In this document: one piece after another, positions 1 through 64,000 of the stretch | Layout: each line of letters begins with the position of its first letter | Position numbering within the stretch: the stretch's first letter is position 1 | Source of the DNA: Pedobacter sp. BMA | Lineage (GTDB): Bacteria > Bacteroidota > Bacteroidia > Sphingobacteriales > Sphingobacteriaceae | NCBI RefSeq assembly: GCF_001027745.1 | Contig: NZ_LECU01000008.1 | Location: forward strand, 124,001 to 188,000 | DNA length: 64,000 nt | Direction: 5' to 3' | Translations under genes and position numbers: made by a program | Notes under the pieces: model-generated | Seen by the model: only the letters and a program-made list of their open reading frames with translations | What the model was told of the DNA's origin: nothing | Database searches by the model: none

Positions 1-1625
1 CAGTGGCACAAAGCCGCAAAGAAAACTATATTAACATTGGTGAATACATTGATCCTGAGGACTGGGAACCAGGCAAAACGGCAGATCAGATTTTTAATGA
101 GGTAGTGAAACAGCACGAAAACGGTAATATCCTCTTGTTGCACGATGCCGGAGGAAACCGTGAAGCAACTGTTGCTGCGCTACCCAGAATTATTAAGTAC
201 TTTAAATCACAGGGATATACTTTTACAACAGTAGGAGATTTGATGGGCAAAAAAAGAGCTGAACTGATGCCTGCTGTAAAATCTGATGCGAACAGCGGGT
301 TCAGCGGATCTGGAGATTATTTTTTCATCAGCTTCTTCTATTATGCCAATATTGTTTTAGATATCGTATTCACAGTGGCCATTGTGCTGGCGATCTTAAG
401 AACAATCTTCATTGCCTATCTGGCAATTAAACAGCGCAAAAAGGCAAAGAAATACGCACATCAGCTCATTGAAAACCCATCGGTAAAAGTGAGCGTTATT
501 ATTCCAGCATACAATGAAGAGGTAACAGCGGTACAAACCATTAATAGCCTGCTTAAAACTACCTATCCTGATTTTGAGCTGATATTCATTGATGACGGAT
601 CGAAGGACAAAACATTTGACATGGTTCAATCCAGATTCGGCGACCATCCTCAGGTAAAAGTTTACCGGAAAGAAAATGGTGGAAAAGCTTCAGCATTGAA
701 CTATGGTATCGCAAAGGCCGCTTCAGATTTTGTAATCTGCATAGATGCCGATACGCAGCTTAAAACGGATGCGGTTAATGAACTGATGCGCTATTTTTAT
801 AGCGATAAGGTAGCAGCTGTTGCAGGCACAGTTAAAGTAGGAAACGCCAATAACATCATTACAAAATGGCAGTCTATTGAGTATATAACGGCTCAAAATA
901 TGGATCGGAGAGCATTTGATTTACTCAATACCATTACTGTTGTACCCGGAGCTATCGGCGCATTCAGAAAATCAGTAATCCTCGAGGTTGGTGGCTTTAC
1001 CATCGACACCCTTGCTGAAGACTGTGATCTGACTATGCGGATCCTAAGAGCGGGTTATCGGGTAAAAAATTGCGACACCGCAATTGCTTACACTGAAGCT
1101 CCTGAGACAGTTAACATGCTTTTAAAACAACGTTTTCGCTGGAGCTTTGGCGTATTACAAAGTTTCTGGAAAAACCGTAAAACACTTCTGAATAAAAAAT
1201 ACGGGTATTTTGGAATGGTGGGAATGCCGAACATTTTGGTCTATCAAATCATTTTGCCACTCTTTTCGCCGCTTGCAGATTTCTTTATGTTTTTATCCCT
1301 TATCAGCGGACTATTTTCCTTAAGTACCATAAACAATCTGACCCTTACCGGTTTTTCAGGAATACTGAGCCTGCACAATGGTTTCGGTCAGGTATTATTT
1401 TACTACATTATTTTTATTCTGGTAGATATGCTTTTCGCTGGTATCGCGTTCAGAATGGAAAATGAAAAACTAAAAAACCTGCTATACATTTTTCCGCAAA
1501 GGTTTTTCTGGAGACAATTAATGTATATCGTATTATTTCGCTCATTTAGAAAAGCCATTAAAGGTGAACTTGAAACATGGGGAACTTTAAAAAGGACAGG
1601 AAATGTTAAAGAAGCTAATGCCTAG
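1..1625 (+). CDS. NodB deacetylase / GT2 glycosyltransferase fusion (C-terminal part, 5' cut)
   Basis: The reading frame is open to the left edge, so the GTG at position 3 is only an internal codon and the true start lies outside. Visible residues 1-82 read as the end of a NodB polysaccharide deacetylase (ILLLHDAGG near 43-51). Residues about 105-142 form membrane segments. A family 2 glycosyltransferase follows, with VSVIIPAYNEE (163-173), DDG (197-199), DAD (248-250), the acceptor-site ED (339-340) and QRFRW (376-380). Further hydrophobic segments fill the C-terminus. This layout is that of PgaC/IcaA-like processive synthases that make beta-linked polysaccharide at the inner membrane; Bacteroidota often fuse deacetylase and synthase in one chain. 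A glycosidase-like N-terminal domain may lie outside the window. Product identity (poly-GlcNAc or another polymer) is not decided by the sequence. Confidence 0.85.
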   Translation, partial: VAQSRKENYINIGEYIDPEDWEPGKTADQIFNEVVKQHENGNILLLHDAGGNREATVAALPRIIKYFKSQGYTFTTVGDLMGKKRAELMPAVKSDANSGFSGSGDYFFISFFYYANIVLDIVFTVAIVLAILRTIFIAYLAIKQRKKAKKYAHQLIENPSVKVSVIIPAYNEEVTAVQTINSLLKTTYPDFELIFIDDGSKDKTFDMVQSRFGDHPQVKVYRKENGGKASALNYGIAKAASDFVICIDADTQLKTDAVNELMRYFYSDKVAAVAGTVKVGNANNIITKWQSIEYITAQNMDRRAFDLLNTITVVPGAIGAFRKSVILEVGGFTIDTLAEDCDLTMRILRAGYRVKNCDTAIAYTEAPETVNMLLKQRFRWSFGVLQSFWKNRKTLLNKKYGYFGMVGMPNILVYQIILPLFSPLADFFMFLSLISGLFSLSTINNLTLTGFSGILSLHNGFGQVLFYYIIFILVDMLFAGIAFRMENEKLKNLLYIFPQRFFWRQLMYIVLFRSFRKAIKGELETWGTLKRTGNVKEANA

Positions 1626-1631
1626 CTACAT

Positions 1632-1674
1632 AAAAAAGCCCGCTCACCATTTAAAATGTTGAGCGGGCTTTTTT
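1632..1674. terminator. Bidirectional intrinsic terminator
   Basis: A perfect stem GCCCGCTCA (1638-1646) / TGAGCGGGC (1660-1668) is flanked by six A on the left and six T on the right. It therefore works as a terminator for the glycosyltransferase on the plus strand and for ispF on the minus strand. Confidence 0.9.
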
Positions 1675-1703
1675 AATTTATTCGGTCAAATACGCTGCAG
1701 ATA

Positions 1704-2192
1704 TTAAACTACCTCATTCTTTTCAATCAGGCAAACTGCATAGGCAACTACGCCCTCTTCCCGCCCCACAAAACCCATTGTTTCATTTGTGGTGGCCTTG
1801 ATGGAGATGTCTTCAACAGAGATACCGATAGCATGAGCAATATTCTCCTGCATAGCAGGAATATGAGGATTGATCTTTGGTGCTTCCAGACATAACATTG
1901 CATCGATGTTTCCAATCTGCCAGCCTTTTTCCGACAACAGTTTTACCGTTTCTTTAAGCAATATTAAACTGCTGATTCCGCGCCATCTTTCATCCGTATT
2001 TTTAAAGTGGAAACCAATGTCACGAAGATTGGCAGCTCCCAGCAGCGCATCACAAATCGCATGAAGCAATACATCCGCGTCTGAATGCCCAAAGGCACCT
2101 TTATGGTGTTCAAGATTTACCCCACCTACTACAAAAGGGTGCTGGTCTTTCAACTGGTGTACGTCGAAGCCAAAGCCTACTCTGATTTTCAT
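1704..2192 (-). CDS. ispF: 2-C-methyl-D-erythritol 2,4-cyclodiphosphate synthase
   Basis: A 162-residue cytosolic enzyme of the MEP isoprenoid pathway. It converts 4-diphosphocytidyl-methylerythritol 2-phosphate to the cyclic diphosphate with release of CMP. The zinc ligands are visible as D10 and H12 in GFDVHQ and H44 in HSDADVLLH, and the length matches the family. The ATG start gives the usual N-terminus MKIRVGFGFDVH. It lies 38 bp downstream of porV in the same direction and is probably cotranscribed with it, ending at the bidirectional terminator. No other MEP gene is adjacent. Confidence 0.97.
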   Translation of the reverse strand: MKIRVGFGFDVHQLKDQHPFVVGGVNLEHHKGAFGHSDADVLLHAICDALLGAANLRDIGFHFKNTDERWRGISSLILLKETVKLLSEKGWQIGNIDAMLCLEAPKINPHIPAMQENIAHAIGISVEDISIKATTNETMGFVGREEGVVAYAVCLIEKNEVV

Positions 2193-2230
2193 GAAAAATG
2201 TGTTTTATGAGTTGCAAACAAAACTGCAAG

Positions 2231-3421
2231 TTAATTCTTTACGATTTTCTTGTCGCCAAAGTTAAACAAAAGACCGAACCGCAAGGTATTGGCAAGGGGA
2301 CTGGTTTGAGCATTAGCCAGTAAATAAGAGAAATCAATATTAAAAACATTGTATTTTAGTCCTAAACCCATTGTAAAATAACGGCTGTCACCCTTCATCG
2401 GACTTTGATAGTTATAGCCTGCTCTAACGGCAAACTGCTGATTGTACCAATACTCTACACCTGTTGAAATGCCAACCTCTTTCAATTCCTCACTAAAGCC
2501 CCCTGGTGCATCGCTAAACGACCCGAATATTCCCGCAGGAACTGATCGGTTAGGATCCTTGCCGCTGATAATCTGACCATTTGAATCATAAATAGGCTGA
2601 GTTGGAACCAATAGTTTATTAAAGTCAAGGGCTAAAGTAAAAGTACTGAACTCATCCACAATTATGGTTGACGCCCCGCCCAGTTTAAAATTTGTTGGCA
2701 GGAAATAATTTACCCCGCCATCACTGTAACTCATTTTTGTACCAATGTTGGATATATTTGCTCCAGCTGATAAAACAGCGTCTTTTCCAAACATGTGTGT
2801 ATTGGTTTTATACAAACCAGATATGTCTACCGCAACCGCATTGCCACTTTTTACCTGCCCTGAAGAAACAAACTGACCGGATGCCAGATTGGAATAAACA
2901 TACCTAAGAGACGACCCCAGTGAAAACTCTTCTCCAAACTTTCTGGCAAAGGTAAAATCGAGCGCAAATTCGTTCGGGTTTGAAATTCCCAGGTCTTGTT
3001 GATTAATGTCTGTTAGCTGAATTGAACCCAAAGAAAAGTAACGTAAGGAAGCACCAATGACATTACGATTATCTAAACGATAAAATCCACTCAGGTAAGC
3101 AAGGTTGATATCAGGCACCAGACTTTTCAACCAGGGACTGTAGGACACTGAAAAGCCATAAGGCTTATCTAAAAAAGCAAGTTTAGATGCATTAATACTG
3201 GATGAATTCACATCACCCGAAACAGCAACCCCTGCATCTCCCATAGATCCGGAACGTGCATCGGGAGTAATTAAAAGAAACGGAACTGAAGTAACAACGT
3301 TATTAGATTCACTGCCGTTTGTTTGAGTATTGCCTATAGTAACCTGTGCATTTGTTTTAGCAAACACAAAGGCCAAAATTGATACAGAAAAAACAAGCTT
3401 ACTAATATACTTGGGATTCAT
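2231..3421 (-). CDS. porV: Type IX secretion outer-membrane protein PorV (LptO)
   Basis: A 396-residue outer-membrane beta-barrel of the FadL-like PorV family. PorV carries type IX secretion cargo from the SprA translocon to the PorU attachment complex. An N-terminal signal peptide of about 25 residues ends near TNAQ. The family block PDARSGSMGDAGVAVSGD follows, and alternating barrel strands run to a C-terminal FGLLFNFGDKKI. Its divergent neighbour is gldJ, a pairing known from Flavobacterium, but the sortase gene porU that usually accompanies porV is absent. A minus-strand -7-like TAACTTTG is present at 3492-3499 without a well-spaced TTG. Confidence 0.93.
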   Translation of the reverse strand: MNPKYISKLVFSVSILAFVFAKTNAQVTIGNTQTNGSESNNVVTSVPFLLITPDARSGSMGDAGVAVSGDVNSSSINASKLAFLDKPYGFSVSYSPWLKSLVPDINLAYLSGFYRLDNRNVIGASLRYFSLGSIQLTDINQQDLGISNPNEFALDFTFARKFGEEFSLGSSLRYVYSNLASGQFVSSGQVKSGNAVAVDISGLYKTNTHMFGKDAVLSAGANISNIGTKMSYSDGGVNYFLPTNFKLGGASTIIVDEFSTFTLALDFNKLLVPTQPIYDSNGQIISGKDPNRSVPAGIFGSFSDAPGGFSEELKEVGISTGVEYWYNQQFAVRAGYNYQSPMKGDSRYFTMGLGLKYNVFNIDFSYLLANAQTSPLANTLRFGLLFNFGDKKIVKN

Positions 3422-3959
3422 TCTTTAAAGGTACGTAATTTTAGAACTTCAGGAACTTAATTCGAAGAGATTAACGTCTTAACGTAAAACCCAAAGTTAT
3501 ATTTTACCAAATTACGAATAAACTAATAATTTACTAAGTAAACCTACAGTTTTTACATATGAATGTAATACACAAAATTTTAATGATATAGATACTAGGC
3601 ATTTACGTAAACGTTTCTCTGATAAAATTTTCCGGACAGCATCATACAACTTGATGTTCCACCCGGAAGTCGACACCATATTACTCATTAATTTGGGATT
3701 AAATTCTGTATATTGGAAATCGTTAAGCATCATTTACTGTGCATTAGTTTTTACGCAAAGAAAAAACTAGGGGCTTAATTTATAGCGTTTTACCAAAAAA
3801 CAATAATAAAAATTAAACAGACACAATACGACATAAAATAATACGTTATGGCTTAAAAATATATTCAGTATTTTATTGTCACAATATTTATATATTCATT
3901 TAAATTTGTTTAATTTTATCGGTTGAAACCCCATTGGGCGGCAATCCCTAAGTATTTAT
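3422..3959. other. 538-bp AT-rich divergent intergenic region between porV and gldJ
   Basis: It holds the gldJ promoter near its right end and a possible -7 element for porV at 3492-3499. An ORF of 73 codons on the minus strand (3512-3733) has no recognisable motif and is not accepted as a gene. This is where porU might be expected by comparison with other Bacteroidota; no piece of it was recognised. Confidence 0.6.
3876..3908 (+). promoter_or_regulatory. Predicted gldJ promoter (Bacteroidota type)
   Basis: TTG at 3876-3878 and an exact TAnnTTTG match (TAAATTTG, 3901-3908) are separated by 22 bp, within the range described for Bacteroidota primary-sigma promoters. The gldJ ATG follows about 50 bp downstream. 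Confidence 0.65.
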
Positions 3960-5639
3960 ATGAAAAAACTTATACTATATTCTTTAACTTGTTTGTCTTT
4001 AGCCGTTATTTTCACCGGTTGCAGTTCCAAAGGCGGAAACAGTTCCAGCAAAACAGGTATCCCTTATGCAGATAGGAAGAGCAAGAAGAACCAGTCTGGT
4101 GCATTCGCTGTTGCATCCCAATATAAGAGAGCACCTGGCCCTGGCTTAATCCCAATTGAAGGTGGTGTTTTAGTTGTTGGGGGTAGCGCCATTGAGGTAC
4201 CCGGTGTTGAACCTAATATCTACAATTACAAAAGACAAGTAACGGTTCCATCATTTTATATGGATGAGACTGAAGTGTCTAACACCGATTGGTTAGAATA
4301 CTTACACTGGATCAGATATAATTTTCCTGAAGACCAGGAGTTTTATTACAATGAACTTCCTGATACGCTGGTTTGGCGCCGTGCTTTATCGTATAACGAA
4401 CCATATGTAGATAACTACCTCCGTCACCCTGCCTACCGCGATTATCCGGTAGTTGGTGTTTCCTGGGAGCAAGCTTCCCGTTATTGCGAATGGAGAACTT
4501 CCCGTGCAAACGAATTCATATTACGTGAAAAAGGAATCTTGACTGATTATAAAACACTAGCAGGCGGTGGCAGTGGCAGAAACAATAACACAACAGCTGC
4601 GGCAACACCAAAACCAACCAATCCATTTAATACTGACGCTTATTTAAACGGTCAGTATGATGATAAAGGTAAAAATGCTCCTGTTGATTATAACACTAAA
4701 TCTGGTGCAGCAACTACAACCGCTGGTGCAGCAGCAGGTGGCAGGGGAAATGCTCAGCCAAGAAGAACAGCAACTTTGGAAGATGGTGTAATTATGCAGC
4801 CATACCGTTTGCCAACAGAGGCAGAGTGGGAATACGCAGCATTGGGCTTAATTGGAAATACCGAATACGAGAATATTAATCAGAATAAAATTTATCCATG
4901 GAACGGCCTTGGTGTAAGTTCAGCCAAAAAGAAAACCAGGGGTATGATTCAGGCCAACTTTAAAAGAGCGCCTGGTGATTACATGGGAGTTGGTGGTTCA
5001 CTGAACGATAAAGGAGATTTAACCGTCCCTGTTATTCAGTATACACCTAACGACTTTGGCTTATACAATATGGCGGGTAACGTTAACGAGTGGGTAAATG
5101 ATGTTTACAGAACCGGAACTTTTACTGATGCTGATGCCTTTAATCCTTACCGCGGTAACTACTTCACCAATAAAAAACTTGAAGACAGCCAGAGTGGTAA
5201 AATTTCCTTAGATAAGTATGGTAATCCAATTAAGGAAAATGCTTATTCAGGAAGAAAACAAACATGGGCTGAAAAACAGGCACAGGCGAAACGTAGTGAT
5301 TCCATTTCTAAATCGACTGATCCTCAGGCGCCGATTGCAGCAGCTGCTTATCAGGCAGATCAGCGGGGTTATCGCGACAGACAAAATACCATTCTTAACG
5401 AAGAAGGTGTAACCCTGGTAAATGATAAATCAAGAGTATATAAAGGTGGTTCATGGAATGATATGGCTTACTGGTTAAATCCGGCAACCCGTCGATTCAT
5501 GCAGCAAGATGAATCATCTGCCGAAGTTGGTTTCCGTTGCGCAATGACCATGCTCGGTGCTCCTGAAATCAGTACAGCAGGTAAAAGAAGCTTTAAAAAC
5601 CCACCCTCAAAACCTTATAGGGTGAGCAAAGGAAAATAA
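3960..5639 (+). CDS. gldJ: Gliding motility / type IX secretion lipoprotein GldJ
   Basis: A 559-residue lipoprotein: a signal peptide with lipobox IFTGC places the lipidated cysteine at residue 21. The body is a formylglycine-generating-enzyme (FGE/SUMF) fold. Visible blocks are FYMDETEVSN near residue 100, PVVGVSWEQASRYCEWR near 160, RLPTEAEWEYAA near 280, YNMAGNVNEWVNDV near 370, and the C-terminal VYKGGSWNDMAYWLNPATRR and GFRCAM. A low-complexity Ala/Thr/Gly-rich insert lies between about 200 and 270. GldJ is needed for gliding and for stability of GldK in Flavobacterium. Length (561 in F. johnsoniae) and the porV neighbour support GldJ rather than GldK. Gliding itself is not shown by this gene alone. 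Confidence 0.88.
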   Translation: MKKLILYSLTCLSLAVIFTGCSSKGGNSSSKTGIPYADRKSKKNQSGAFAVASQYKRAPGPGLIPIEGGVLVVGGSAIEVPGVEPNIYNYKRQVTVPSFYMDETEVSNTDWLEYLHWIRYNFPEDQEFYYNELPDTLVWRRALSYNEPYVDNYLRHPAYRDYPVVGVSWEQASRYCEWRTSRANEFILREKGILTDYKTLAGGGSGRNNNTTAAATPKPTNPFNTDAYLNGQYDDKGKNAPVDYNTKSGAATTTAGAAAGGRGNAQPRRTATLEDGVIMQPYRLPTEAEWEYAALGLIGNTEYENINQNKIYPWNGLGVSSAKKKTRGMIQANFKRAPGDYMGVGGSLNDKGDLTVPVIQYTPNDFGLYNMAGNVNEWVNDVYRTGTFTDADAFNPYRGNYFTNKKLEDSQSGKISLDKYGNPIKENAYSGRKQTWAEKQAQAKRSDSISKSTDPQAPIAAAAYQADQRGYRDRQNTILNEEGVTLVNDKSRVYKGGSWNDMAYWLNPATRRFMQQDESSAEVGFRCAMTMLGAPEISTAGKRSFKNPPSKPYRVSKGK

Positions 5640-5647
5640 AAGTCAAT

Positions 5648-5681
5648 AAAAAAAGTCCCAATTTGCATTGGGACTTTTTTT
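5648..5681. terminator. Bidirectional terminator between gldJ and the biotin carrier gene
   Basis: Stem GTCCCAAT (5655-5662) / ATTGGGAC (5667-5674) with a 4-nt loop is flanked by seven A and seven T. It serves the convergent genes gldJ (plus) and the biotin carrier protein (minus). Confidence 0.92.
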
Positions 5682-5715
5682 ATGCGCCATAGTTCACATG
5701 CAGATAGCGTAAATA

Positions 5716-6216
5716 TTACAAGAACTGAATCAGCACCTGATTTTTTTCGACTTTATCTCCAGGTTTAACGTTAATTTTTTTGGCAACACCATCTGCAGGT
5801 GATTTTAAGATATTCTCCATTTTCATTGCTTCCAGAACAACCAGACTGTCTCCCTTTTTTACCTCACTCCCATCACTGATCAGCACTTTTAATACCAGTC
5901 CCGGCATTGGCGCCTTAACTTCTGAAACTTTGTTTGCAGCCAGGTTATCCAATCCGAGCTGCTTCAATAGCTGGTCAAATCGATCCTCGAGAAAAACTTC
6001 GTAAACGTTCCCGTTAACTTTGATTTTACAGGATTTCTCAACACGGTTAAGTTCTACAAGCTCTGTGTTAAAAGATTGCTTATTATGTAGTACATGTATC
6101 GAAGACCCGCTGATTTTACTTAAATCGATCTGAATCTCCTTGCCATCCACGAGAAGTTGATTGCTGTTATTTTCAATTTCATAGCTAAAATTCCCGTTAA
6201 CTTTTACTTTATACAT
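5716..6216 (-). CDS. Biotin carboxyl carrier (biotinyl/lipoyl attachment) protein
   Basis: A 166-residue protein with a C-terminal biotinyl domain. The biotinylation motif EAMKMEN puts the modified lysine at residue 132, and the usual upstream hairpin APMPGLV is present at 102-108. The N-terminal 90 residues resemble the carrier subunit of acyl-CoA (propionyl/acetyl-CoA type) carboxylases rather than a lipoate domain. It would carry CO2 between a biotin carboxylase and a carboxyltransferase. Neither partner is nearby. It is the last gene of the dedA-ppa-rsmE strip, 2 bp after the DUF4159 gene. Confidence 0.85.
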   Translation of the reverse strand: MYKVKVNGNFSYEIENNSNQLLVDGKEIQIDLSKISGSSIHVLHNKQSFNTELVELNRVEKSCKIKVNGNVYEVFLEDRFDQLLKQLGLDNLAANKVSEVKAPMPGLVLKVLISDGSEVKKGDSLVVLEAMKMENILKSPADGVAKKINVKPGDKVEKNQVLIQFL

Positions 6217-6218
6217 AT

Positions 6219-6923
6219 TTATCGAGTTAATGCATATTGAACTAAATTAGCGCCCATTTTCAAGGCTTTTGTTCTTGTATCCTGCGAATCTTCAGGATAG
6301 GTTCCGAAATCCTCCCACCCGTTGCCTAAATCACATTCATAAGTATAATAACAAACTACGCGTCCCTTGTAAATTAATGCAAAGCCTTGTGGCCGCTTGT
6401 TATCATGTTCATGAATCTTTGGTAATCCATTTGGGAATTTAAATTTCTGGTTATAAATGGCATGATTGGCCGGCAATTCAACAAAGCTCAATTCCGGAAA
6501 AACCTTCTTCATCTGAGGCCGTATAAACTTATCTAAGCCATAGTTATCGTCAATGTGCAGAAAACCTCCTTTAGTTAGATAAAGTCTTAGATTTTTAACC
6601 TCCTGATCGCTAAACACCACATTCCCATGGCCGGTCATGTACACAAAGGGATAATTGAACAGTTCCTTCGAACCTACTTCGACAATACTTTCTTCAGGGT
6701 AGAAATTAGTTTTAAGATTGGTATTGCAGTAAGCAATCAGATTACCAAGTGCAGTGCGGTCAGCATACCAGTCGCCGCCTCCATTGTATTTAAGCTTAGC
6801 CATTCGGTAAGATGGAGGAACCTTGGTAAAAGCAAAACCTATAAAAAGAGAACAAGCTAAGCCAATTACACAAAAAGGCCTGAACAATCTGGAAAACTGA
6901 AAGTGAAATAGTGAAAATTTCAA
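6219..6923 (-). CDS. DUF4159 domain protein
   Basis: A 234-residue protein with an N-terminal hydrophobic segment (about residues 17-33) that should export or anchor it. A DUF4159 domain follows: RMAKLKYNGGGDWYAD near 40-55, YPFVYMTGHGNV near 90 and LTKGGFLHIDDNYG near 112. The fold is thought to be glutamine-amidotransferase-like, but no function is established. The conserved DDNYG and the late histidines (KIHEHDN) are visible. It lies 5 bp downstream of rsmE and just before the biotin carrier gene, so it belongs to the same transcript; a functional link to either is not evident. Confidence 0.85.
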   Translation of the reverse strand: MKFSLFHFQFSRLFRPFCVIGLACSLFIGFAFTKVPPSYRMAKLKYNGGGDWYADRTALGNLIAYCNTNLKTNFYPEESIVEVGSKELFNYPFVYMTGHGNVVFSDQEVKNLRLYLTKGGFLHIDDNYGLDKFIRPQMKKVFPELSFVELPANHAIYNQKFKFPNGLPKIHEHDNKRPQGFALIYKGRVVCYYTYECDLGNGWEDFGTYPEDSQDTRTKALKMGANLVQYALTR

Positions 6924-6928
6924 ACTGA

Positions 6929-7633
6929 CTATCGGTTAAGGTAATTGATTTCAAAACAAACAGCGAGCGCAGCAGTTTCTGTACGCAACCTGTTATCACC
7001 TAAAGTTAATGGTTTAAAGCCTTTATTCAAAGCTAAATTAACCTCATCAGGTGTGAAATCTCCTTCAGGACCGATTAATATTAAATATTTCTGTTGAGGT
7101 TGGACCAGATCTGTGATATACGATTTTTCATCCCCATCTATACAATGTGCAATAAGTTTATCCCCCTCAAAAGCAAGATTCATAAAAGCATGATAGGAAA
7201 TGGCTTCATTCAGCTTCGGATGATAGGCCTTTATAGATTGCTTAACTGCAGACGTAATTACTTTATTTAATCTGTCGTCTTTTACCACTTTCCTTTCTGA
7301 GCGATCTGTAATGATGGGTGTAATTTCATCAATCCCCAGTTCAGTGGCCTTTTCCAGAAACCACTCAATGCGATCGATATTTTTAGTGGGTGCTACAGCT
7401 ATATGCAGATGGTGATTACGTTTATGAAACTCAAGCTTCACGTCGGTAATCAGCAATCCTACTTTTTTGGGATTATCAGAAGTAATTTCTGCAGTGTAGA
7501 AACCACCTTTCCCATCAACCAGATTAACCACTGCACCAACACCTAAGCGCAAAACGCGAACACAATGCTTACTCTCCTCTTCACTAAGCGTATAGGTACC
7601 TTGTGTAATGTCAGGTGTGTAGAAAATATGCAT
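6929..7633 (-). CDS. rsmE: 16S rRNA (uracil-1498-N3) methyltransferase
   Basis: A 234-residue SPOUT-class methyltransferase that methylates U1498 of 16S rRNA using S-adenosylmethionine. The N-terminal PUA-like part (HCVRVLRL near 23-30) is followed by the trefoil-knot SAM site, with LIGPEGDFT (186-194) and LGDNRLRTETA (211-221). The length is normal. It sits 8 bp after the CBS/CorC gene in a compact minus-strand group. Confidence 0.95.
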   Translation of the reverse strand: MHIFYTPDITQGTYTLSEEESKHCVRVLRLGVGAVVNLVDGKGGFYTAEITSDNPKKVGLLITDVKLEFHKRNHHLHIAVAPTKNIDRIEWFLEKATELGIDEITPIITDRSERKVVKDDRLNKVITSAVKQSIKAYHPKLNEAISYHAFMNLAFEGDKLIAHCIDGDEKSYITDLVQPQQKYLILIGPEGDFTPDEVNLALNKGFKPLTLGDNRLRTETAALAVCFEINYLNR

Positions 7634-7641
7634 AGTTGAAA

Positions 7642-9066
7642 TTAGTGATTATCAACCTGATCTTCTTTATTAATAACCAGTTCTAATTTGATGGTTTCAA
7701 TATTCTGCTCCGTCTTTTTCAAAATCGTAAACAAATACCCGTAAGATTCATTGCTTTCGCCAACCTCGGGAATCCGTTCAAAAACGTGAGATACCAAACC
7801 ACCAACAGTATCGAAGTCTTCGTCTTCTGGTAAATCATGTGGTAAATATTCATTTACATCATAAACCGTTGCAAATGCATTTACAATAAATTCGTTGTCT
7901 GAAACCTTTTCAACCAATGGTTTTTCCTCATCATACTCATCCTGAATTTCACCAACCAGCTCTTCCACTATATCTTCTAAAGTTACCATACCGGCTGTAC
8001 CACCGAATTCATCCAATACGATGGCAATCTGAATACGGTTACTTTGCAGCTCACTCATCAAATCGTTAATCTTTTTGGTTTCAGTAACAAAATATGGTTT
8101 GCGTATGATATCATTTAAGGTCCATACCTGATTACCTGCGGCCACTAAAGGCAACACATCTTTTGCATGGATGATCCCCACAATTTTATCCATTACATCA
8201 TCGTAAACAGGAAGCCTGGAATATCCTTCCTTGATGATAATGTCGATCACTTCCTCTTTAGGAGAGGTTAGCTCAATACCCGAGATTTTGGTTCTAGGAA
8301 CCATAATATTCTTAACTACACGCTCATTAAAATCAAATACATTTTTGATCAGCTCATGCTCATTATTATCGAGTGCTCCGCTTTCTTTACCCTGATCGAG
8401 CAGGTATTGTAATTCTTCGGTACTGTGAATGGACTCATGGCCTGCAGAGGTATCGATACCAAAAGGTTTCAGAATAATAGCCGCAAGACTATTTAATGTC
8501 CAGATTGCAGGCCGGAATACAACATAAAAAAGCTGTAAGGGAATAGCAATGAATAACGTTGTAGCTACAGGGCGCTGAATAGCGAACGACTTAGGCGCCA
8601 GTTCACCAAATACAATGTGCATAATTGTAATTAGCGAGAAGGCAACAATTGTAGAGGCCGTATGAATAGTCGCATCACTTAAGCCCCATTGTAAGCTGTC
8701 AAAAAGATTTTTAAAAATAGTGTGCATAACACCTTCACCAACCCAACCTAAGCCAAGCGAAGCAAGTGTTATGCCCAACTGTGTAGCTGCCAGATAACCA
8801 TCCAGATTATGGATGATAGACTTGGCCATTCTACCTACACGACTTCCTGTTTTTGCTTTAATTTCAATTTGCGATGCCCGGACTTTTACAATTGCAAACT
8901 CTGCCGCAACAAAAAATCCGTTTAATAACACCAAAAATAATGCGAGAAATAAACGCCAGCCAATTCCTTCTGTGTCGGTATCTTGTATAGCAACCAAAAG
9001 GGTACTTTGTGGCAGAATTGTACTCAGTTCAAAATTCGACAGTAAACAGACCGTGGGTAAATCCAT
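7642..9066 (-). CDS. CNNM/CorC-type membrane protein with CBS pair
   Basis: A 474-residue protein in three parts. A DUF21 (CNNM) transmembrane domain covers about residues 35-225. A tandem CBS pair starts near VKNIMVPRTKI and contains the typical SRLPVYDDVMDKIVGI. A CorC_HlyC (transporter-associated) domain forms the C-terminus, after GTAGMVTLEDIVEELVGEI. The family is often named hemolysin, but members act in magnesium or other cation export; haemolytic activity should not be assumed. The related gliding protein GldE belongs to the same superfamily, and nothing here singles this copy out as GldE. Its ATG overlaps the ppa stop codon (TAATG), indicating translational coupling. Confidence 0.88.
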   Translation of the reverse strand: MDLPTVCLLSNFELSTILPQSTLLVAIQDTDTEGIGWRLFLALFLVLLNGFFVAAEFAIVKVRASQIEIKAKTGSRVGRMAKSIIHNLDGYLAATQLGITLASLGLGWVGEGVMHTIFKNLFDSLQWGLSDATIHTASTIVAFSLITIMHIVFGELAPKSFAIQRPVATTLFIAIPLQLFYVVFRPAIWTLNSLAAIILKPFGIDTSAGHESIHSTEELQYLLDQGKESGALDNNEHELIKNVFDFNERVVKNIMVPRTKISGIELTSPKEEVIDIIIKEGYSRLPVYDDVMDKIVGIIHAKDVLPLVAAGNQVWTLNDIIRKPYFVTETKKINDLMSELQSNRIQIAIVLDEFGGTAGMVTLEDIVEELVGEIQDEYDEEKPLVEKVSDNEFIVNAFATVYDVNEYLPHDLPEDEDFDTVGGLVSHVFERIPEVGESNESYGYLFTILKKTEQNIETIKLELVINKEDQVDNH

Positions 9067-9617
9067 TAAGCTAATTCTCTAAATGTTGTATTATAAAGTT
9101 CTATACTCTCTTTAATAACCTTGTGAGCATAGCGAACACCAAGTAAGTGTTCAATCGTTACGTTTTTACCTTCCAATGCTTTATAATCCTGAAAGAAACG
9201 TACAATTTCTTTCATCTGGTGCGGTGGCAATTCATCCAAATCGTTGATGTAGTTAACTGACATGTCGTGAGCGGCTACAGCAATGATTTTATCATCCTGC
9301 TCACCATTGTCAACCATGTGCATTACGCCAACAACTTTTGCTTCGATCAATGTCATAGGGTAAACATCAACAGAACAAAGTACCAGAATGTCTAACGGGT
9401 CTTTATCATCGCAATAAGTTTGCGGAATAAAACCATAGTTTGCAGGATACATTACTGATGAGAAAAGAACCCTGTCTAACTTAATTAAACCAGATTCCTT
9501 ATCTATCTCGTATTTTGCTTTGGATCCTTTTGGAATTTCAATAATTGCATTAACCGTTTCTGGTAAGTTGCTACCAGGTGATACGCTATGCCATGCGTGG
9601 TGATCGTCTTTTATCAT
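9066..9617 (-). CDS. ppa: Inorganic pyrophosphatase (family I)
   Basis: A 183-residue soluble family I enzyme hydrolysing pyrophosphate to phosphate. The signature DDKDPLDIL is at residues 70-78, with D71, D73 and D76 as magnesium ligands. Substrate-binding elements KYEIDK (35-40) and YPANYGFIPQT (57-67) are also visible. The length matches bacterial family I. It is followed by the CBS/CorC gene with a one-base stop/start overlap and preceded by dedA by 2 bp. Confidence 0.96.
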   Translation of the reverse strand: MIKDDHHAWHSVSPGSNLPETVNAIIEIPKGSKAKYEIDKESGLIKLDRVLFSSVMYPANYGFIPQTYCDDKDPLDILVLCSVDVYPMTLIEAKVVGVMHMVDNGEQDDKIIAVAAHDMSVNYINDLDELPPHQMKEIVRFFQDYKALEGKNVTIEHLLGVRYAHKVIKESIELYNTTFRELA

Positions 9618-9619
9618 TT

Positions 9620-10276
9620 TTAATTTAAATCTGTCTTTTCCTCCTCGGAGCTGTTAACTTTACTTTTTACAAAGGTAATCAATAAAGGGATAGTTGTGAT
9701 AAGGATAAAGCCAATAATAATATATAATAAGTAATCGTTAATTTGCTTTTCAAATCTTCGGCCTAAAAAATAGCCAAGTAAAGTTAATGAACAGATCCAA
9801 AGTACTCCCCCTACAACATTGTAGAAAGCAAATCGTTTGAAATCTAATTTAACTACACCAGCAAAAATCGGTGCAAACGTTCTTACAATTGGTACAAAAC
9901 GCCCCATAATCAAAGCAAACGCGCCTTGTTTGTTGTAATAAGCTTCTGCAGCTTTAAGATAACGTTTTTTAAAGAAGAAACTATCCTTCCTGGTATACAA
10001 TAACGGACCAGTCCGTCTACCAAACCAATAGCCGGTAAAGTTTCCTGATATTGCTGCAACGCATAATCCGGCAAGCAGAAGTGCGATATTTACATCGAGC
10101 TTTCCTGTTGCCACAAACATGCCAGCCAAAAACAGGAGATAATCTCCCGGAAGAAAAAACCCAAAGAAAAGTCCTGTCTCCGCAAAGATCACGAACACGA
10201 CCAGATAGAAACCACCTTCCCTCAATAGCTTTTCGGGAGAAATAAGATGCTGAAGGTTAGTCCAAAAATCGTGCAT
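9620..10276 (-). CDS. DedA family membrane protein
   Basis: A 218-residue inner-membrane protein of the DedA/SNARE-associated (VTT) family. The signatures FFGFFLPGDYLLFLAG (about 33-48), GRFVPIVRTFAPIFAG (about 126-141) and GYWFGRRTG are present, together with a C-terminal membrane span. DedA proteins are linked to lipid-carrier (undecaprenyl phosphate) flipping and membrane homeostasis; the substrate of this copy is not evident. It is the first gene of the dedA-ppa group, 47 bp after nuoN in the same direction. With no clear promoter or terminator in that gap, read-through from nuo is possible. Confidence 0.88.
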   Translation of the reverse strand: MHDFWTNLQHLISPEKLLREGGFYLVVFVIFAETGLFFGFFLPGDYLLFLAGMFVATGKLDVNIALLLAGLCVAAISGNFTGYWFGRRTGPLLYTRKDSFFFKKRYLKAAEAYYNKQGAFALIMGRFVPIVRTFAPIFAGVVKLDFKRFAFYNVVGGVLWICSLTLLGYFLGRRFEKQINDYLLYIIIGFILITTIPLLITFVKSKVNSSEEEKTDLN

Positions 10277-10323
10277 ATTTAATTATTCGTAAAACTACAA
10301 ATAATTATCTAACAAGTGTATAC

Positions 10324-11697
10324 CTATATCAGGTTTAAAATAATTGCCGGATAAATACCTAAAATCAGCGTAATTGCTACCGAAACGAGTAAAACAATTT
10401 TGTATTGCCCTGGTGTAGAAAGCTCTGTTTCTCCTCCATCTCTGAACCATACAGCCACAATAACCTTAAAGTAATAGTAGAAACCAACCAGCGCATTTAG
10501 TATCGCAAAGGCAACCAATAGTGTCTGGTACTCGCCCATCACATTTAGAAACATCAGGTATTTACCAATGAAACCTGCCGTTAGAGGTATACCTGCTAAC
10601 GAGAGCATGGCAACAGTTAAGGCCAGTGCCACCAGAGGATTTTTCTTTCCTAAACCATTAAAACTCTCAAAACTGTCACTGCCCGTTTTCTGCTTAACTA
10701 AGATTAATACGGCAAAAGCAATAATTGAGGCGAATGTGTAAGCAGCAGCATATACCAGCACATTATTCTGAGATTGTGCACTGACTACCACTAATGAAAA
10801 TAACAAATAACCAGCATGAGAAATACTCGAATAAGCAAGCATTCTTTTGAAGTTTTTTTGAAACAAGGCAGTAACGTTACCAATAAATAGTGTAAGGCAC
10901 ACAATTACAATTAATGGCTGAACCCAGAAATCATGAAGTGGTTTGAAAGCATCACCAAATAATCTTAAGAAAGCGGCAAATCCAGCAGTTTTGACAACTG
11001 TACTCATGAAGGTGGTAATTAATGTAGGCGCACCTTCATAAACATCCGGAGTCCAGAAGTGAAAAGGAGCAGCACCAACTTTAAAACACAAACCAATCAT
11101 CATCAGGATTACGCCAGGGTAAAAGATCGGCGAAATTGAGGTACTATTATCCACCAGGTAACTTTGAATTTTATCCAGATCGAATGATCCCGCAGCACCA
11201 TAAATTAAGGTGATCCCGAATAAGAGAAAACCTGTAGAGAAGGCACCCATCAAAAAATACTTAAGTGATGCTTCATTAGAGGCAAAATCCTTTTTACGAA
11301 TACCCGCAAGGATATATAAACTTACCGACATGATTTCCAATCCTACAAATAACATCGCCATGTTTTTGTAAGATACCATCATAATCATTCCAGCCAGTGC
11401 AAAAAGAATCAGTGTATAGTATTCAGCAATATTCTCACTTTTGGAATTAAAGTAGTTTTGTGTCAACAAGAAAATTAAAAGTGTTCCAACAATACAAACA
11501 CCCGAAAATGCCAGAGCAAAATTATCAGTCTGCATCATTCCGAAATGAACAGCATTGCCATTCCATGCACTAAAAGTAAATCCTAATGCAGTAAGTAAGC
11601 CAACAACGGTAAGTGGTAATAATGCTTTATTTGCTTTAAACAAACCTGCATAAAGCACAATGAAAGCGGTTATACTAATAGTTATTATAATATTCAT
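10324..11697 (-). CDS. nuoN: NADH-quinone oxidoreductase subunit N
   Basis: A 457-residue antiporter-like membrane subunit of complex I that takes part in proton pumping. The sequence is hydrophobic throughout, about 14 helices, with the family block KVGAAPFHFWTPDVYEGAP near residue 205 and the key lysines in that region and in FKRMLAYSSISHAGYLL. It is the last gene of the 14-gene operon, 3 bp after nuoM. The family block separates it from NuoM and NuoL, which have their own versions upstream. Confidence 0.96.
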   Translation of the reverse strand: MNIIITISITAFIVLYAGLFKANKALLPLTVVGLLTALGFTFSAWNGNAVHFGMMQTDNFALAFSGVCIVGTLLIFLLTQNYFNSKSENIAEYYTLILFALAGMIMMVSYKNMAMLFVGLEIMSVSLYILAGIRKKDFASNEASLKYFLMGAFSTGFLLFGITLIYGAAGSFDLDKIQSYLVDNSTSISPIFYPGVILMMIGLCFKVGAAPFHFWTPDVYEGAPTLITTFMSTVVKTAGFAAFLRLFGDAFKPLHDFWVQPLIVIVCLTLFIGNVTALFQKNFKRMLAYSSISHAGYLLFSLVVVSAQSQNNVLVYAAAYTFASIIAFAVLILVKQKTGSDSFESFNGLGKKNPLVALALTVAMLSLAGIPLTAGFIGKYLMFLNVMGEYQTLLVAFAILNALVGFYYYFKVIVAVWFRDGGETELSTPGQYKIVLLVSVAITLILGIYPAIILNLI

Positions 11698-11700
11698 TGC

Positions 11701-13164
11701 TTATTTTACTGATGTTAATTTTTGATTTACCTGTTCTAATAAATGTTGTACAGATGCCTCTGTTAAGTGCAATAATGGCTTTGGATAAACTCCAAGTACA
11801 ATGATTAATGCACATATAATATAAAGAACCAATTTTTCTGTTCCCTGGATATCTGTGAAATTGATGGTAAGCGAATTGGTTTTGCCAAGCATTACATTCT
11901 GGTAGGTACGCAACATATATACCGCCCCAAAAATAATGGTTAATCCTGCAATCGCCGCCGCCCAGATTCCGTATTGATAAACGCCCATTAATAATAAGAA
12001 CTCACCGATAAAGCCATTCGTACCCGGTAAAGCAATGGTTCCTAAAACAATGATCAGGAAGGTAATAGCTAATTGAGGTGCAACTTTGGCAATACCACCT
12101 AATTCTTCAATCTTATTGGTTTTAACTCTGGAGAAAATGATATCCAGCACAAAGAATAATCCCACCACATTAATCCCATGACTTAACATCTGAACCATGG
12201 CGCCCTGTAAACCTTGCTGGTTTAAAGCAAAAATACCCGCTGCAATTAATCCAACGTGGGCAATTGATGAGTAGGCAACCAAGCGCTTGGCATCTTTTTG
12301 TGTGAAGGCAATAATGGATGCGTAAACAATACCAACAATTGAAAGTATCATGGCTAAACACTTCCAATCCTGAACACCTGCCGGTACGATTGGCAATAAC
12401 CACCTGATTACGCCGTATATACCCATTTTCAGCATAATGCCGGATAATAGCATTGTTCCCTGAGTAGGGGCTGCCGTATAGGTATCAGGCTGCCAGGTGT
12501 GGAAGGGAAAAATCGGCATTTTAATTGCAAATGCAATAAAGAAAGCCCAGAAAATCCAGCCTTGTTGTGCGTTGTCTAAATTTAAAGCATAAAAAGCCTG
12601 AATGTCGAAATTATGAGCAGGATTTTGTAGGTACAGATAAATGATACCCATTAACATGAACAATGAACCTGCAATCGTGTATACAAAGAATTTCATATTG
12701 ATGCGGATTCTGTCTTTACCACCCCAGAAAGCACAGATGAAATAAATTGGAATCAATGCAGCTTCCCAGCCAATGTAAAATAGAAAAGCATCCATTGCTG
12801 TAAATACCAATAACAATCCGGTTTGCATGAATAGCACTAGTGCATAAAATGCTGACGGATGCTGATAATCATGCTTATAGCTGGACAAGATGATAATCGG
12901 AATTAATAAGTTAGTTAACAACACCACTAACATGCTAATGCCGTCAATTCCTGCATGGAAACGGATCCCAAGATCAGCAATCCATGGTAAGTTGGCTTCA
13001 AACTGTGTGCTGGCATTCGGAATGAAGTTACAAGCGATAAACAAAGCCAGCAATAAAGAAGCAACCGAGAATACAGTTGAAATTATTTTGGCCGACTTAC
13101 CCGAAAATGCCGTAATAATAGCACCTGCCAAGGGAAGAAATATAAGTAGTAAAAGTTGTTCCAT
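11701..13164 (-). CDS. nuoM: NADH-quinone oxidoreductase subunit M
   Basis: A 487-residue antiporter-like membrane subunit of complex I. The transmembrane glutamate lies in FYIGWEAALIPIYF, and lysines lie in AFAIKMPIFPFHTWQPDTY and DAKRLVAYSSIAHVG, the pattern used for proton transfer in this family. A NuoM-type N-terminus (LLIFLPLAGA) is present. It lies 20 bp after nuoL and 3 bp before nuoN. Confidence 0.96.
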   Translation of the reverse strand: MEQLLLLIFLPLAGAIITAFSGKSAKIISTVFSVASLLLALFIACNFIPNASTQFEANLPWIADLGIRFHAGIDGISMLVVLLTNLLIPIIILSSYKHDYQHPSAFYALVLFMQTGLLLVFTAMDAFLFYIGWEAALIPIYFICAFWGGKDRIRINMKFFVYTIAGSLFMLMGIIYLYLQNPAHNFDIQAFYALNLDNAQQGWIFWAFFIAFAIKMPIFPFHTWQPDTYTAAPTQGTMLLSGIMLKMGIYGVIRWLLPIVPAGVQDWKCLAMILSIVGIVYASIIAFTQKDAKRLVAYSSIAHVGLIAAGIFALNQQGLQGAMVQMLSHGINVVGLFFVLDIIFSRVKTNKIEELGGIAKVAPQLAITFLIIVLGTIALPGTNGFIGEFLLLMGVYQYGIWAAAIAGLTIIFGAVYMLRTYQNVMLGKTNSLTINFTDIQGTEKLVLYIICALIIVLGVYPKPLLHLTEASVQHLLEQVNQKLTSVK

Positions 13165-13184
13165 TATATAATTTTGAACCCTTT

Positions 13185-15086
13185 TTATATGTAATAAAAT
13201 GTATATGCAAGCAATGCGATGATACCAAATACCATCATAAATATGTAGAAACCAACATTTCCGCTTTGTAATAAACGAACACCTTTACTGGCCTCATTGG
13301 TACTCCATCCTAATCCGTTTACAATTCCATCGATGAATTTAGTATCAATAATTCTGTAAAAGAATCTCGAAAAAGCATCTAAAGGCTTGATGATGATAAA
13401 ATCATAAATCTCATCCAGGTAAAATTTATTGTATGATAATTTCGCCAATGGTGAGCGTGGCGCTTCATCAGCAACCGGTACACGTGCACCCTTTACATAT
13501 TTGATATATGCATAGAGTAAAGCCACAATTGCAGCTACTACTGAAATACCCATTAAAGTGTATTCTGTAGCATGACTTAATTCTAACTCGTGTTGCGCAA
13601 CCCCTGCTCCGCTTAACCAATGTGCTAACCATTCGTTTCCACCGAAAACGTGTGGAACGTTAATGGCCCCGCCAATTGCAGCTAAAACTGCAAGGATAAT
13701 TAAAGGGAGCGTCATCGCTGTTGGCGACTCGTGCACATGACTTTCTTCGTGGTGTGTTCCTCTATATTTACCTGAGAAAGTCAGGAACATCATTCTGAAC
13801 ATGTAGAATGAGGTCAGGAAAGCCGTCAACACGCCAACTCCCCAAAGAATCGGACTAGCCTGATAAGCATTAGCTAAGATCTCGTCTTTCGAAAAGAATC
13901 CTGAAAATGGCGGCAAGCCTGCAATAGCAATCGTACCGATCATCATGGTTAGAAAAGTTACCGGAAGTTTCTTTCTCAATCCACCCATGTGGCGCATATC
14001 CTGCTCATGGTGCATAGCATGAATCACCGAACCGGCACCTAAAAACAACAAAGCTTTAAAGAATGCGTGAGTCAGTACATGGAAAAAAGAACCAGTATAA
14101 GCACCAACGCCTAATCCTAAAAACATATATCCCAATTGAGAAACAGTAGAATAAGCCAATACTTTTTTAATATCCGTTTGGGTCAATGCAATAATCGCTG
14201 CAACCAGCGCCGTAGTGATACCCACAATTGCAATGATGTGTTGCGTAAGCGGAGCTAAATCAAATAATACACTTGAACGTGCAATCATATAGATACCTGC
14301 AGTTACCATTGTCGCTGCGTGAATCAATGCAGATACTGGTGTAGGTCCGGCCATCGCATCAGGTAACCAGGTAAATAATGGCAGTTGAGCCGATTTACCG
14401 CAGGCGCCTATAAATAGTAATATTGTAATCAGAAATAATGTATTCTGGCCCGGCAGCATCGTTGCCGCCTGAGGGAAAACTTTAGCAAATTCAACACTGC
14501 CAAAAGTGCTGAAAATCAAAAATACGCCCAACAGGAAGCCAAGGTCCCCGATACGGTTCATTACAAAAGCTTTTTTAGCAGCCGATGCATATGCAGTATT
14601 GGTATACCAGAACCCGATTAACAGGTATGAACACAAACCAACGCCTTCCCAACCGATAAACATCACAATGTAGTTCGATCCCAAAACCAATAAAAGCATG
14701 AAGAATACAAATAGGTTCAAGTAAGCGAAAAACTTTCCGAAACCTTCATCATCGTGCATATAGCTGGTAGAATACAGGTGGATTAAAAATCCGATACCTG
14801 TAATGATCAAAAGCATAATAGCGCTTAAGGGATCAACAAGGAATGATAAAGGAATATGGAGTGCTCCGGCACTAATCCAGTCAAATAAAAATACTTCGTG
14901 AGATTTTTGTGTATCGCCCTGTAAACTAAAGAAAATAACTACACTGATAATGAACGAGGCGAGGATGACTCCACTCCCAATCATTCCAACAAGTCCTTTA
15001 GATAAAGATTTTTTGCCCAGTCCATTAATTACAAATCCTAAAAAAGGAAGTAACGGAACCAACCAAATCAATTGTTCTATGCTCAT
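13185..15086 (-). CDS. nuoL: NADH-quinone oxidoreductase subunit L
   Basis: A 633-residue membrane subunit, the distal proton-pumping module of complex I. It carries FIGWEGVGLCSYLLIGFW (about residues 143-160), the antiporter block LPLFTWLPDAMAGPTPVSAL near 235, and the long C-terminal amphipathic extension typical of NuoL. A His-rich loop (THHEESHVHES) lies near residue 450. Length and order between nuoK and nuoM agree with the usual nuo layout. Confidence 0.96.
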   Translation of the reverse strand: MSIEQLIWLVPLLPFLGFVINGLGKKSLSKGLVGMIGSGVILASFIISVVIFFSLQGDTQKSHEVFLFDWISAGALHIPLSFLVDPLSAIMLLIITGIGFLIHLYSTSYMHDDEGFGKFFAYLNLFVFFMLLLVLGSNYIVMFIGWEGVGLCSYLLIGFWYTNTAYASAAKKAFVMNRIGDLGFLLGVFLIFSTFGSVEFAKVFPQAATMLPGQNTLFLITILLFIGACGKSAQLPLFTWLPDAMAGPTPVSALIHAATMVTAGIYMIARSSVLFDLAPLTQHIIAIVGITTALVAAIIALTQTDIKKVLAYSTVSQLGYMFLGLGVGAYTGSFFHVLTHAFFKALLFLGAGSVIHAMHHEQDMRHMGGLRKKLPVTFLTMMIGTIAIAGLPPFSGFFSKDEILANAYQASPILWGVGVLTAFLTSFYMFRMMFLTFSGKYRGTHHEESHVHESPTAMTLPLIILAVLAAIGGAINVPHVFGGNEWLAHWLSGAGVAQHELELSHATEYTLMGISVVAAIVALLYAYIKYVKGARVPVADEAPRSPLAKLSYNKFYLDEIYDFIIIKPLDAFSRFFYRIIDTKFIDGIVNGLGWSTNEASKGVRLLQSGNVGFYIFMMVFGIIALLAYTFYYI

Positions 15087-15099
15087 TCTTAATATATAT

Positions 15100-15429
15100 T
15101 TACCACTTAAGGCGATTTAAAACATTAATATCTATCGATTTCGTATTTCGGTAAACCATTACTATGATGGCTAACCCCACAGCAACCTCAGCGGCAGCAA
15201 GTGCCATAATAAAAAATACGAATACCTGTCCCGATGGATCGTTGCTGTGTACTGAAAAGGCGGTTAAAAGCAGGTTCACTGCGTTCAACATCAACTCAAC
15301 CGACATAAAAATTACGATTGCATTTCTACGGGTCAATACGCCAATTACACCGATTGTGAAAATAATTGCACATAAATAGATGTAGTGATTTAGCGGTACG
15401 CCTGCCATTTGTGTAGTTAAATTTTCCAT
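15100..15429 (-). CDS. nuoK: NADH-quinone oxidoreductase subunit K
   Basis: A 109-residue, three-helix membrane subunit of complex I (MrpC-like). The conserved membrane glutamates lie in FMSVELMLNAVNLLL and in ALAAAEVAVGLAIIV; both are required for proton translocation in characterised enzymes. The start overlaps the nuoJ stop by one base. Confidence 0.96.
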   Translation of the reverse strand: MENLTTQMAGVPLNHYIYLCAIIFTIGVIGVLTRRNAIVIFMSVELMLNAVNLLLTAFSVHSNDPSGQVFVFFIMALAAAEVAVGLAIIVMVYRNTKSIDINVLNRLKW

Positions 15430-15932
15430 TATGCTTCTACCTCATCTCTTTTAGATAATAAAACTGCTCCAACCATTGCTGCCAACAGTAAAAGAGATGA
15501 TAATTCAAACGGTAATAAGAAAGGGCCAAATAATTCTTTTCCTAAATTCTCCACCAAACCTAAACCTGGATTTTTCAGGATTAACGGGCTTGTAATGGTA
15601 GCTGCTTTAAATGAACCAACCAGGGTTACAATTAAACAGCATCCGGCTATAACACCAACAATTTTGATAAGGGGCGATTTTACCGGCTCAGTTTCCTTAT
15701 TTAGGTTGAGTAACATCAATACAAATAAGAATAATACCATAATGGCACCCATGTAAACGATAAAGTTTACAACAGCTAAAAACTGAGCATTCAGCAGTAC
15801 ATAGTGTACAGTGAATGTAAAAAAGGTAAGAATTAAGTACAATACGCTATGAATGGGATTTTTTGCAAAAATCACCAAAAGCGAAAAAAGGATACTTAAT
15901 GTGGCTACGAAATAGAATACTTGTGTACTCAT
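15429..15932 (-). CDS. nuoJ: NADH-quinone oxidoreductase subunit J
   Basis: A 167-residue membrane subunit of complex I with five predicted helices. The conserved tyrosine-containing helix VVNFIVYMGAIMVLFLFVLML (about residues 54-74) and the N-terminal NPIHSVLYLIL are visible. It is separated from nuoI by 111 bp, by far the largest gap in the operon apart from nuoA-nuoB, and this gap holds an interspersed inverted repeat. Confidence 0.95.
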   Translation of the reverse strand: MSTQVFYFVATLSILFSLLVIFAKNPIHSVLYLILTFFTFTVHYVLLNAQFLAVVNFIVYMGAIMVLFLFVLMLLNLNKETEPVKSPLIKIVGVIAGCCLIVTLVGSFKAATITSPLILKNPGLGLVENLGKELFGPFLLPFELSSLLLLAAMVGAVLLSKRDEVEA

Positions 15933-15956
15933 TAATTTGTTTTTTGTTTGTATTCC

Positions 15957-16032
15957 CCGTCATTGCGAGGCACGAAGCAATCTCATTTTTATTGTCATTG
16001 CTTTAGGATTGCTTCGTTCCTCGCAATAACGT
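15957..16032. repeat. Interspersed inverted repeat (REP/MITE-like) between nuoI and nuoJ
   Basis: The left arm reads CGTCATTGCGAGG then CACGAAGCAATCT (15959-15983). The right arm is the imperfect reverse complement, GGATTGCTTCGTTCC then TCGCAATAACG (16006-16031). The pair forms a long hairpin of about 25 bp with a loop of about 22 nt. Repeats beginning GTCATTGCGAGG and containing CGAAGCAATCT are familiar as dispersed intergenic elements in genomes of this family; only this one copy was noticed in the window. It contains no ORF. Confidence 0.75.
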
Positions 16033-16043
16033 ATTGTGTAAAA

Positions 16044-16547
16044 TTATTTTTTCATCTCCAGTGGAGCTTCTACCAGTTTATCTTTTCCGTAAATAAAATC
16101 CTTACGTAAATAATCAGCTGGTACAATTGGCCCATCTAAATAAATTGCTTCTTTAGGGCAGGCTTCTTCACATAAGCCACAAAAAATACAGCGAAGCATG
16201 TTAATTTCATAGGTAGCAGCATATTTTTCTTCACGGTATAAATCCTTCTCTTCTGGTTTGCGTTCTGCCGCAATCATGGTAATGGCCTCTGCCGGGCAAG
16301 ATAATGCACATAAGCCACAAGCTGTACAACGCTCTTTGCCATTTTCATCACGCTTTAGCGAATGCATTCCCCTGAAGTTGGTTGAAAACTCACGTTCAAC
16401 TTCCGGATATCTTACCGTAGCCTCTTTTTTGAATAAGTGACTTATAGTAATTCCCATACCTTTAGCAATGGCAGGCAGGTACATACGCTCCATAAAGCTC
16501 AAAGGCTTTTGTTCCAGTACTTTTTTCTTATTACTTAATGATTCCAT
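16044..16547 (-). CDS. nuoI: NADH-quinone oxidoreductase subunit I
   Basis: A ferredoxin-like complex I subunit with two 4Fe-4S motifs, CTACGLCALSCPAEA and CIFCGLCEEACPKEA, which pass electrons to the N2 cluster in NuoB. I chose the ATG at 16547 (protein MESLSNKK, 167 residues). The frame stays open upstream to 16682, but that stretch overlaps the end of nuoH and has no family resemblance. With this start the gene begins 2 bp after the nuoH stop. Confidence 0.95.
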   Translation of the reverse strand: MESLSNKKKVLEQKPLSFMERMYLPAIAKGMGITISHLFKKEATVRYPEVEREFSTNFRGMHSLKRDENGKERCTACGLCALSCPAEAITMIAAERKPEEKDLYREEKYAATYEINMLRCIFCGLCEEACPKEAIYLDGPIVPADYLRKDFIYGKDKLVEAPLEMKK

Positions 16548-16549
16548 AG

Positions 16550-17587
16550 TTAAAACTTCTCTATAATCGCAATCACAACTCCGGTTATTATAATATTGGC
16601 AATGGCTAAAGGTATTAAGCCTTTCCAGCCCAAATTCATCAGCTGATCGTAACGGAAACGAGGAATTGTCCAGCGAACCCACATGAAGAAAAAGATGAAG
16701 AAAAATATTTTCGCAAATAGAATGGCTGTACCAAATAAAGGTGCCCAGGTTGGACCCAGTAATGTCGCCATGTAATCCATTCCAGGATAATTATACCCAC
16801 CGAAATATAGTGTAGCCATTACCGCCGATGAAACAAACATGTTGATGTATTCAGCAAAAAGGTAAAAACCCAGTTTCATTGAAGAATATTCTGTATGGTA
16901 TCCACCAATTAATTCCGTTTCACACTCTGGTAAATCAAAGGGCGCACGGTTGGTTTCTGCGAATGAGCATACCATGAAGATGATAAAACCAAGCGGCTGA
17001 TACAACACGTTCCAGTGCCAGCCATGTTGTTGATTTACAATTTCTTTTAAACTCAAGGTATTAGTCATTAAAAGCAATGCGATAATGGATAATCCCATCG
17101 CAATCTCATAACTGATATTTTGTGAGGCCGCACGGATAGCACTCAATAACGAATACTTATTGTTGGATGCCCAGCCACCGATCATTACACCATACACGCC
17201 TAATGAAACTACGCCGAAGATATATAACACACCAACGTTTATATCAGTAACCTGTAACGGAACAATTTTACCACCAATCTCCATCGGACTTCCCCATGGA
17301 ATCACCGCGGTTCCGATACAAGCACATAATAATGCCAAACCAGGCCCAATGATAAACAACCACTTGTTGGAAGTTGTAGGAATGATTTCCTCCTTCATGA
17401 ACATCTTCACACCATCAGCCAAAGGCTGCAAAATTCCAAAAGGACCGGCTCTGTCAGGACCTAAACGATCCTGAAGGTAAGCTGCAACCTTACGCTCAGC
17501 ATAGGTAGAATACATGGCTATTACCAAACTGATGCCGAAAATAACAGCAACCAGTATAAATTTTTCAATGATAAAAGCTATATCCAT
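16550..17587 (-). CDS. nuoH: NADH-quinone oxidoreductase subunit H
   Basis: A 345-residue membrane subunit at the junction of the peripheral and membrane arms, forming part of the quinone channel. Family signatures are AYLQDRLGPDRAGPFGILQPLADGVKMF split across residues about 36-63, ETNRAPFDLPECETELIGGYHTEY across about 208-231, and the C-terminal RFRYDQLMNLGWK. The start overlaps the nuoG stop by one base. Confidence 0.97.
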   Translation of the reverse strand: MDIAFIIEKFILVAVIFGISLVIAMYSTYAERKVAAYLQDRLGPDRAGPFGILQPLADGVKMFMKEEIIPTTSNKWLFIIGPGLALLCACIGTAVIPWGSPMEIGGKIVPLQVTDINVGVLYIFGVVSLGVYGVMIGGWASNNKYSLLSAIRAASQNISYEIAMGLSIIALLLMTNTLSLKEIVNQQHGWHWNVLYQPLGFIIFMVCSFAETNRAPFDLPECETELIGGYHTEYSSMKLGFYLFAEYINMFVSSAVMATLYFGGYNYPGMDYMATLLGPTWAPLFGTAILFAKIFFFIFFFMWVRWTIPRFRYDQLMNLGWKGLIPLAIANIIITGVVIAIIEKF

Positions 17588-18597
17588 TAGTATTTAACTG
17601 TTTTATGAAATTCAACTTCATTTGCAGCCTGCAATGCAGCATTTGGATTAATTACAGGAAGCGGTTTTAATGTTTCGTAGTGGTTAGATGCAATAACAGA
17701 AGTATCATCTATGTGTGTTGGATGTTCAATGGTCCAGTCAGCCGTGGCTTTTTTATCAAAACGGCAAGTATTACAAATGAATTCTTCAACTTCGCCAAAC
17801 TGATCTTTACGTGCAGTAACACGAATCACATCTGCACCTTTATACCAAAGCGTCACTTTACCGTTACATTTTTCGTGATCGCAATTGCGGTGTGCATCTA
17901 CTGGTTTAGTAAACCACACACGGTTTTTAAAACGGAATGTTTTATCGGTTAATGCACCAACCGGACATACATCAATTACGTTTCCAGAGAAATCGTTATC
18001 AACGGCTGTTTGAATGTAAGTAGAAATCTCAGAGTGATCTCCACGGTTTAAGATACCGTGAACACGCTTATTTGTAATCTGGTCAGCTGTAAACACACAA
18101 CGGTAACACAAAATACAGCGGTTCATGTGTAATTGGATTTTATCACCTATATCTATACGATCGAAAGTACGGCGCTCAAACTCGTAACGTGTTTTTTGTA
18201 AACCGTGCTCATAGCCCAGATTCTGCAGGTCGCATTCACCAGCCTGGTCGCAAACCGGGCAATCTAACGGGTGATTGATCAGCAGAATCTCTACTACACC
18301 TGCACGTGCTTCTAAAACTTCCGGTGAAGTGATATTCAACACCTCCATACCATCCATCACCGTTGTACGGCACGATGCTACCAGCTTTGGCATTGGCCGT
18401 GGATCTTTTTCCGAACCTTTTGTTACCTTAACAATACAGGTACGGCATTTTCCACCACTGCCTTCCAACTTAGAATAATAGCACATCGCTGGCGGAACTA
18501 TATCACCACCTATCTGCCTTGCAGCATTCAGGATGGTTGTACCGTTATCAACCTCTACTGTTATCCCGTCTATCGTAACCTTAACTTTTTCACTCAT
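17587..18597 (-). CDS. nuoG: NADH-quinone oxidoreductase subunit G, short form
   Basis: A 336-residue iron-sulfur subunit of the NADH module. An N-terminal 2Fe-2S ferredoxin domain is present (CYYSKLEGSGGKCRTC, later C). The His/Cys N5-type site HPLDCPVCDQAGEC and a 4Fe-4S set (CILCYRC, later CPVGAL) follow, then a CDHEKC and CNTC pair. The chain stops where E. coli NuoG (about 900 residues) begins its molybdopterin-oxidoreductase-like domain. The short form is usual in aerobic Bacteroidota, so this is not a truncation event; nuoH follows without a gap. Confidence 0.92.
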   Translation of the reverse strand: MSEKVKVTIDGITVEVDNGTTILNAARQIGGDIVPPAMCYYSKLEGSGGKCRTCIVKVTKGSEKDPRPMPKLVASCRTTVMDGMEVLNITSPEVLEARAGVVEILLINHPLDCPVCDQAGECDLQNLGYEHGLQKTRYEFERRTFDRIDIGDKIQLHMNRCILCYRCVFTADQITNKRVHGILNRGDHSEISTYIQTAVDNDFSGNVIDVCPVGALTDKTFRFKNRVWFTKPVDAHRNCDHEKCNGKVTLWYKGADVIRVTARKDQFGEVEEFICNTCRFDKKATADWTIEHPTHIDDTSVIASNHYETLKPLPVINPNAALQAANEVEFHKTVKY

Positions 18598-18610
18598 GGT
18601 TAATGATAAT

Positions 18611-19978
18611 CTATTTTTCTTCCGTTACCGGAGCTTTTTCAATTGGAGTAGCATAATTTGCTAAACCATAATTCTGTTGTTGACTCTTTACTGGCTCTTT
18701 AATGTGCCACTCAAATTCATCTCTGAAATGACGTATTGCACTGGCTACTGGCCAGGCCGCTGCGTCACCTAACGGGCAAATGGTATTACCTTCTATTTTA
18801 CGTTGCACATCCCATAACAAATCAACGTCGTCCATTGTACCATGACCATGCTCAATCTTATGCAGGATTTTTTCCATCCAGCCCGTACCTTCACGGCAAG
18901 GAGAACATTGTCCACAACTCTCATGATGATAAAAACGTGCAAAATTCCAGGTATTGCGTACGATACACTGGTCTTCGTCAAATGCGATAAATCCACCAGA
19001 ACCCATCATGGTTCCAGTTGCAAATCCACCCTCAGACAGTGATTCATAACTCATCAAACGAGGTTCGCCATTGGCGTACTTTAGTGTTAAGTTAGCTGGT
19101 AAAACCGGAACAGATGAGCCACCTGCAACAGTAGCTTTCAGGCGTTTACCATTTGCAATACCACCACAGTATTCATCAGAATAAATGAACTCTTCAACAG
19201 GTAAACCCAACTCAATTTCATAAACCCCTGGTTTAACCAGATTCCCAGAAGCAGATATTAACTTGGTACCAGTACTTCTACCAATACCGATTTTAGCATA
19301 CTCATCACCCCCATCGTTGATAATTGGCACTACAGCAGCAATCGATTCAACATTGTTTACAACTGTAGGACAACCATATAAACCGGCAATAGCAGGAAAT
19401 GGTGGTTTGATCCGCGGATTTCCCCGCTTACCTTCCAATGACTCTAACAAAGCCGTTTCTTCACCGCAAATATAAGCACCACCACCTGGCTGAACATATA
19501 ATTCCAGATCATAACCTGATCCTAAAATATTTTTACCTAACCATCCGGCAGCTTTTGCTTCAGCAATTGCACGCTCCAGAATACGGATTTGAGGCATCAT
19601 TTCACCACGCACATAGATGTATGAAACATGCGCACCCAAAGCAAAACTCGAAACTATCATTCCCTCAATTAATGCATGTGGAATGTATGTCATCAAATAA
19701 CGGTCTTTAAAAGTGCCAGGCTCAGATTCATCAGCATTGCATACCAGATATCGTGCAACACCTTCAGGTTTAGCCAAAAAGCTCCATTTCATTCCCGTTG
19801 GGAAACCCGCACCACCACGACCGCGTAAGCCTGACTTCTTAACCTCTTCAACGATCTCTTCAGGTGTTAAAGTCTTAAGTGCCTTTTCCACAGCACGGTA
19901 CCCACCTTTCTGGCGATAGACCTCAAGTGTATTGATGCCTGGTACGTTTATATGCTCAAGTAATAATTTGCGACTCAT
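18611..19978 (-). CDS. nuoF: NADH-quinone oxidoreductase subunit F (NADH/FMN-binding)
   Basis: A 455-residue flavoprotein that oxidises NADH and passes electrons to iron-sulfur clusters. The NADH site [13 protein letters not shown] (about 53-65), the FMN-region motif [17 protein letters not shown] (about 167-183) and the 4Fe-4S motif [15 protein letters not shown] are visible, with the fourth cysteine in NTICPLGD. Its presence with nuoE and nuoG means this complex I accepts NADH, unlike the 11-subunit forms of Bacteroides. Its start overlaps the nuoE stop by one base. Confidence 0.97.
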
Positions 19979-20493
19979 TATTTTTTAGATGTGAGATCCT
20001 CAATTAATTTATCTACGCTATCAGTAGTTAAGTTTTCATAGAAAGTGTATTCCGGACTAATTTGTAAAACCGGACCAAATCCGCAGGCAGCTAAACATTC
20101 AACTCCTCTAAAGCTGAATAAACCATCTGCAGTAACTTCACCTTCTTTAACGCCTAACTTCGTTTCCAGGTGGCTCAATATCTTTTCAGCACCAACCAGG
20201 CAGCAAGGTCCTGTACGGCAAACCTCCAAAGCATATTTACCTTGGGGTTTCAAAAAGTACATGGTATAAAACGTCGCTACCTCATAAACTTCGATTGGCT
20301 GAATATTCAAATATGCAGCAACCTGGTCCATAGCTGATGTCGGAACCCATAGAAACTCTGCCTGTACCAAATGTAGTAACGGCAGCAAAGCTGATTTTTG
20401 TTTTCCCTCAGGATAACGGCTTTTGATATCATCAAATTTGGCCAGCAATTCTGATGAAAAGGTTACAGGTGTTTGTTCTTCTACTTTAAGCAT
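19978..20493 (-). CDS. nuoE: NADH-quinone oxidoreductase subunit E
   Basis: A 171-residue thioredoxin-like subunit of the NADH module, carrying the N1a 2Fe-2S cluster. The four ligands are visible in EVCRTGPC and ECLAACGF. The reading frame overlaps the 3' end of nuoD by 8 bp and is followed directly by nuoF. Confidence 0.96.
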   Translation of the reverse strand: MLKVEEQTPVTFSSELLAKFDDIKSRYPEGKQKSALLPLLHLVQAEFLWVPTSAMDQVAAYLNIQPIEVYEVATFYTMYFLKPQGKYALEVCRTGPCCLVGAEKILSHLETKLGVKEGEVTADGLFSFRGVECLAACGFGPVLQISPEYTFYENLTTDSVDKLIEDLTSKK

Positions 20494-21700
20494 CTAATTC
20501 TCCTGCAATAATATTCATACTACTCATGTTGATAATGGCATCAGACAATAACATGCCTTCGCTCATTGGTGCAAACATCTGGTAATTCACAAAACTCGGT
20601 CTGCGGAAGTGTAAGCGGTAAGGGGTACGTCCACCGTCATTAATCAGGTAGAAACCCAGTTCGCCATTTCCGCCTTCTACCGCATGATAAACTTCTGCTT
20701 TTGGTGCATCAATTTCACCCATCACAATTTTAAAGTGATAAATCAAGGCCTCCATGTTATTATAAACCTCTTGTTTTGGAGGAAGATAAAACTCAGGAAC
20801 ATCAGCATGAAAAATGCCCTTTTCCTCAGTCTTCAGTTTTACCATTGCCTGCTCGATAATCCGTACACTTTGCCACATCTCCTCATTACGTACAAGATAG
20901 CGGTCATAAATATCCCCGCTGGTTCCTACAGGTACGTCAAAATCAAAATCCTGATAAGAAGAATATGGATCACTTACCCTGACATCATAATCTACACCGG
21001 TAGCACGCAATAACGGGCCAGTCCAACTATATTCCAGAGCCGTTTCCTTAGTTACCTCAGCTACACCGGCAGTTCTGTCGATGAAAATCCGGTTGCGTGT
21101 CAAAAGGTTTTCAAACTCCTTTAACGCGATTGGAAATTCCTTTAAAAATTTATTAATTTTAGTAAAGGCAATATCATTGAAATCTCTTTCGAAACCACCA
21201 ATACGGCCGATGTTAGTGGTTAATCGAGCACCACACACCTCCTCGAAAATCTCGTAAATATGTTCACGGAACTGAAAAAGATATAGGAAAGTCGTAGTTG
21301 CACCTGTATCCTGCCCAATGATCGTATTACAGATAATATGATCGGCGATACGAGAAAGCTCCATAATGATTACGCGAAGATAATCAACACGCTTAGGCAT
21401 CTGAATATTTAGCAACTTCTCAACCGTCATGTGCCACCCCATATTGTTAATAGGCGAAGAGCAATAGTTTAAACGATCGGTTAAAGGGGTGATTTGGTAA
21501 AATGGGCGATGTTCGGCAATCTTTTCAAAAGCACGGTGAATATACCCTATTGTAGAAACGCCGCTCACAATACGCTCCCCATCTAACTGCAAAACGTTCT
21601 GAAAAACGCCGTGAGTAGCAGGGTGTGTTGGCCCCAAGTTTAAGGTTACCAGCTCGCTTTGCGGGTCATTATCTGTAAATACCGGATGGTTATGATTCAT
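20486..21700 (-). CDS. nuoD: NADH-quinone oxidoreductase subunit D (49 kDa)
   Basis: A 404-residue subunit related to the large subunit of NiFe hydrogenases; it forms the quinone-binding cavity with NuoB. The N-terminal LGPTHPATHGVFQN (about 22-35) and the later EGGNGELGFYLINDGG and RRPSFVNYQ blocks are typical. It is separate from nuoC here, whereas E. coli has a fused nuoCD. It begins 6 bp after nuoC. Confidence 0.97.
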   Translation of the reverse strand: MNHNHPVFTDNDPQSELVTLNLGPTHPATHGVFQNVLQLDGERIVSGVSTIGYIHRAFEKIAEHRPFYQITPLTDRLNYCSSPINNMGWHMTVEKLLNIQMPKRVDYLRVIIMELSRIADHIICNTIIGQDTGATTTFLYLFQFREHIYEIFEEVCGARLTTNIGRIGGFERDFNDIAFTKINKFLKEFPIALKEFENLLTRNRIFIDRTAGVAEVTKETALEYSWTGPLLRATGVDYDVRVSDPYSSYQDFDFDVPVGTSGDIYDRYLVRNEEMWQSVRIIEQAMVKLKTEEKGIFHADVPEFYLPPKQEVYNNMEALIYHFKIVMGEIDAPKAEVYHAVEGGNGELGFYLINDGGRTPYRLHFRRPSFVNYQMFAPMSEGMLLSDAIINMSSMNIIAGELDA

Positions 21701-21706
21701 ATAGTT

Positions 21707-22207
21707 TTACCTTCCAAAAAATTCGTCTTTTTTATCCACTCTGTTTGGGTCTTCCAATGGATATTGTTTTAACATCGGGTGAACACCCAAATCGTCCATA
21801 TTTAAAATACGTCGTAAATCAGGATGCCCCTCAAACTTAACCCCAAATAAATCATAAGTTTCGCGTTCCATCCAGTTAGCGCCTTTCCATACTGTTGTAG
21901 CTGTTGGAATAGTTGGATCTTGTTCAGAAATGAAGACCTTAATTCTGATTCTTACACGTTCAACCATGTTATTCAAATGGTAAACAACAGCAATACCATG
22001 ATCTTTACCAGGGTAATGAACTGCAGTGATATCAGTTAGGAAATTAAACTTTAATTCATTCTTAAGATGCAAAAGCACGTTTACGATAACATCCTTATAG
22101 GTTACAAAAGTCAGTAAACCATAAGGCTCAGAAACAGCGGTAACCTTCTCGCCAAACTTTTCAGTCAGCTTAACATGTATGTCATTATTTATCGTCGTTT
22201 CTTCCAT
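21707..22207 (-). CDS. nuoC: NADH-quinone oxidoreductase subunit C (30 kDa)
   Basis: A 166-residue peripheral-arm subunit of complex I. The family signature ERETYDLFGVKFEGHPDLRR is present in the C-terminal third, followed by the Pro/Leu-rich tail YPLEDPNR. It begins at the nuoB stop with a one-base overlap and precedes nuoD by 6 bp. Confidence 0.96.
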   Translation of the reverse strand: MEETTINNDIHVKLTEKFGEKVTAVSEPYGLLTFVTYKDVIVNVLLHLKNELKFNFLTDITAVHYPGKDHGIAVVYHLNNMVERVRIRIKVFISEQDPTIPTATTVWKGANWMERETYDLFGVKFEGHPDLRRILNMDDLGVHPMLKQYPLEDPNRVDKKDEFFGR

Positions 22208-22749
22208 TATTTAATGCCGTATTGACCTAAAAGATCTTTGTAATAATCAGAGTTTCTTCTTCTGCCAGATTCGTTTTTAACCAAATCCTGAATACGCTGA
22301 AAACCGTCAAGAATAGCTTCAGGTCTTGGCGGACAACCTGGAACATAAACATCCACAGGAATAACCTCATCAATACCTTGCAAAACAGAATAGGTATCGA
22401 AAATACCACCACTACTTGCGCAGGCACCTACAGCCATCACCCAGCGTGGCTCAGCCATTTGGATGTATACCTGTTTTAATACCGGAGCCATTTTCTTTGC
22501 GATAGTGCCCATTACCATTAACACATCGGCCTGACGGGGAGAAAAGCTTAAACGCTCAGCGCCAAAACGACCTAAATCGTAGTGAGAACCCATTGTTGCC
22601 ATGAATTCGATACCGCAACATGAAGTTGCAAATGGCAGTGGCCATAACGAATTTGATCGTGCCAGCCCGATCACCTTATCCAAAGAAGTGGCGAAATAGC
22701 CAGGTCCCTCGGTTCCTGGTGGCGCATCAACTATATTAATTTCACTCAT
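22207..22749 (-). CDS. nuoB: NADH-quinone oxidoreductase subunit B
   Basis: A peripheral-arm subunit that holds the N2 4Fe-4S cluster, the last electron donor to quinone. Ligands are visible in TSCCGIEFMA, GACASSGG and VPGCPPRPEA. I chose the ATG at 22749 (MSEINIVD, 180 residues). The frame is open to 22794, but those residues are encoded by a terminator-like hairpin and have no family match. Confidence 0.96.
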   Translation of the reverse strand: MSEINIVDAPPGTEGPGYFATSLDKVIGLARSNSLWPLPFATSCCGIEFMATMGSHYDLGRFGAERLSFSPRQADVLMVMGTIAKKMAPVLKQVYIQMAEPRWVMAVGACASSGGIFDTYSVLQGIDEVIPVDVYVPGCPPRPEAILDGFQRIQDLVKNESGRRRNSDYYKDLLGQYGIK

Positions 22750-22765
22750 GTTTATAAACGAAAAA

Positions 22766-22790
22766 TGCTCATTCCTTTCAAGAATGAGCA
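22766..22790 (-). terminator. Terminator-like hairpin in the nuoA-nuoB spacer
   Basis: A perfect 9-bp stem TGCTCATTC (22766-22774) / GAATGAGCA (22782-22790) has a 7-nt loop. Read on the minus strand it is followed by five T, just before the nuoB start. A -7-like TAAATTTG (minus strand, 22792-22799) lies immediately upstream. It could be an attenuator or partial terminator after nuoA, or the leader of an internal transcript. Confidence 0.6.
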
Positions 22791-22963
22791 ACAAATTTAC
22801 AATATTTAAAAGGCAATTAAAGTAGCTGAACTCGATTTAGAACCTTTCTAAATAATTAAATGTCTTGTAACTAAGTGTAAATAATACACCAGAAGTTAAG
22901 GCAGTTATTCTAAAGTTTTCCAGTGGAAGAATTAATTCGAAAACGGCGAGTCTTTGAAAGAAA

Positions 22964-23335
22964 CTAATTCCAATCTAGGACCTTTTTCTTGATTACATAG
23001 ATAAATCCTAAAAGAAGTGTTCCCATGAAAATGAACATTTCAATCATACCGTCCATTTTCAGAGCCCTGAAATTTACAGCCCATGGATACATGAAAATTA
23101 CCTCCACGTCAAACAATACAAACAAAATTGCAACAACAAAATACTTAATGGAGAACGGCTGGCGGGCATTACCAACTGATTTAACCCCAGCCTCGAAGGT
23201 TTCTAATTTATCTGCAGTTTTACGTTTTGGTCCCAAAAAGTGTGTTGCCACCAATGTTGTAACCACAAAACCTAAAGCAACTAATACCTGAAATATAATG
23301 GGTAAAAAATCTACTGATGAACTTGTCGCTTGCAT
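22964..23335 (-). CDS. nuoA: NADH-quinone oxidoreductase subunit A
   Basis: A small three-helix membrane subunit of complex I. The family block KLETFEAGVKSVGNARQPF, then KYFVVAILFVLFDVEVIFMYPW, spans the middle of the protein. I chose the ATG at 23335 (MQATSSS, 123 residues). The upstream in-frame codons to 23383 lie across the promoter and would add a non-conserved hydrophobic stretch. It is the first gene of the operon and is separated from nuoB by 214 bp. Confidence 0.94.
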   Translation of the reverse strand: MQATSSSVDFLPIIFQVLVALGFVVTTLVATHFLGPKRKTADKLETFEAGVKSVGNARQPFSIKYFVVAILFVLFDVEVIFMYPWAVNFRALKMDGMIEMFIFMGTLLLGFIYVIKKKVLDWN

Positions 23336-23353
23336 AATATCTATTTTCTGATG

Positions 23354-23383
23354 CAAAAGTAAAAGAAAAAGGCAGAGTAACAA
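23354..23383 (-). promoter_or_regulatory. Predicted nuo operon promoter
   Basis: On the minus strand TTG (23383-23381) and TACTTTTG (23361-23354), an exact TAnnTTTG match, are 19 bp apart. The nuoA ATG is about 20 bp further on, so the leader is very short. The TTG lies in the loop of the terminator of the preceding TPR gene. Confidence 0.65.
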
Positions 23384-23396
23384 AACTCTGCCTTTT
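23367..23396. terminator. Intrinsic terminator of the TPR gene
   Basis: A 12-bp stem AAAAGGCAGAGT (23367-23378) / ACTCTGCCTTTT (23385-23396) has a 6-nt loop. On the minus strand it ends transcription from the TPR gene 22 bp after its stop. It overlaps the upstream half of the nuo promoter. Confidence 0.85.
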
Positions 23397-23418
23397 CTAA
23401 ATTATTTAAACTTTAAGA

Positions 23419-25140
23419 TTATTTACTTTTTCCTTTTGCTGGTGTTGCAGGAGCAGAAAGTTCTTTCAGCTTCGCAGCAGCGAATGTACCAGTAGGGTAA
23501 ACAGCTACACTTTTATCGAAATACTCTTTTGCTTTAGCTTTATCAGTATTGAAATAAAAACCACCTAGGTTATCATAAGCTTCTGATAACTTTTTAGCAT
23601 TAGGAGTTACCAGTTCAGGTTTTGCTGTTACTTTCGCAATAAACGCTTCAAAGTGAGGAACCATTAAACCTTTAGGTGCTTTTTCATCATCAAGTAAGCT
23701 ATTAACACGTGCTCTGTATAAATAAGCATCCGTAGTTTCAGGAGCCAGCTGCGCAACTTTAGCAATCGCAGTATCTGCTTTTACCAATAGATCTTTTGAT
23801 GGGTTTTTCTTCGCAGAATATTGTGTTGCATATTCGAAATAATAAGCTAAACCATCATAAAAATAGCTATATAAAACACCTTTTCCGTTAGGATTAGCTG
23901 CAATCACTTTGTCATAAACTTCCGCAGATTTTGCATATTTTTTCGCGTCGAAATAAGCTTTCGCAACTTCAGCTAGTGCATCGGTATTCGCTGAATCTTT
24001 TTCAACGGCTTTAGTAATGTTGATAAGCGCTAAACTATCCTGTCCTGATTTTAATTGCGCTTTACCTAAGTAAAGGTAATCCAAACCAAGAATTTTATTT
24101 TGATCTTTCTCTTTAGCAAAAAACTCTTCTAAGCTCTTAAGCGCCAGAGGATAGTTTTTATTCTCATAAGCAGACCAACCTTTCAACCTCAACACAACAA
24201 GTCCTTTCGGATCATTAGCTGGAACCTGTAAACTTGTAGCTACCTGCTCTAGTGTTGGATAATCTTTTGCATAAAATAAGAACTGAGCGTAACGTAGCTG
24301 AGACTCGAGTGACTTGTCAGTTAGGTCGAGATATTTTTTATAGTTTTCAATCCCTTTTGCAGCTCTCTCTTTGTTTACACCAAAGCTACTCCACAACAAG
24401 TATAACTCACCTAACTCACGGTAAGCTGGACCGTAATTTGCATCAGCAGCAATTACATCTTCCAATTCTTTTTTACCTTCTTCAAAAGCTTTAGACTCTT
24501 TGTACATCCGGCCAATTTGAGTTTTTGCTCTTCTGTTGTTAGGATCAATATCGTTAACACGCATGTACGGACCTAATGCCTCAGAATTTTTCTTTTGCAA
24601 TGCATAAGCATCACCTTGAGCTAAAAACACTTCAGCATCTTTGTCTTTAGAATCCAGCTCATCAGCTTTTGTAATGTTAGCTAAAGCTGAAGTGAAGTCA
24701 GGTTTAGATACATCATCACTTGGCTTGTCCTGAGCTAAATAAGCTTTACCGATATATAAATAGGTTTTATAATCTTTCGGAGCGATAGCTACTGCTTTAT
24801 CAAAATTCGTTTTTGCAGAGGTTGGATCGTTTGATAACATGTCTGCTTCACCTAAACCAATTAAGTTCAGGTTATTTTTCGGTTCAGCCGCTACCCCTTT
24901 CGTAAATATAGCTCTCGCTGAATCGATGTAGCCAGTTTTTAGATAAACTAAACCAAGATTGTAATAGTTATCCCCATCACTCGCTTTTGAGCTTACCAAT
25001 GATTTAAGCATTGATGAAGCTTTCTGGTACTGTTCAGCGTCAATGGCTTTTTTTGCTTCATTTAAATCCTGAGCAAAAACTGCAGTCCCCATCAACACCA
25101 AACCTACATTTAAGGTTATTGCTTTCTTTAAAATTTTCAT
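23419..25140 (-). CDS. Exported tetratricopeptide repeat protein
   Basis: A 573-residue protein with an N-terminal signal peptide (MKILKKAITLNVGLVLMGTA, cleaved near FAQD) followed by TPR-type helical repeats over nearly the whole length. Examples are DGDNYYNLGLVYLKTGYIDS, DYKTYLYIGKAYLAQ, NRRAKTQIGRMYKESK and NTDALAEVAKAYFDAKKY. It ends in a short Lys/Pro tail. It should be periplasmic and act in protein-protein contacts; no catalytic motif is seen. It lies behind the exb-tonB gene set, separated from it by a hairpin with a T-run, and may be partly cotranscribed. A role in the energy-transducing complex is only a guess from position. Confidence 0.85.
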   Translation of the reverse strand: MKILKKAITLNVGLVLMGTAVFAQDLNEAKKAIDAEQYQKASSMLKSLVSSKASDGDNYYNLGLVYLKTGYIDSARAIFTKGVAAEPKNNLNLIGLGEADMLSNDPTSAKTNFDKAVAIAPKDYKTYLYIGKAYLAQDKPSDDVSKPDFTSALANITKADELDSKDKDAEVFLAQGDAYALQKKNSEALGPYMRVNDIDPNNRRAKTQIGRMYKESKAFEEGKKELEDVIAADANYGPAYRELGELYLLWSSFGVNKERAAKGIENYKKYLDLTDKSLESQLRYAQFLFYAKDYPTLEQVATSLQVPANDPKGLVVLRLKGWSAYENKNYPLALKSLEEFFAKEKDQNKILGLDYLYLGKAQLKSGQDSLALINITKAVEKDSANTDALAEVAKAYFDAKKYAKSAEVYDKVIAANPNGKGVLYSYFYDGLAYYFEYATQYSAKKNPSKDLLVKADTAIAKVAQLAPETTDAYLYRARVNSLLDDEKAPKGLMVPHFEAFIAKVTAKPELVTPNAKKLSEAYDNLGGFYFNTDKAKAKEYFDKSVAVYPTGTFAAAKLKELSAPATPAKGKSK

Positions 25141-25158
25141 CGGATATTCTGTTTGTTT

Positions 25159-25190
25159 AAAAAAAATGAAGTATCTCTTCAGATAACTTC
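25159..25190 (-). terminator. Hairpin with T-run after the PstS-like gene
   Basis: Arms GAAGTATCT (25168-25176) and AGATAACTTC (25181-25190) pair with one bulge around a 4-nt loop. On the minus strand the hairpin is followed by eight T within a base or so. It would end or attenuate the exb-tonB transcript before the TPR gene. Confidence 0.5.
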
Positions 25191-25217
25191 GTGGTTCAAT
25201 TATAATTATTTTAATTT

Positions 25218-26114
25218 TTACTTAGTGAGATTAATCTCTCTAGGCATCAACTTATGAGGCCCCAGTCCAGATTTAAGTACAATTAACTGACCTCTCTGAC
25301 TTCTTAACCATGTTGCAAATCCTGTGCCTAAACCATCCCTGCCTTCGCAGTCAATAATATTGATATTCCTTAAGAAGGGATAAACGCCATTAATCAGGTT
25401 GTTTTGCGTTGGCTTGTAGAATTGATCATCACCAACCAGGCCTTTTAAATTCTTAACCCCTAAAGTTTTGACCTTTGCCAGCGATGCAGCCATTTCTGTG
25501 TTCCGTTCCGATACCCAATTAACGCCTAAAATACCAATAAAATTTTTATCTTCTGCAATAAACTTTATCACTTCATTACTCGAATTTTTGGAATAAACGC
25601 CACCGGCAGGAAATTGGCTGATATGAGCCAAGTCTTTAAAATATTGAAAGGTACTGGAATAAGCGTTATCAAAAACCAATTTCTTATCTGATTTCTTACC
25701 TTGTAAAATATCTATAACCTCTTTAACGGTAATTGTACTATCAATATTGTCTTTGTTTGTAATTAGCGCAATGCCATCGATAGCAAATCTTGAAGTGTTT
25801 ATTTTAATTTTTCGCTGACTGTAATATTTCTCCTCCTGCTTGCTTAAGAGCCTTGGCAATACGATTACCCTGATACTATCATTCAAAAAAGCAGGTAATA
25901 ATTTTTCCTCAGGTTTAACGGTCGTTTTGAATGTAGCCTGTGGATAGTCAAGACTGAAAATATCAATCTGTTGCTGCACAATAGGGCTAACACTTTCGTC
26001 AACAAGTAATTTTAAAGTCCCACTGGTACGTGTTTCCTTAATTTCGCTGGTCTTGTTTTTTCTTTTACAAGCAACTAGTGCGAAAATACAGCAGATAAAG
26101 AGGATTTTTTTCAT
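25218..26114 (-). CDS. PstS-like substrate-binding lipoprotein
   Basis: A 298-residue lipoprotein: the signal peptide ends at FALVAC, so the lipidated cysteine is residue 16. The body is a type II periplasmic binding protein of the PstS-like family. Visible blocks are GTLKLLVDESVSPI near 33-46, INTSRFAIDGIALITNKDN near 105-123 and FATWLRSQRGQLIVLKSGLGP near the end. Family members bind phosphate, but no PstC, PstA or PstB permease/ATPase gene is present. The gene instead closes the exbB-exbD-exbD-tonB group, 6 bp after a small membrane protein gene. The ligand is therefore open. Confidence 0.78.
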   Translation of the reverse strand: MKKILFICCIFALVACKRKNKTSEIKETRTSGTLKLLVDESVSPIVQQQIDIFSLDYPQATFKTTVKPEEKLLPAFLNDSIRVIVLPRLLSKQEEKYYSQRKIKINTSRFAIDGIALITNKDNIDSTITVKEVIDILQGKKSDKKLVFDNAYSSTFQYFKDLAHISQFPAGGVYSKNSSNEVIKFIAEDKNFIGILGVNWVSERNTEMAASLAKVKTLGVKNLKGLVGDDQFYKPTQNNLINGVYPFLRNINIIDCEGRDGLGTGFATWLRSQRGQLIVLKSGLGPHKLMPREINLTK

Positions 26115-26120
26115 TAATGA

Positions 26121-26354
26121 TTAGTCACGCCCTCCAAGGCTGATAAGTCTAACAAAAGCATAGATAATTAAAAAAATTCCTATTGCAATTCTTCCCCAGT
26201 TTGGGATCACGCTAAACTGAAGCGCTAGTGGTTTCCAGAACATGAATGCTAGCCCCATAACGAGATACAAAACAAACATGACTAGGCCTAAAATGAGCAA
26301 AAACCGCTGTTTAGGCGATTTTTGCTTAAAAATATCAAAATTTAACATTAACAA
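26121..26354 (-). CDS. Small two-helix membrane protein (unknown)
   Basis: A 77-residue protein with two hydrophobic helices, FLLILGLVMFVLYLVMGLAF (about 18-37) and IAIGIFLIIYAFVRLI (about 56-71), and a short polar N-terminus. It is placed exactly between tonB (which ends 1 bp before) and the PstS-like gene (6 bp after), so it belongs to the TonB operon. No family function is recognised. A second ATG two codons in could be the true start. Confidence 0.7.
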   Translation of the reverse strand: MLMLNFDIFKQKSPKQRFLLILGLVMFVLYLVMGLAFMFWKPLALQFSVIPNWGRIAIGIFLIIYAFVRLISLGGRD

Positions 26355-27173
26355 TTAGTTCAATGTAAAGTTAACGTTGATGTTATATTTTACCCTTACC
26401 GGCTTTCCGTTCTGGATACCTGGGTTCCAGCGTGGACTCGCTTTTAGTACGCGGATAGCTTCTTCATCTGTACCACTGCCCAAACCACGGGTTACAGTAA
26501 TATCAGTTAGTTTACCATCTTTTTCCACAACGAACGATAAAAATACTTTACCTTGAACGTTGTTTTCCTGCGCCATTGGTGGGTATTTAATTGCACCACT
26601 CAGGTATTTGTAAAATTTAGGTAAACCTCCCGGAAACTCTGGTTGTTTCTCAATACTAACGAAGTCATAAACCTGGTTATCATCAACAGCAACTGCAGCT
26701 TCTCTTTTTGGCCCTTCACCCACTGGCTCGTTAATTACGATATCAGCAGTAGGATCACCTTTAATATCACGTTGACCTGGATCCGCTTCCTTCAGTTTTT
26801 CTACTGTAGGTGGTTCATCACGAACCTCGATATCCGGTTTTACAATCGGAGGTGGCATTTTTACCTGATCCACTTTTGGTGGCGGTGGCTCTACCGGTGG
26901 CGGCGGAGGTGTTTCCGGGTTTACCGGTGGTGGTGGAGCTAAAATTACTTCCTGTGCTTTTACCTGCTCTTCCTCTTGTTCCATAGATCCTTTTACAAGG
27001 CTATAGATTTTAGGAGAGAAAAATAATACAAGAAATAAAACAGATCCAATAATTAATGCTCGGGTAGTGTTTGATCCGTTGGTTTTACGCAACTGGTAAG
27101 CACCATAGCTTTTGTTTTTACCATCAAAAACCACTTCAAGCCATTCTTTTCTTAATATATCTAACTTCGACAT
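26355..27173 (-). CDS. tonB: TonB energy transducer
   Basis: A 272-residue inner-membrane protein with a cytoplasmic N-terminus, including the Bacteroidota block FDGKNKSYGAYQLRK (about 16-30). One membrane helix (about 38-60) is followed by a Pro-rich periplasmic linker (VNPETPPPPPVEPPPPKVDQ and neighbours, about 80-115). The C-terminal TonB domain contains EFPGGLPKFYKYL, YPPMAQENNVQGKVFLSFVV and the final VRVLKASPRWNPGIQNGKPV type motif. It transmits proton-motive force to outer-membrane transporters such as the SusC proteins of this window. It follows two exbD genes and exbB. Confidence 0.94.
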   Translation of the reverse strand: MSKLDILRKEWLEVVFDGKNKSYGAYQLRKTNGSNTTRALIIGSVLFLVLFFSPKIYSLVKGSMEQEEEQVKAQEVILAPPPPVNPETPPPPPVEPPPPKVDQVKMPPPIVKPDIEVRDEPPTVEKLKEADPGQRDIKGDPTADIVINEPVGEGPKREAAVAVDDNQVYDFVSIEKQPEFPGGLPKFYKYLSGAIKYPPMAQENNVQGKVFLSFVVEKDGKLTDITVTRGLGSGTDEEAIRVLKASPRWNPGIQNGKPVRVKYNINVNFTLN

Positions 27174-27192
27174 AACTACTGGTTTTTATTGA

Positions 27193-27699
27193 TTATAAAA
27201 TTCCCTGATCTCTCATGGCTTGTTTTTCATTATCAAGGATATTATCGTCATCAATCTGACGAACTTTAACCTTTAATATTTCCAACTCGTCCATCATATC
27301 TACGAAATTCTGAAAGGTTGATGCTGATGTCGGTTTAACCAATACAACAAAATCACCTGCTACACCTGATGCATCAGCGGTCTTCCTATTTTTCACAATT
27401 GCGTCACCTACCTGACCTACAGATTCAATTGTTGGTGCTGTTTCACCTGCAACTCCCATGTACCATGCCACTTTGTTGTTTTTTCCCAACAAGATGGTCA
27501 TCGTTTTACTCGCTTTAAGTTCTAATCTGTTCTCAGGTAGTTTCTCATTCTTATCTGGCTTTGCAATATCCATAGCTTGTGGCGTAGAGATTACTGTTGT
27601 TAAGATAAAGAAAGTTACCAGTAAGAACATGAGATCCACCATCGGGGTCATATCTACCCTTGGGGTGGCTTTCTTCCCGCCTGTATTTAATTCTGCCAT
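27193..27699 (-). CDS. exbD: ExbD/TolR family protein (second copy in operon)
   Basis: A 168-residue protein with one N-terminal membrane helix containing the essential aspartate (VDMTPMVDLMFLLVTFFIL, about 15-33) and a periplasmic domain. It forms the proton channel of the TonB motor with ExbB. The block MTILLGKNNKVAWYMG is characteristic of this Bacteroidota subfamily and recurs in the orphan exbD at 34534-35055. It is 3 bp downstream of the first exbD and 19 bp upstream of tonB. Confidence 0.92.
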   Translation of the reverse strand: MAELNTGGKKATPRVDMTPMVDLMFLLVTFFILTTVISTPQAMDIAKPDKNEKLPENRLELKASKTMTILLGKNNKVAWYMGVAGETAPTIESVGQVGDAIVKNRKTADASGVAGDFVVLVKPTSASTFQNFVDMMDELEILKVKVRQIDDDNILDNEKQAMRDQGIL

Positions 27700-27702
27700 T
27701 TC

Positions 27703-28317
27703 TTATTTCTTTTTAGCTTCAGAGTTGGTTACCAACAAGAATTTGTTAACACTTTGTTTCTGAAGAATATCAATAATCTTTTTAACCACAGGATATTCTT
27801 CCTTAGCATCACCTTTAATACTGATGCGCATGTCCTGATTGTTGATTTCCTTTGTTGCTTTACGGGCATTAAGTACCCAGGCATTTAATTGGTTGTCGGT
27901 TGAATCTGCAGGAATTCCTGGTTGTGCACCTGGCTTCATCCTATCCCCCGCATTCATTGCAATTAATTGCTTCAGGCTTTGAACAGGAACACCAAAGCTT
28001 CCGATTCCTGAGAATCTCACAGTCTCTTCTGGTGTAAATGTCAACTTATACTGTTCGCCCATAAGCTGTAATGTTCTTTCTCTTACTTTAGGGCCTGCTA
28101 CTTCAAAGAAAACTTTACCCTGACCAATGGTTAATATTGCATTGTTTTCTACTGGCACCTTGAACTCATATGTAGAGGACGGGGTAGCAACAGCTAGGGG
28201 TTCTGGTTGTCTTGCCGTAGCAGTTAAGATGAAGAACGTAAGCAACAGTGCCGCCACGTCGCACATGGCCGTCATATCTGTTATCGTACTTGTTCTTTTT
28301 ACTTTAATTCTAGGCAT
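27703..28317 (-). CDS. exbD: ExbD/TolR family protein (first copy in operon)
   Basis: A 204-residue ExbD-like protein with helix DMTAMCDVAALLLTFFILTA (about 14-33), which retains the membrane aspartate, and a periplasmic domain longer than that of its neighbour. The C-terminus is KFLLVTNSEAKKK. Two dissimilar ExbD proteins next to one ExbB is a common Bacteroidota arrangement; whether they form mixed motors is unknown. It follows exbB after 77 bp, a gap that can fold into a stem-loop. Confidence 0.9.
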   Translation of the reverse strand: MPRIKVKRTSTITDMTAMCDVAALLLTFFILTATARQPEPLAVATPSSTYEFKVPVENNAILTIGQGKVFFEVAGPKVRERTLQLMGEQYKLTFTPEETVRFSGIGSFGVPVQSLKQLIAMNAGDRMKPGAQPGIPADSTDNQLNAWVLNARKATKEINNQDMRISIKGDAKEEYPVVKKIIDILQKQSVNKFLLVTNSEAKKK

Positions 28318-28394
28318 AATATTTTACTAGTTTTTAATAATGATGATCTTTTTTCCGGTTTTCCATAAAGCCGGTAAAAATTTTTTCAAAATTC

Positions 28395-29225
28395 TTATTT
28401 ATGCGAACTAGCGTATGTTTGAACGATGCTGAAACCAGCCTCATCGATAGCATAAGTTAACTTGTCAATTTTAGAAGTTAAGATGTTGTACATAATGATC
28501 GCTAAAGTTGATACCGAGATACCCGTCATCGTATTGATTAACGCCTCAGAGATACCTACCGCTAATGCAGCCTGATCCGGAGCACCAGAATTTGCCAAAC
28601 CGGCGAATGCACGGATCATACCTGTTACTGTACCCAATAAACCAATCAAAGTACCAATTGATACCAAAGTAGCAATGATGGTTAAGTTTTGCTCTAACAT
28701 TGGCATTTCTAAAGCTGTTGCTTCTTCAACTTCTTTCTGGATAGCCACGATAGATTGCTCAACGTCTAAGTTAGAATCAGCTTCAACTTCGCTATATTTT
28801 TTCAAACCTGATTTAATTACCGCAGCAACTGAACCTTGTTGTTTGTCACACTCCGCTTTTGCAGCTTCGATGTTACCTGAATTTAATAATCCTTTTACTT
28901 TAATGATAAAAGTATCTAAGCTTGATTTACCGCTCGCTTTACCAATTACGATAATACGCTCAATAGAGAAAACGATAGTTGTTAATAATAAACCGATTAA
29001 AACGGCTACGATTGGACCACCTTTGTAAGCTGTACCTGGATAGTTGTTTGGTAATGGTAAGTTTTCGTTGTTGTTATCGATAAAGTTTGAAGGATCTCCT
29101 AATACGAATTTCCAGATAACAAATCCAATAACGATGCAGATAGGAATAACCAATGTTGCGAAAACATTTGAAGCACTAGACGAGCTCTCTTTTTTAACAG
29201 TTGTTGGTTTTGGTGCGTTTGCCAT
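28395..29225 (-). CDS. exbB: ExbB/TolQ/MotA proton channel protein
   Basis: A 276-residue inner-membrane protein. After a hydrophobic N-terminal helix (about 22-42) there are two more helices near 70-90 and a MotA/TolQ/ExbB domain in the C-terminal half. The blocks LEQNLTIIATLVSIGTLIGLLGTVTGMIRAF and GISEALINTMTGISVSTLAIIMYN fall in about residues 176-250. It supplies the stator of the TonB motor. It is the first gene of the exbB-exbD-exbD-tonB operon, with its own predicted promoter. Confidence 0.93.
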   Translation of the reverse strand: MANAPKPTTVKKESSSSASNVFATLVIPICIVIGFVIWKFVLGDPSNFIDNNNENLPLPNNYPGTAYKGGPIVAVLIGLLLTTIVFSIERIIVIGKASGKSSLDTFIIKVKGLLNSGNIEAAKAECDKQQGSVAAVIKSGLKKYSEVEADSNLDVEQSIVAIQKEVEEATALEMPMLEQNLTIIATLVSIGTLIGLLGTVTGMIRAFAGLANSGAPDQAALAVGISEALINTMTGISVSTLAIIMYNILTSKIDKLTYAIDEAGFSIVQTYASSHK

Positions 29226-29325
29226 TTTTTTTTAATTTTTAGTTTTAGTTCTTGTTTTTAATTTTTAGCTGTTTTGTTCTTTTGTATTACACACAACGTT
29301 TGTCATCAGATATTGTTGCGAAAAA

Positions 29326-29354
29326 CAAATTTATAAATTGATTTTAAATTACAA
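29326..29354 (-). promoter_or_regulatory. Predicted exb-tonB operon promoter
   Basis: On the minus strand TTG (29354-29352) and TAAATTTG (29333-29326) are 18 bp apart and match the Bacteroidota consensus. The exbB ATG is about 100 bp downstream. The surrounding 200 bp is AT-rich with no other feature apart from the pckA terminator. Confidence 0.6.
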
Positions 29355-29423
29355 ATTAATAAATCGATAAACAATCAAATCGTTACTTAAGATTTAGTTT
29401 ACGGTAACCAACTAGTGTATATA

Positions 29424-29453
29424 ACAAAAAAATTGCCTCAGCCGGAGGCAATT
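29424..29453 (-). terminator. Intrinsic terminator of pckA
   Basis: Stem TTGCCTC (29433-29439) / GAGGCAA (29445-29451) has a 5-nt loop, and A-T pairs extend it. On the minus strand it is followed by a run of T. It lies about 75 bp past the pckA stop. Confidence 0.85.
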
Positions 29454-29524
29454 CTTTCACAATAAAAACTAAAAAAAATTCCATTTGCAAATTTTTAGCA
29501 CAAAAAATGCATTTTAAAGTGCTT

Positions 29525-31120
29525 TTAACACAATTTTAACGCTTCATCGTATCTTTTTGATACTTTGGCATTCTCAAATTGAGTAAAATTCTCCGCAAAG
29601 GCCTTATGCAACTCATAAGCTTTTAAGAAGTATTCTTCTTCACTGTTCCATGTTTTCGAGGGGTCTAAAATTTCCTTCGGCACGTTAGGGCAATGTAAAG
29701 GAATCATTAAATTAAAAACATGGTGCTTTTTATAGTGAAGATGATCGAGTTCGCCACTCAGCGCGGCAGCGATCATTGCCCGGGTATAGCCTAGCTTTAT
29801 ACGTGAACCAACTCCATAACCACCCCCGCTCCAGCCTGTATTTACCAACCATACCTTTACATCATTTTTCCTCATCTTCTCTCCCAGCAATTCGGCATAC
29901 TTTGTAGGATGAAGCGGTAAAAAGGCCTTACCAAAGCACGCTGAAAAAGTAACCTGAGGCTGGGTAATTCCTGTCTCGGTGCCCGCCACTTTCGCGGTGT
30001 AACCACTCATAAAATGAAACATAGCCTGTTCTACATCTAACCTTGAAATAGGTGGTAATACACCAAAGGCATCGGCGGTAAGAAAGAAAATGTTTTTAGG
30101 GGCTGCGGCTACAGATGGTAAAACTGCATTGTCTATAAAATCTAACGGGTAAGCCACACGGGTATTCTCCGTTTTCTCCACATTGCTGTAATCAACATCT
30201 TTCGTTGAAGGAAAGAAATTAATATTTTCCAGCAGTGCACCGAATTTTATCGCATTAAAGATTTGCGGTTCCTTCTCTATGGTTAAATCAACACATTTAG
30301 CATAACATCCGCCTTCAAAATTAAATACAGCATCGTCTGCCCAGCCATGTTCATCGTCGCCCACCAGCATCCGTTCCGGGTCGGCCGAAAGGGTGGTTTT
30401 ACCTGTCCCGGATAAACCAAAAAATATAGCTGTATCTCCGCTCTTACCAACATTAGCTGAGCAATGCATGGATAAAGTATTTTTATACATAGGGAGAATA
30501 AAGTTTAATACCGAAAAAATTCCTTTCTTAATTTCGCCTGTATAACCGGTTCCACCAATCAATATCATCTTCTTTGTGAAATTAATAACAGAGAAGTTTT
30601 CCTGACGCGTACCGTCAATTGCAGGAATGGCTTTAAAGCCCGGAGCAGCAATAACGGTCCATTCCGGAACAAAACCCAGCGATTCCTTTTCAGGGCGGAT
30701 AAAGAGGTTATTTGCAAAAAGATTCTGATAGGCGGTTTCGGTGATTACCCTTAATGAAAGTGAATGATCCGGATGTGCACAGGCAAAGCAATCTCTCACG
30801 TAGATTTTTTGATCGCGAAGGTAATAGGTTATTCTTTCGAATAGGCTCTCGAAGTGCTGCTGGCTCAACTTAATGTTGATATCGCCCCACCAAACCGAAT
30901 CTGCAGTAACCGCATCTTCAACAATGAATTTATCTTTGGGCGAACGGCCGGTAAACTTTCCGGTATCAACCGCCAAAGCTCCCGAAGAGGCTAGTGTACC
31001 CTCCTTGTTCAACAACGCTTCATCAATTAGCTCCATATGAGATAATTGGTACTTTACAGCAACGTTTCTACCAAGATTTAGGTAAGCTAAATCCGGCGCT
31101 TGCAGTTTCTTTTTGCTCAT
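29525..31120 (-). CDS. pckA: Phosphoenolpyruvate carboxykinase (ATP)
   Basis: A 531-residue cytosolic enzyme that converts oxaloacetate and ATP to phosphoenolpyruvate, the entry step of gluconeogenesis. The P-loop GLSGTGKTTLSAD (about 238-250), the N-terminal substrate block TGRSPKDKFIVED and the metal-binding LVGDDEHGWADD are visible. The length is that of the ATP-dependent family. It is a single-gene unit with its own predicted promoter and terminator. Its role would be growth on amino acids or organic acids, complementing the sugar-using genes at the right end. Confidence 0.97.
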   Translation of the reverse strand: MSKKKLQAPDLAYLNLGRNVAVKYQLSHMELIDEALLNKEGTLASSGALAVDTGKFTGRSPKDKFIVEDAVTADSVWWGDINIKLSQQHFESLFERITYYLRDQKIYVRDCFACAHPDHSLSLRVITETAYQNLFANNLFIRPEKESLGFVPEWTVIAAPGFKAIPAIDGTRQENFSVINFTKKMILIGGTGYTGEIKKGIFSVLNFILPMYKNTLSMHCSANVGKSGDTAIFFGLSGTGKTTLSADPERMLVGDDEHGWADDAVFNFEGGCYAKCVDLTIEKEPQIFNAIKFGALLENINFFPSTKDVDYSNVEKTENTRVAYPLDFIDNAVLPSVAAAPKNIFFLTADAFGVLPPISRLDVEQAMFHFMSGYTAKVAGTETGITQPQVTFSACFGKAFLPLHPTKYAELLGEKMRKNDVKVWLVNTGWSGGGYGVGSRIKLGYTRAMIAAALSGELDHLHYKKHHVFNLMIPLHCPNVPKEILDPSKTWNSEEEYFLKAYELHKAFAENFTQFENAKVSKRYDEALKLC

Positions 31121-31142
31121 AACAATAAGTTAGTTAGTGAGA

Positions 31143-31174
31143 CAAATGTAGCGCCTTAAAAAGCTAAAAAACAA
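31143..31174 (-). promoter_or_regulatory. Predicted pckA promoter
   Basis: On the minus strand TTG (31174-31172) and TACATTTG (31150-31143), an exact TAnnTTTG match, are 21 bp apart. The start codon lies about 22 bp downstream, giving a short leader. Confidence 0.65.
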
Positions 31175-31295
31175 ATAAAAACCAACAATAATTTACATAT
31201 TGTAGCAATTACACTAACATTAAAACAACTGATTATCAGCCACATAAATTGATTTATTAACACATTTAAAATCAATAAAAATACACTAAGTAAAT

Positions 31296-31646
31296 TTAGC
31301 CTCCGGCCTTTTTGACCTTATACCCCTCTTTTTGGAGAATCCCCATTACCTTATCACGAACATCACCCTGAATCATAATTTCTCCATCTTTCACTGATCC
31401 GCCAACCCCACATTTGGTTTTAAGCGTTTTACCCAGCACATCCAGATCCTCTGACCGCCCACGGAAACCAGTAATAAGTGTTACGGCTTTACCGCCCCTG
31501 TTCTTCTTATCCAGCATTACCCTTAAATCCTGCTGATTATTCGGTAAGGTCGTGGCATCATCCACTTCTTCTTCGTATTCAAAATCCGGATTGGTAGAAA
31601 ACATAATTCCCCCCAAATCACTTAAACTGTTTTTTTTCTGTTTCAT
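31296..31646 (-). CDS. SUI1/YciH-type translation initiation factor
   Basis: A 116-residue protein of the eIF1/SUI1 fold. The basic loop NRGGKAVTLITGFRG (about 49-63) and the conserved LKTKCGVGGSVKDGEIMIQGD (about 74-94) match the family. Bacterial homologues (YciH) are linked to start-site fidelity but are non-essential. It lies 17 bp downstream of the lipid kinase gene and is probably cotranscribed. Confidence 0.9.
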   Translation of the reverse strand: MKQKKNSLSDLGGIMFSTNPDFEYEEEVDDATTLPNNQQDLRVMLDKKNRGGKAVTLITGFRGRSEDLDVLGKTLKTKCGVGGSVKDGEIMIQGDVRDKVMGILQKEGYKVKKAGG

Positions 31647-31663
31647 AAAATTAAATGAAATGC

Positions 31664-32566
31664 TTATGGAACGATAATATTCAATGAAAGTGGGTTAATG
31701 TGCGTTTCGATGATTTCGCCCATCTCCAAAGGCTCTCCGTCAACATGCACAGCACCTGCTTTCTCTCTTGTTATTTTAACCTTTTTACCTTTGATAATTT
31801 CGATCATGTCCGATGTTTCAGCCTTACCACTTAACATTACATAACCTAAAACAGGCAGTTTTATTATTGGAAAAGGTTTGATTATGCATATATCCAGCAA
31901 ACCATCTTTTATCGAGGCGTTCGGTGCTACATAAACATTGTTGCCGTACTGAGATGAATTGGCCACACTAACAGCAAATGCTTCCCGTTTAAATGTTACA
32001 CCATCAATGTTCAGTATATACTTTTCGGCCTTGTAATTAAACACTTCCTGAAATCCAAGTTTTACATAGCCAGACAGCCCTCTTTTTTTATCTTTTGAAA
32101 ACACAGCGCTAAGGTGTGCATCGAAGCCGATACCGGCAAGATTAAAAAAGCATTTACCATTAAATTCGGCCGAATCAATCTGATCAACCTGGAAGTTGTT
32201 AATGATATTCAGGGCATAGCGAATATTATTGGGGATTTTTAAAAAGCGGGCCAGTCCGTTTCCTGAACCCAGAGGTAAAATACCAAGTATTTTGTTGTGC
32301 TTTAAAACCTGTGTTGCCACCTCATTAATGGTACCATCACCTCCTGCAGCAACAATAACGTCAAAGTTTTTAACTGAAGCTTCATCAGCCAGCTCGCCTG
32401 CATGTCCGGGGTATTCTGTAAAAACAAAATTCGGACTAAATTTCTCCTTGTCGAGGTATTTGTCAATGAAATCAGGGATAGCCTGCTTTCCCCTTCCACC
32501 CGAGATGGGGTTAATGATAAATAGGATATTGATCTTTGTATGCAAAGTGTAAGAATGAACGCACAA
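31664..32566 (-). CDS. YegS/diacylglycerol kinase-like lipid kinase
   Basis: An approximately 300-residue lipid kinase. The N-terminal NAD-kinase-like domain shows FIINPISGGRGKQ near 15-27, VAAGGDGTINEVATQ near 72-86 and ILPLGSGNGLARFL near 95-108. It would phosphorylate a lipid substrate with ATP; which lipid is not evident. The frame contains no ATG near its beginning: a TAG stop lies three codons upstream of the first TTG (32566), and the next TTG is at 32545. The start is therefore uncertain and non-ATG. It is divergent from metK. Confidence 0.85.
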   Translation of the reverse strand: MCVHSYTLHTKINILFIINPISGGRGKQAIPDFIDKYLDKEKFSPNFVFTEYPGHAGELADEASVKNFDVIVAAGGDGTINEVATQVLKHNKILGILPLGSGNGLARFLKIPNNIRYALNIINNFQVDQIDSAEFNGKCFFNLAGIGFDAHLSAVFSKDKKRGLSGYVKLGFQEVFNYKAEKYILNIDGVTFKREAFAVSVANSSQYGNNVYVAPNASIKDGLLDICIIKPFPIIKLPVLGYVMLSGKAETSDMIEIIKGKKVKITREKAGAVHVDGEPLEMGEIIETHINPLSLNIIVP

Positions 32567-32581
32567 AATAATCTATAATTT

Positions 32582-32609
32582 TTGAAATAAAGAAAATATG
32601 CTAATTTTG
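32582..32609 (+). promoter_or_regulatory. Predicted metK promoter
   Basis: TTG at 32582-32584 and TAATTTTG at 32602-32609, an exact TAnnTTTG match, are 17 bp apart. Transcription would begin just before the first strand of the SAM-II aptamer. Confidence 0.65.
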
Positions 32610-32617
32610 CACACGTT

Positions 32618-32690
32618 AAAAGTGGATTGATTTGCTATCCCGAATCATCGGGACCGGATTGCAACCACTTAAAAAAATTGCTAATACCTC
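32618..32690 (+). ncRNA. SAM-II riboswitch upstream of metK
   Basis: The closing stem is AAGTGG (32620-32625) / CCACTT (32665-32670). The conserved blocks come in the expected order: TGATTTG (32628-32634), ATTGCAA (32658-32664), an A-rich linker and GCTAA (32680-32684). These match the SAM-II (SAM_alpha) H-type pseudoknot class. A small extra hairpin, TCCCGA (32638-32643) / TCGGGA (32648-32653), fills the loop where family members vary. The position about 80 bp before metK and just after the promoter fits feedback repression of SAM synthesis. Binding is not shown by sequence alone. Confidence 0.85.
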
Positions 32691-32771
32691 CTTTCAACCC
32701 GTTTACTACCTGTTTAAATAAGGGGTTTGGCAATTACAATAATTTTATTAATCACTAATAATATATAATAA

Positions 32772-34022
32772 ATGTCGTATTTATTTACATCAGAATCTGT
32801 TTCTGAGGGGCACCCAGATAAAATAGCCGATCAAATTTCGGATGCATTAATTGATAACTTTTTAGCATTCGACCCTGAATCGAAGGTGGCATGCGAAACC
32901 TTGGTTACAACTGGTCAGGTTATTTTAGCAGGTGAAGTGAAATCTAAAACTTATCTTGACGTTCAGCAAATTGCACGTGATGTAATTAAAAAAATTGGCT
33001 ACACCAAAAGCGAGTATATGTTCGAGGCAAATTCTTGCGGCATTTTATCTGCTATTCATGAGCAATCGCAAGATATCAATCAGGGAGTAGACAGAAGCAG
33101 CAAAGAAGAGCAAGGTGCAGGTGACCAGGGTATGATGTTTGGTTACGCCACCAATGAAACCGAAGACTACATGCCATTGGCTTTAGACCTTTCACATAAA
33201 TTATTACAGGAACTTGCTGTTTTAAGACGCGAGGACGACGAAATTAAATACTTACGCCCGGATGCAAAAAGCCAGGTGACTTTAGAATACGATAACGATA
33301 ACAAACCTGTTCGCATCGATGCAATCGTAATCTCTACACAGCACGATGATTTTGATGAGGAAGCAACAATGCTTGCTAAAATCAAATCAGATTTAGTAAA
33401 TATCTTAATTCCGAGAATTATTAAAAACAATCCGCAGTATGCGCATTTGTTTAACGATAAAATCCAGTACCACATCAACCCTACCGGAAAATTTGTAATT
33501 GGTGGCCCACACGGCGATACCGGTTTAACAGGTAGAAAAATTATTGTTGATACTTACGGCGGAAAAGGTGCACACGGTGGCGGGGCTTTCTCAGGTAAAG
33601 ACCCTAGTAAAGTAGACAGAAGTGCAGCTTATGCCACCCGTCACATTGCAAAAAACTTAGTTGCAGCCGGTGTTGCTGAAGAAATTCTTGTTCAGGTATC
33701 TTACGCAATTGGTGTTGCAAAACCAATGGGTATCTATATCAATACCTACGGAACAGGAAAAGTTGGTAAAACTGATGGTGAAATTGCAAAGATTGTAGAA
33801 TCTGTTTTTGATATGCGTCCGTATTTTATTGAGCAACGCTTAAAACTCAGAAATCCGATTTATAGCGAAACTGCTGCTTATGGTCACATGGGCCGTACAC
33901 CAGAAACCGTTAACAAAACCTTCAGAACCCCTAACGGAGAAGAAAAAACCGTAACGGTAGAACTTTTTACCTGGGAGAAATTAGATTATGTAGATCAGGT
34001 TAAAACTGCTTTCAGCATTTAA
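32772..34022 (+). CDS. metK: S-adenosylmethionine synthase
   Basis: A 416-residue cytosolic enzyme making S-adenosylmethionine from methionine and ATP. The N-terminal [19 protein letters not shown] (residues 6-24), the signature [13 protein letters not shown] near 116-128 and the glycine-rich loop [18 protein letters not shown] near 270-287 are intact. It is a single-gene unit under a SAM-II riboswitch, with a strong terminator behind it. It supplies the cofactor used by RsmE in this window. Confidence 0.98.
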
Positions 34023-34042
34023 TCTTTCAACTTATAATAATT

Positions 34043-34076
34043 AAGGCCCTTTCGTTAATACCGGAAGGGCCTTTTC
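34043..34076 (+). terminator. Intrinsic terminator of metK
   Basis: Stem AAGGCCCTT (34043-34051) / AAGGGCCTT (34065-34073), extended inward by further pairs, is followed by a short T-run. It lies 20 bp after the metK stop. Confidence 0.88.
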
Positions 34077-34096
34077 ATTTGATTGAGGTTTGTTAA

Positions 34097-34240
34097 TTAG
34101 CACAAATTATATTTCAACTCCTGATGCCTACCCTGTTCGATCACCGTCCCCTTTTCAATCACAATAATTTTATCAGCATGACTCATTTCCGTAGTGTTCA
34201 TTTCTTGAACGTTAAGGTTTTTTAAACCTAAACTTTTCAT
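34097..34240 (-). pseudogene. Chimeric remnant: double-glycine-type peptide leader joined to ABC exporter C-terminus
   Basis: A 47-codon ORF, ATG at 34240 to TAA at 34097. Residues 1-19, MKSLGLKNLNVQEMNTTEM, have the look of the leader of Bacteroidota double-glycine (bacteriocin/RiPP-like) precursor peptides, typically K-L-x-x-L-x-V-Q-E-M/L-x-x-x-E-M, but no Gly-Gly cleavage site follows. Residues 20-47 begin SHADKIIVIEKGTVIEQG and continue RHQELK, which is the H-loop and D-loop-distal end of an ABC exporter ATPase, with its natural stop. The simplest reading is a deletion that fused a precursor gene to the end of its own exporter gene, removing everything between. The remaining ORF is probably inactive, but it is open and could be translated. 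Confidence 0.65.
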
Positions 34241-34533
34241 AATAGGAATTTTGTGATTTTTTAGGTTCTCACTCTGTTGGTGGGCTTTTCAAGTTTGGCC
34301 CACGCTTGGCCAGGCATTAAAACGAATGTAACCATATCCGTGATAGATTTGTAGTATTAAACATATCCATATGCTTCAATCGAATTAGAAAAGAAAATAA
34401 AAACAGCTTAAAATAACTGCCGGGGCGTATTTTCTCGAAATTAACAAGTCGGGGAAATTGTATTCAAGTTATTCATTGAAATTTCAGCGTTTGTTATTCT
34501 TTTTATTCGCATCAAAAAACCATTCAACACCTG
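34241..34533. other. Non-coding gap with weak hairpin, upstream of the chimeric ORF
   Basis: About 290 bp without a recognisable gene. A stem GTGGGC / GCCCAC lies near 34280-34302. No Bacteroidota promoter with good spacing was found for the chimeric ORF. The stretch is probably further residue of the lost peptide-export locus plus the 3' flank of the orphan exbD. Confidence 0.5.
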
Positions 34534-35055
34534 TTACAGCGCTTTTTCCTTTAAAAATGCTTCCTCCTGCGGCTGAAGATTTTTATCATCAATCGTATAA
34601 GATTTAATGTTGTTAATCTTCATCTCATCAACTAAGTCCACAAAATCTTTAAATACCGAATGTTTAGTCGGCTTGATGATCACAATCAGATGTTTCGAGG
34701 CCTGGATACTGGCAACAAGAGTTTTATACTTCCTAATCTCCTGGTCAATTTCCCCAACCGCGCTAATTTTCATATTAGCCGTAGCTGGCAAACCAATGTA
34801 TGATACCGCACGGTTATTTTTACCAAGCAAAATGGTCATCGTCCTTGATTCGGGATAAGGTTCATTACAGTCATCGCAATCCACAGGCTTGGCCACGTCT
34901 GCAGCATTTAATTGCCCTAATGTAGTCGTGAGCATGAAAAATGTAGTAAGAAGAAACATCAAATCCACCATTGCTGTCAGGTCTACACGGGGAGATGATT
35001 TTTTTGTTCTCCCTTTAACGGCCTTGCCGCCTTGAGATTCATTTAAATTTGCCAT
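34534..35055 (-). CDS. Orphan ExbD/TolR family protein with CDDC insert
   Basis: A 173-residue ExbD-like protein from the ATG at 35055 (MANLNES). The upstream in-frame TTG at 35085 would add ten non-conserved residues. The helix VDLTAMVDLMFLLTTFFMLTT keeps the membrane aspartate. The periplasmic part shares MTILLGKNNRAVSYIG with the second exbD of the tonB operon. A short Cys pair, DCDDCNE, near residue 60 is absent from that paralogue. No exbB or tonB is adjacent, so it must borrow an ExbB or be idle. It starts 45 bp beyond the sodC terminator. Confidence 0.85.
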   Translation of the reverse strand: MANLNESQGGKAVKGRTKKSSPRVDLTAMVDLMFLLTTFFMLTTTLGQLNAADVAKPVDCDDCNEPYPESRTMTILLGKNNRAVSYIGLPATANMKISAVGEIDQEIRKYKTLVASIQASKHLIVIIKPTKHSVFKDFVDLVDEMKINNIKSYTIDDKNLQPQEEAFLKEKAL

Positions 35056-35102
35056 AATGTTCAGGTTTTTTAGAGATGATGACAACCCACACGAAATTGC
35101 AT

Positions 35103-35137
35103 AAAAAAGGGCAACTAAATTTTAGCTGCCCTTTTTT
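35103..35137. terminator. Bidirectional terminator after sodC
   Basis: Stem AAAAAAGGGCA (35103-35113) / TGCCCTTTTTT (35127-35137) is extended by CTAAA / TTTAG after one mismatch. On the minus strand it ends the superoxide dismutase transcript before the orphan exbD. Confidence 0.9.
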
Positions 35138-35153
35138 CCAATGTTAAATCGAT

Positions 35154-35684
35154 CTATTTTATGGCCTCAATTACCCCGCAACCAACTCGCGGACCTGAAT
35201 TTCCCGTTGGCTGTGTAACATAATCATCTGTTCCACCATGAACAATGATCCCACGGCCAATAATATTTTTGATATCGCCCTCCTGAGTACTCCACCGGTC
35301 TGTGGTAACAGAAATTTTTCCTTCACCTTTTTTGTCGAGCATAATGTTTCCGATGTCGCCACTATGGTAGGCCGCTGAACCCCATTTACCATGGTTCTCT
35401 TTTGTTGGGTTCCAGTGCCCATGGGTATTTTCGCCCATATCGCCGCAGTCACCATGTTCATGAAAATGAACAGCAACGTTGCTATCTGCCCTGGCCGCAA
35501 ACTTAAGTTCCAGATCCATTTTTATTTTTCCATCGCTAAGTTCGTAAAACTTAACAGTACCAATAGATTTAGTGGGGTCAGCCGTTTCCGCAAGGTTTGC
35601 CGTAGCAATCTCTTTATCCGCTTTTGTACATGCACCAAAAAATGTGACGCCAGCAGCAGCTAAAATTAGAAGATATTTTTTCAT
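35154..35684 (-). CDS. sodC: Cu/Zn superoxide dismutase lipoprotein
   Basis: A 176-residue exported enzyme that converts superoxide to peroxide and oxygen in the cell envelope. A signal peptide ends at TFFGAC, making cysteine 19 the likely lipid site. Copper/zinc ligands are visible in AVHFHEHGDC (about 70-79), GHWNPTKENHGKWG and AYHSGDIGN. The late VHGGTDDYVTQP and GPRVGCGVIEA carry the last His and the active-site arginine. It is divergent from a small conserved gene; the spacer holds an inverted repeat. Confidence 0.93.
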   Translation of the reverse strand: MKKYLLILAAAGVTFFGACTKADKEIATANLAETADPTKSIGTVKFYELSDGKIKMDLELKFAARADSNVAVHFHEHGDCGDMGENTHGHWNPTKENHGKWGSAAYHSGDIGNIMLDKKGEGKISVTTDRWSTQEGDIKNIIGRGIIVHGGTDDYVTQPTGNSGPRVGCGVIEAIK

Positions 35685-35701
35685 ACGATTATAATTAGTT
35701 T

Positions 35702-35738
35702 AATATCAAACACATTGATGTTCATTTGGTTTGATATT
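35702..35738. promoter_or_regulatory. 10-bp inverted repeat in the sodC divergent spacer
   Basis: Perfect arms AATATCAAAC (35702-35711) and GTTTGATATT (35729-35738) are separated by 17 bp. The repeat lies about 20 bp before the sodC ATG and about 65 bp before the divergent gene. It may be a regulator site or a leader hairpin for sodC; no known operator consensus is recognised. Confidence 0.5.
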
Positions 35739-35801
35739 TAATGACCTACATTAAAACCATTTAAGAAACCACTTGTTTACTCAGTATAAAATCATATAAC
35801 T

Positions 35802-36149
35802 ATGGAACAGCCAATTGCAATGAACACTTTGAGCCAGATTTTGGAGAAATTGAGGCTGAAAGGAAATGATAATGAGTTAAAATTAACCGATCACGGTAAG
35901 ATGCAAAGCAAAACGCTAAGCAAGATCTATAAACCTGAAGATTTAACGATTGTGAAAACTTATCGTTTTGAAGGTGATTCAGATCCTGCCGACAATTCTG
36001 TACTGTACCTTGTGGAGGATCAGGAAAAAAATATAGGATATATTCTGGATGCCTATGGCATTTACTCTGATAACCTCGGATCAGGATTTGACGATTTTTT
36101 AAAGAAAATCCCTACCGAGAATAGAGATGAACAGGAATTGTTCTGCTAA
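35802..36149 (+). CDS. Small conserved acidic protein (unknown)
   Basis: A 115-residue protein, or 109 residues from the internal ATG at 35820 (MNTLSQIL), which resembles the usual family start. It contains YKPEDLTIVKTYRFEGDSDP split over about residues 43-62, followed by DNSVLYLVED and GYILDAYGIYSD. Homologues are common in Pedobacter and relatives and are sometimes labelled phosphoribosylpyrophosphate synthetase; at this size, without the PRPP-binding loop, that name is not supported. No signal peptide or membrane segment is present. It is monocistronic, ending at a terminator. Confidence 0.75.
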   Translation: MEQPIAMNTLSQILEKLRLKGNDNELKLTDHGKMQSKTLSKIYKPEDLTIVKTYRFEGDSDPADNSVLYLVEDQEKNIGYILDAYGIYSDNLGSGFDDFLKKIPTENRDEQELFC

Positions 36150-36165
36150 AAAGTGAAAAACAATT

Positions 36166-36198
36166 TTAAAGCGTAATGGATACCCCATTGCGCTTTTT
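36166..36198 (+). terminator. Intrinsic terminator of the 115-residue gene
   Basis: Arms AAAGCGTAATGG and CCCATTGCGCTTT pair with one mismatch around a short loop and are followed by a T-run ending at 36199. The T-run abuts the TTG of the next promoter. Confidence 0.85.
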
Positions 36199-36231
36199 TG
36201 TGCAATCTGGAATTAGATTTGCGTAAGTTTG
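36198..36231 (+). promoter_or_regulatory. Predicted promoter of the DMT exporter gene
   Basis: TTG (36198-36200) and TAAGTTTG (36224-36231) are 23 bp apart. A second -7-like TAGATTTG is at 36214-36221 but is too close to the TTG. It supports the ATG at 36252 as the start. Confidence 0.5.
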
Positions 36232-36251
36232 CCGCTCATTTACGAGCCCAA

Positions 36252-37103
36252 ATGAAAACCAGATTTAATATCCCTCCAATTCCGGCAGTGTTATTGTCGA
36301 TTTTGAGTGTGCAATGCGGAGCAGCCATAGCCAAAGGTCTGTTTCCAGGCATCGGACCAATTGCTACCGCATCCCTCCGGATCGGTTTGTCTGCCATAAT
36401 TTTATTGATTGCTTTCAGGCCGAACATATCGAAACTGAGCCATAAACAGTGGAAATATGTAACCCTCTATGGTCTGTGCCTGGGCGCCATGAATATGGTT
36501 TTCTACATGGCAATTGCCCGTATTCCTATCGGCCTGGGCGTTACCCTGGAATTTATCGGCCCCTTAGTTGTGGCAATATTCGGATCAAAGAAATTGGTTG
36601 ATTTTGTATGGGTTGCGCTTGCTGCAACAGGAATAGTTTTAATTACCCCCCTAACCAATAATGGGCTGGATCCCATAGGAATTTTACTGGCTTTGCTAGC
36701 GGCGGCATTTTGGGGGGCGTACATCGTACTTGGTGGACGAATCTCAAAAATCATGAGTGGAGGCCAGGCCGTTTCCATTGGAATGGTATTTGCCTCAGTG
36801 CTTATCATCCCGTTTGTATTTTTAGACGGTGGACTGGCGCGCTTAAATCCCCATTTACTTACATTGGGCCTGGCGCTTGCTTTACTATCCAGCGCCATCC
36901 CATTTACCCTGGAAATCCGGGCTTTGAAACAGTTACCAGCCCGGACTTTTAGTATTTTAATGAGCCTGGAACCCGCAGTTGCCTCTATTACAGCTTTTGT
37001 ATTTTTGCAGGAACGGTTATCACTGAAAGAATGTTTATCCGTTGCATTCGTAGTTATTGCTTCTGCTGGTTCATCCCTAACTGCAAGAAGAGCGAAGCTG
37101 TAG
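36252..37103 (+). CDS. EamA/DMT superfamily exporter (RhtA-like)
   Basis: A 283-residue inner-membrane protein with about ten helices in two EamA halves. The RhtA-like sequences IGLGVTLEFIGPLVVAIFGSK in the first half and IPFTLEIRALKQLPARTFSILMSLEPAVAS in the second (both read across the protein, about 100-120 and 215-245) suggest amino-acid or metabolite export. I chose the ATG at 36252 (MKTRFNIP). The frame runs back to a TTG at 36198, but that lies in the preceding terminator and promoter. It is convergent with the GH16 gene, with only 25 bp between them. Confidence 0.88.
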   Translation: MKTRFNIPPIPAVLLSILSVQCGAAIAKGLFPGIGPIATASLRIGLSAIILLIAFRPNISKLSHKQWKYVTLYGLCLGAMNMVFYMAIARIPIGLGVTLEFIGPLVVAIFGSKKLVDFVWVALAATGIVLITPLTNNGLDPIGILLALLAAAFWGAYIVLGGRISKIMSGGQAVSIGMVFASVLIIPFVFLDGGLARLNPHLLTLGLALALLSSAIPFTLEIRALKQLPARTFSILMSLEPAVASITAFVFLQERLSLKECLSVAFVVIASAGSSLTARRAKL

Positions 37104-37128
37104 CTATGCTCAGAAAGACACAAATTTC

Positions 37129-41173
<4,045 letters not shown>

Positions 41174-43168
41174 TTAAAGTCCTGTAGGTATTGAGCCACC
41201 TGCGGTAGACCAACCTGGATTCTGATAAATAGGAGAAGTTGCAAAATTGCCTCCTGTTGAGGTAATATTAAAATGCTGCGTGGCAATAGGACTAAGGTAA
41301 TGAGCCATCGTCCATCTTGCCCCTTTATACGAGTCAGCATTTGAACGAATTTCCTGTGGCCTCAAATACAGACTCAATGCCGGATCCGAAACAATTGCTT
41401 TGGTATCGGTCGCGCCATAAATGATCTGAGCAGCGGTATACCATGATCTCATCGGGCCCCACAATTTGAAACCTTCAAAATGATAAGGAGTAGTGATCAT
41501 TTGATCCATAGCTCTCCAGCGTTTTAAATCCATGAAGCGAAGCCCTTCAGCCATTAACTCACTCCTTCTTTCCCGGCGAATATTATAGAGCGTTGGAGAT
41601 ACCAGTGCATTAGCTGAATAGGCACCCCAATCCTGGGTTTCTCTCGACATCACAGTTGCAGATATCGTTTGTTGGAAATCAATATTCACCTTTGCTCTCG
41701 CCCTTAGCTGCTGCCAGTATCTGGTTGCATCAGCATCAATCAGTCCATTTTTTTCGTAACTCGCTTCAATATAATTGAGATAAGCTTCGGAGGCCCTAAA
41801 GGTAATGCTGCCAGTATACCCCTGGCCGTTATTTGCCTGTGCAGCATCATAACTTAAGCCTTTTCTAATGGTATAACCTGTGGTATACTTCTGCTCATAA
41901 CCAGGTTCATAAATCCTTGGGGTAGGTTCAATTGCCGTTGCATGTGTACCTTGACCGGCATTTAATAATACGTTCTTTTGACCAGGTTCCTTCAAAAATA
42001 AAGTTAACCTTCCATCTCTGTTTTTTCTTACATCCGCAATGTAATCGTCACCCTGGTAATTACTTCCTGTAGCATAAATGGGTAGGCCATTATCCATAAG
42101 GAAGCTCTCCACCATACTTCTTGATAATCCAACGGCATAATTACCCGCTTGGGCATACACCGGTACATTGTGCGTAACTAATCCCGCAGCATATTGCCTC
42201 CATAATAAAACCTCACTATAACCTGACATGTTAGTAGCACTGAACATATTGAAATAAGGGTTCTCATTATTTGGCGATTCAATGGTACCTGTATTTGAAA
42301 CCAGTGCTATAGCGTCAGCAACAACCTTGGCAGATGCCATGGCCTGAGTTAAAAAGTAGTCAATTTCTGATTCAATTGTCCCCGATGGAAATTGATAGCT
42401 CGCGTTATAATCTTTAGCTTTACCAGGCCAGTTCTGTCCATTAGGCACAAAAGCTGTTCCTTTGAAATATTTCAGCCAAGTGCCTTCAAAAAGGGCAACA
42501 CGCGACTTCAATAATTGAGCACATTCCTTGGAAATTCTGTTTTTTGATGATACCGGAGAAGCTTTTAAAAGCAAAGCTGCAGAATCAAGATCGGATATAA
42601 TAAACCTTGCAACTTCATTGCAGGGTTGCCTTTTACTAATTTGCGTTAGAATTTCCTTTTCGTCAGGATACACTCCTCTCACTATTGGAAAATCACCCAG
42701 CGTTTGCAGCTTTTTAAAATATTCATATGCCCTCAAAAAATAAATCTCACCAATGTATTGTTTAATGTTGTCGGCATTTCCTACAATTTGCCCTGCTTTC
42801 CAACGGGGCAGCACTGTATTCAAAAAATAATTTGTTTGGTAAATATTGGTGAAACTCCAATCCCCACCAGTTGCTTCGACACGCCATAGCCCTGGAATAA
42901 ACTTATTATCTAATGCCGGAATCACCATATTGTCGGTATTTCCATCAGTACCAAAAGTTCCAAATGACCAGTTTCCATGTGATGGAAGAATATCGGGATA
43001 CCGGGCAACGGCATACGCAGCAAGCTGGCCTTCTTCCTGAAGATATTTTTCAGGAGTAATGTTTGACATGGGTTCCTTATCTAACGCTTTTTTGCAAGCC
43101 CCAAATAAAAGGATAGTAGCAACTAAAGCTGCTAAACGAATATGTATTTTAACTTTATAAAAATTCAT
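41174..43168 (-). CDS. SusD/RagB family nutrient-binding lipoprotein (unit 1)
   Basis: A 664-residue surface lipoprotein with signal peptide and lipobox LLFGAC (Cys 25). It is followed by the SusD N-terminal TPR region (AYEYFKKLQTLGDFPIVRGV near 150) and the C-terminal RagB/SusD domain (RRERRSELMAEGLRFMDLKRW). It covers the SusC barrel and captures oligosaccharide at the cell surface. It is 9 bp downstream of its SusC partner and is followed by GH2. It is longer than the archetype (about 550), as is common for complex glycans. Confidence 0.93.
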   Translation of the reverse strand: MNFYKVKIHIRLAALVATILLFGACKKALDKEPMSNITPEKYLQEEGQLAAYAVARYPDILPSHGNWSFGTFGTDGNTDNMVIPALDNKFIPGLWRVEATGGDWSFTNIYQTNYFLNTVLPRWKAGQIVGNADNIKQYIGEIYFLRAYEYFKKLQTLGDFPIVRGVYPDEKEILTQISKRQPCNEVARFIISDLDSAALLLKASPVSSKNRISKECAQLLKSRVALFEGTWLKYFKGTAFVPNGQNWPGKAKDYNASYQFPSGTIESEIDYFLTQAMASAKVVADAIALVSNTGTIESPNNENPYFNMFSATNMSGYSEVLLWRQYAAGLVTHNVPVYAQAGNYAVGLSRSMVESFLMDNGLPIYATGSNYQGDDYIADVRKNRDGRLTLFLKEPGQKNVLLNAGQGTHATAIEPTPRIYEPGYEQKYTTGYTIRKGLSYDAAQANNGQGYTGSITFRASEAYLNYIEASYEKNGLIDADATRYWQQLRARAKVNIDFQQTISATVMSRETQDWGAYSANALVSPTLYNIRRERRSELMAEGLRFMDLKRWRAMDQMITTPYHFEGFKLWGPMRSWYTAAQIIYGATDTKAIVSDPALSLYLRPQEIRSNADSYKGARWTMAHYLSPIATQHFNITSTGGNFATSPIYQNPGWSTAGGSIPTGL

Positions 43169-43177
43169 GTTGTTCGA

Positions 43178-46100
43178 TTAAAAGGTTAAACTTAAACCAA
43201 ATGAAAGCACTTTAGATAACGGATATACACTTCCGTTCGCTCCTCCATCAATCGTTTCCGGATCAAACATTTCAGCCAGATTTGTCCAGGTAACCAGGTT
43301 TTCCCCAGAGGCAAATACCCTGAGTTTCTGGGCACCGATTTTTTTGATCAGCTTATTGGGCAAAGAATAGCCCAACTGAATATTTTTCAATCTGATGTAA
43401 GATGCATCCTGTAGATATCCTGTTTGGGTTTGCTGGTTTTTACCTGAACCGAATGTTGGTCTTGGATAATAAGAATCTAAGTTTAAACCAAGCGGACTAT
43501 TCGGATCGTTCCTGAAATAATCCTCATGTTGAACTAAACCTGTCGACCACCATTTATCAGATGTTGCTCCCCAGAAGAAGTAACTGCTCTGCCAGTAATC
43601 CCGCTTTAAAACACCCTGGAAAAATGCCCTGAAGTCGAAACCTTTATAATCCAGATTGATATCTAAACCTACACGGTAACGCGGGGTATTATTACCAATC
43701 AGGTGAGCATCTCCGGAATCACCCTGAGTCCAACTTCCCCAATCTAGTTTTCCATCCTTGTTGTAATCAGCATACATGATATCACCTGCAGCCCATTGTG
43801 AGCCAAATACAGACTGACCATTACTTAGTGTTGCCAGATGGGCATTCATTTCTGCCTGAGTTTTCGCAATACCTATTGTACTATATCCCCATATCTCACC
43901 AAGCTTCTGACCGGTTCTGTAAGTATTGAGCGACATGGTAGCATTTGGATAACGTGTAACAGTTGTTTGATAATCGGATAATAAGAATTTCACATTATAG
44001 CCCAGTCCATTTTTCAAACGGTCATTCCATCCGATTTCAAATTCGAAACCCAATGATTTTAAATCTGTGTTATTGGTTTGTGGTACAGGTGTTCCGAGGA
44101 TTACCGGAAGCTCTGGAGCCGGGCCAACCATATTTAGGGTTTTACGATTGTACCAGTCAAATGATCCGGTTAATCTGTTTTTCAGAAATCCGAAATCTAA
44201 CCCAATATTGTAACTTTTAATGGTTTCCCATGTTAAAGTAGAACTTACTATGCCAGGTGCACTTGCTGTATTTGGCCTTGCACCATCAATTAACCAGGCA
44301 CCGTTAGCAGTACCAACTGGCATGGTCAAATAAGTAGGGTACCAATTGTTCGTATTCTGATTACCTAAGTTACCATAAGAGGCCCGTATTTTGAAAGTAT
44401 TGGCAAACTCAAACCGGTCTTTCCAGAAACTCTCCCGGGCAATATTCCACCCTGCCGATACTGAAGGAAACCATCCCCAACGCTTATCAGAACGAAAACG
44501 CGATGATCCGTCATAGCGAAGGTTTGCCTCCAATAAATAAATTCCGTCGTAATCGTAATTTAAACGGCTGAATAAGCCTGCTGTAGCCCAATTCTGATAT
44601 TGACCATTAACCACAGGAGCAATTACCTTACCATCAGCATCAAGACCGGAAGTGGTATTCAGGGTGGCGATATCAGAAACAATGATGCCATTTCGCTGGG
44701 CACTAAAATCGCGATATCTGGTATCCTCATACTGGAAACCAGCCATAATTTTGAAGTTATGCTTAGCTAGGCTTTTTGAATACTCAGAGTAAATATTGGT
44801 ATTAAAATAATTTTCTTTAAATCCGTATTCGTATACATTTGAGGTTCTTTTATATAAATAAGGTACCCCATTAACGTCGTGATTATAGGTTTGTTGCGAA
44901 TCCCAATGGCGGAACTGTGTTTGTGTACGGTAGTTGGCTTCTGCAAAAGTCTTCCAGCCTTTAACAGGTTCAAATACCAGTTGAATTTGCTGATACATCC
45001 AATCTTTTGCCTGATTATCCTCTCCCCCTTCTGCCATCTCTAATGCTGGAGATGGTGAACTATATAGATATCCATTAGGATCATATAATGGTAAAGTGGG
45101 CCATCCCTGCCTTCCTATTGCTTCGTAAAACCCGTCTGTTAACGCCGAGGGACGATGGTAAGTTTCCCGTAAAAAACGATTACTATAATTCGCCGTTAAA
45201 TTATCTGCTATTTTCGTATTTACCTTAACAGTGGCGCCATAACGATTATAACCATCCTGATTAAATTTCATCATTCCGGTTTGATCCAGATAGTTTCCTG
45301 AAAGAAAGTAAGAAGTCGCTTCAGTTCCTCCGGTTAGGCTGATGTTGTGCTCCTGGGAGAAACTATTGTCGCGGTACATCACTTTATACCAATCATTATT
45401 ATCATTACCGAAGTCATAACCATCAGCCCAGCGTGAAGCATTATTTGGACTCGGAATGATTGTCGAAGTGATTTTCCCATCCTGAAAATCTTTAATCCGC
45501 TTTAATTTAGCGGCATCAAAATGCGGTGCATTACCACCATTCACACTAGCATCATTGAAATAAAGTGCAAAAGTATAAGAGTCCATCATTTCAGGTAACA
45601 AAACCGGACTTGTAATCCTGAAGCTGTTGTTATAATTTACCTGAACCTTGCCTGCTTTACCCCTTTTCGTAGTTACAAGTATCACCCCAAACGCAGCTCT
45701 TGAGCCATAAATGGATGAAGCAGATGCATCCTTCAAAACGGAAATACTTTCAACATCTTGTGGATTCAATGCATTCAAAGATCCCTCCATTCCATCAATT
45801 AAAATTAAAGGGCTTGAGGATGAACTTCCGATAGTGCCTGTTCCACGAATATTGATACTTGCTGTGCTTTCAAGAGAGCCATTATTCTGCCCAATATTTA
45901 ATCCGGGTATTAAGCCCTGAAGTGCCTGCGTTACGTTTTGAACCGGACGGCTTTCCAATGCCTTGGCATCAACCGTACCCACCGCTCCGGTTAGGTTAAC
46001 CTTTTTTTGTTTACCGAACCCTACTACCACTACATCGTCTAAACTCTTAGCCTCGTCATCCGATAAGGTTATGTTAATCTGGGTTTGGTCTGCAACAGTT

Positions 46101-46381
46101 ATGCTTTTGGTTTGGTAACCAATGAATGCAAACTCCAGCACCGCCCCTTTGGAAACGGAGATTTTGTAAACGCCGTTATTATCGCTCATGGTAACATTAG
46201 CTGTTCCCTTTTCTTTTACTGTTGCACCAGGGATCGTATTGGATTGACTGTCTGCAATACGTCCCGTGATCGTTACTTTGCTGCTCTGCGCACTTGCTTT
46301 TTCTGTACCAAAACCATAAAGAAATATGGCAATGAGAAACATCAAAAAGCACTTTTGCATCTGTAATGGATTTCGACTCAT
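43178..46381 (-). CDS. SusC/RagA TonB-linked outer-membrane transporter (unit 1)
   Basis: A 1067-residue outer-membrane transporter. After a signal peptide (cleavage near KASAQ) comes a carboxypeptidase-regulatory-like domain (VTITGRIADSQSNTIPGATV near 34-53), the SusC signature DDVVVVGFGKQKKVNLTGAV near 115-134 and the plug LIDGMEGSLNALNPQDVESI near 195-214. A barrel ends in LSFGLSLTF. There is no N-terminal STN (secretin/TonB short) domain, so regulation by an anti-sigma factor pair is less likely than by a hybrid two-component or AraC-type regulator. It heads SusC-SusD-GH2-GH16 and lies under the shared upstream module. Confidence 0.95.
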   Translation of the reverse strand: MSRNPLQMQKCFLMFLIAIFLYGFGTEKASAQSSKVTITGRIADSQSNTIPGATVKEKGTANVTMSDNNGVYKISVSKGAVLEFAFIGYQTKSITVADQTQINITLSDDEAKSLDDVVVVGFGKQKKVNLTGAVGTVDAKALESRPVQNVTQALQGLIPGLNIGQNNGSLESTASINIRGTGTIGSSSSSPLILIDGMEGSLNALNPQDVESISVLKDASASSIYGSRAAFGVILVTTKRGKAGKVQVNYNNSFRITSPVLLPEMMDSYTFALYFNDASVNGGNAPHFDAAKLKRIKDFQDGKITSTIIPSPNNASRWADGYDFGNDNNDWYKVMYRDNSFSQEHNISLTGGTEATSYFLSGNYLDQTGMMKFNQDGYNRYGATVKVNTKIADNLTANYSNRFLRETYHRPSALTDGFYEAIGRQGWPTLPLYDPNGYLYSSPSPALEMAEGGEDNQAKDWMYQQIQLVFEPVKGWKTFAEANYRTQTQFRHWDSQQTYNHDVNGVPYLYKRTSNVYEYGFKENYFNTNIYSEYSKSLAKHNFKIMAGFQYEDTRYRDFSAQRNGIIVSDIATLNTTSGLDADGKVIAPVVNGQYQNWATAGLFSRLNYDYDGIYLLEANLRYDGSSRFRSDKRWGWFPSVSAGWNIARESFWKDRFEFANTFKIRASYGNLGNQNTNNWYPTYLTMPVGTANGAWLIDGARPNTASAPGIVSSTLTWETIKSYNIGLDFGFLKNRLTGSFDWYNRKTLNMVGPAPELPVILGTPVPQTNNTDLKSLGFEFEIGWNDRLKNGLGYNVKFLLSDYQTTVTRYPNATMSLNTYRTGQKLGEIWGYSTIGIAKTQAEMNAHLATLSNGQSVFGSQWAAGDIMYADYNKDGKLDWGSWTQGDSGDAHLIGNNTPRYRVGLDINLDYKGFDFRAFFQGVLKRDYWQSSYFFWGATSDKWWSTGLVQHEDYFRNDPNSPLGLNLDSYYPRPTFGSGKNQQTQTGYLQDASYIRLKNIQLGYSLPNKLIKKIGAQKLRVFASGENLVTWTNLAEMFDPETIDGGANGSVYPLSKVLSFGLSLTF

Positions 46382-46541
46382 TTTTAGGAATTTATTAGTT
46401 GATTAGTTTTCTTATAGAAGTACTTAATAGAGCCGTGAGGTAAACCTTTTAAGGTAACATGAACGTCATTAACATAATAAATCTATCTGCCCTTGACTAC
46501 CTACTGCACAGCTCATTATCCAGTCCTTATACTTGATTAAT

Positions 46542-46677
46542 ACAAAGTAACTACTAAATTACCCACCTTAACAGGGGGTAATATGGTATTAAAAAGGGGC
46601 TAAACTGTTAAATTATGTAACAAAAGTGTTGATTCACCCCTTATTTTAATTTTTAAAGCGTCAAATGAACGTTTAAA
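46542..46677 (-). promoter_or_regulatory. Shared upstream regulatory module, copy A (SusC unit 1)
   Basis: The 69-bp core (46542-46610) aligns without a gap to 54756-54824, about 50 of 69 bases being identical. Fixed blocks are ACAAAGTAACTA at the gene-proximal end and GGGG-AATA-GGTATT-A-AGGGG-TAAA-TGTTA. Two (A)GGGG(C/T) boxes lie 21 bp apart as direct repeats. A second block TTTTAAA-CGTC-ATG (46651-46677) recurs at the same distance in copy B. On the minus strand the TTACTTTG within the first block resembles a -7 box. The layout suggests an activator binding direct repeats upstream of a weak promoter. Confidence 0.7.
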
Positions 46678-46833
46678 TATGAAGAAGTAATTCATCATCA
46701 AAACCTAATCGTTTCTGCTATTTATTAGCTCTTCTTAACCCTGATCAATACTGTAAAATTACCCGAATCCCATTATAGAAAATAAACCTATTTTAACAGA
46801 TACAACCCTCATCTTAATCAAAAATAAGTTCAT

Positions 46834-46873
46834 AAAAAAGGGCATATAAAGTCGGAAACTTTATATGCCCTTT
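46834..46873 (-). terminator. Strong intrinsic terminator of SusC unit 2
   Basis: A perfect 16-bp stem (46837-46852 / 46858-46873, core GGGCATATAAAGT) has a 5-nt loop. On the minus strand it is followed by T-rich sequence. It lies about 170 bp after the stop of the unit 2 lipoprotein gene. Confidence 0.88.
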
Positions 46874-47044
46874 ACAAATATTAAGCTGAAGGTTATTAAC
46901 TAAAATCTTAAAAGCTGAACCGTAAAATCATCTTATAATGATAGGTTATAACCAATGTTCTGGTTATGCTACCTATTGAGCCGCCCCGCAAAATTGAATA
47001 CGTTTTAATCATTATCATTGACTATATTTTTCATTATCGCGGCA

Positions 47045-47959
47045 TTAAACTGCCGGCGGTACTGTAGCCGTAAATGTTCCTTTAAACTGATAGGTAACCC
47101 CGCTGACCACGTAATTATACCAGGCATTAAATGTTTTCGTATCCGGGTTATATGTTCCACCTCCGGCGGTAACATTCAGTGTTCCCCATGCACTAATTGT
47201 CAATGTATTATCAACGGCAACCTGCATTTTAACGCCAAAAGGAGCTATGTTGGCATATTCTTCTTTATTATCCAAATGATAAAAACGCACCGTATTGTAA
47301 TTTGTGGCCTTTAGTTGTCTGGCAGTAAGAGATACAGATGTAACATTTGTTGGAGTATTAAGCGGATAATAGGTACCTACCACTTTGTAAGTATAATCTG
47401 AATAAGCATTAATAAGGTTTAGAGACACCATCAATACAGTATCCGTTTTTCGTATTGAAATGTAATCAGGTTCCGATACGGAGGCTATCTTTACTGAAAA
47501 GGCATATAATGAATCTGGTTGCAGACCTGCCGTTTTAACGTATACGGGAGTTGTACCATTTACTTCGTTTGCTTTGATCAAGACATTTTTACTCGGAATT
47601 CTATAAAAAAGATCATTTAGTTTACGAATCTTGATATCCGTAGACCTGTATAAATACAAGCTATTATATCTGGTGATCTGTGCGAGCCCTGCATCGGCAA
47701 TAGTTGCAGTTACATCTCTGTCTATATTTAAGCTTCCGCCAGTAGCCACAGATAAGTTGAAAGAAGCTTCAGCATCGGCCCCATTCAAATAATTCGCTTT
47801 TATTATTGTCCGTCCCTCGTTATTGGAACTATTTGCTCCCACAAGATAAACCTGTTTGATATACTGCTCTTTATCTAGTGGATTATCTTTCTTCTTACAA
47901 CCACCAAACACTACAGTAAGGGTTATAAACGAGTATAATATAAATTTTAATTTCTTCAT
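47045..47959 (-). CDS. Surface lipoprotein, DUF1735/DUF4361-like (unit 2)
   Basis: A 304-residue lipoprotein with lipobox TVVFGGC (Cys 20). The N-terminal part (YIKQVYLVGANSSNNEG, then an Ig-like strand pattern) resembles DUF1735. The C-terminal part (GTYNPDTKTFNAWYNYVV and a final beta strand) resembles DUF4361. Such proteins follow SusD in many polysaccharide loci and act as surface glycan-binding proteins; the glycan is not visible from sequence. It is the last gene of unit 2, 51 bp after susD. Confidence 0.75.
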   Translation of the reverse strand: MKKLKFILYSFITLTVVFGGCKKKDNPLDKEQYIKQVYLVGANSSNNEGRTIIKANYLNGADAEASFNLSVATGGSLNIDRDVTATIADAGLAQITRYNSLYLYRSTDIKIRKLNDLFYRIPSKNVLIKANEVNGTTPVYVKTAGLQPDSLYAFSVKIASVSEPDYISIRKTDTVLMVSLNLINAYSDYTYKVVGTYYPLNTPTNVTSVSLTARQLKATNYNTVRFYHLDNKEEYANIAPFGVKMQVAVDNTLTISAWGTLNVTAGGGTYNPDTKTFNAWYNYVVSGVTYQFKGTFTATVPPAV

Positions 47960-48010
47960 CAGTTTAAATTATTTATCATCTCAAATAAATTATCTCTTTA
48001 ATTTCAATTA

Positions 48011-49996
48011 CTACCAACTTGGATTTTGCACCAGCTTGGAATTTTTATTCATGGAATTTAGCGGAATAGGCCAGAAAAACATCTTAAAGCTCCAAACCCG
48101 CGTAGTTAAAGGTTCAACAAGCGTGGTACGTGTATAAAACAAATCTTTCTGACCTGTTGTTGCCTTCACATTCATACCAACTACAGGTTTACTCATAGCA
48201 TCGGGTGCATCAAGCCAACGGCGTAAATCGTGGTATCTGCGCCCTTCGCAGGCAAATTCTATTTTACGCTCCAACTTAATGGCTTCCCTTATTGTTGCCT
48301 GACTTGCCAGTTCCTGTACAGATAAACCCGGCATACCTGCCCTAAACCTTACGCGGTTAAAGGCATTTTGTATTTCTGATAAGTCTCTGGTCACTACGGT
48401 TCCTGTAGCTGCATCAGTATACGACCCGTTCATTTCGTTTAACGCCTCAGCATAGTTCAACAACACTTCGGCATATCTAAAGATCGGAAATGTCTTGGCC
48501 CTTATAGCTGATGAGGCTTGTATATTATCGGTGTGGTGATTGTACTTAATGCAAGTATAGCCGGTATGGTTGTAATCATTCGGACTATTGATTGTAGGGG
48601 TAGCATTTCCATTGGAATAATAGGTAACTTCAAGATTGGTATAGGGACTGCTTCCAGTGTAAGAGGTACCTTTCCAATACGAATGATTAAATCCAATTGT
48701 TGCGTAGAAGCGCGGCTCACGATTGTTGTACATCCGAGCGGTATTGGCTGTTAATTGGACATCCGAATAGGTTTTAGCTGCCGGAATGGAGAGATAGGCT
48801 TCAGAATTACTAGGGTAAGGATAAGCAGTACTTGAACGGCTGATGCTATTTCCATCTTTCATTCTGTAAGAATCCACCAGATCTTGTGTTAGATTAAGAC
48901 CATTCCAACCGCCCAAAAGTGCAATAGTAGACAAGTTTAAAGAAGAACCACTACCTAGTGGGTTAACATTTGTACACCATATGACTTCACGATTGGCATT
49001 CGCCGGAATTTCTCCGATAAAACTATACTTATAAGAACGGTAAGGATCGATACCTCCAGCACCGTTGGGATAATTTGCACTTGGCACATTTGGTGCCAAA
49101 GGATCTGTATCAGTACTTTTAGGATAGGTAAACAATTCGTATAAACCGGTTTGCATAATACGTTTAGCGGCAGCAGCAGCTTTTCCCCATTTATCATTAT
49201 TGTAAGTTTGGGATATAAAAGGTGTGCCATCTTTTCGCAACCAATTGCCATAAGATCGGTTGCCATTAAACATCGGGCTTGCTGCAGTGAGTAGCACGCG
49301 TGACATTGTGGCCATCGCTGCGCCTGATGTTGGACGATAAATATCACTTAAAGCCTCCTGATTTGCCGACAGGTACCCTGTTGCCAACTCCATGTTTTTT
49401 ACAATATAGGCCACGCAATCATCATAACTGCTACGTTCTTGTGAGAGTGACTCTCCATCATCATTCAAATCAGACAAGTCATCCGGAGGAATCACAGCAG
49501 GTCCGTATTGTTGGATAAGGAGGTACATGAAATATCCCTTAAAGAAATACATTTCACCTAAATATTGGCGCTTAGATGTGATGGACAGGCCTTTTGCTTC
49601 ATCTATCCTTGCAATAACAGTATTTGCTTTACGGATGCCTTTGTACCAGGTAGCATAATTATTAAAATAGGTATTGGCTGCAAAAGGCGTAATTTCATTT
49701 ACCATCAGTTTTATTCCTGCATGACTTCCATCATTCCATGAAGTAAAGTTTTCGTCGGTTGCCTGCTGAAAAGGAGCCCATGAATTGGTCCACAACCTCT
49801 CTTCATCGGGAAGGTAGGAGGCTATTCCATTAATGTAAGTCCGTAATTTATCTTGGTTGGCAAATACACTATCTATATTGGTCATATCGTAGAGATACTC
49901 ATCCACATTAAGGTAGTCTTTTTTGCAGGAACTTAATCCTGTGCCTATCACACCGGATATAATAACTGCGAATAATATTTTAAGTTTCGTGTTCAT
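48011..49996 (-). CDS. SusD/RagB family nutrient-binding lipoprotein (unit 2)
   Basis: A 661-residue surface lipoprotein with signal peptide and lipobox GLSSC (Cys 24). SusD-type N-terminal helices (YLGEMYFFKGYFMYLLIQQYG near 145-165) and the C-terminal signature REAIKLERKIEFACEGRRY then HDLRRW are present. It partners the SusC encoded 13 bp upstream. It is clearly different from the unit 1 SusD, so the two pairs probably bind different glycans or different parts of one glycan. Confidence 0.93.
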   Translation of the reverse strand: MNTKLKILFAVIISGVIGTGLSSCKKDYLNVDEYLYDMTNIDSVFANQDKLRTYINGIASYLPDEERLWTNSWAPFQQATDENFTSWNDGSHAGIKLMVNEITPFAANTYFNNYATWYKGIRKANTVIARIDEAKGLSITSKRQYLGEMYFFKGYFMYLLIQQYGPAVIPPDDLSDLNDDGESLSQERSSYDDCVAYIVKNMELATGYLSANQEALSDIYRPTSGAAMATMSRVLLTAASPMFNGNRSYGNWLRKDGTPFISQTYNNDKWGKAAAAAKRIMQTGLYELFTYPKSTDTDPLAPNVPSANYPNGAGGIDPYRSYKYSFIGEIPANANREVIWCTNVNPLGSGSSLNLSTIALLGGWNGLNLTQDLVDSYRMKDGNSISRSSTAYPYPSNSEAYLSIPAAKTYSDVQLTANTARMYNNREPRFYATIGFNHSYWKGTSYTGSSPYTNLEVTYYSNGNATPTINSPNDYNHTGYTCIKYNHHTDNIQASSAIRAKTFPIFRYAEVLLNYAEALNEMNGSYTDAATGTVVTRDLSEIQNAFNRVRFRAGMPGLSVQELASQATIREAIKLERKIEFACEGRRYHDLRRWLDAPDAMSKPVVGMNVKATTGQKDLFYTRTTLVEPLTTRVWSFKMFFWPIPLNSMNKNSKLVQNPSW

Positions 49997-50009
49997 CTGA
50001 ATAATTAGT

Positions 50010-53000
50010 TTAAAACGTTACAAACATTTGCAGGGTGTACATTCTTTGAAGCGGATATACAGCTCCATTATTGGATGCCTGTTCAGGGTCCCAGAGTTTA
50101 ACATTATCCCAAACTTTAAGGTTATCGCCAACAATACTAAATGTAGTTGAAGATATGCCATAACGTTTTAAGAATTTATTGTCGAGTTTATAAGATACTT
50201 CAACATTTTTTAAGCGCAGAAAAGATGCATCTGCCATCCAGAATGTGGAAGCCTGATTATTGTTATTATTTGCACCATAGGTTAAACGGGGAAAACGTGC
50301 ATTTGGATTCTCCGTAGCCGAAGTTCCTGAAACGGTGGCCGGAATCCAACGGTTGCCCGGGTCAGCTACAATACTCAGCACATTCCCGGTAGATTCTCCT
50401 GAAAACGGATAGTAACCTGCGCCACCAAGAAAATAGCCAACCTGATCCTGACCGGTAAAGAACACATTAAATGTCCATTTTTTATAGGTTAGCGCTGTTG
50501 CCAAACCATAAATTACACGTGGTACATTGGAATAGTTAAGGGGAACAACATCATCTGTATTAATGACACCATCACCGTTAATGTCTTTATATTTAATGTC
50601 GCCAGGCAAATAGTTGGCCATAAAAGTTTGTATAGGACTATTTGCGATATCGGCTTTGTCTTTAAACAATCCTAACGCAACCAGGCCTCTTTGCACACCA
50701 TAAGGTACATCGCTGTACGATTGGTAAGGAAAGTTTAAACCACTTTGTTCCCAATGTGTAACTCTATTTCTGGAAAAGGTAAAATTACCTTTAACCGTTA
50801 GGGAAACATCCTTACTCAGATTTTGAAAATAAGTTAAATTACCGTCCATACCCCAGCTTTTCATCGAGCCCACATTGAGGTATGGCGCTTGAGCTGCACC
50901 TACCTCGTCTGGTATTGATACCCGTTGCTGATAGATATCATCTGCTTTTGTTAAGAAAGCATCCACGGTTAAATCAAATTTACTTTTAAGGAATTTTACG
51001 TCCAACCCTAAATCGTATTTAGTTGAGGTTTGCCATTTTAATCCACTTGTTCCAACCTTACTTTCAACAATGGTATTTCCCCAATCGTTACCTCCTGAGG
51101 TTAAGATAGTTTGATATGGAAAACGCACCAACCTGTTATCGGAGTTTAAAATTTTTGCGTTCCCGACTTTACCCCATGATCCACGGATTTTAAAATAATC
51201 TACAAACTTGATATTTTCTTTTACCCATTCATATTGGGTAGGGATCCATCCGGCAGATAGAGCAGGGAAAAAACCATATTGCTCACCTGGTTTAAAGTTT
51301 TCGGATCCGGAATAACCAGCATTACCTTCTAATAAATAGGTGTCTTTGTAAGAATAGGTTAAACGACCAGAAAGCGCTTGTGTTCTAAGCGGGATAACAC
51401 TCATATAAGGATCGCTATAGGCAGTAAGACTAGAAGTGATATCTTCCTGTCTGTACACATGTAGGAGACCTGTAAAATTGTGTACGGAATTAAATGTGCG
51501 GTTATAATTCACTTGTCCCTCTATATACATTTGACGGGTAATTAAAGAGCCTTGCCCATAACCGGCATCAGAGGAAGCAATTGTTCTTGATGTTATTAAT
51601 TTTCCATCGTTAGCCCTTCCCGAAACTGCTGAAGCCTGGAATGCTTCGGCTCCCATTTTAGGGTGGCTAGCGGTATTACTTCCATAATAAGTCCAGGAGA
51701 ACAACCCTCTGGCACTTAAGCCGGGCGTCAAAGATTTTAAATCCTGGTCAAGACTCAATTTAGCATTTACAGTATTAGTATTGGTCTTTCTAAATCCAGT
51801 ATAATTTAATAAGTAGTAGGGAGATGGCGTTGTGCCACCAATGCCATAAGCAGCAAGCTGACCATTGGAATATCTCACCGGAATACTTACAGGTGTAACA
51901 TTAGCTTGTGTGTCCCAAAGAAATTTATTATCAGTAGCATAAGCAGGCGAGTTTTGAAGCGCTATGGCATCATCAAGATTCAGGGCCAGTTTGGTCGTTT
52001 TTGTTAGGTCTACATCTATATTGGCTCTAAAGTTATATTTATCGTAATTGGTATTTACATCATATAGGTTCACATTCTTGTCTTGCTTAAAAATACCCTC
52101 CTGATTCAGATAACCTAAACTCATATAATACCTGGCAGCAGTACCACCTCCGGAAATGTTCAAATTATATTGCGAGTAACGCGTATCGTCTTTTAGGATA
52201 ACATCCCTCCAATTTGTATTCGGATAAAGATCCGGATCCAAATTAGTTCTAAATAACTCTAATTCTACAGGACTATAGATGGCAGCCTGCCCTCTCCCCA
52301 GCCTTGCTTCATTCGCCAGTGAAGCGTAATCATAAGCTTCTACATATTGCGGCATCCTTGCCGATTTGGTGAAGGTAGAATTGGCTTTAAAATTCAATTT
52401 TAAATTACCGGCCTTACCTCTCTTAGTAGTAACAACAACTACACCGTTGGCTCCACGGATACCATAAACGGCTGTCGCCGAGGCATCTTTTAAAACTGAG
52501 AAACTTTCTATATCGGAAGGATCTATATTATCCAGATTTCCTTCTACCCCATCAATCAAAATTAAGGCTGAAGCACTCGCACCGAAAGTACTGATTCCCC
52601 GAACCCAGAATTCGGAAAAATTACTTCCCGGCTCACCACTACGTTGTACAGCAACAATACCCGGCACTCTTCCACCAAGCATATTACTCAGAGAAGTTGC
52701 AGGAACTTGTAAATCCTTTACGTTAATAGTGCTGATTGATCCCGTTGTAGTTATCTTACGTTGTGTACCAAGACTTACCACCTGAACCTCTTCGAAATCG
52801 CTAACATTTTCTTTCAGTACCACCTTGATTTTATCTTTTGATTCATTTGCAGCGAGTTCAAATGACTCAAACCCTATAAAGGAGAAAACAATTGTACTCC
52901 CTTTAGGAACATTTGCCAAACGGAATCTTCCATCCGAATCTGACGAGGTACCAATCTTCGTGTTACCTTTTACAAAAATGGATACGCCAATAAGCTCCTT

Positions 53001-53117
53001 ACCTTGCTCATCCATTAATTGTCCCGACATTGTTAGTTTACCACTATCCTGCGCATATAACGCAGCATTAAACATGGTAAAGACATACATCAAAACCAGA
53101 TATAATATTTTTCTCAT
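50010..53117 (-). CDS. SusC/RagA TonB-linked outer-membrane transporter (unit 2)
   Basis: A 1035-residue transporter. A signal peptide (cleavage near ALYAQ) is followed by a carboxypeptidase-regulatory-like domain (MSGQLMDEQGKELIGVSIFV near 30-49), the region EEVQVVSLGTQRKITTTGSI near 112-131, and the plug with LIDGVEGNLDNIDPSDIESF and ASATAVYGIRGANGVVVVTT. The barrel ends in YTLQMFVTF. The VVSLGTQ variant of the usual VVVGYG motif is notable. No STN domain is present. It lies 54 bp downstream of the IPT/NHL gene and 13 bp before susD. Confidence 0.95.
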   Translation of the reverse strand: MRKILYLVLMYVFTMFNAALYAQDSGKLTMSGQLMDEQGKELIGVSIFVKGNTKIGTSSDSDGRFRLANVPKGSTIVFSFIGFESFELAANESKDKIKVVLKENVSDFEEVQVVSLGTQRKITTTGSISTINVKDLQVPATSLSNMLGGRVPGIVAVQRSGEPGSNFSEFWVRGISTFGASASALILIDGVEGNLDNIDPSDIESFSVLKDASATAVYGIRGANGVVVVTTKRGKAGNLKLNFKANSTFTKSARMPQYVEAYDYASLANEARLGRGQAAIYSPVELELFRTNLDPDLYPNTNWRDVILKDDTRYSQYNLNISGGGTAARYYMSLGYLNQEGIFKQDKNVNLYDVNTNYDKYNFRANIDVDLTKTTKLALNLDDAIALQNSPAYATDNKFLWDTQANVTPVSIPVRYSNGQLAAYGIGGTTPSPYYLLNYTGFRKTNTNTVNAKLSLDQDLKSLTPGLSARGLFSWTYYGSNTASHPKMGAEAFQASAVSGRANDGKLITSRTIASSDAGYGQGSLITRQMYIEGQVNYNRTFNSVHNFTGLLHVYRQEDITSSLTAYSDPYMSVIPLRTQALSGRLTYSYKDTYLLEGNAGYSGSENFKPGEQYGFFPALSAGWIPTQYEWVKENIKFVDYFKIRGSWGKVGNAKILNSDNRLVRFPYQTILTSGGNDWGNTIVESKVGTSGLKWQTSTKYDLGLDVKFLKSKFDLTVDAFLTKADDIYQQRVSIPDEVGAAQAPYLNVGSMKSWGMDGNLTYFQNLSKDVSLTVKGNFTFSRNRVTHWEQSGLNFPYQSYSDVPYGVQRGLVALGLFKDKADIANSPIQTFMANYLPGDIKYKDINGDGVINTDDVVPLNYSNVPRVIYGLATALTYKKWTFNVFFTGQDQVGYFLGGAGYYPFSGESTGNVLSIVADPGNRWIPATVSGTSATENPNARFPRLTYGANNNNNQASTFWMADASFLRLKNVEVSYKLDNKFLKRYGISSTTFSIVGDNLKVWDNVKLWDPEQASNNGAVYPLQRMYTLQMFVTF

Positions 53118-53171
53118 AAATTTTGTTGTGCTTAACTTGTTAATAAATTAAATCAAATACAGATCTGAACA

Positions 53172-54497
53172 TTACTCAATTGCAAGCTTACGGATTGTCA
53201 CTCCCCAGCTTTCGCCAATAAATATTACATCGTTTTTATCGATAGTCAGACAGTAAGGATAATTAAAGGTTGATGCAAGGGGTAGTCCATTGGCTCCTCC
53301 AAAAACACCTGCAATTCCTGCTATGGTAGATACATAACCAGTACTACGGTTGATCTTTCTTATCAAATTTGAGTTCGAATCTGCAACGTATAGATTACCC
53401 TCACTATCCACGCACATTCCGGTGGGTGAAGTAAAGGAAGATTCGCCAAGCAGTTTTCCATCCGCTTTTCCCAATCCATTAAAACCAGCGTATTCCGTCA
53501 CTGTTTTCCCATCTTTACTAACTTTGTACACACCATTAGTGCTTTGAACAGTAAAGTAGAAACAGCTCTCTATTTTATTATATACCATATAGCTATATTC
53601 AGTGGATCCAACATTTCCGCAGGCAGTATTCAGAATCTGAACATTCGTTGGGTTCGCGATTTCTAAACGTCCAAATTTGCCATCTTTATCTCTGAAATAG
53701 AGCCATTGCTCTGTATCATCTAAGCAAGCAGAATATATAATACCTGTTGATCCCGGAATTTGCGCTGCAAGAATTTGCGGCTGCCAAAGACTACTTTTTT
53801 CATAAAAATATACTTTATGCGGCACGTTTCTTCCTATAGAATATAATTTCGTACCCGTACTATTTAAAGCGGGTTGTGTACCATCAAACCCTGTCTGAAG
53901 CGTAGTAACTTTATTGTCGTTGATAGAAATATATCTCACATTACCGACCATCGACTCGAAGGAAATCAGTTCGTCATTATCCAACGCGGCAATACCAAAG
54001 GTTCTTTGGATCCTGGCATCCGAAAGTGATCCATTTACAGAACCCACAACAGTTGTTAGCCCCACAACATTTGATACACTTTGTGCAACTATGTATTTGA
54101 ATTTCTTCGTAATTACTCCGCTCTTCGCCTCCACCATTACTTTTACAGCATTCAAACCTGCATTTTCTTTAGGTACTAAACAATAAATCGTTTCATTGTT
54201 TAAGCCAATGATAGTAGCTGACCTATCTTTTTCAGTATCTGTAAAGTAGACTTTCACTTTCGACTTATCAGTACCAAAATTTGAACCTTTAATTACAAGT
54301 TTAGTGCGGATACCGCCCGAATCGGGGGTAAAAGAATTAATGGTTATGGGCAGGCTTGGGTCATATTCAGTTGCGGCCGTGGAGTTTTGATTTTTCTTAC
54401 ACGCAACAGCGAATACAAGCAAAACAAAGGCAAGCAACGGATGGCGCATTGCCCAACCGGTTTTTCGGAAACCGGCGATCAAGTAGTTGTTCATCAT
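53172..54497 (-). CDS. IPT/TIG and NHL-repeat lipoprotein (unit 2, first gene)
   Basis: A 441-residue lipoprotein; the signal peptide ends at VFAVAC (Cys about 33). An IPT/TIG immunoglobulin-like domain follows (ITINSFTPDSGGIRTKLVIKGSNFG split over about 51-75). The rest is a beta-propeller with NHL-type repeats, clearest in SPTGMCVDSEGNLYVADSNS and YPYCLTIDKNDVIFIGES. Proteins of this kind are surface glycan-binding or scaffold components of pectin and hemicellulose loci; no catalytic motif is seen. It precedes susC, whereas such genes more often follow susD, and it lies directly under copy B of the shared module. Confidence 0.82.
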   Translation of the reverse strand: MMNNYLIAGFRKTGWAMRHPLLAFVLLVFAVACKKNQNSTAATEYDPSLPITINSFTPDSGGIRTKLVIKGSNFGTDKSKVKVYFTDTEKDRSATIIGLNNETIYCLVPKENAGLNAVKVMVEAKSGVITKKFKYIVAQSVSNVVGLTTVVGSVNGSLSDARIQRTFGIAALDNDELISFESMVGNVRYISINDNKVTTLQTGFDGTQPALNSTGTKLYSIGRNVPHKVYFYEKSSLWQPQILAAQIPGSTGIIYSACLDDTEQWLYFRDKDGKFGRLEIANPTNVQILNTACGNVGSTEYSYMVYNKIESCFYFTVQSTNGVYKVSKDGKTVTEYAGFNGLGKADGKLLGESSFTSPTGMCVDSEGNLYVADSNSNLIRKINRSTGYVSTIAGIAGVFGGANGLPLASTFNYPYCLTIDKNDVIFIGESWGVTIRKLAIE

Positions 54498-55109
54498 GTT
54501 TATTTGGGTTAGTTTAATTGTTTTTAGGCAAAAGAAATTCTCAGGGCCCTCGAGCCAGATTATTCGATCTGCTTTTTGTTTAATCTGAAATCAAGGATTG
54601 GCTCATCAGCACTTTCTAGCTGGATAATGCCGTCGCATTTACCATCATTTAAAAGTCCCAGTGATCCTTGTAAATAAGCCAGAAGTTAGTTACTCTTCCT
54701 TTGCTGTTGATAGTCTGGATTTTCTCATAATTAAGTTTTTAGTATTTGGTTGGTAACAAAGTAACTATTAAAAAAGCATTCCCAGGGAGGGGCAATACGG
54801 TATTTAATAGGGGTTAAAATGTTACTTTTCAACTAAAAACGCAGATTTTACCAGCATTTCATTTTTTAAACGTCGATGGGAAACTTAAAATCGGGTACAA
54901 AAAAAAATAATGTTGCCTATGGGATTTTGGAGATACATAATTAATAGCGTTCATAATGATTGGATTCTGTTTGGTATGCAGGTTATAATAACATTATAAA
55001 TATACCTTAATCGACAGGCTTGTGATTGGCGTAAATTAACAAGCACAACCCTTATATTAACTCATTTACAGCTAATTAAAAGATTATGCCTGCCACATTC
55101 TAGATGCCG
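54498..55109. other. 612-bp intergenic region between the IPT/NHL gene and GH35
   Basis: It holds a leader of about 250 bp for unit 2, which includes a coding-like stretch (54560-54735), then the shared module copy B (54756-54888), then about 220 bp up to the GH35 stop with no recognised gene and no convincing terminator. Confidence 0.7.
54756..54888 (-). promoter_or_regulatory. Shared upstream regulatory module, copy B (SusC unit 2)
   Basis: The partner of 46542-46677. The core 54756-54824 is also exactly 69 bp, with ACAAAGTAACTA, GGGGCAATACGGTATT and AGGGGTTAAA then TGTTA. The distal block TTTTTTAAACGTCGATG (54863-54879) is about 40 bp beyond the core, as in copy A. The GGGG boxes are again 21 bp apart. 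Its position upstream of the first gene of unit 2 suggests that both units are induced together. Confidence 0.7.
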
Positions 55110-56939
55110 TTAATTTTTAACAACCTCATCCAAAATCGGTGAAGAAATTCCACCCACCTCATGTTGATCGGGTTTGATCAATTCTAAAACAGTGATTTCA
55201 TTTGCTCCCTTTTTCAACCATTCTCGTGGAACATACAAAGTTTGCTGCGGACCGATCGACCAATACTTTCCAAGGTTGTGCCCATTAATCCACACCACTC
55301 CTTTTCCCCACTTACGCATGTCAAGATAGGTATCTCCAACTTCCGTCAGTTGGAACTTTGCCCTTTGAAGTATAGGCAAGCTCTTATTTTGTGAATGCTG
55401 CGAATCAAACTTCAAATTACTCACATCATTAAACGGTAAGCCGTACATCGACCAGTTATAAAGTTCATTACCCCTAAATAAAACCTTTTCTGTAATTCCC
55501 TTTTTGTTTTCCAATAAATACTTTCCAAAATTTACCCTGCCCATGTTCTCTACAAATATGTCGAGCTGAACCTTACCTTCAGGTAATGTAATTTCCAGAC
55601 TATCCTGGTTCAACCTTCTATCCAAAATACCTACCCTTTGCTGATTAATGAAAACAAGTGCATAATCCCGAAGGTTCTTTAACTTTAACACGCCCTTTTC
55701 ACCCCCTGTAACTGAAGTTCTGTAAAGTACGTAACCATAATCCTGCTTTAAATCTTCAAAAGTTAATGGGGTCTTATTATTTACAGCACTCGGGAGATGA
55801 TTAAATACTGAACTACTTAAAGTGAAATTTATCGGATCAATAGTGATTGTTTTTTTTTCTGCCGGGATTGAAGGAAGTTTTTGACCAGCGGGAAGGTTTT
55901 TCTCTATAACAGCCCTGAATTTTCTGAACTTTTCCGTTGCGTTCCCTGCCTCATTTAGTGGAGCATCATAGTCATAACTGCTGGTTTGGGGCTCGTACGG
56001 TGAAGTATCCTTATAGTTTGCACCGTTCATGAAACCTCTGGTTGTACCACCATGAAACATATACATGTTAATGGAAATACCTGCTTTTAAAACGGAGTCC
56101 AGCTTGTTCGTATATTGTTCCAAAGGCACTGTATGATGAGCCTCACCCCACCAATCAAACCATGCCGGGTACCATTCTGCAATAAAAAACGGACCCTTGC
56201 CACCATGCAGTTCACTAATGATTTTTTTCACCTTCGCAGGGTTATCCTGACCATTGATAGCAGGAAGCAAACCTGGTAAATGTCCTTTAACAATATCAGC
56301 TTCCGGATCGCAAGTATATAAAAGTCCGTCAAAACCAGCCTCAATAAACATTTTTTGGTTTAAGGCAAGGTATTCTTTATCCGAACCGTACGAACCATAT
56401 TCATTTTCAATCTGAACCATTAATACATTACCACCGTGGTTAACCTGCGATGAAGCCAGTTGCTTCCCGACAGCATTGATGTACTTTCTGTATTCATCAA
56501 GATATTGCTTCTCCATACCACGTACTACCAATCCTTTTTCGTTCTGCAACCAATAAGGATATCCGCCAAACTCCCATTCGGCACATACATAAGGGCTTGG
56601 TCTCAGGATAACCCATAGACCTTCCTCTGCGGCCATTTTCACAAACGCCGCGATATCGTTATTCCCGGAAAAATCAAATTTGCCCTTTTGCGGCTCGTGC
56701 AAATTCCAGAAAACATAAGTTCCTATGGTATTTAGCCCCATTGCTTTAGCCATTTTCATTCGGTCGCGCCAGGCCTCCTTAGGAACTCTGGGGTAATGCA
56801 TCTCGCCTGAAATAATCTGGAAAGGTTTTCCGTCTAACAGAAATTCACTGTCACCTAGTGCAAAAGTGTGCTTTGCTTTTTGGGCAAATGTGCTTATTGA
56901 AATCACCATCGCAATAAGGCAGAAAAAGTATTTATTCAT
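55110..56939 (-). CDS. Glycoside hydrolase family 35 beta-galactosidase
   Basis: A 609-residue secreted enzyme; the signal peptide ends near STFAQ. The TIM barrel carries the acid/base in VQIENEYGSYG (near 178) and the nucleophile in FFIAEWYPAWFDWWGE (near 254). The N-terminal block FQIISGEMHYPRVPKEAWRDR is typical of GH35. C-terminal beta-sandwich domains end in WINGHNLGKYWSIGPQQTLY. It removes terminal beta-galactose from side chains. It is followed by the GH43 gene's unit in the same direction; a 109-bp gap separates it from that gene. Confidence 0.93.
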   Translation of the reverse strand: MNKYFFCLIAMVISISTFAQKAKHTFALGDSEFLLDGKPFQIISGEMHYPRVPKEAWRDRMKMAKAMGLNTIGTYVFWNLHEPQKGKFDFSGNNDIAAFVKMAAEEGLWVILRPSPYVCAEWEFGGYPYWLQNEKGLVVRGMEKQYLDEYRKYINAVGKQLASSQVNHGGNVLMVQIENEYGSYGSDKEYLALNQKMFIEAGFDGLLYTCDPEADIVKGHLPGLLPAINGQDNPAKVKKIISELHGGKGPFFIAEWYPAWFDWWGEAHHTVPLEQYTNKLDSVLKAGISINMYMFHGGTTRGFMNGANYKDTSPYEPQTSSYDYDAPLNEAGNATEKFRKFRAVIEKNLPAGQKLPSIPAEKKTITIDPINFTLSSSVFNHLPSAVNNKTPLTFEDLKQDYGYVLYRTSVTGGEKGVLKLKNLRDYALVFINQQRVGILDRRLNQDSLEITLPEGKVQLDIFVENMGRVNFGKYLLENKKGITEKVLFRGNELYNWSMYGLPFNDVSNLKFDSQHSQNKSLPILQRAKFQLTEVGDTYLDMRKWGKGVVWINGHNLGKYWSIGPQQTLYVPREWLKKGANEITVLELIKPDQHEVGGISSPILDEVVKN

Positions 56940-57048
56940 TGATAATCAGTTTAATAAAAGAGCTATAATTATTAATATCAGGCATGAGAAATCCCACTCT
57001 CCCCTTTTTAGGAAGTTCACTTGAGTATCCCCTGAAACTTATTGTTGT

Positions 57049-58179
57049 TTATTTAAACGTACTCAGATCCCAGCTATCATACCACTTGATCTTCATTTTA
57101 TCACCCTCAAAACTGATGGGCAACCATAAATAACGGCCATCAATCGCATTCTTTGGATTCCATTTGTCCGCCATGAAAATAAACTGTCCCTTTTTACCTG
57201 GTACAGGAAGCACATGTGTACTCTGGCCGCCAAAAGTTAGATTAGCACCAGTGCCTTCACATGGATTACCCATAAATTTCCAGGGACCCCAAATAGTATC
57301 CGCCTTGAACCAACGTGCCGGATTAGGTGCCCAACCGGTACACCCGGAACCAACCATGTAATAAACCCCGTCCTTTTTAAATAATGCCGGTGCTTCAGTT
57401 TGCTGCCCAACATAAATTCTAATGAATTTACCCGTATGGCCTAAATAATCAGGCGTTAATTCTGCAAGATGAAGCGTAAAGTTTTCTTCAGAAGAAAAGA
57501 CATGGTAAGCCTTTCCATCATCATCCACAAAAACCGTCATGTCTCTGGCCATTTGTCCACCAGGAAAATCCCTGCAGAAAAAACCATCGCTCTTGCTTTT
57601 TGGCTGATCACAGTTCAGCTTCTCTGCCTCAGCAACATCTGTTGTGTAAAAAGGCATTTGTTTTGGATTCGGACGATAGCTTTTGATAAACTTATATGGA
57701 CCTGTAACCTTGTCGGCAACGGCCACGCCTGATCTCGCAGCACCGTATCCCTGGCCTAAAAGTTCAAGGTGAAACCACATCACAAACTTTTTAGTACTTT
57801 TATTATATACTACTTTCGGACGTTCAATAATGCTTCCCCGGGCAATATCATTTTTCGGATCATCCGATACAGGCAAAGCAATTCCTTCATCCTTCCAGTT
57901 GTAAAGGTCTTTCGACGAATAACAATGCACCCCTACCTGGGCCGAATTACCCTTTTCGCCCTCTATTTTATGTTCCCCAAACCAATAGTATTTACCTTTG
58001 GATTCCACTATGCCACCGCCATGTGCATTAATATGAACACCCTTATCATCTTTCCAGATTTTTCCGGGTGAAAATGATTGATATGGCTGGTTTGTTTCCT
58101 GAGCTGCTGATGTGCCTGCAATAGTGGCAACCAATAACATGCCGATGGAGCCTGGCTTTAAAAATCTATATTTTAACAT
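57049..58179 (-). CDS. Glycoside hydrolase family 43, exo-beta-1,3-galactanase type (subfamily 24-like)
   Basis: A 376-residue secreted five-bladed propeller enzyme with signal peptide (cleavage near GTSAAQ). At the place where most GH43 enzymes have the catalytic-base aspartate it reads INAHGGGIVESKGKYYWFGE, the hallmark of subfamily 24 exo-beta-1,3-galactanases. In those enzymes the base is replaced. ARDMTVFVDDDGKAY (near 213) and the acid region QTEAPALFKKDGVYYMVG (near 261) are present. It would release galactose, with or without side chains, from a beta-1,3-galactan backbone. It lacks the carbohydrate-binding module found in some relatives. Confidence 0.82.
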   Translation of the reverse strand: MLKYRFLKPGSIGMLLVATIAGTSAAQETNQPYQSFSPGKIWKDDKGVHINAHGGGIVESKGKYYWFGEHKIEGEKGNSAQVGVHCYSSKDLYNWKDEGIALPVSDDPKNDIARGSIIERPKVVYNKSTKKFVMWFHLELLGQGYGAARSGVAVADKVTGPYKFIKSYRPNPKQMPFYTTDVAEAEKLNCDQPKSKSDGFFCRDFPGGQMARDMTVFVDDDGKAYHVFSSEENFTLHLAELTPDYLGHTGKFIRIYVGQQTEAPALFKKDGVYYMVGSGCTGWAPNPARWFKADTIWGPWKFMGNPCEGTGANLTFGGQSTHVLPVPGKKGQFIFMADKWNPKNAIDGRYLWLPISFEGDKMKIKWYDSWDLSTFK

Positions 58180-58242
58180 GCTGTGAAGGATAATTTATTT
58201 TGAAAGTTAATTACTTGCAATTTATCGATATTCTTTTGTTTA

Positions 58243-59496
58243 TTATCTTAAGTCTACGCTATGATCGTTCGGGAAATCCGCGCCCGACCATATCTTTTGA
58301 GCACTCCATTTAGCGGCCGGATTTGCCCAGAACGGGTCGTTTTCAGGCAATCCCAACGGTAAAAAAATATTGCTGCTGATATACGGACTACCCTGATTAT
58401 TGTAAAAATCACCCATATCCGGTTGTTCTCCATATAAACCAATGGTTAACCAGCCATTCTGATAAGTCGACGGACTTTCAAGCGTTTTTCTAATAACGGC
58501 AGTAAGTGCACATCGTACCTGCTCCGGACTTAATTGCTTCGGCAAAGCTTTTCTCCAGGCTACATCAGCTAAATGATGGAAGGCTGCCCCACGATACACA
58601 ATCGACCTGCCCGTAGCCGGATAAGTACCATCTGAGTTAATCAAACGTTCCTGAATAATGGCATATCGGTCATTTCGTTTTTTAATCTTCTCAAACATGC
58701 TGTTATAGGCATTCGTTTTTTTGCCTATTACCGATGAAATGGCAGCCAGGTACGGATGAATCACGTAGCTGTTGTAATAATCGTAAGCAAAGCTGGTTCC
58801 GTCGGTATACATCCCGTCGCCAACATACCACTGCTCCAACTGCTGTAAAGCGTAATCAACCCGCATAGGATCCCATTCGTAGCCATATTTGGCAAAAAAA
58901 GCTTCATTCATGGCAGAAAATAAAAGCCAGTTAGAAAACACAGGCTTAAATCTTCGGGTAGTCTGAATAGATTTTACGATTAAAGCCTGGTGTTTTTTTC
59001 CGAGGTTTTCCCACAACCATGGCGAGCGCACAAAAGCATAGGCCACATATGAAGCGTCAACCAGTTGTTGCCCGCCAATATCATAATTCATGAAGTCTTT
59101 TGCATTTGAATCTAAAGAATTCTTTAAGCCCTGAATAGCCCATTCCCGGTACTGAGCTCTCAATGCTACCTCCTCTTTTGAGCCGCCCTCGAGCTCCAGC
59201 CATGGTGCTATGCCACTTAATACACGACCTAAAACTTCAACATACTGAACTTTTATTCTGTGGTCTTTATTATCAATGTGAATGGAGGTTACTTTGGGCA
59301 TCACAATTTTCAGACTGTCTTTCGCCAGGTTGTACAATACCGGACGAACCATTTTATCCAACTGTTGCAACCAGAATTGTCGGTCGCTTAAAACCATAGC
59401 CTTCTTCACTGTTTTTTTCTGCGCAAAAGTTCCGCCCGTGCCTATTGTTAGCAGGAACACGAAAGCAACTAATGTCCTATGGAGTATCCTTTTCAT
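58243..59496 (-). CDS. DUF2264 protein (GH154-like glucuronidase candidate)
   Basis: A 417-residue exported protein; the signal peptide ends near GTFAQ. The (alpha/alpha)-barrel-like DUF2264 domain shows FWLQQLDKMVRPVLYNLAKD near 41-60, GRVLSGIAPWLELEGG near 90-105, WLLFSAMNEAFFAKYGYEWD near 196-215 and GDGMYTDGTSFAYDYYNSYV near 231-250. To my knowledge the family includes GH154 beta-glucuronidases described from arabinogalactan loci; the activity here is inferred from that and the context. Its ATG overlaps the GH105 stop (TAATG), so the two are translationally coupled. Confidence 0.78.
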   Translation of the reverse strand: MKRILHRTLVAFVFLLTIGTGGTFAQKKTVKKAMVLSDRQFWLQQLDKMVRPVLYNLAKDSLKIVMPKVTSIHIDNKDHRIKVQYVEVLGRVLSGIAPWLELEGGSKEEVALRAQYREWAIQGLKNSLDSNAKDFMNYDIGGQQLVDASYVAYAFVRSPWLWENLGKKHQALIVKSIQTTRRFKPVFSNWLLFSAMNEAFFAKYGYEWDPMRVDYALQQLEQWYVGDGMYTDGTSFAYDYYNSYVIHPYLAAISSVIGKKTNAYNSMFEKIKKRNDRYAIIQERLINSDGTYPATGRSIVYRGAAFHHLADVAWRKALPKQLSPEQVRCALTAVIRKTLESPSTYQNGWLTIGLYGEQPDMGDFYNNQGSPYISSNIFLPLGLPENDPFWANPAAKWSAQKIWSGADFPNDHSVDLR

Positions 59497-60635
59497 TATT
59501 TTTTAAATTCAGTTTTTTCTAAAAATCTATACATTTCACAATTTGCCAGTAGAAAAGCGCCCACGCCAAAATTTGCAGTTGAGCTCGCATCTACTACCTG
59601 CCCAGGGATGGCTTTTTCACCAATCGGCTGAACATATCCCACCTTACCATCCTCCTGTAAAGCAGTTTTTGTCAGGTAATTCCAGCCCTTCAGTGCTATT
59701 GGTAAATAAGTTTTGCGGTTCAAAATGCCGTTGTTGATACCCCATAAAAACCCATAGGTAAAGAAAGCCGTTCCACTGGTTTCTGGTCCCGGGGCATGTG
59801 CAGCATCAAGCATACTGCGTGTCCAGTACCCCTCTTTTTGCTGTGATTTAGCTATTGCCTTTGCCATACTTTTGTATTTACCTAAATACTCATTTCGATG
59901 CGTATCATCCACCGGAAGGTCTTTCAGTACTTTTGCCAATCCCGCGAAGACCCAGCCATCACCTCTTGCCCAGAAATCCTTTTGCCCATTGGCACTTTTG
60001 TGTTTCGGATAAACATACTTCGCGTCGCGGTAGTAAAGCCTGGCCTCGCTATCATACATAATGCTGTTGGCATACATAAAGTACTCATACAATTTATCAA
60101 GATATTGTTGATTGCCGGTTGTTTTATACAGTTTGGTCATCACAGGCATTACCATGTATAAGCCATCAGCCCACCACCAGTAGTCGTTTGCAGGCGTACT
60201 CATTTCGTACTCCATCACCTCTTTTGCCCGGGCTATTTTATGCTCTTCTTTACTGATGTGATACAAATCAATGTAGGTTTGAAAGCAAATCTGCCAGTCT
60301 CCAAACAATACATATTCATCTGTTTCACCATACTTATATTTCCATTTGCTTTTATCAGCCGATTTAGCCCCCATCCATTTATTGTACTCGGCCCAGGCTT
60401 CAGAATATTTTAGAAACACCCGGTTTCCGGTGATCTGAAAAGCCTCCATATTTCCCGTGTGGTAGGCTGCATGATCCCAGAAAGACCTCACCTCGGGTTT
60501 ATTGTTTTTTTGCCAATAACTATTGGCTTTGTTGATGATATTTAATACTTCTCCCTTTGACGGATAATCCTGCGCAAAAGTCTGCATGCAGATGAAGGTC
60601 AAAAGGACAAACGATATTGTTTTCAAAGTGCTCAT
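59496..60635 (-). CDS. Glycoside hydrolase family 105 unsaturated uronyl hydrolase
   Basis: A 379-residue exported (alpha/alpha)6-barrel enzyme with signal peptide (cleavage near CMQTFAQ). The conserved YWWWADGLYMVMPVM near residue 157 contains the catalytic aspartate of the GH88/GH105 clan, and FWARGDGWVFAGLAKVL (near 225) is the other signature. It hydrolyses 4,5-unsaturated galacturonyl or glucuronyl residues left by a polysaccharide lyase. Such a lyase should therefore exist nearby; the BNR propeller protein at the right edge is the only visible candidate. Confidence 0.9.
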   Translation of the reverse strand: MSTLKTISFVLLTFICMQTFAQDYPSKGEVLNIINKANSYWQKNNKPEVRSFWDHAAYHTGNMEAFQITGNRVFLKYSEAWAEYNKWMGAKSADKSKWKYKYGETDEYVLFGDWQICFQTYIDLYHISKEEHKIARAKEVMEYEMSTPANDYWWWADGLYMVMPVMTKLYKTTGNQQYLDKLYEYFMYANSIMYDSEARLYYRDAKYVYPKHKSANGQKDFWARGDGWVFAGLAKVLKDLPVDDTHRNEYLGKYKSMAKAIAKSQQKEGYWTRSMLDAAHAPGPETSGTAFFTYGFLWGINNGILNRKTYLPIALKGWNYLTKTALQEDGKVGYVQPIGEKAIPGQVVDASSTANFGVGAFLLANCEMYRFLEKTEFKK

Positions 60636-60639
60636 ACTA

Positions 60640-62796
60640 TTATTTTATACCTGTTATCGTTGGAATTACCGGCTTTATGGCTCCGTCCGCATTAAAAAAT
60701 AGTTTATCAATGCAAACTTCCCGGTTGTAACCTGCGGCACTGCCCATAGTAATTCCGTTAGGTCTGGTAAAACGATGGTAAACAATATACCACTCGTCTT
60801 TGCCAGGCACCTGTATTACACTATTGTGCCCTGTTCCATATATTCCTTTTGCCGGATCTTTCGCCAGAATTAAATTGTTTTCCGGAACAATGATCTTTCC
60901 TGTAGGTGAGTCCGAGTATCCATATCTCACCCTATAATTTTCACTTCTGGTATCATCCTCCGACCACAGAAAGTAGTATTTTCCGTTCCTGTAGAATACT
61001 TCCGTACCCTCTCTAAAACTTTTATCTGGTGTAATTACTTTTATGCTGTTGGTATCAATAGAAACCATGTCAGAATTTAATTCGGCCACAGCCATGTGCC
61101 CGTTACCCCAATAAAGATAACTCTTCCCTGATTTTGGGTCAGTAAACACATCCGGATCGATTTCCTGCCCGCCCCGCGTACCTTTAGGTCTCACAGAAAT
61201 CAACGCCTTTCCAGAATCTTTAAACGGACCTGCAGGATCGTCAGCTACCGCTACGCCAATTTTCTGGGCAGCAGTGAAATAGTAATAATACTGATAGCCT
61301 CCGTTCTCCTTTTTTTCAGTGATGGTAGGTGCCCAGGCATTCTTTTTTGCCCAGGAAACATCTTTGTTTAAATCCAGGATTACGCCTTCATCCTTCCAGT
61401 CAACTAAATTAGCCGAAGAGAAGGTCTTGAAATAGGTTCCGCCCCACCCCGTAAAGCCATCGCTGGTAGGGTAGATATAATATTTCTTTGTTTTATTAGA
61501 ATATAGAACCTCCGGATCAGCATAATAGCCAACCAAAGCAGGGTTATTGCTCACCTCAGCACTAAGCCAGAATGTTTCGGCTGGCTTACCATCCACGCTT
61601 ACCTGTAGTTTTACTTTTCCTTTTGAAAGATCGTAAGGAGCTTTTGGAGAAACTTTCAGTCCGGGTAAATCAACAAACAACGGATCAAACGACTTTAAAT
61701 TAGTTCCGTTAACCACCGGATAGTAAACCTCATGCTTTACGCTATCGATGATGATATTATGCTGTTTTATCGCTTTCGCCTTTGGAGTGGACAACACAGA
61801 TACCGGATTATACCACTTACGCATTAATCTCCCTGCTTCCTCAGCAGTTATAGGCAATACGGTACCATGACGGGGATGAAAATCCATGCTTACTTCATTG
61901 TCAATCACACTGAAGTTCTTGAGGTCTTTGGTTTTAGTAAACTGATATTTCCCTTTGGTATAAAGATCATACATCAGAATGTACCCTTCACCATTATTTA
62001 ACTTAAATACCCCTGCACCCTCAACCGGATCTTTAGTTTGCTGCACATACTTGTCCTGAAGCACATATCCCGACGTTAACTGATCAGAAACCGCAATCTT
62101 AATACCCGCGCCATTCCCTTCTGTTTTGAAAAACAGATGATATTTACCTTGATCTAAAACAATGTCGCCATCTATTGCAGCACCGTTCGTCGGACTAAAA
62201 AATAACTGCTTTGGTTCAGTCTCGAGGTCGGTAAATTCAGGGTTTGCGTAGGCGTAGTAAATTTTATCAGGATCTTCACCGTGTTTCATCGACCAGTATA
62301 TCATGTATTTTTTAGCCTGCTGATCATAAATGGTCTGAGGAGCCCAAACACGAAGCAGGTTCTCATTACCGCTGTATTTAGTCTGAAGATTAACTATAGC
62401 TGAAGTCCAGTTAATCAGGTCAGTCGACTTCAATAAAACCATTGCCCGGTTAGAATTCCAGCCTTTTGCGGATACCATATCAGTAACCACCATATAAAAA
62501 GTCTTGCCATCCACACCACGCAAAATATGCGGATCCCTAACCCCTCCCGTAGAACTTATTGCAGCCGAACTGATCACGGGTTGATTACCATTTAATGCAT
62601 TAAAATGATATCCATCTTTGCTGATTGCAAAGCGGATGGATTCTTCAGCGCCTGCATTACCCGTAAAATAGGTAAATAAATAGGCTGAAGGTTTTGTTGG
62701 TTGTTGTGCAAAGCCACATAACGAAAAGACAACTGCAACTAACGTCATTAATGTCTTCCTCTTCAATTTGGTGTTTATCTGGTTACTCTTAATCAT
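60640..62796 (-). CDS. Tandem GH43 family exported protein
   Basis: I chose the ATG at 62796 (MIKSNQ), giving a signal peptide cut near GFAQQ; the frame opens at 62820 within the preceding gene. The 718-residue chain has two GH43-like five-bladed propellers. Domain 1 (about 25-335) has GGVRDPHIL, IDGDIVLDQGKYH and VEGAGVFKLNNGEGY. Domain 2 (about 420-715) has GYYADPEVLY, EIDPDVFTDP and REGTEVFYRNGKYYF. Both therefore keep a plausible Asp/Asp/Glu set. They are separated by a beta-sandwich-like linker. Alpha-L-arabinofuranosidase or beta-xylosidase activity is typical; arabinofuranosidase fits the locus. Two different activities in one chain are possible. Confidence 0.85.
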   Translation of the reverse strand: MIKSNQINTKLKRKTLMTLVAVVFSLCGFAQQPTKPSAYLFTYFTGNAGAEESIRFAISKDGYHFNALNGNQPVISSAAISSTGGVRDPHILRGVDGKTFYMVVTDMVSAKGWNSNRAMVLLKSTDLINWTSAIVNLQTKYSGNENLLRVWAPQTIYDQQAKKYMIYWSMKHGEDPDKIYYAYANPEFTDLETEPKQLFFSPTNGAAIDGDIVLDQGKYHLFFKTEGNGAGIKIAVSDQLTSGYVLQDKYVQQTKDPVEGAGVFKLNNGEGYILMYDLYTKGKYQFTKTKDLKNFSVIDNEVSMDFHPRHGTVLPITAEEAGRLMRKWYNPVSVLSTPKAKAIKQHNIIIDSVKHEVYYPVVNGTNLKSFDPLFVDLPGLKVSPKAPYDLSKGKVKLQVSVDGKPAETFWLSAEVSNNPALVGYYADPEVLYSNKTKKYYIYPTSDGFTGWGGTYFKTFSSANLVDWKDEGVILDLNKDVSWAKKNAWAPTITEKKENGGYQYYYYFTAAQKIGVAVADDPAGPFKDSGKALISVRPKGTRGGQEIDPDVFTDPKSGKSYLYWGNGHMAVAELNSDMVSIDTNSIKVITPDKSFREGTEVFYRNGKYYFLWSEDDTRSENYRVRYGYSDSPTGKIIVPENNLILAKDPAKGIYGTGHNSVIQVPGKDEWYIVYHRFTRPNGITMGSAAGYNREVCIDKLFFNADGAIKPVIPTITGIK

Positions 62797-62801
62797 CGTC
62801 G

Positions 62802-64000
62802 TTAATATTTTGCTTTCCACTCCAATACCTGTACCGCAGTAGGTCCTGTATTTGCCTTTCCCTCACCATCCACCTGAACAACCTTTTGCACATATAAATT
62901 CAGTACATTCCTTTTATTCCAGAGTTCAGTATCAAAACTCGGTTCCCAATCTCCGACACTGAAATTGGTCAAATCTGAAATTTGCCAGTCTTTGGCTTTT
63001 ATATTTTCACTAAGGGCTATTGAAACACGGCTGCCTCTTTCTGCATCGCGAAAAATCAATGCTGCTGCCTGACGCCCTCCGGCTTTCCAGCTTACAATCT
63101 GAGGACGTGATATGGGGATTTGCTTCGTTCCTCCTCCACTTAGCGAAAATGGAGTTTTGCGAAATCCCAGATTGTTCACTGCCCATGAATCAGTGCTTTT
63201 ATAAACAATGTGATACTGCGGCACCGAATCATGCTGCTCTCGCCAGTACGATGCAATAAATACCTCTCCGGTAGATTGTGCAATCATAGACGTCTGATTA
63301 ATCAGTTCACTCTTCTGTGGAATTTTAACAGCATATTCTGCATTTGAGGCATTTATAGGAAGCTGATAAATCTCTCCGTTTGATTTTGACCATGTTTTAC
63401 CACCATCTACAGATTTGGCATAACAAATATCATGGTTACTGGCCACATCAGGACTTTCACGCCACACCCACGAAAGGTGAAGACCTCCCTTTTCATCAAC
63501 CGTAGTTTGCCAGTAAGCATTCCTTTTACCTTGCCCATCAATTAAGCCATCCTGTACCCTTAGCCAATGCTTCGATTGTAGCTCGTACCGGTTAATCATT
63601 AGGTTCCCATTTCCAGAACCCCCATCTCTGTAAAAAAACAGCAGGTCACCGTTAGCCATCTTATAAAACTCCGGATAACTCACTTTATCTTCTTTCTTTG
63701 AAAGCATGGGTTGTTTGTTGCCCATCTCCAGTGAACCCGCCGTCAAACTGATCGAATAATTCAACCCGTTGTTATGCTGGCCCCAGGTCAGGTGTAGAAA
63801 GCCATTGCCATCAACAGCAATGCTGATTGATTTATGTGCATCAGTGGCATCGCCCTTAAACTGACTTCTCTTAACTATCCAGTTTGCTTCACCCAGCTTA
63901 CGCTTTGCCAAAACAACAAACTGCTCATCATCATAATAGGCAGCATATTGGGTATTTTTAAAAGTAACCAGAGAATTCTTACGGAAGATTACCGCATTAA
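62802..64000 (-). CDS. BNR-repeat propeller protein, PL24/PL25/GH145-like (5' end beyond window)
   Basis: The frame is open to the right edge: codons beyond 63911 read NAVIFRKNSLVTFKNTQYAA and on, so the TTG at 63911 is internal and the gene is truncated by the window. The protein is a beta-propeller of the BNR_4 type. Blocks include AHKSISIAVDGNGFLHLTWG, SYPEFYKMANGDLLFFYRDG, GKRNAYWQTTVDEKGGLHLS and NHDICYAKSVDGGKTWSKSN. Related families include ulvan lyases and a rhamnose-glucuronate hydrolase; which activity this copy has is not shown. It is the first visible gene of the enzyme block, ending 5 bp before the tandem GH43 start. Confidence 0.75.
   Translation of the reverse strand, partial: NAVIFRKNSLVTFKNTQYAAYYDDEQFVVLAKRKLGEANWIVKRSQFKGDATDAHKSISIAVDGNGFLHLTWGQHNNGLNYSISLTAGSLEMGNKQPMLSKKEDKVSYPEFYKMANGDLLFFYRDGGSGNGNLMINRYELQSKHWLRVQDGLIDGQGKRNAYWQTTVDEKGGLHLSWVWRESPDVASNHDICYAKSVDGGKTWSKSNGEIYQLPINASNAEYAVKIPQKSELINQTSMIAQSTGEVFIASYWREQHDSVPQYHIVYKSTDSWAVNNLGFRKTPFSLSGGGTKQIPISRPQIVSWKAGGRQAAALIFRDAERGSRVSIALSENIKAKDWQISDLTNFSVGDWEPSFDTELWNKRNVLNLYVQKVVQVDGEGKANTGPTAVQVLEWKAKY

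What the first reader, a model, noticed from the sequence alone, without database searches (positions are those of the whole stretch)
34097..34240. In-frame fusion of a double-glycine peptide leader with the tail of an ABC exporter
The 47-codon minus-strand ORF begins MKSLGLKNLNVQEMNTTEM, the style of Bacteroidota secreted-peptide (bacteriocin/RiPP-like) leaders. It continues directly into SHADKIIVIEKGTVIEQG, the end of an exporter ATPase, with its stop. Seen: both halves in one frame and no Gly-Gly site. Known: such precursors sit next to peptidase-containing ABC exporters. Inferred: a deletion joined precursor to exporter and erased the locus. It marks a peptide system that relatives may still carry between metK and the orphan exbD.
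Basis: partly seen in the sequence, partly recalled or inferred. Interest (0 to 1): 0.65.

Follow-up and report, generated by a model that had tools for sequence, protein, structure and literature searches.

The report
Deletion scar of a peptide-export cassette
A 47-codon reading frame between metK and exbD is what remains after one deletion of about 3.4 kb removed nearly all of a secreted-peptide cassette, leaving the start of the peptide gene joined in frame to the end of its exporter gene; sister species still carry the intact cassette in exactly that place.

Summary
The 47-codon ORF (34097-34240, minus) is exactly as described. In 16 of 45 compared congeners (Pedobacter species such as P. 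zeae and P. soli) the same exbD-metK interval holds an intact cassette: a 68-residue double-glycine peptide precursor, an HlyD adaptor (about 393 aa) and a C39-peptidase ABC exporter (703 aa). Residues 1-19 of the window ORF match the precursor leader (15-17 of 19, by row). The last 26 residues match the exporter's C-terminus (17-20 of 26). About 120 nt upstream also align. Joining the two ends removes 3,401-3,406 nt: the Gly-Gly site, mature peptide, HlyD, peptidase, membrane and nucleotide-binding parts. No other of the 146 genus genomes searched carries the fusion. The same locus has decayed in other ways in sister species, so it is loss-prone. The window's genome keeps two other complete C39-exporter loci. 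I read the ORF as a relic with no function of its own. Several intact copies also carry a DUF805b RNA element (Rfam) just upstream of the peptide start; the window keeps only a degenerate version. This is a verified decay event of a known kind of system, of modest interest.

The parts
34184..34240 (-). Remnant of the GG-peptide precursor gene: start codon and leader codons 1-19 (MKSLGLKNLNVQEMNTTEM)
   Evidence: Codon-by-codon alignment with 18 precursor genes in congeners; 2-4 nonsynonymous codon differences per row
34178..34183 (-). Deletion junction (codons 20-21, AGT CAT); about 3.40 kb missing relative to intact relatives; at most 1 nt of overlap between the parental sequences as seen today
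   Evidence: Comparison with leader (ATG TCN CAA) and exporter (AAY AAT GCY GAT) ends; spans of 3401-3406 nt
34097..34177 (-). Remnant of the C39-ABC exporter gene: last 26 codons (ADKIIVIEKGTVIEQGRHQELKYNLC) and stop codon
   Evidence: 59% identity over 32 aa to exporter residues 672-703 in syntenic loci
34241..34364 (-). Retained upstream noncoding region of the precursor gene
   Evidence: 71-75% identity over about 180 nt (including the leader) to seven intact loci; alignment
34280..34303 (-). 6-bp hairpin (GUGGGC/GCCCAC) where intact relatives carry a DUF805b RNA element; degenerate here
   Evidence: Fold z-score -2.0; aligned; no RF02914 match in the window at E up to 10, though several intact loci pass the Rfam threshold
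34461..34510 (-). Second short conserved noncoding block just downstream of exbD
   Evidence: 75-82% identity over about 50 nt to six of the seven loci compared
34534..35055 (-). Flanking exbD (ExbD/TolR family), present in genomes with and without the cassette
   Evidence: PF02472, 49 bits; synteny
32772..34022 (+). Flanking metK (other side of the scar)
   Evidence: 93-97% identical in the syntenic loci

Best explanation
The ancestor of this strain carried, between exbD and metK, a cassette that made, processed and exported a small peptide: a GG-leader precursor, an HlyD adaptor and a C39-peptidase ABC exporter. One deletion of about 3.4 kb with essentially no homology at its ends ran from leader codon 20-21 to about exporter codon 677. 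It fused the first 19-20 leader codons in frame to the last 26 exporter codons. Shown: both parents exist intact and in order at the syntenic site of 16 congeners, and the window keeps the outer ends and upstream DNA. Inferred: the deletion was a single event, the in-frame join is a 1-in-3 accident, and the 47-residue product has no function. It lacks the Gly-Gly site, the mature peptide, the peptidase, the membrane domain and all ATPase motifs.
For: Synteny and both end matches in five congeners, extended to 16 intact plus 2 frameshifted of 45 congeners. Codon-level alignment of both ends and 3401-3406 nt between them in 18 loci. Upstream noncoding DNA retained. The window row falls beside the clade that holds the intact loci. 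No ortholog elsewhere in the window's genome: the best exporter is a 64% paralog at C7, and the only precursor match is the scar itself. Other decay states at the same site in sister species. The intact exporter has C39, ABC membrane and ABC ATPase domains and passes TIGR01193.
Against: Third codon positions hold 17-22 of 28-33 differences, so most divergence built up under coding constraint. That fits a deletion recent relative to the species split, but also a chimera kept by selection. Codon 20 (AGT against TCN in all 18) needs at least two changes, so the exact breakpoint is uncertain. The fusion is known from a single assembly.
Confidence: 0.93

Rival explanations
1. The fusion is a functional microprotein, for example a leader without a cleavage site that occupies the C39 peptidase of the paralogous exporter elsewhere in the genome.
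For: Start, stop, frame, upstream region and a hairpin are retained; third-position excess; a 64% paralogous exporter with its own HlyD and GG precursor is present at C7.
Against: Found in one genome only; Glu5, invariant in all 18 precursors, is changed; the tail retains no exporter motif; the paralog's own leader (MKLQELNLNEMKEINGGG) is not closely similar.
Confidence: 0.04
2. The fusion is an assembly error and the strain still has the intact cassette.
For: A single assembly was available and reads could not be inspected.
Against: No repeat at the junction to cause a collapse; no other match to the precursor in the genome and no orthologous exporter; genome rated 100% complete.
Confidence: 0.02
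3. The two halves are unrelated: a chance leader-like start plus a fragment of some other ABC ATPase.
For: ABC C-termini are common (many weaker matches).
Against: Both halves have their best full-cassette match at the same syntenic site in the same genomes, with conserved upstream DNA.
Confidence: 0.01

Closest known systems
C39-peptidase (PCAT) export cassettes for double-glycine peptides; TIGR01193 exporters with TIGR01847-type leaders
   Same: The intact relatives have the precursor, adaptor and peptidase-exporter of such a cassette; the exporter and leader models pass their curated cut-offs.
   Different: The window keeps only fragments of the first and last genes. The precursor core (no Cys, net charge 0, 43 residues if cut after the second Gly) matches no named bacteriocin family above cut-off.
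Bacteroidetocins (PMC6671954)
   Same: Bacteroidota peptides with a GG-processed leader and a peptidase-containing ABC transporter; mature size about 42 residues.
   Different: Bacteroidetocins have at least two cysteines and loci with a five-TM protein and usually a thiol oxidoreductase; here there is no Cys and the third gene is HlyD.
Disrupted blpA exporters of Streptococcus pneumoniae (PMC12150690 and the Son 2011 paper it cites)
   Same: A GG-peptide exporter lost repeatedly within a lineage while a second exporter remains in the genome.
   Different: There the losses are frameshifts in the exporter and the peptide genes persist; here peptide and exporter are removed together.

Membership tests
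GG-peptide/C39-ABC export cassette (as the ancestral state) | Exporter with C39 peptidase, ABC membrane and ABC ATPase domains at the syntenic site | tested here: met
   L023 exporter: PF03412, PF00664, PF00005 and TIGR01193 above cut-off. Met by the relatives, absent from the window.
GG-peptide/C39-ABC export cassette (as the ancestral state) | Precursor with a double-glycine leader | tested here: met
   TIGR01847 17.0 bits against cut-off 15.7; Gly24-Gly25-Gly26 invariant in the eight aligned variants.
GG-peptide/C39-ABC export cassette (window ORF itself) | Gly-Gly cleavage site and working exporter | tested here: not met
   No GG in the 47 residues; only the last 26 exporter codons remain.
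Bacteriocin class IIc (PF10439) | Score at or above the Pfam gathering cut-off | tested here: not met
   Intact precursor 19.1 bits against 27.1.
TIGR04149 rSAM-modified RiPP precursor | Score at or above the curated cut-off | tested here: not met
   12.6 bits against 25.
Bacteroidetocin | At least two cysteines, plus a TM protein and usually a thiol oxidoreductase in the locus | tested here: not met
   No Cys in any of the 18 precursors; the locus holds HlyD instead. Features from PMC6671954.
Bacteriocin (by activity) | Mature peptide inhibits other bacteria | not testable with these tools
   Needs synthesis or expression and an assay.
DUF805b RNA (RF02914) | Rfam gathering score 35.6 | tested here: not met
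   Window: no match at E up to 10. Several intact relatives: 39-45 bits.

The most novel reading that the evidence does not exclude
The in-frame chimera is still expressed and acts as an uncleavable leader decoy on the paralogous C39 exporter, i.e. a deletion produced a peptide-export inhibitor.
Probability: 0.03. Interest if true: 0.6.

Novelty: new member of a known kind. Interest (0 to 1): 0.3.

Why it matters
It shows that a 47-codon scar can identify, from sequence alone, a lost peptide-secretion locus that relatives still carry. It also points to an uncharacterised, well conserved GG-peptide cassette in Pedobacter, with related peptides in Mucilaginibacter, that is repeatedly lost. The fusion itself is ordinary gene decay.

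Tried and rejected
Looked for an intact second copy in the window's genome: none orthologous. Looked for the fusion in relatives: none in 146 genus genomes. Considered assembly collapse: no repeat at the junction. Considered RiPP modification: no modifying enzyme seen among the cassette genes, TIGR04149 below cut-off. Supposed at first that DUF805b RNA marks GG-peptide genes only; of 29 elements examined most lie 19-34 nt before starts of varied genes, many with apparent signal peptides, and only about three are clear GG peptides, so the exclusive link was dropped. My GG regex overcounts (8 flagged, several are signal peptides). Literature searches for Pedobacter GG bacteriocins, for DUF805/DUF805b and for leader-exporter fusions gave nothing on point in the library searched.

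Full report
What is there. The ORF 34097-34240 (minus) reads MKSLGLKNLNVQEMNTTEMSHADKIIVIEKGTVIEQGRHQELKYNLC. It lies between metK (32772-34022, plus) and an exbD-like gene (34534-35055, minus).

A six-frame search of 59 genomes, 35 of them congeners besides the window's own, found five congeners in which residues 15-46 match the C-terminus of an open frame of 705-713 codons at 59% identity, and residues 1-24 match the start of a small gene about 3.4 kb upstream on the same strand at 71-74%. Those five loci are syntenic with the window: sodC, exbD, small gene, HlyD (385-393 aa as listed), C39-ABC exporter (703 aa), metK, lipid kinase. The small gene encodes MKSLELKNLGVKEMNTTEMSQVEGGGIINNTLNELLTSLAGTLNAVGADTSAFLSKTVTNVLKLVWSL. 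Its leader passes TIGR01847, and the exporter passes TIGR01193 and carries PF03412, PF00664 and PF00005.

Distribution. I fetched the metK neighbourhood of 45 congeners. Sixteen have the complete cassette, two have it with a frameshift in the exporter, one keeps a broken exporter fragment with stops, and seven (gaps of 189-805 nt) have no cassette gene but keep noncoding DNA that in intact loci follows the exporter. Others have only 52-120 nt between exbD and metK and show no trace. Two further loci without a cassette have larger gaps without trace (262 and 520 nt). Five loci could not be scored because exbD was not found, at least two of them (L036, L066) short because the contig ends. On a metK plus kinase tree all intact, frameshifted and fragment loci lie in one group of 28; the window pairs with a no-trace genome (L035) and this pair is sister to the group, on a branch with moderate support (91/74). 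The simplest history is one gain at this site and repeated loss; the tree cannot by itself tell gain from loss. I count at least four separate losses. The two frameshifts (L032, L033) are single-base changes, one in a G run, and could be sequencing errors.

The junction. The first 19 codons align with the leader of all 18 precursor genes and the last 26 with the exporter end. The intervening DNA in relatives is 3,401-3,406 nt. The window codons at the join are ATG AGT CAT GCT GAT; leaders read ATG TCN CAA and exporters AAY AAT GCY GAT. At most one base of overlap is visible, so the deletion looks like illegitimate joining. Codon 20 differs from every leader at two or more positions, so the break may be up to a codon away. 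Upstream, 34184-34364 aligns at 71-75% with seven intact loci. The dispersed-repeat DNA that follows the exporter in relatives is missing here.

Is the fusion kept by selection? Differences between the window and intact loci are concentrated at third positions (17-22 of 28-33; binomial P 0.0001-0.005, rows not independent). In the tail, 6-9 of 26 codons differ nonsynonymously against 2-5 between intact species pairs, at about 1.4 times the distance. Most divergence therefore predates the deletion or was slow after it. Glu5, invariant in 18 precursors, is Gly here. With a single genome, a young relic and a selected chimera cannot be separated by sequence. I favour the relic because every functional part is gone and other decay states occur at the same site.

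What the intact system probably does (inference). The precursor would be cut in the Gly24-Gly26 stretch by the C39 domain and the core exported through the ABC-HlyD channel; an outer-membrane partner was not looked for. The core (43 residues if cut after the second Gly) has no Cys and net charge zero, and 50 of the 68 precursor columns are invariant across eight variants. No immunity gene was recognised among the genes seen at the locus. A bacteriocin or a signal are both possible. Named carriers include P. ginsenosidimutans, P. zeae, P. psychrodurus, P. jeongneungensis, P. miscanthi, P. soli and P. ghigonis; weaker relatives occur in Mucilaginibacter, and several related genomes hold closely spaced precursor copies.

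The window's genome is not without such systems. It keeps a C39 exporter at C7 (64% identical) with HlyD and a GG precursor, and another at C6 with HlyD and GG-leader peptides.

A side result. Several intact precursors carry Rfam DUF805b (RF02914) 24 nt (L023) to about 30 nt upstream of the start codon. The family is frequent in the genus (54 of 60 genomes, up to 21 copies) and also precedes the window genome's own C7 precursor. In 29 sampled loci nearly all elements lie 19-34 nt before the start of small, often apparently secreted, or peptidase-like proteins. The scar retains a hairpin in that place, but not a recognisable DUF805b.

Limits. One assembly, no reads, no strains of the same species, no expression data.

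Noticed in passing
L023:4948-4983 and 29 loci among L121-L150; own genome G000:C7:255965-255999: DUF805b RNA (RF02914) sits at a nearly fixed distance (mostly 19-34 nt) before start codons of varied, often apparently secreted small proteins, peptidase-like proteins and some GG peptides in Pedobacter, up to 21 copies per genome: looks like a 5'UTR element of a secreted-product regulon.
   Followed up: partly
Intergenic DNA after the exporter in intact loci and at the same place in cassette-less relatives, e.g. L044 and L041 between exbD and metK: Dispersed repeat-like sequences with many copies in G061 and G009 but none detected in the window's genome.
   Followed up: partly
window 32616-32694 (+): SAM-II riboswitch upstream of metK, 53.4 bits.
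   Followed up: no
G000:C6:338000-354000 (L072): Second C39 exporter locus in the window's genome with HlyD, a membrane protein with a C39-like N-terminus, and GG-leader peptides (e.g. MRNRTEISKSEMKNILGGAAKPDCSVEATC...).
   Followed up: no
L055:3568-4456, L057:3624-3718, L044:3879-3952: Flavo-1 RNA copies near the exbD/cassette region, three in a row in L055.
   Followed up: no
G396, G380, G414, G458 (same family, genus code g37): Closely spaced sets of up to eight relatives of this precursor in one genome, unlike the single copy at the metK site.
   Followed up: no
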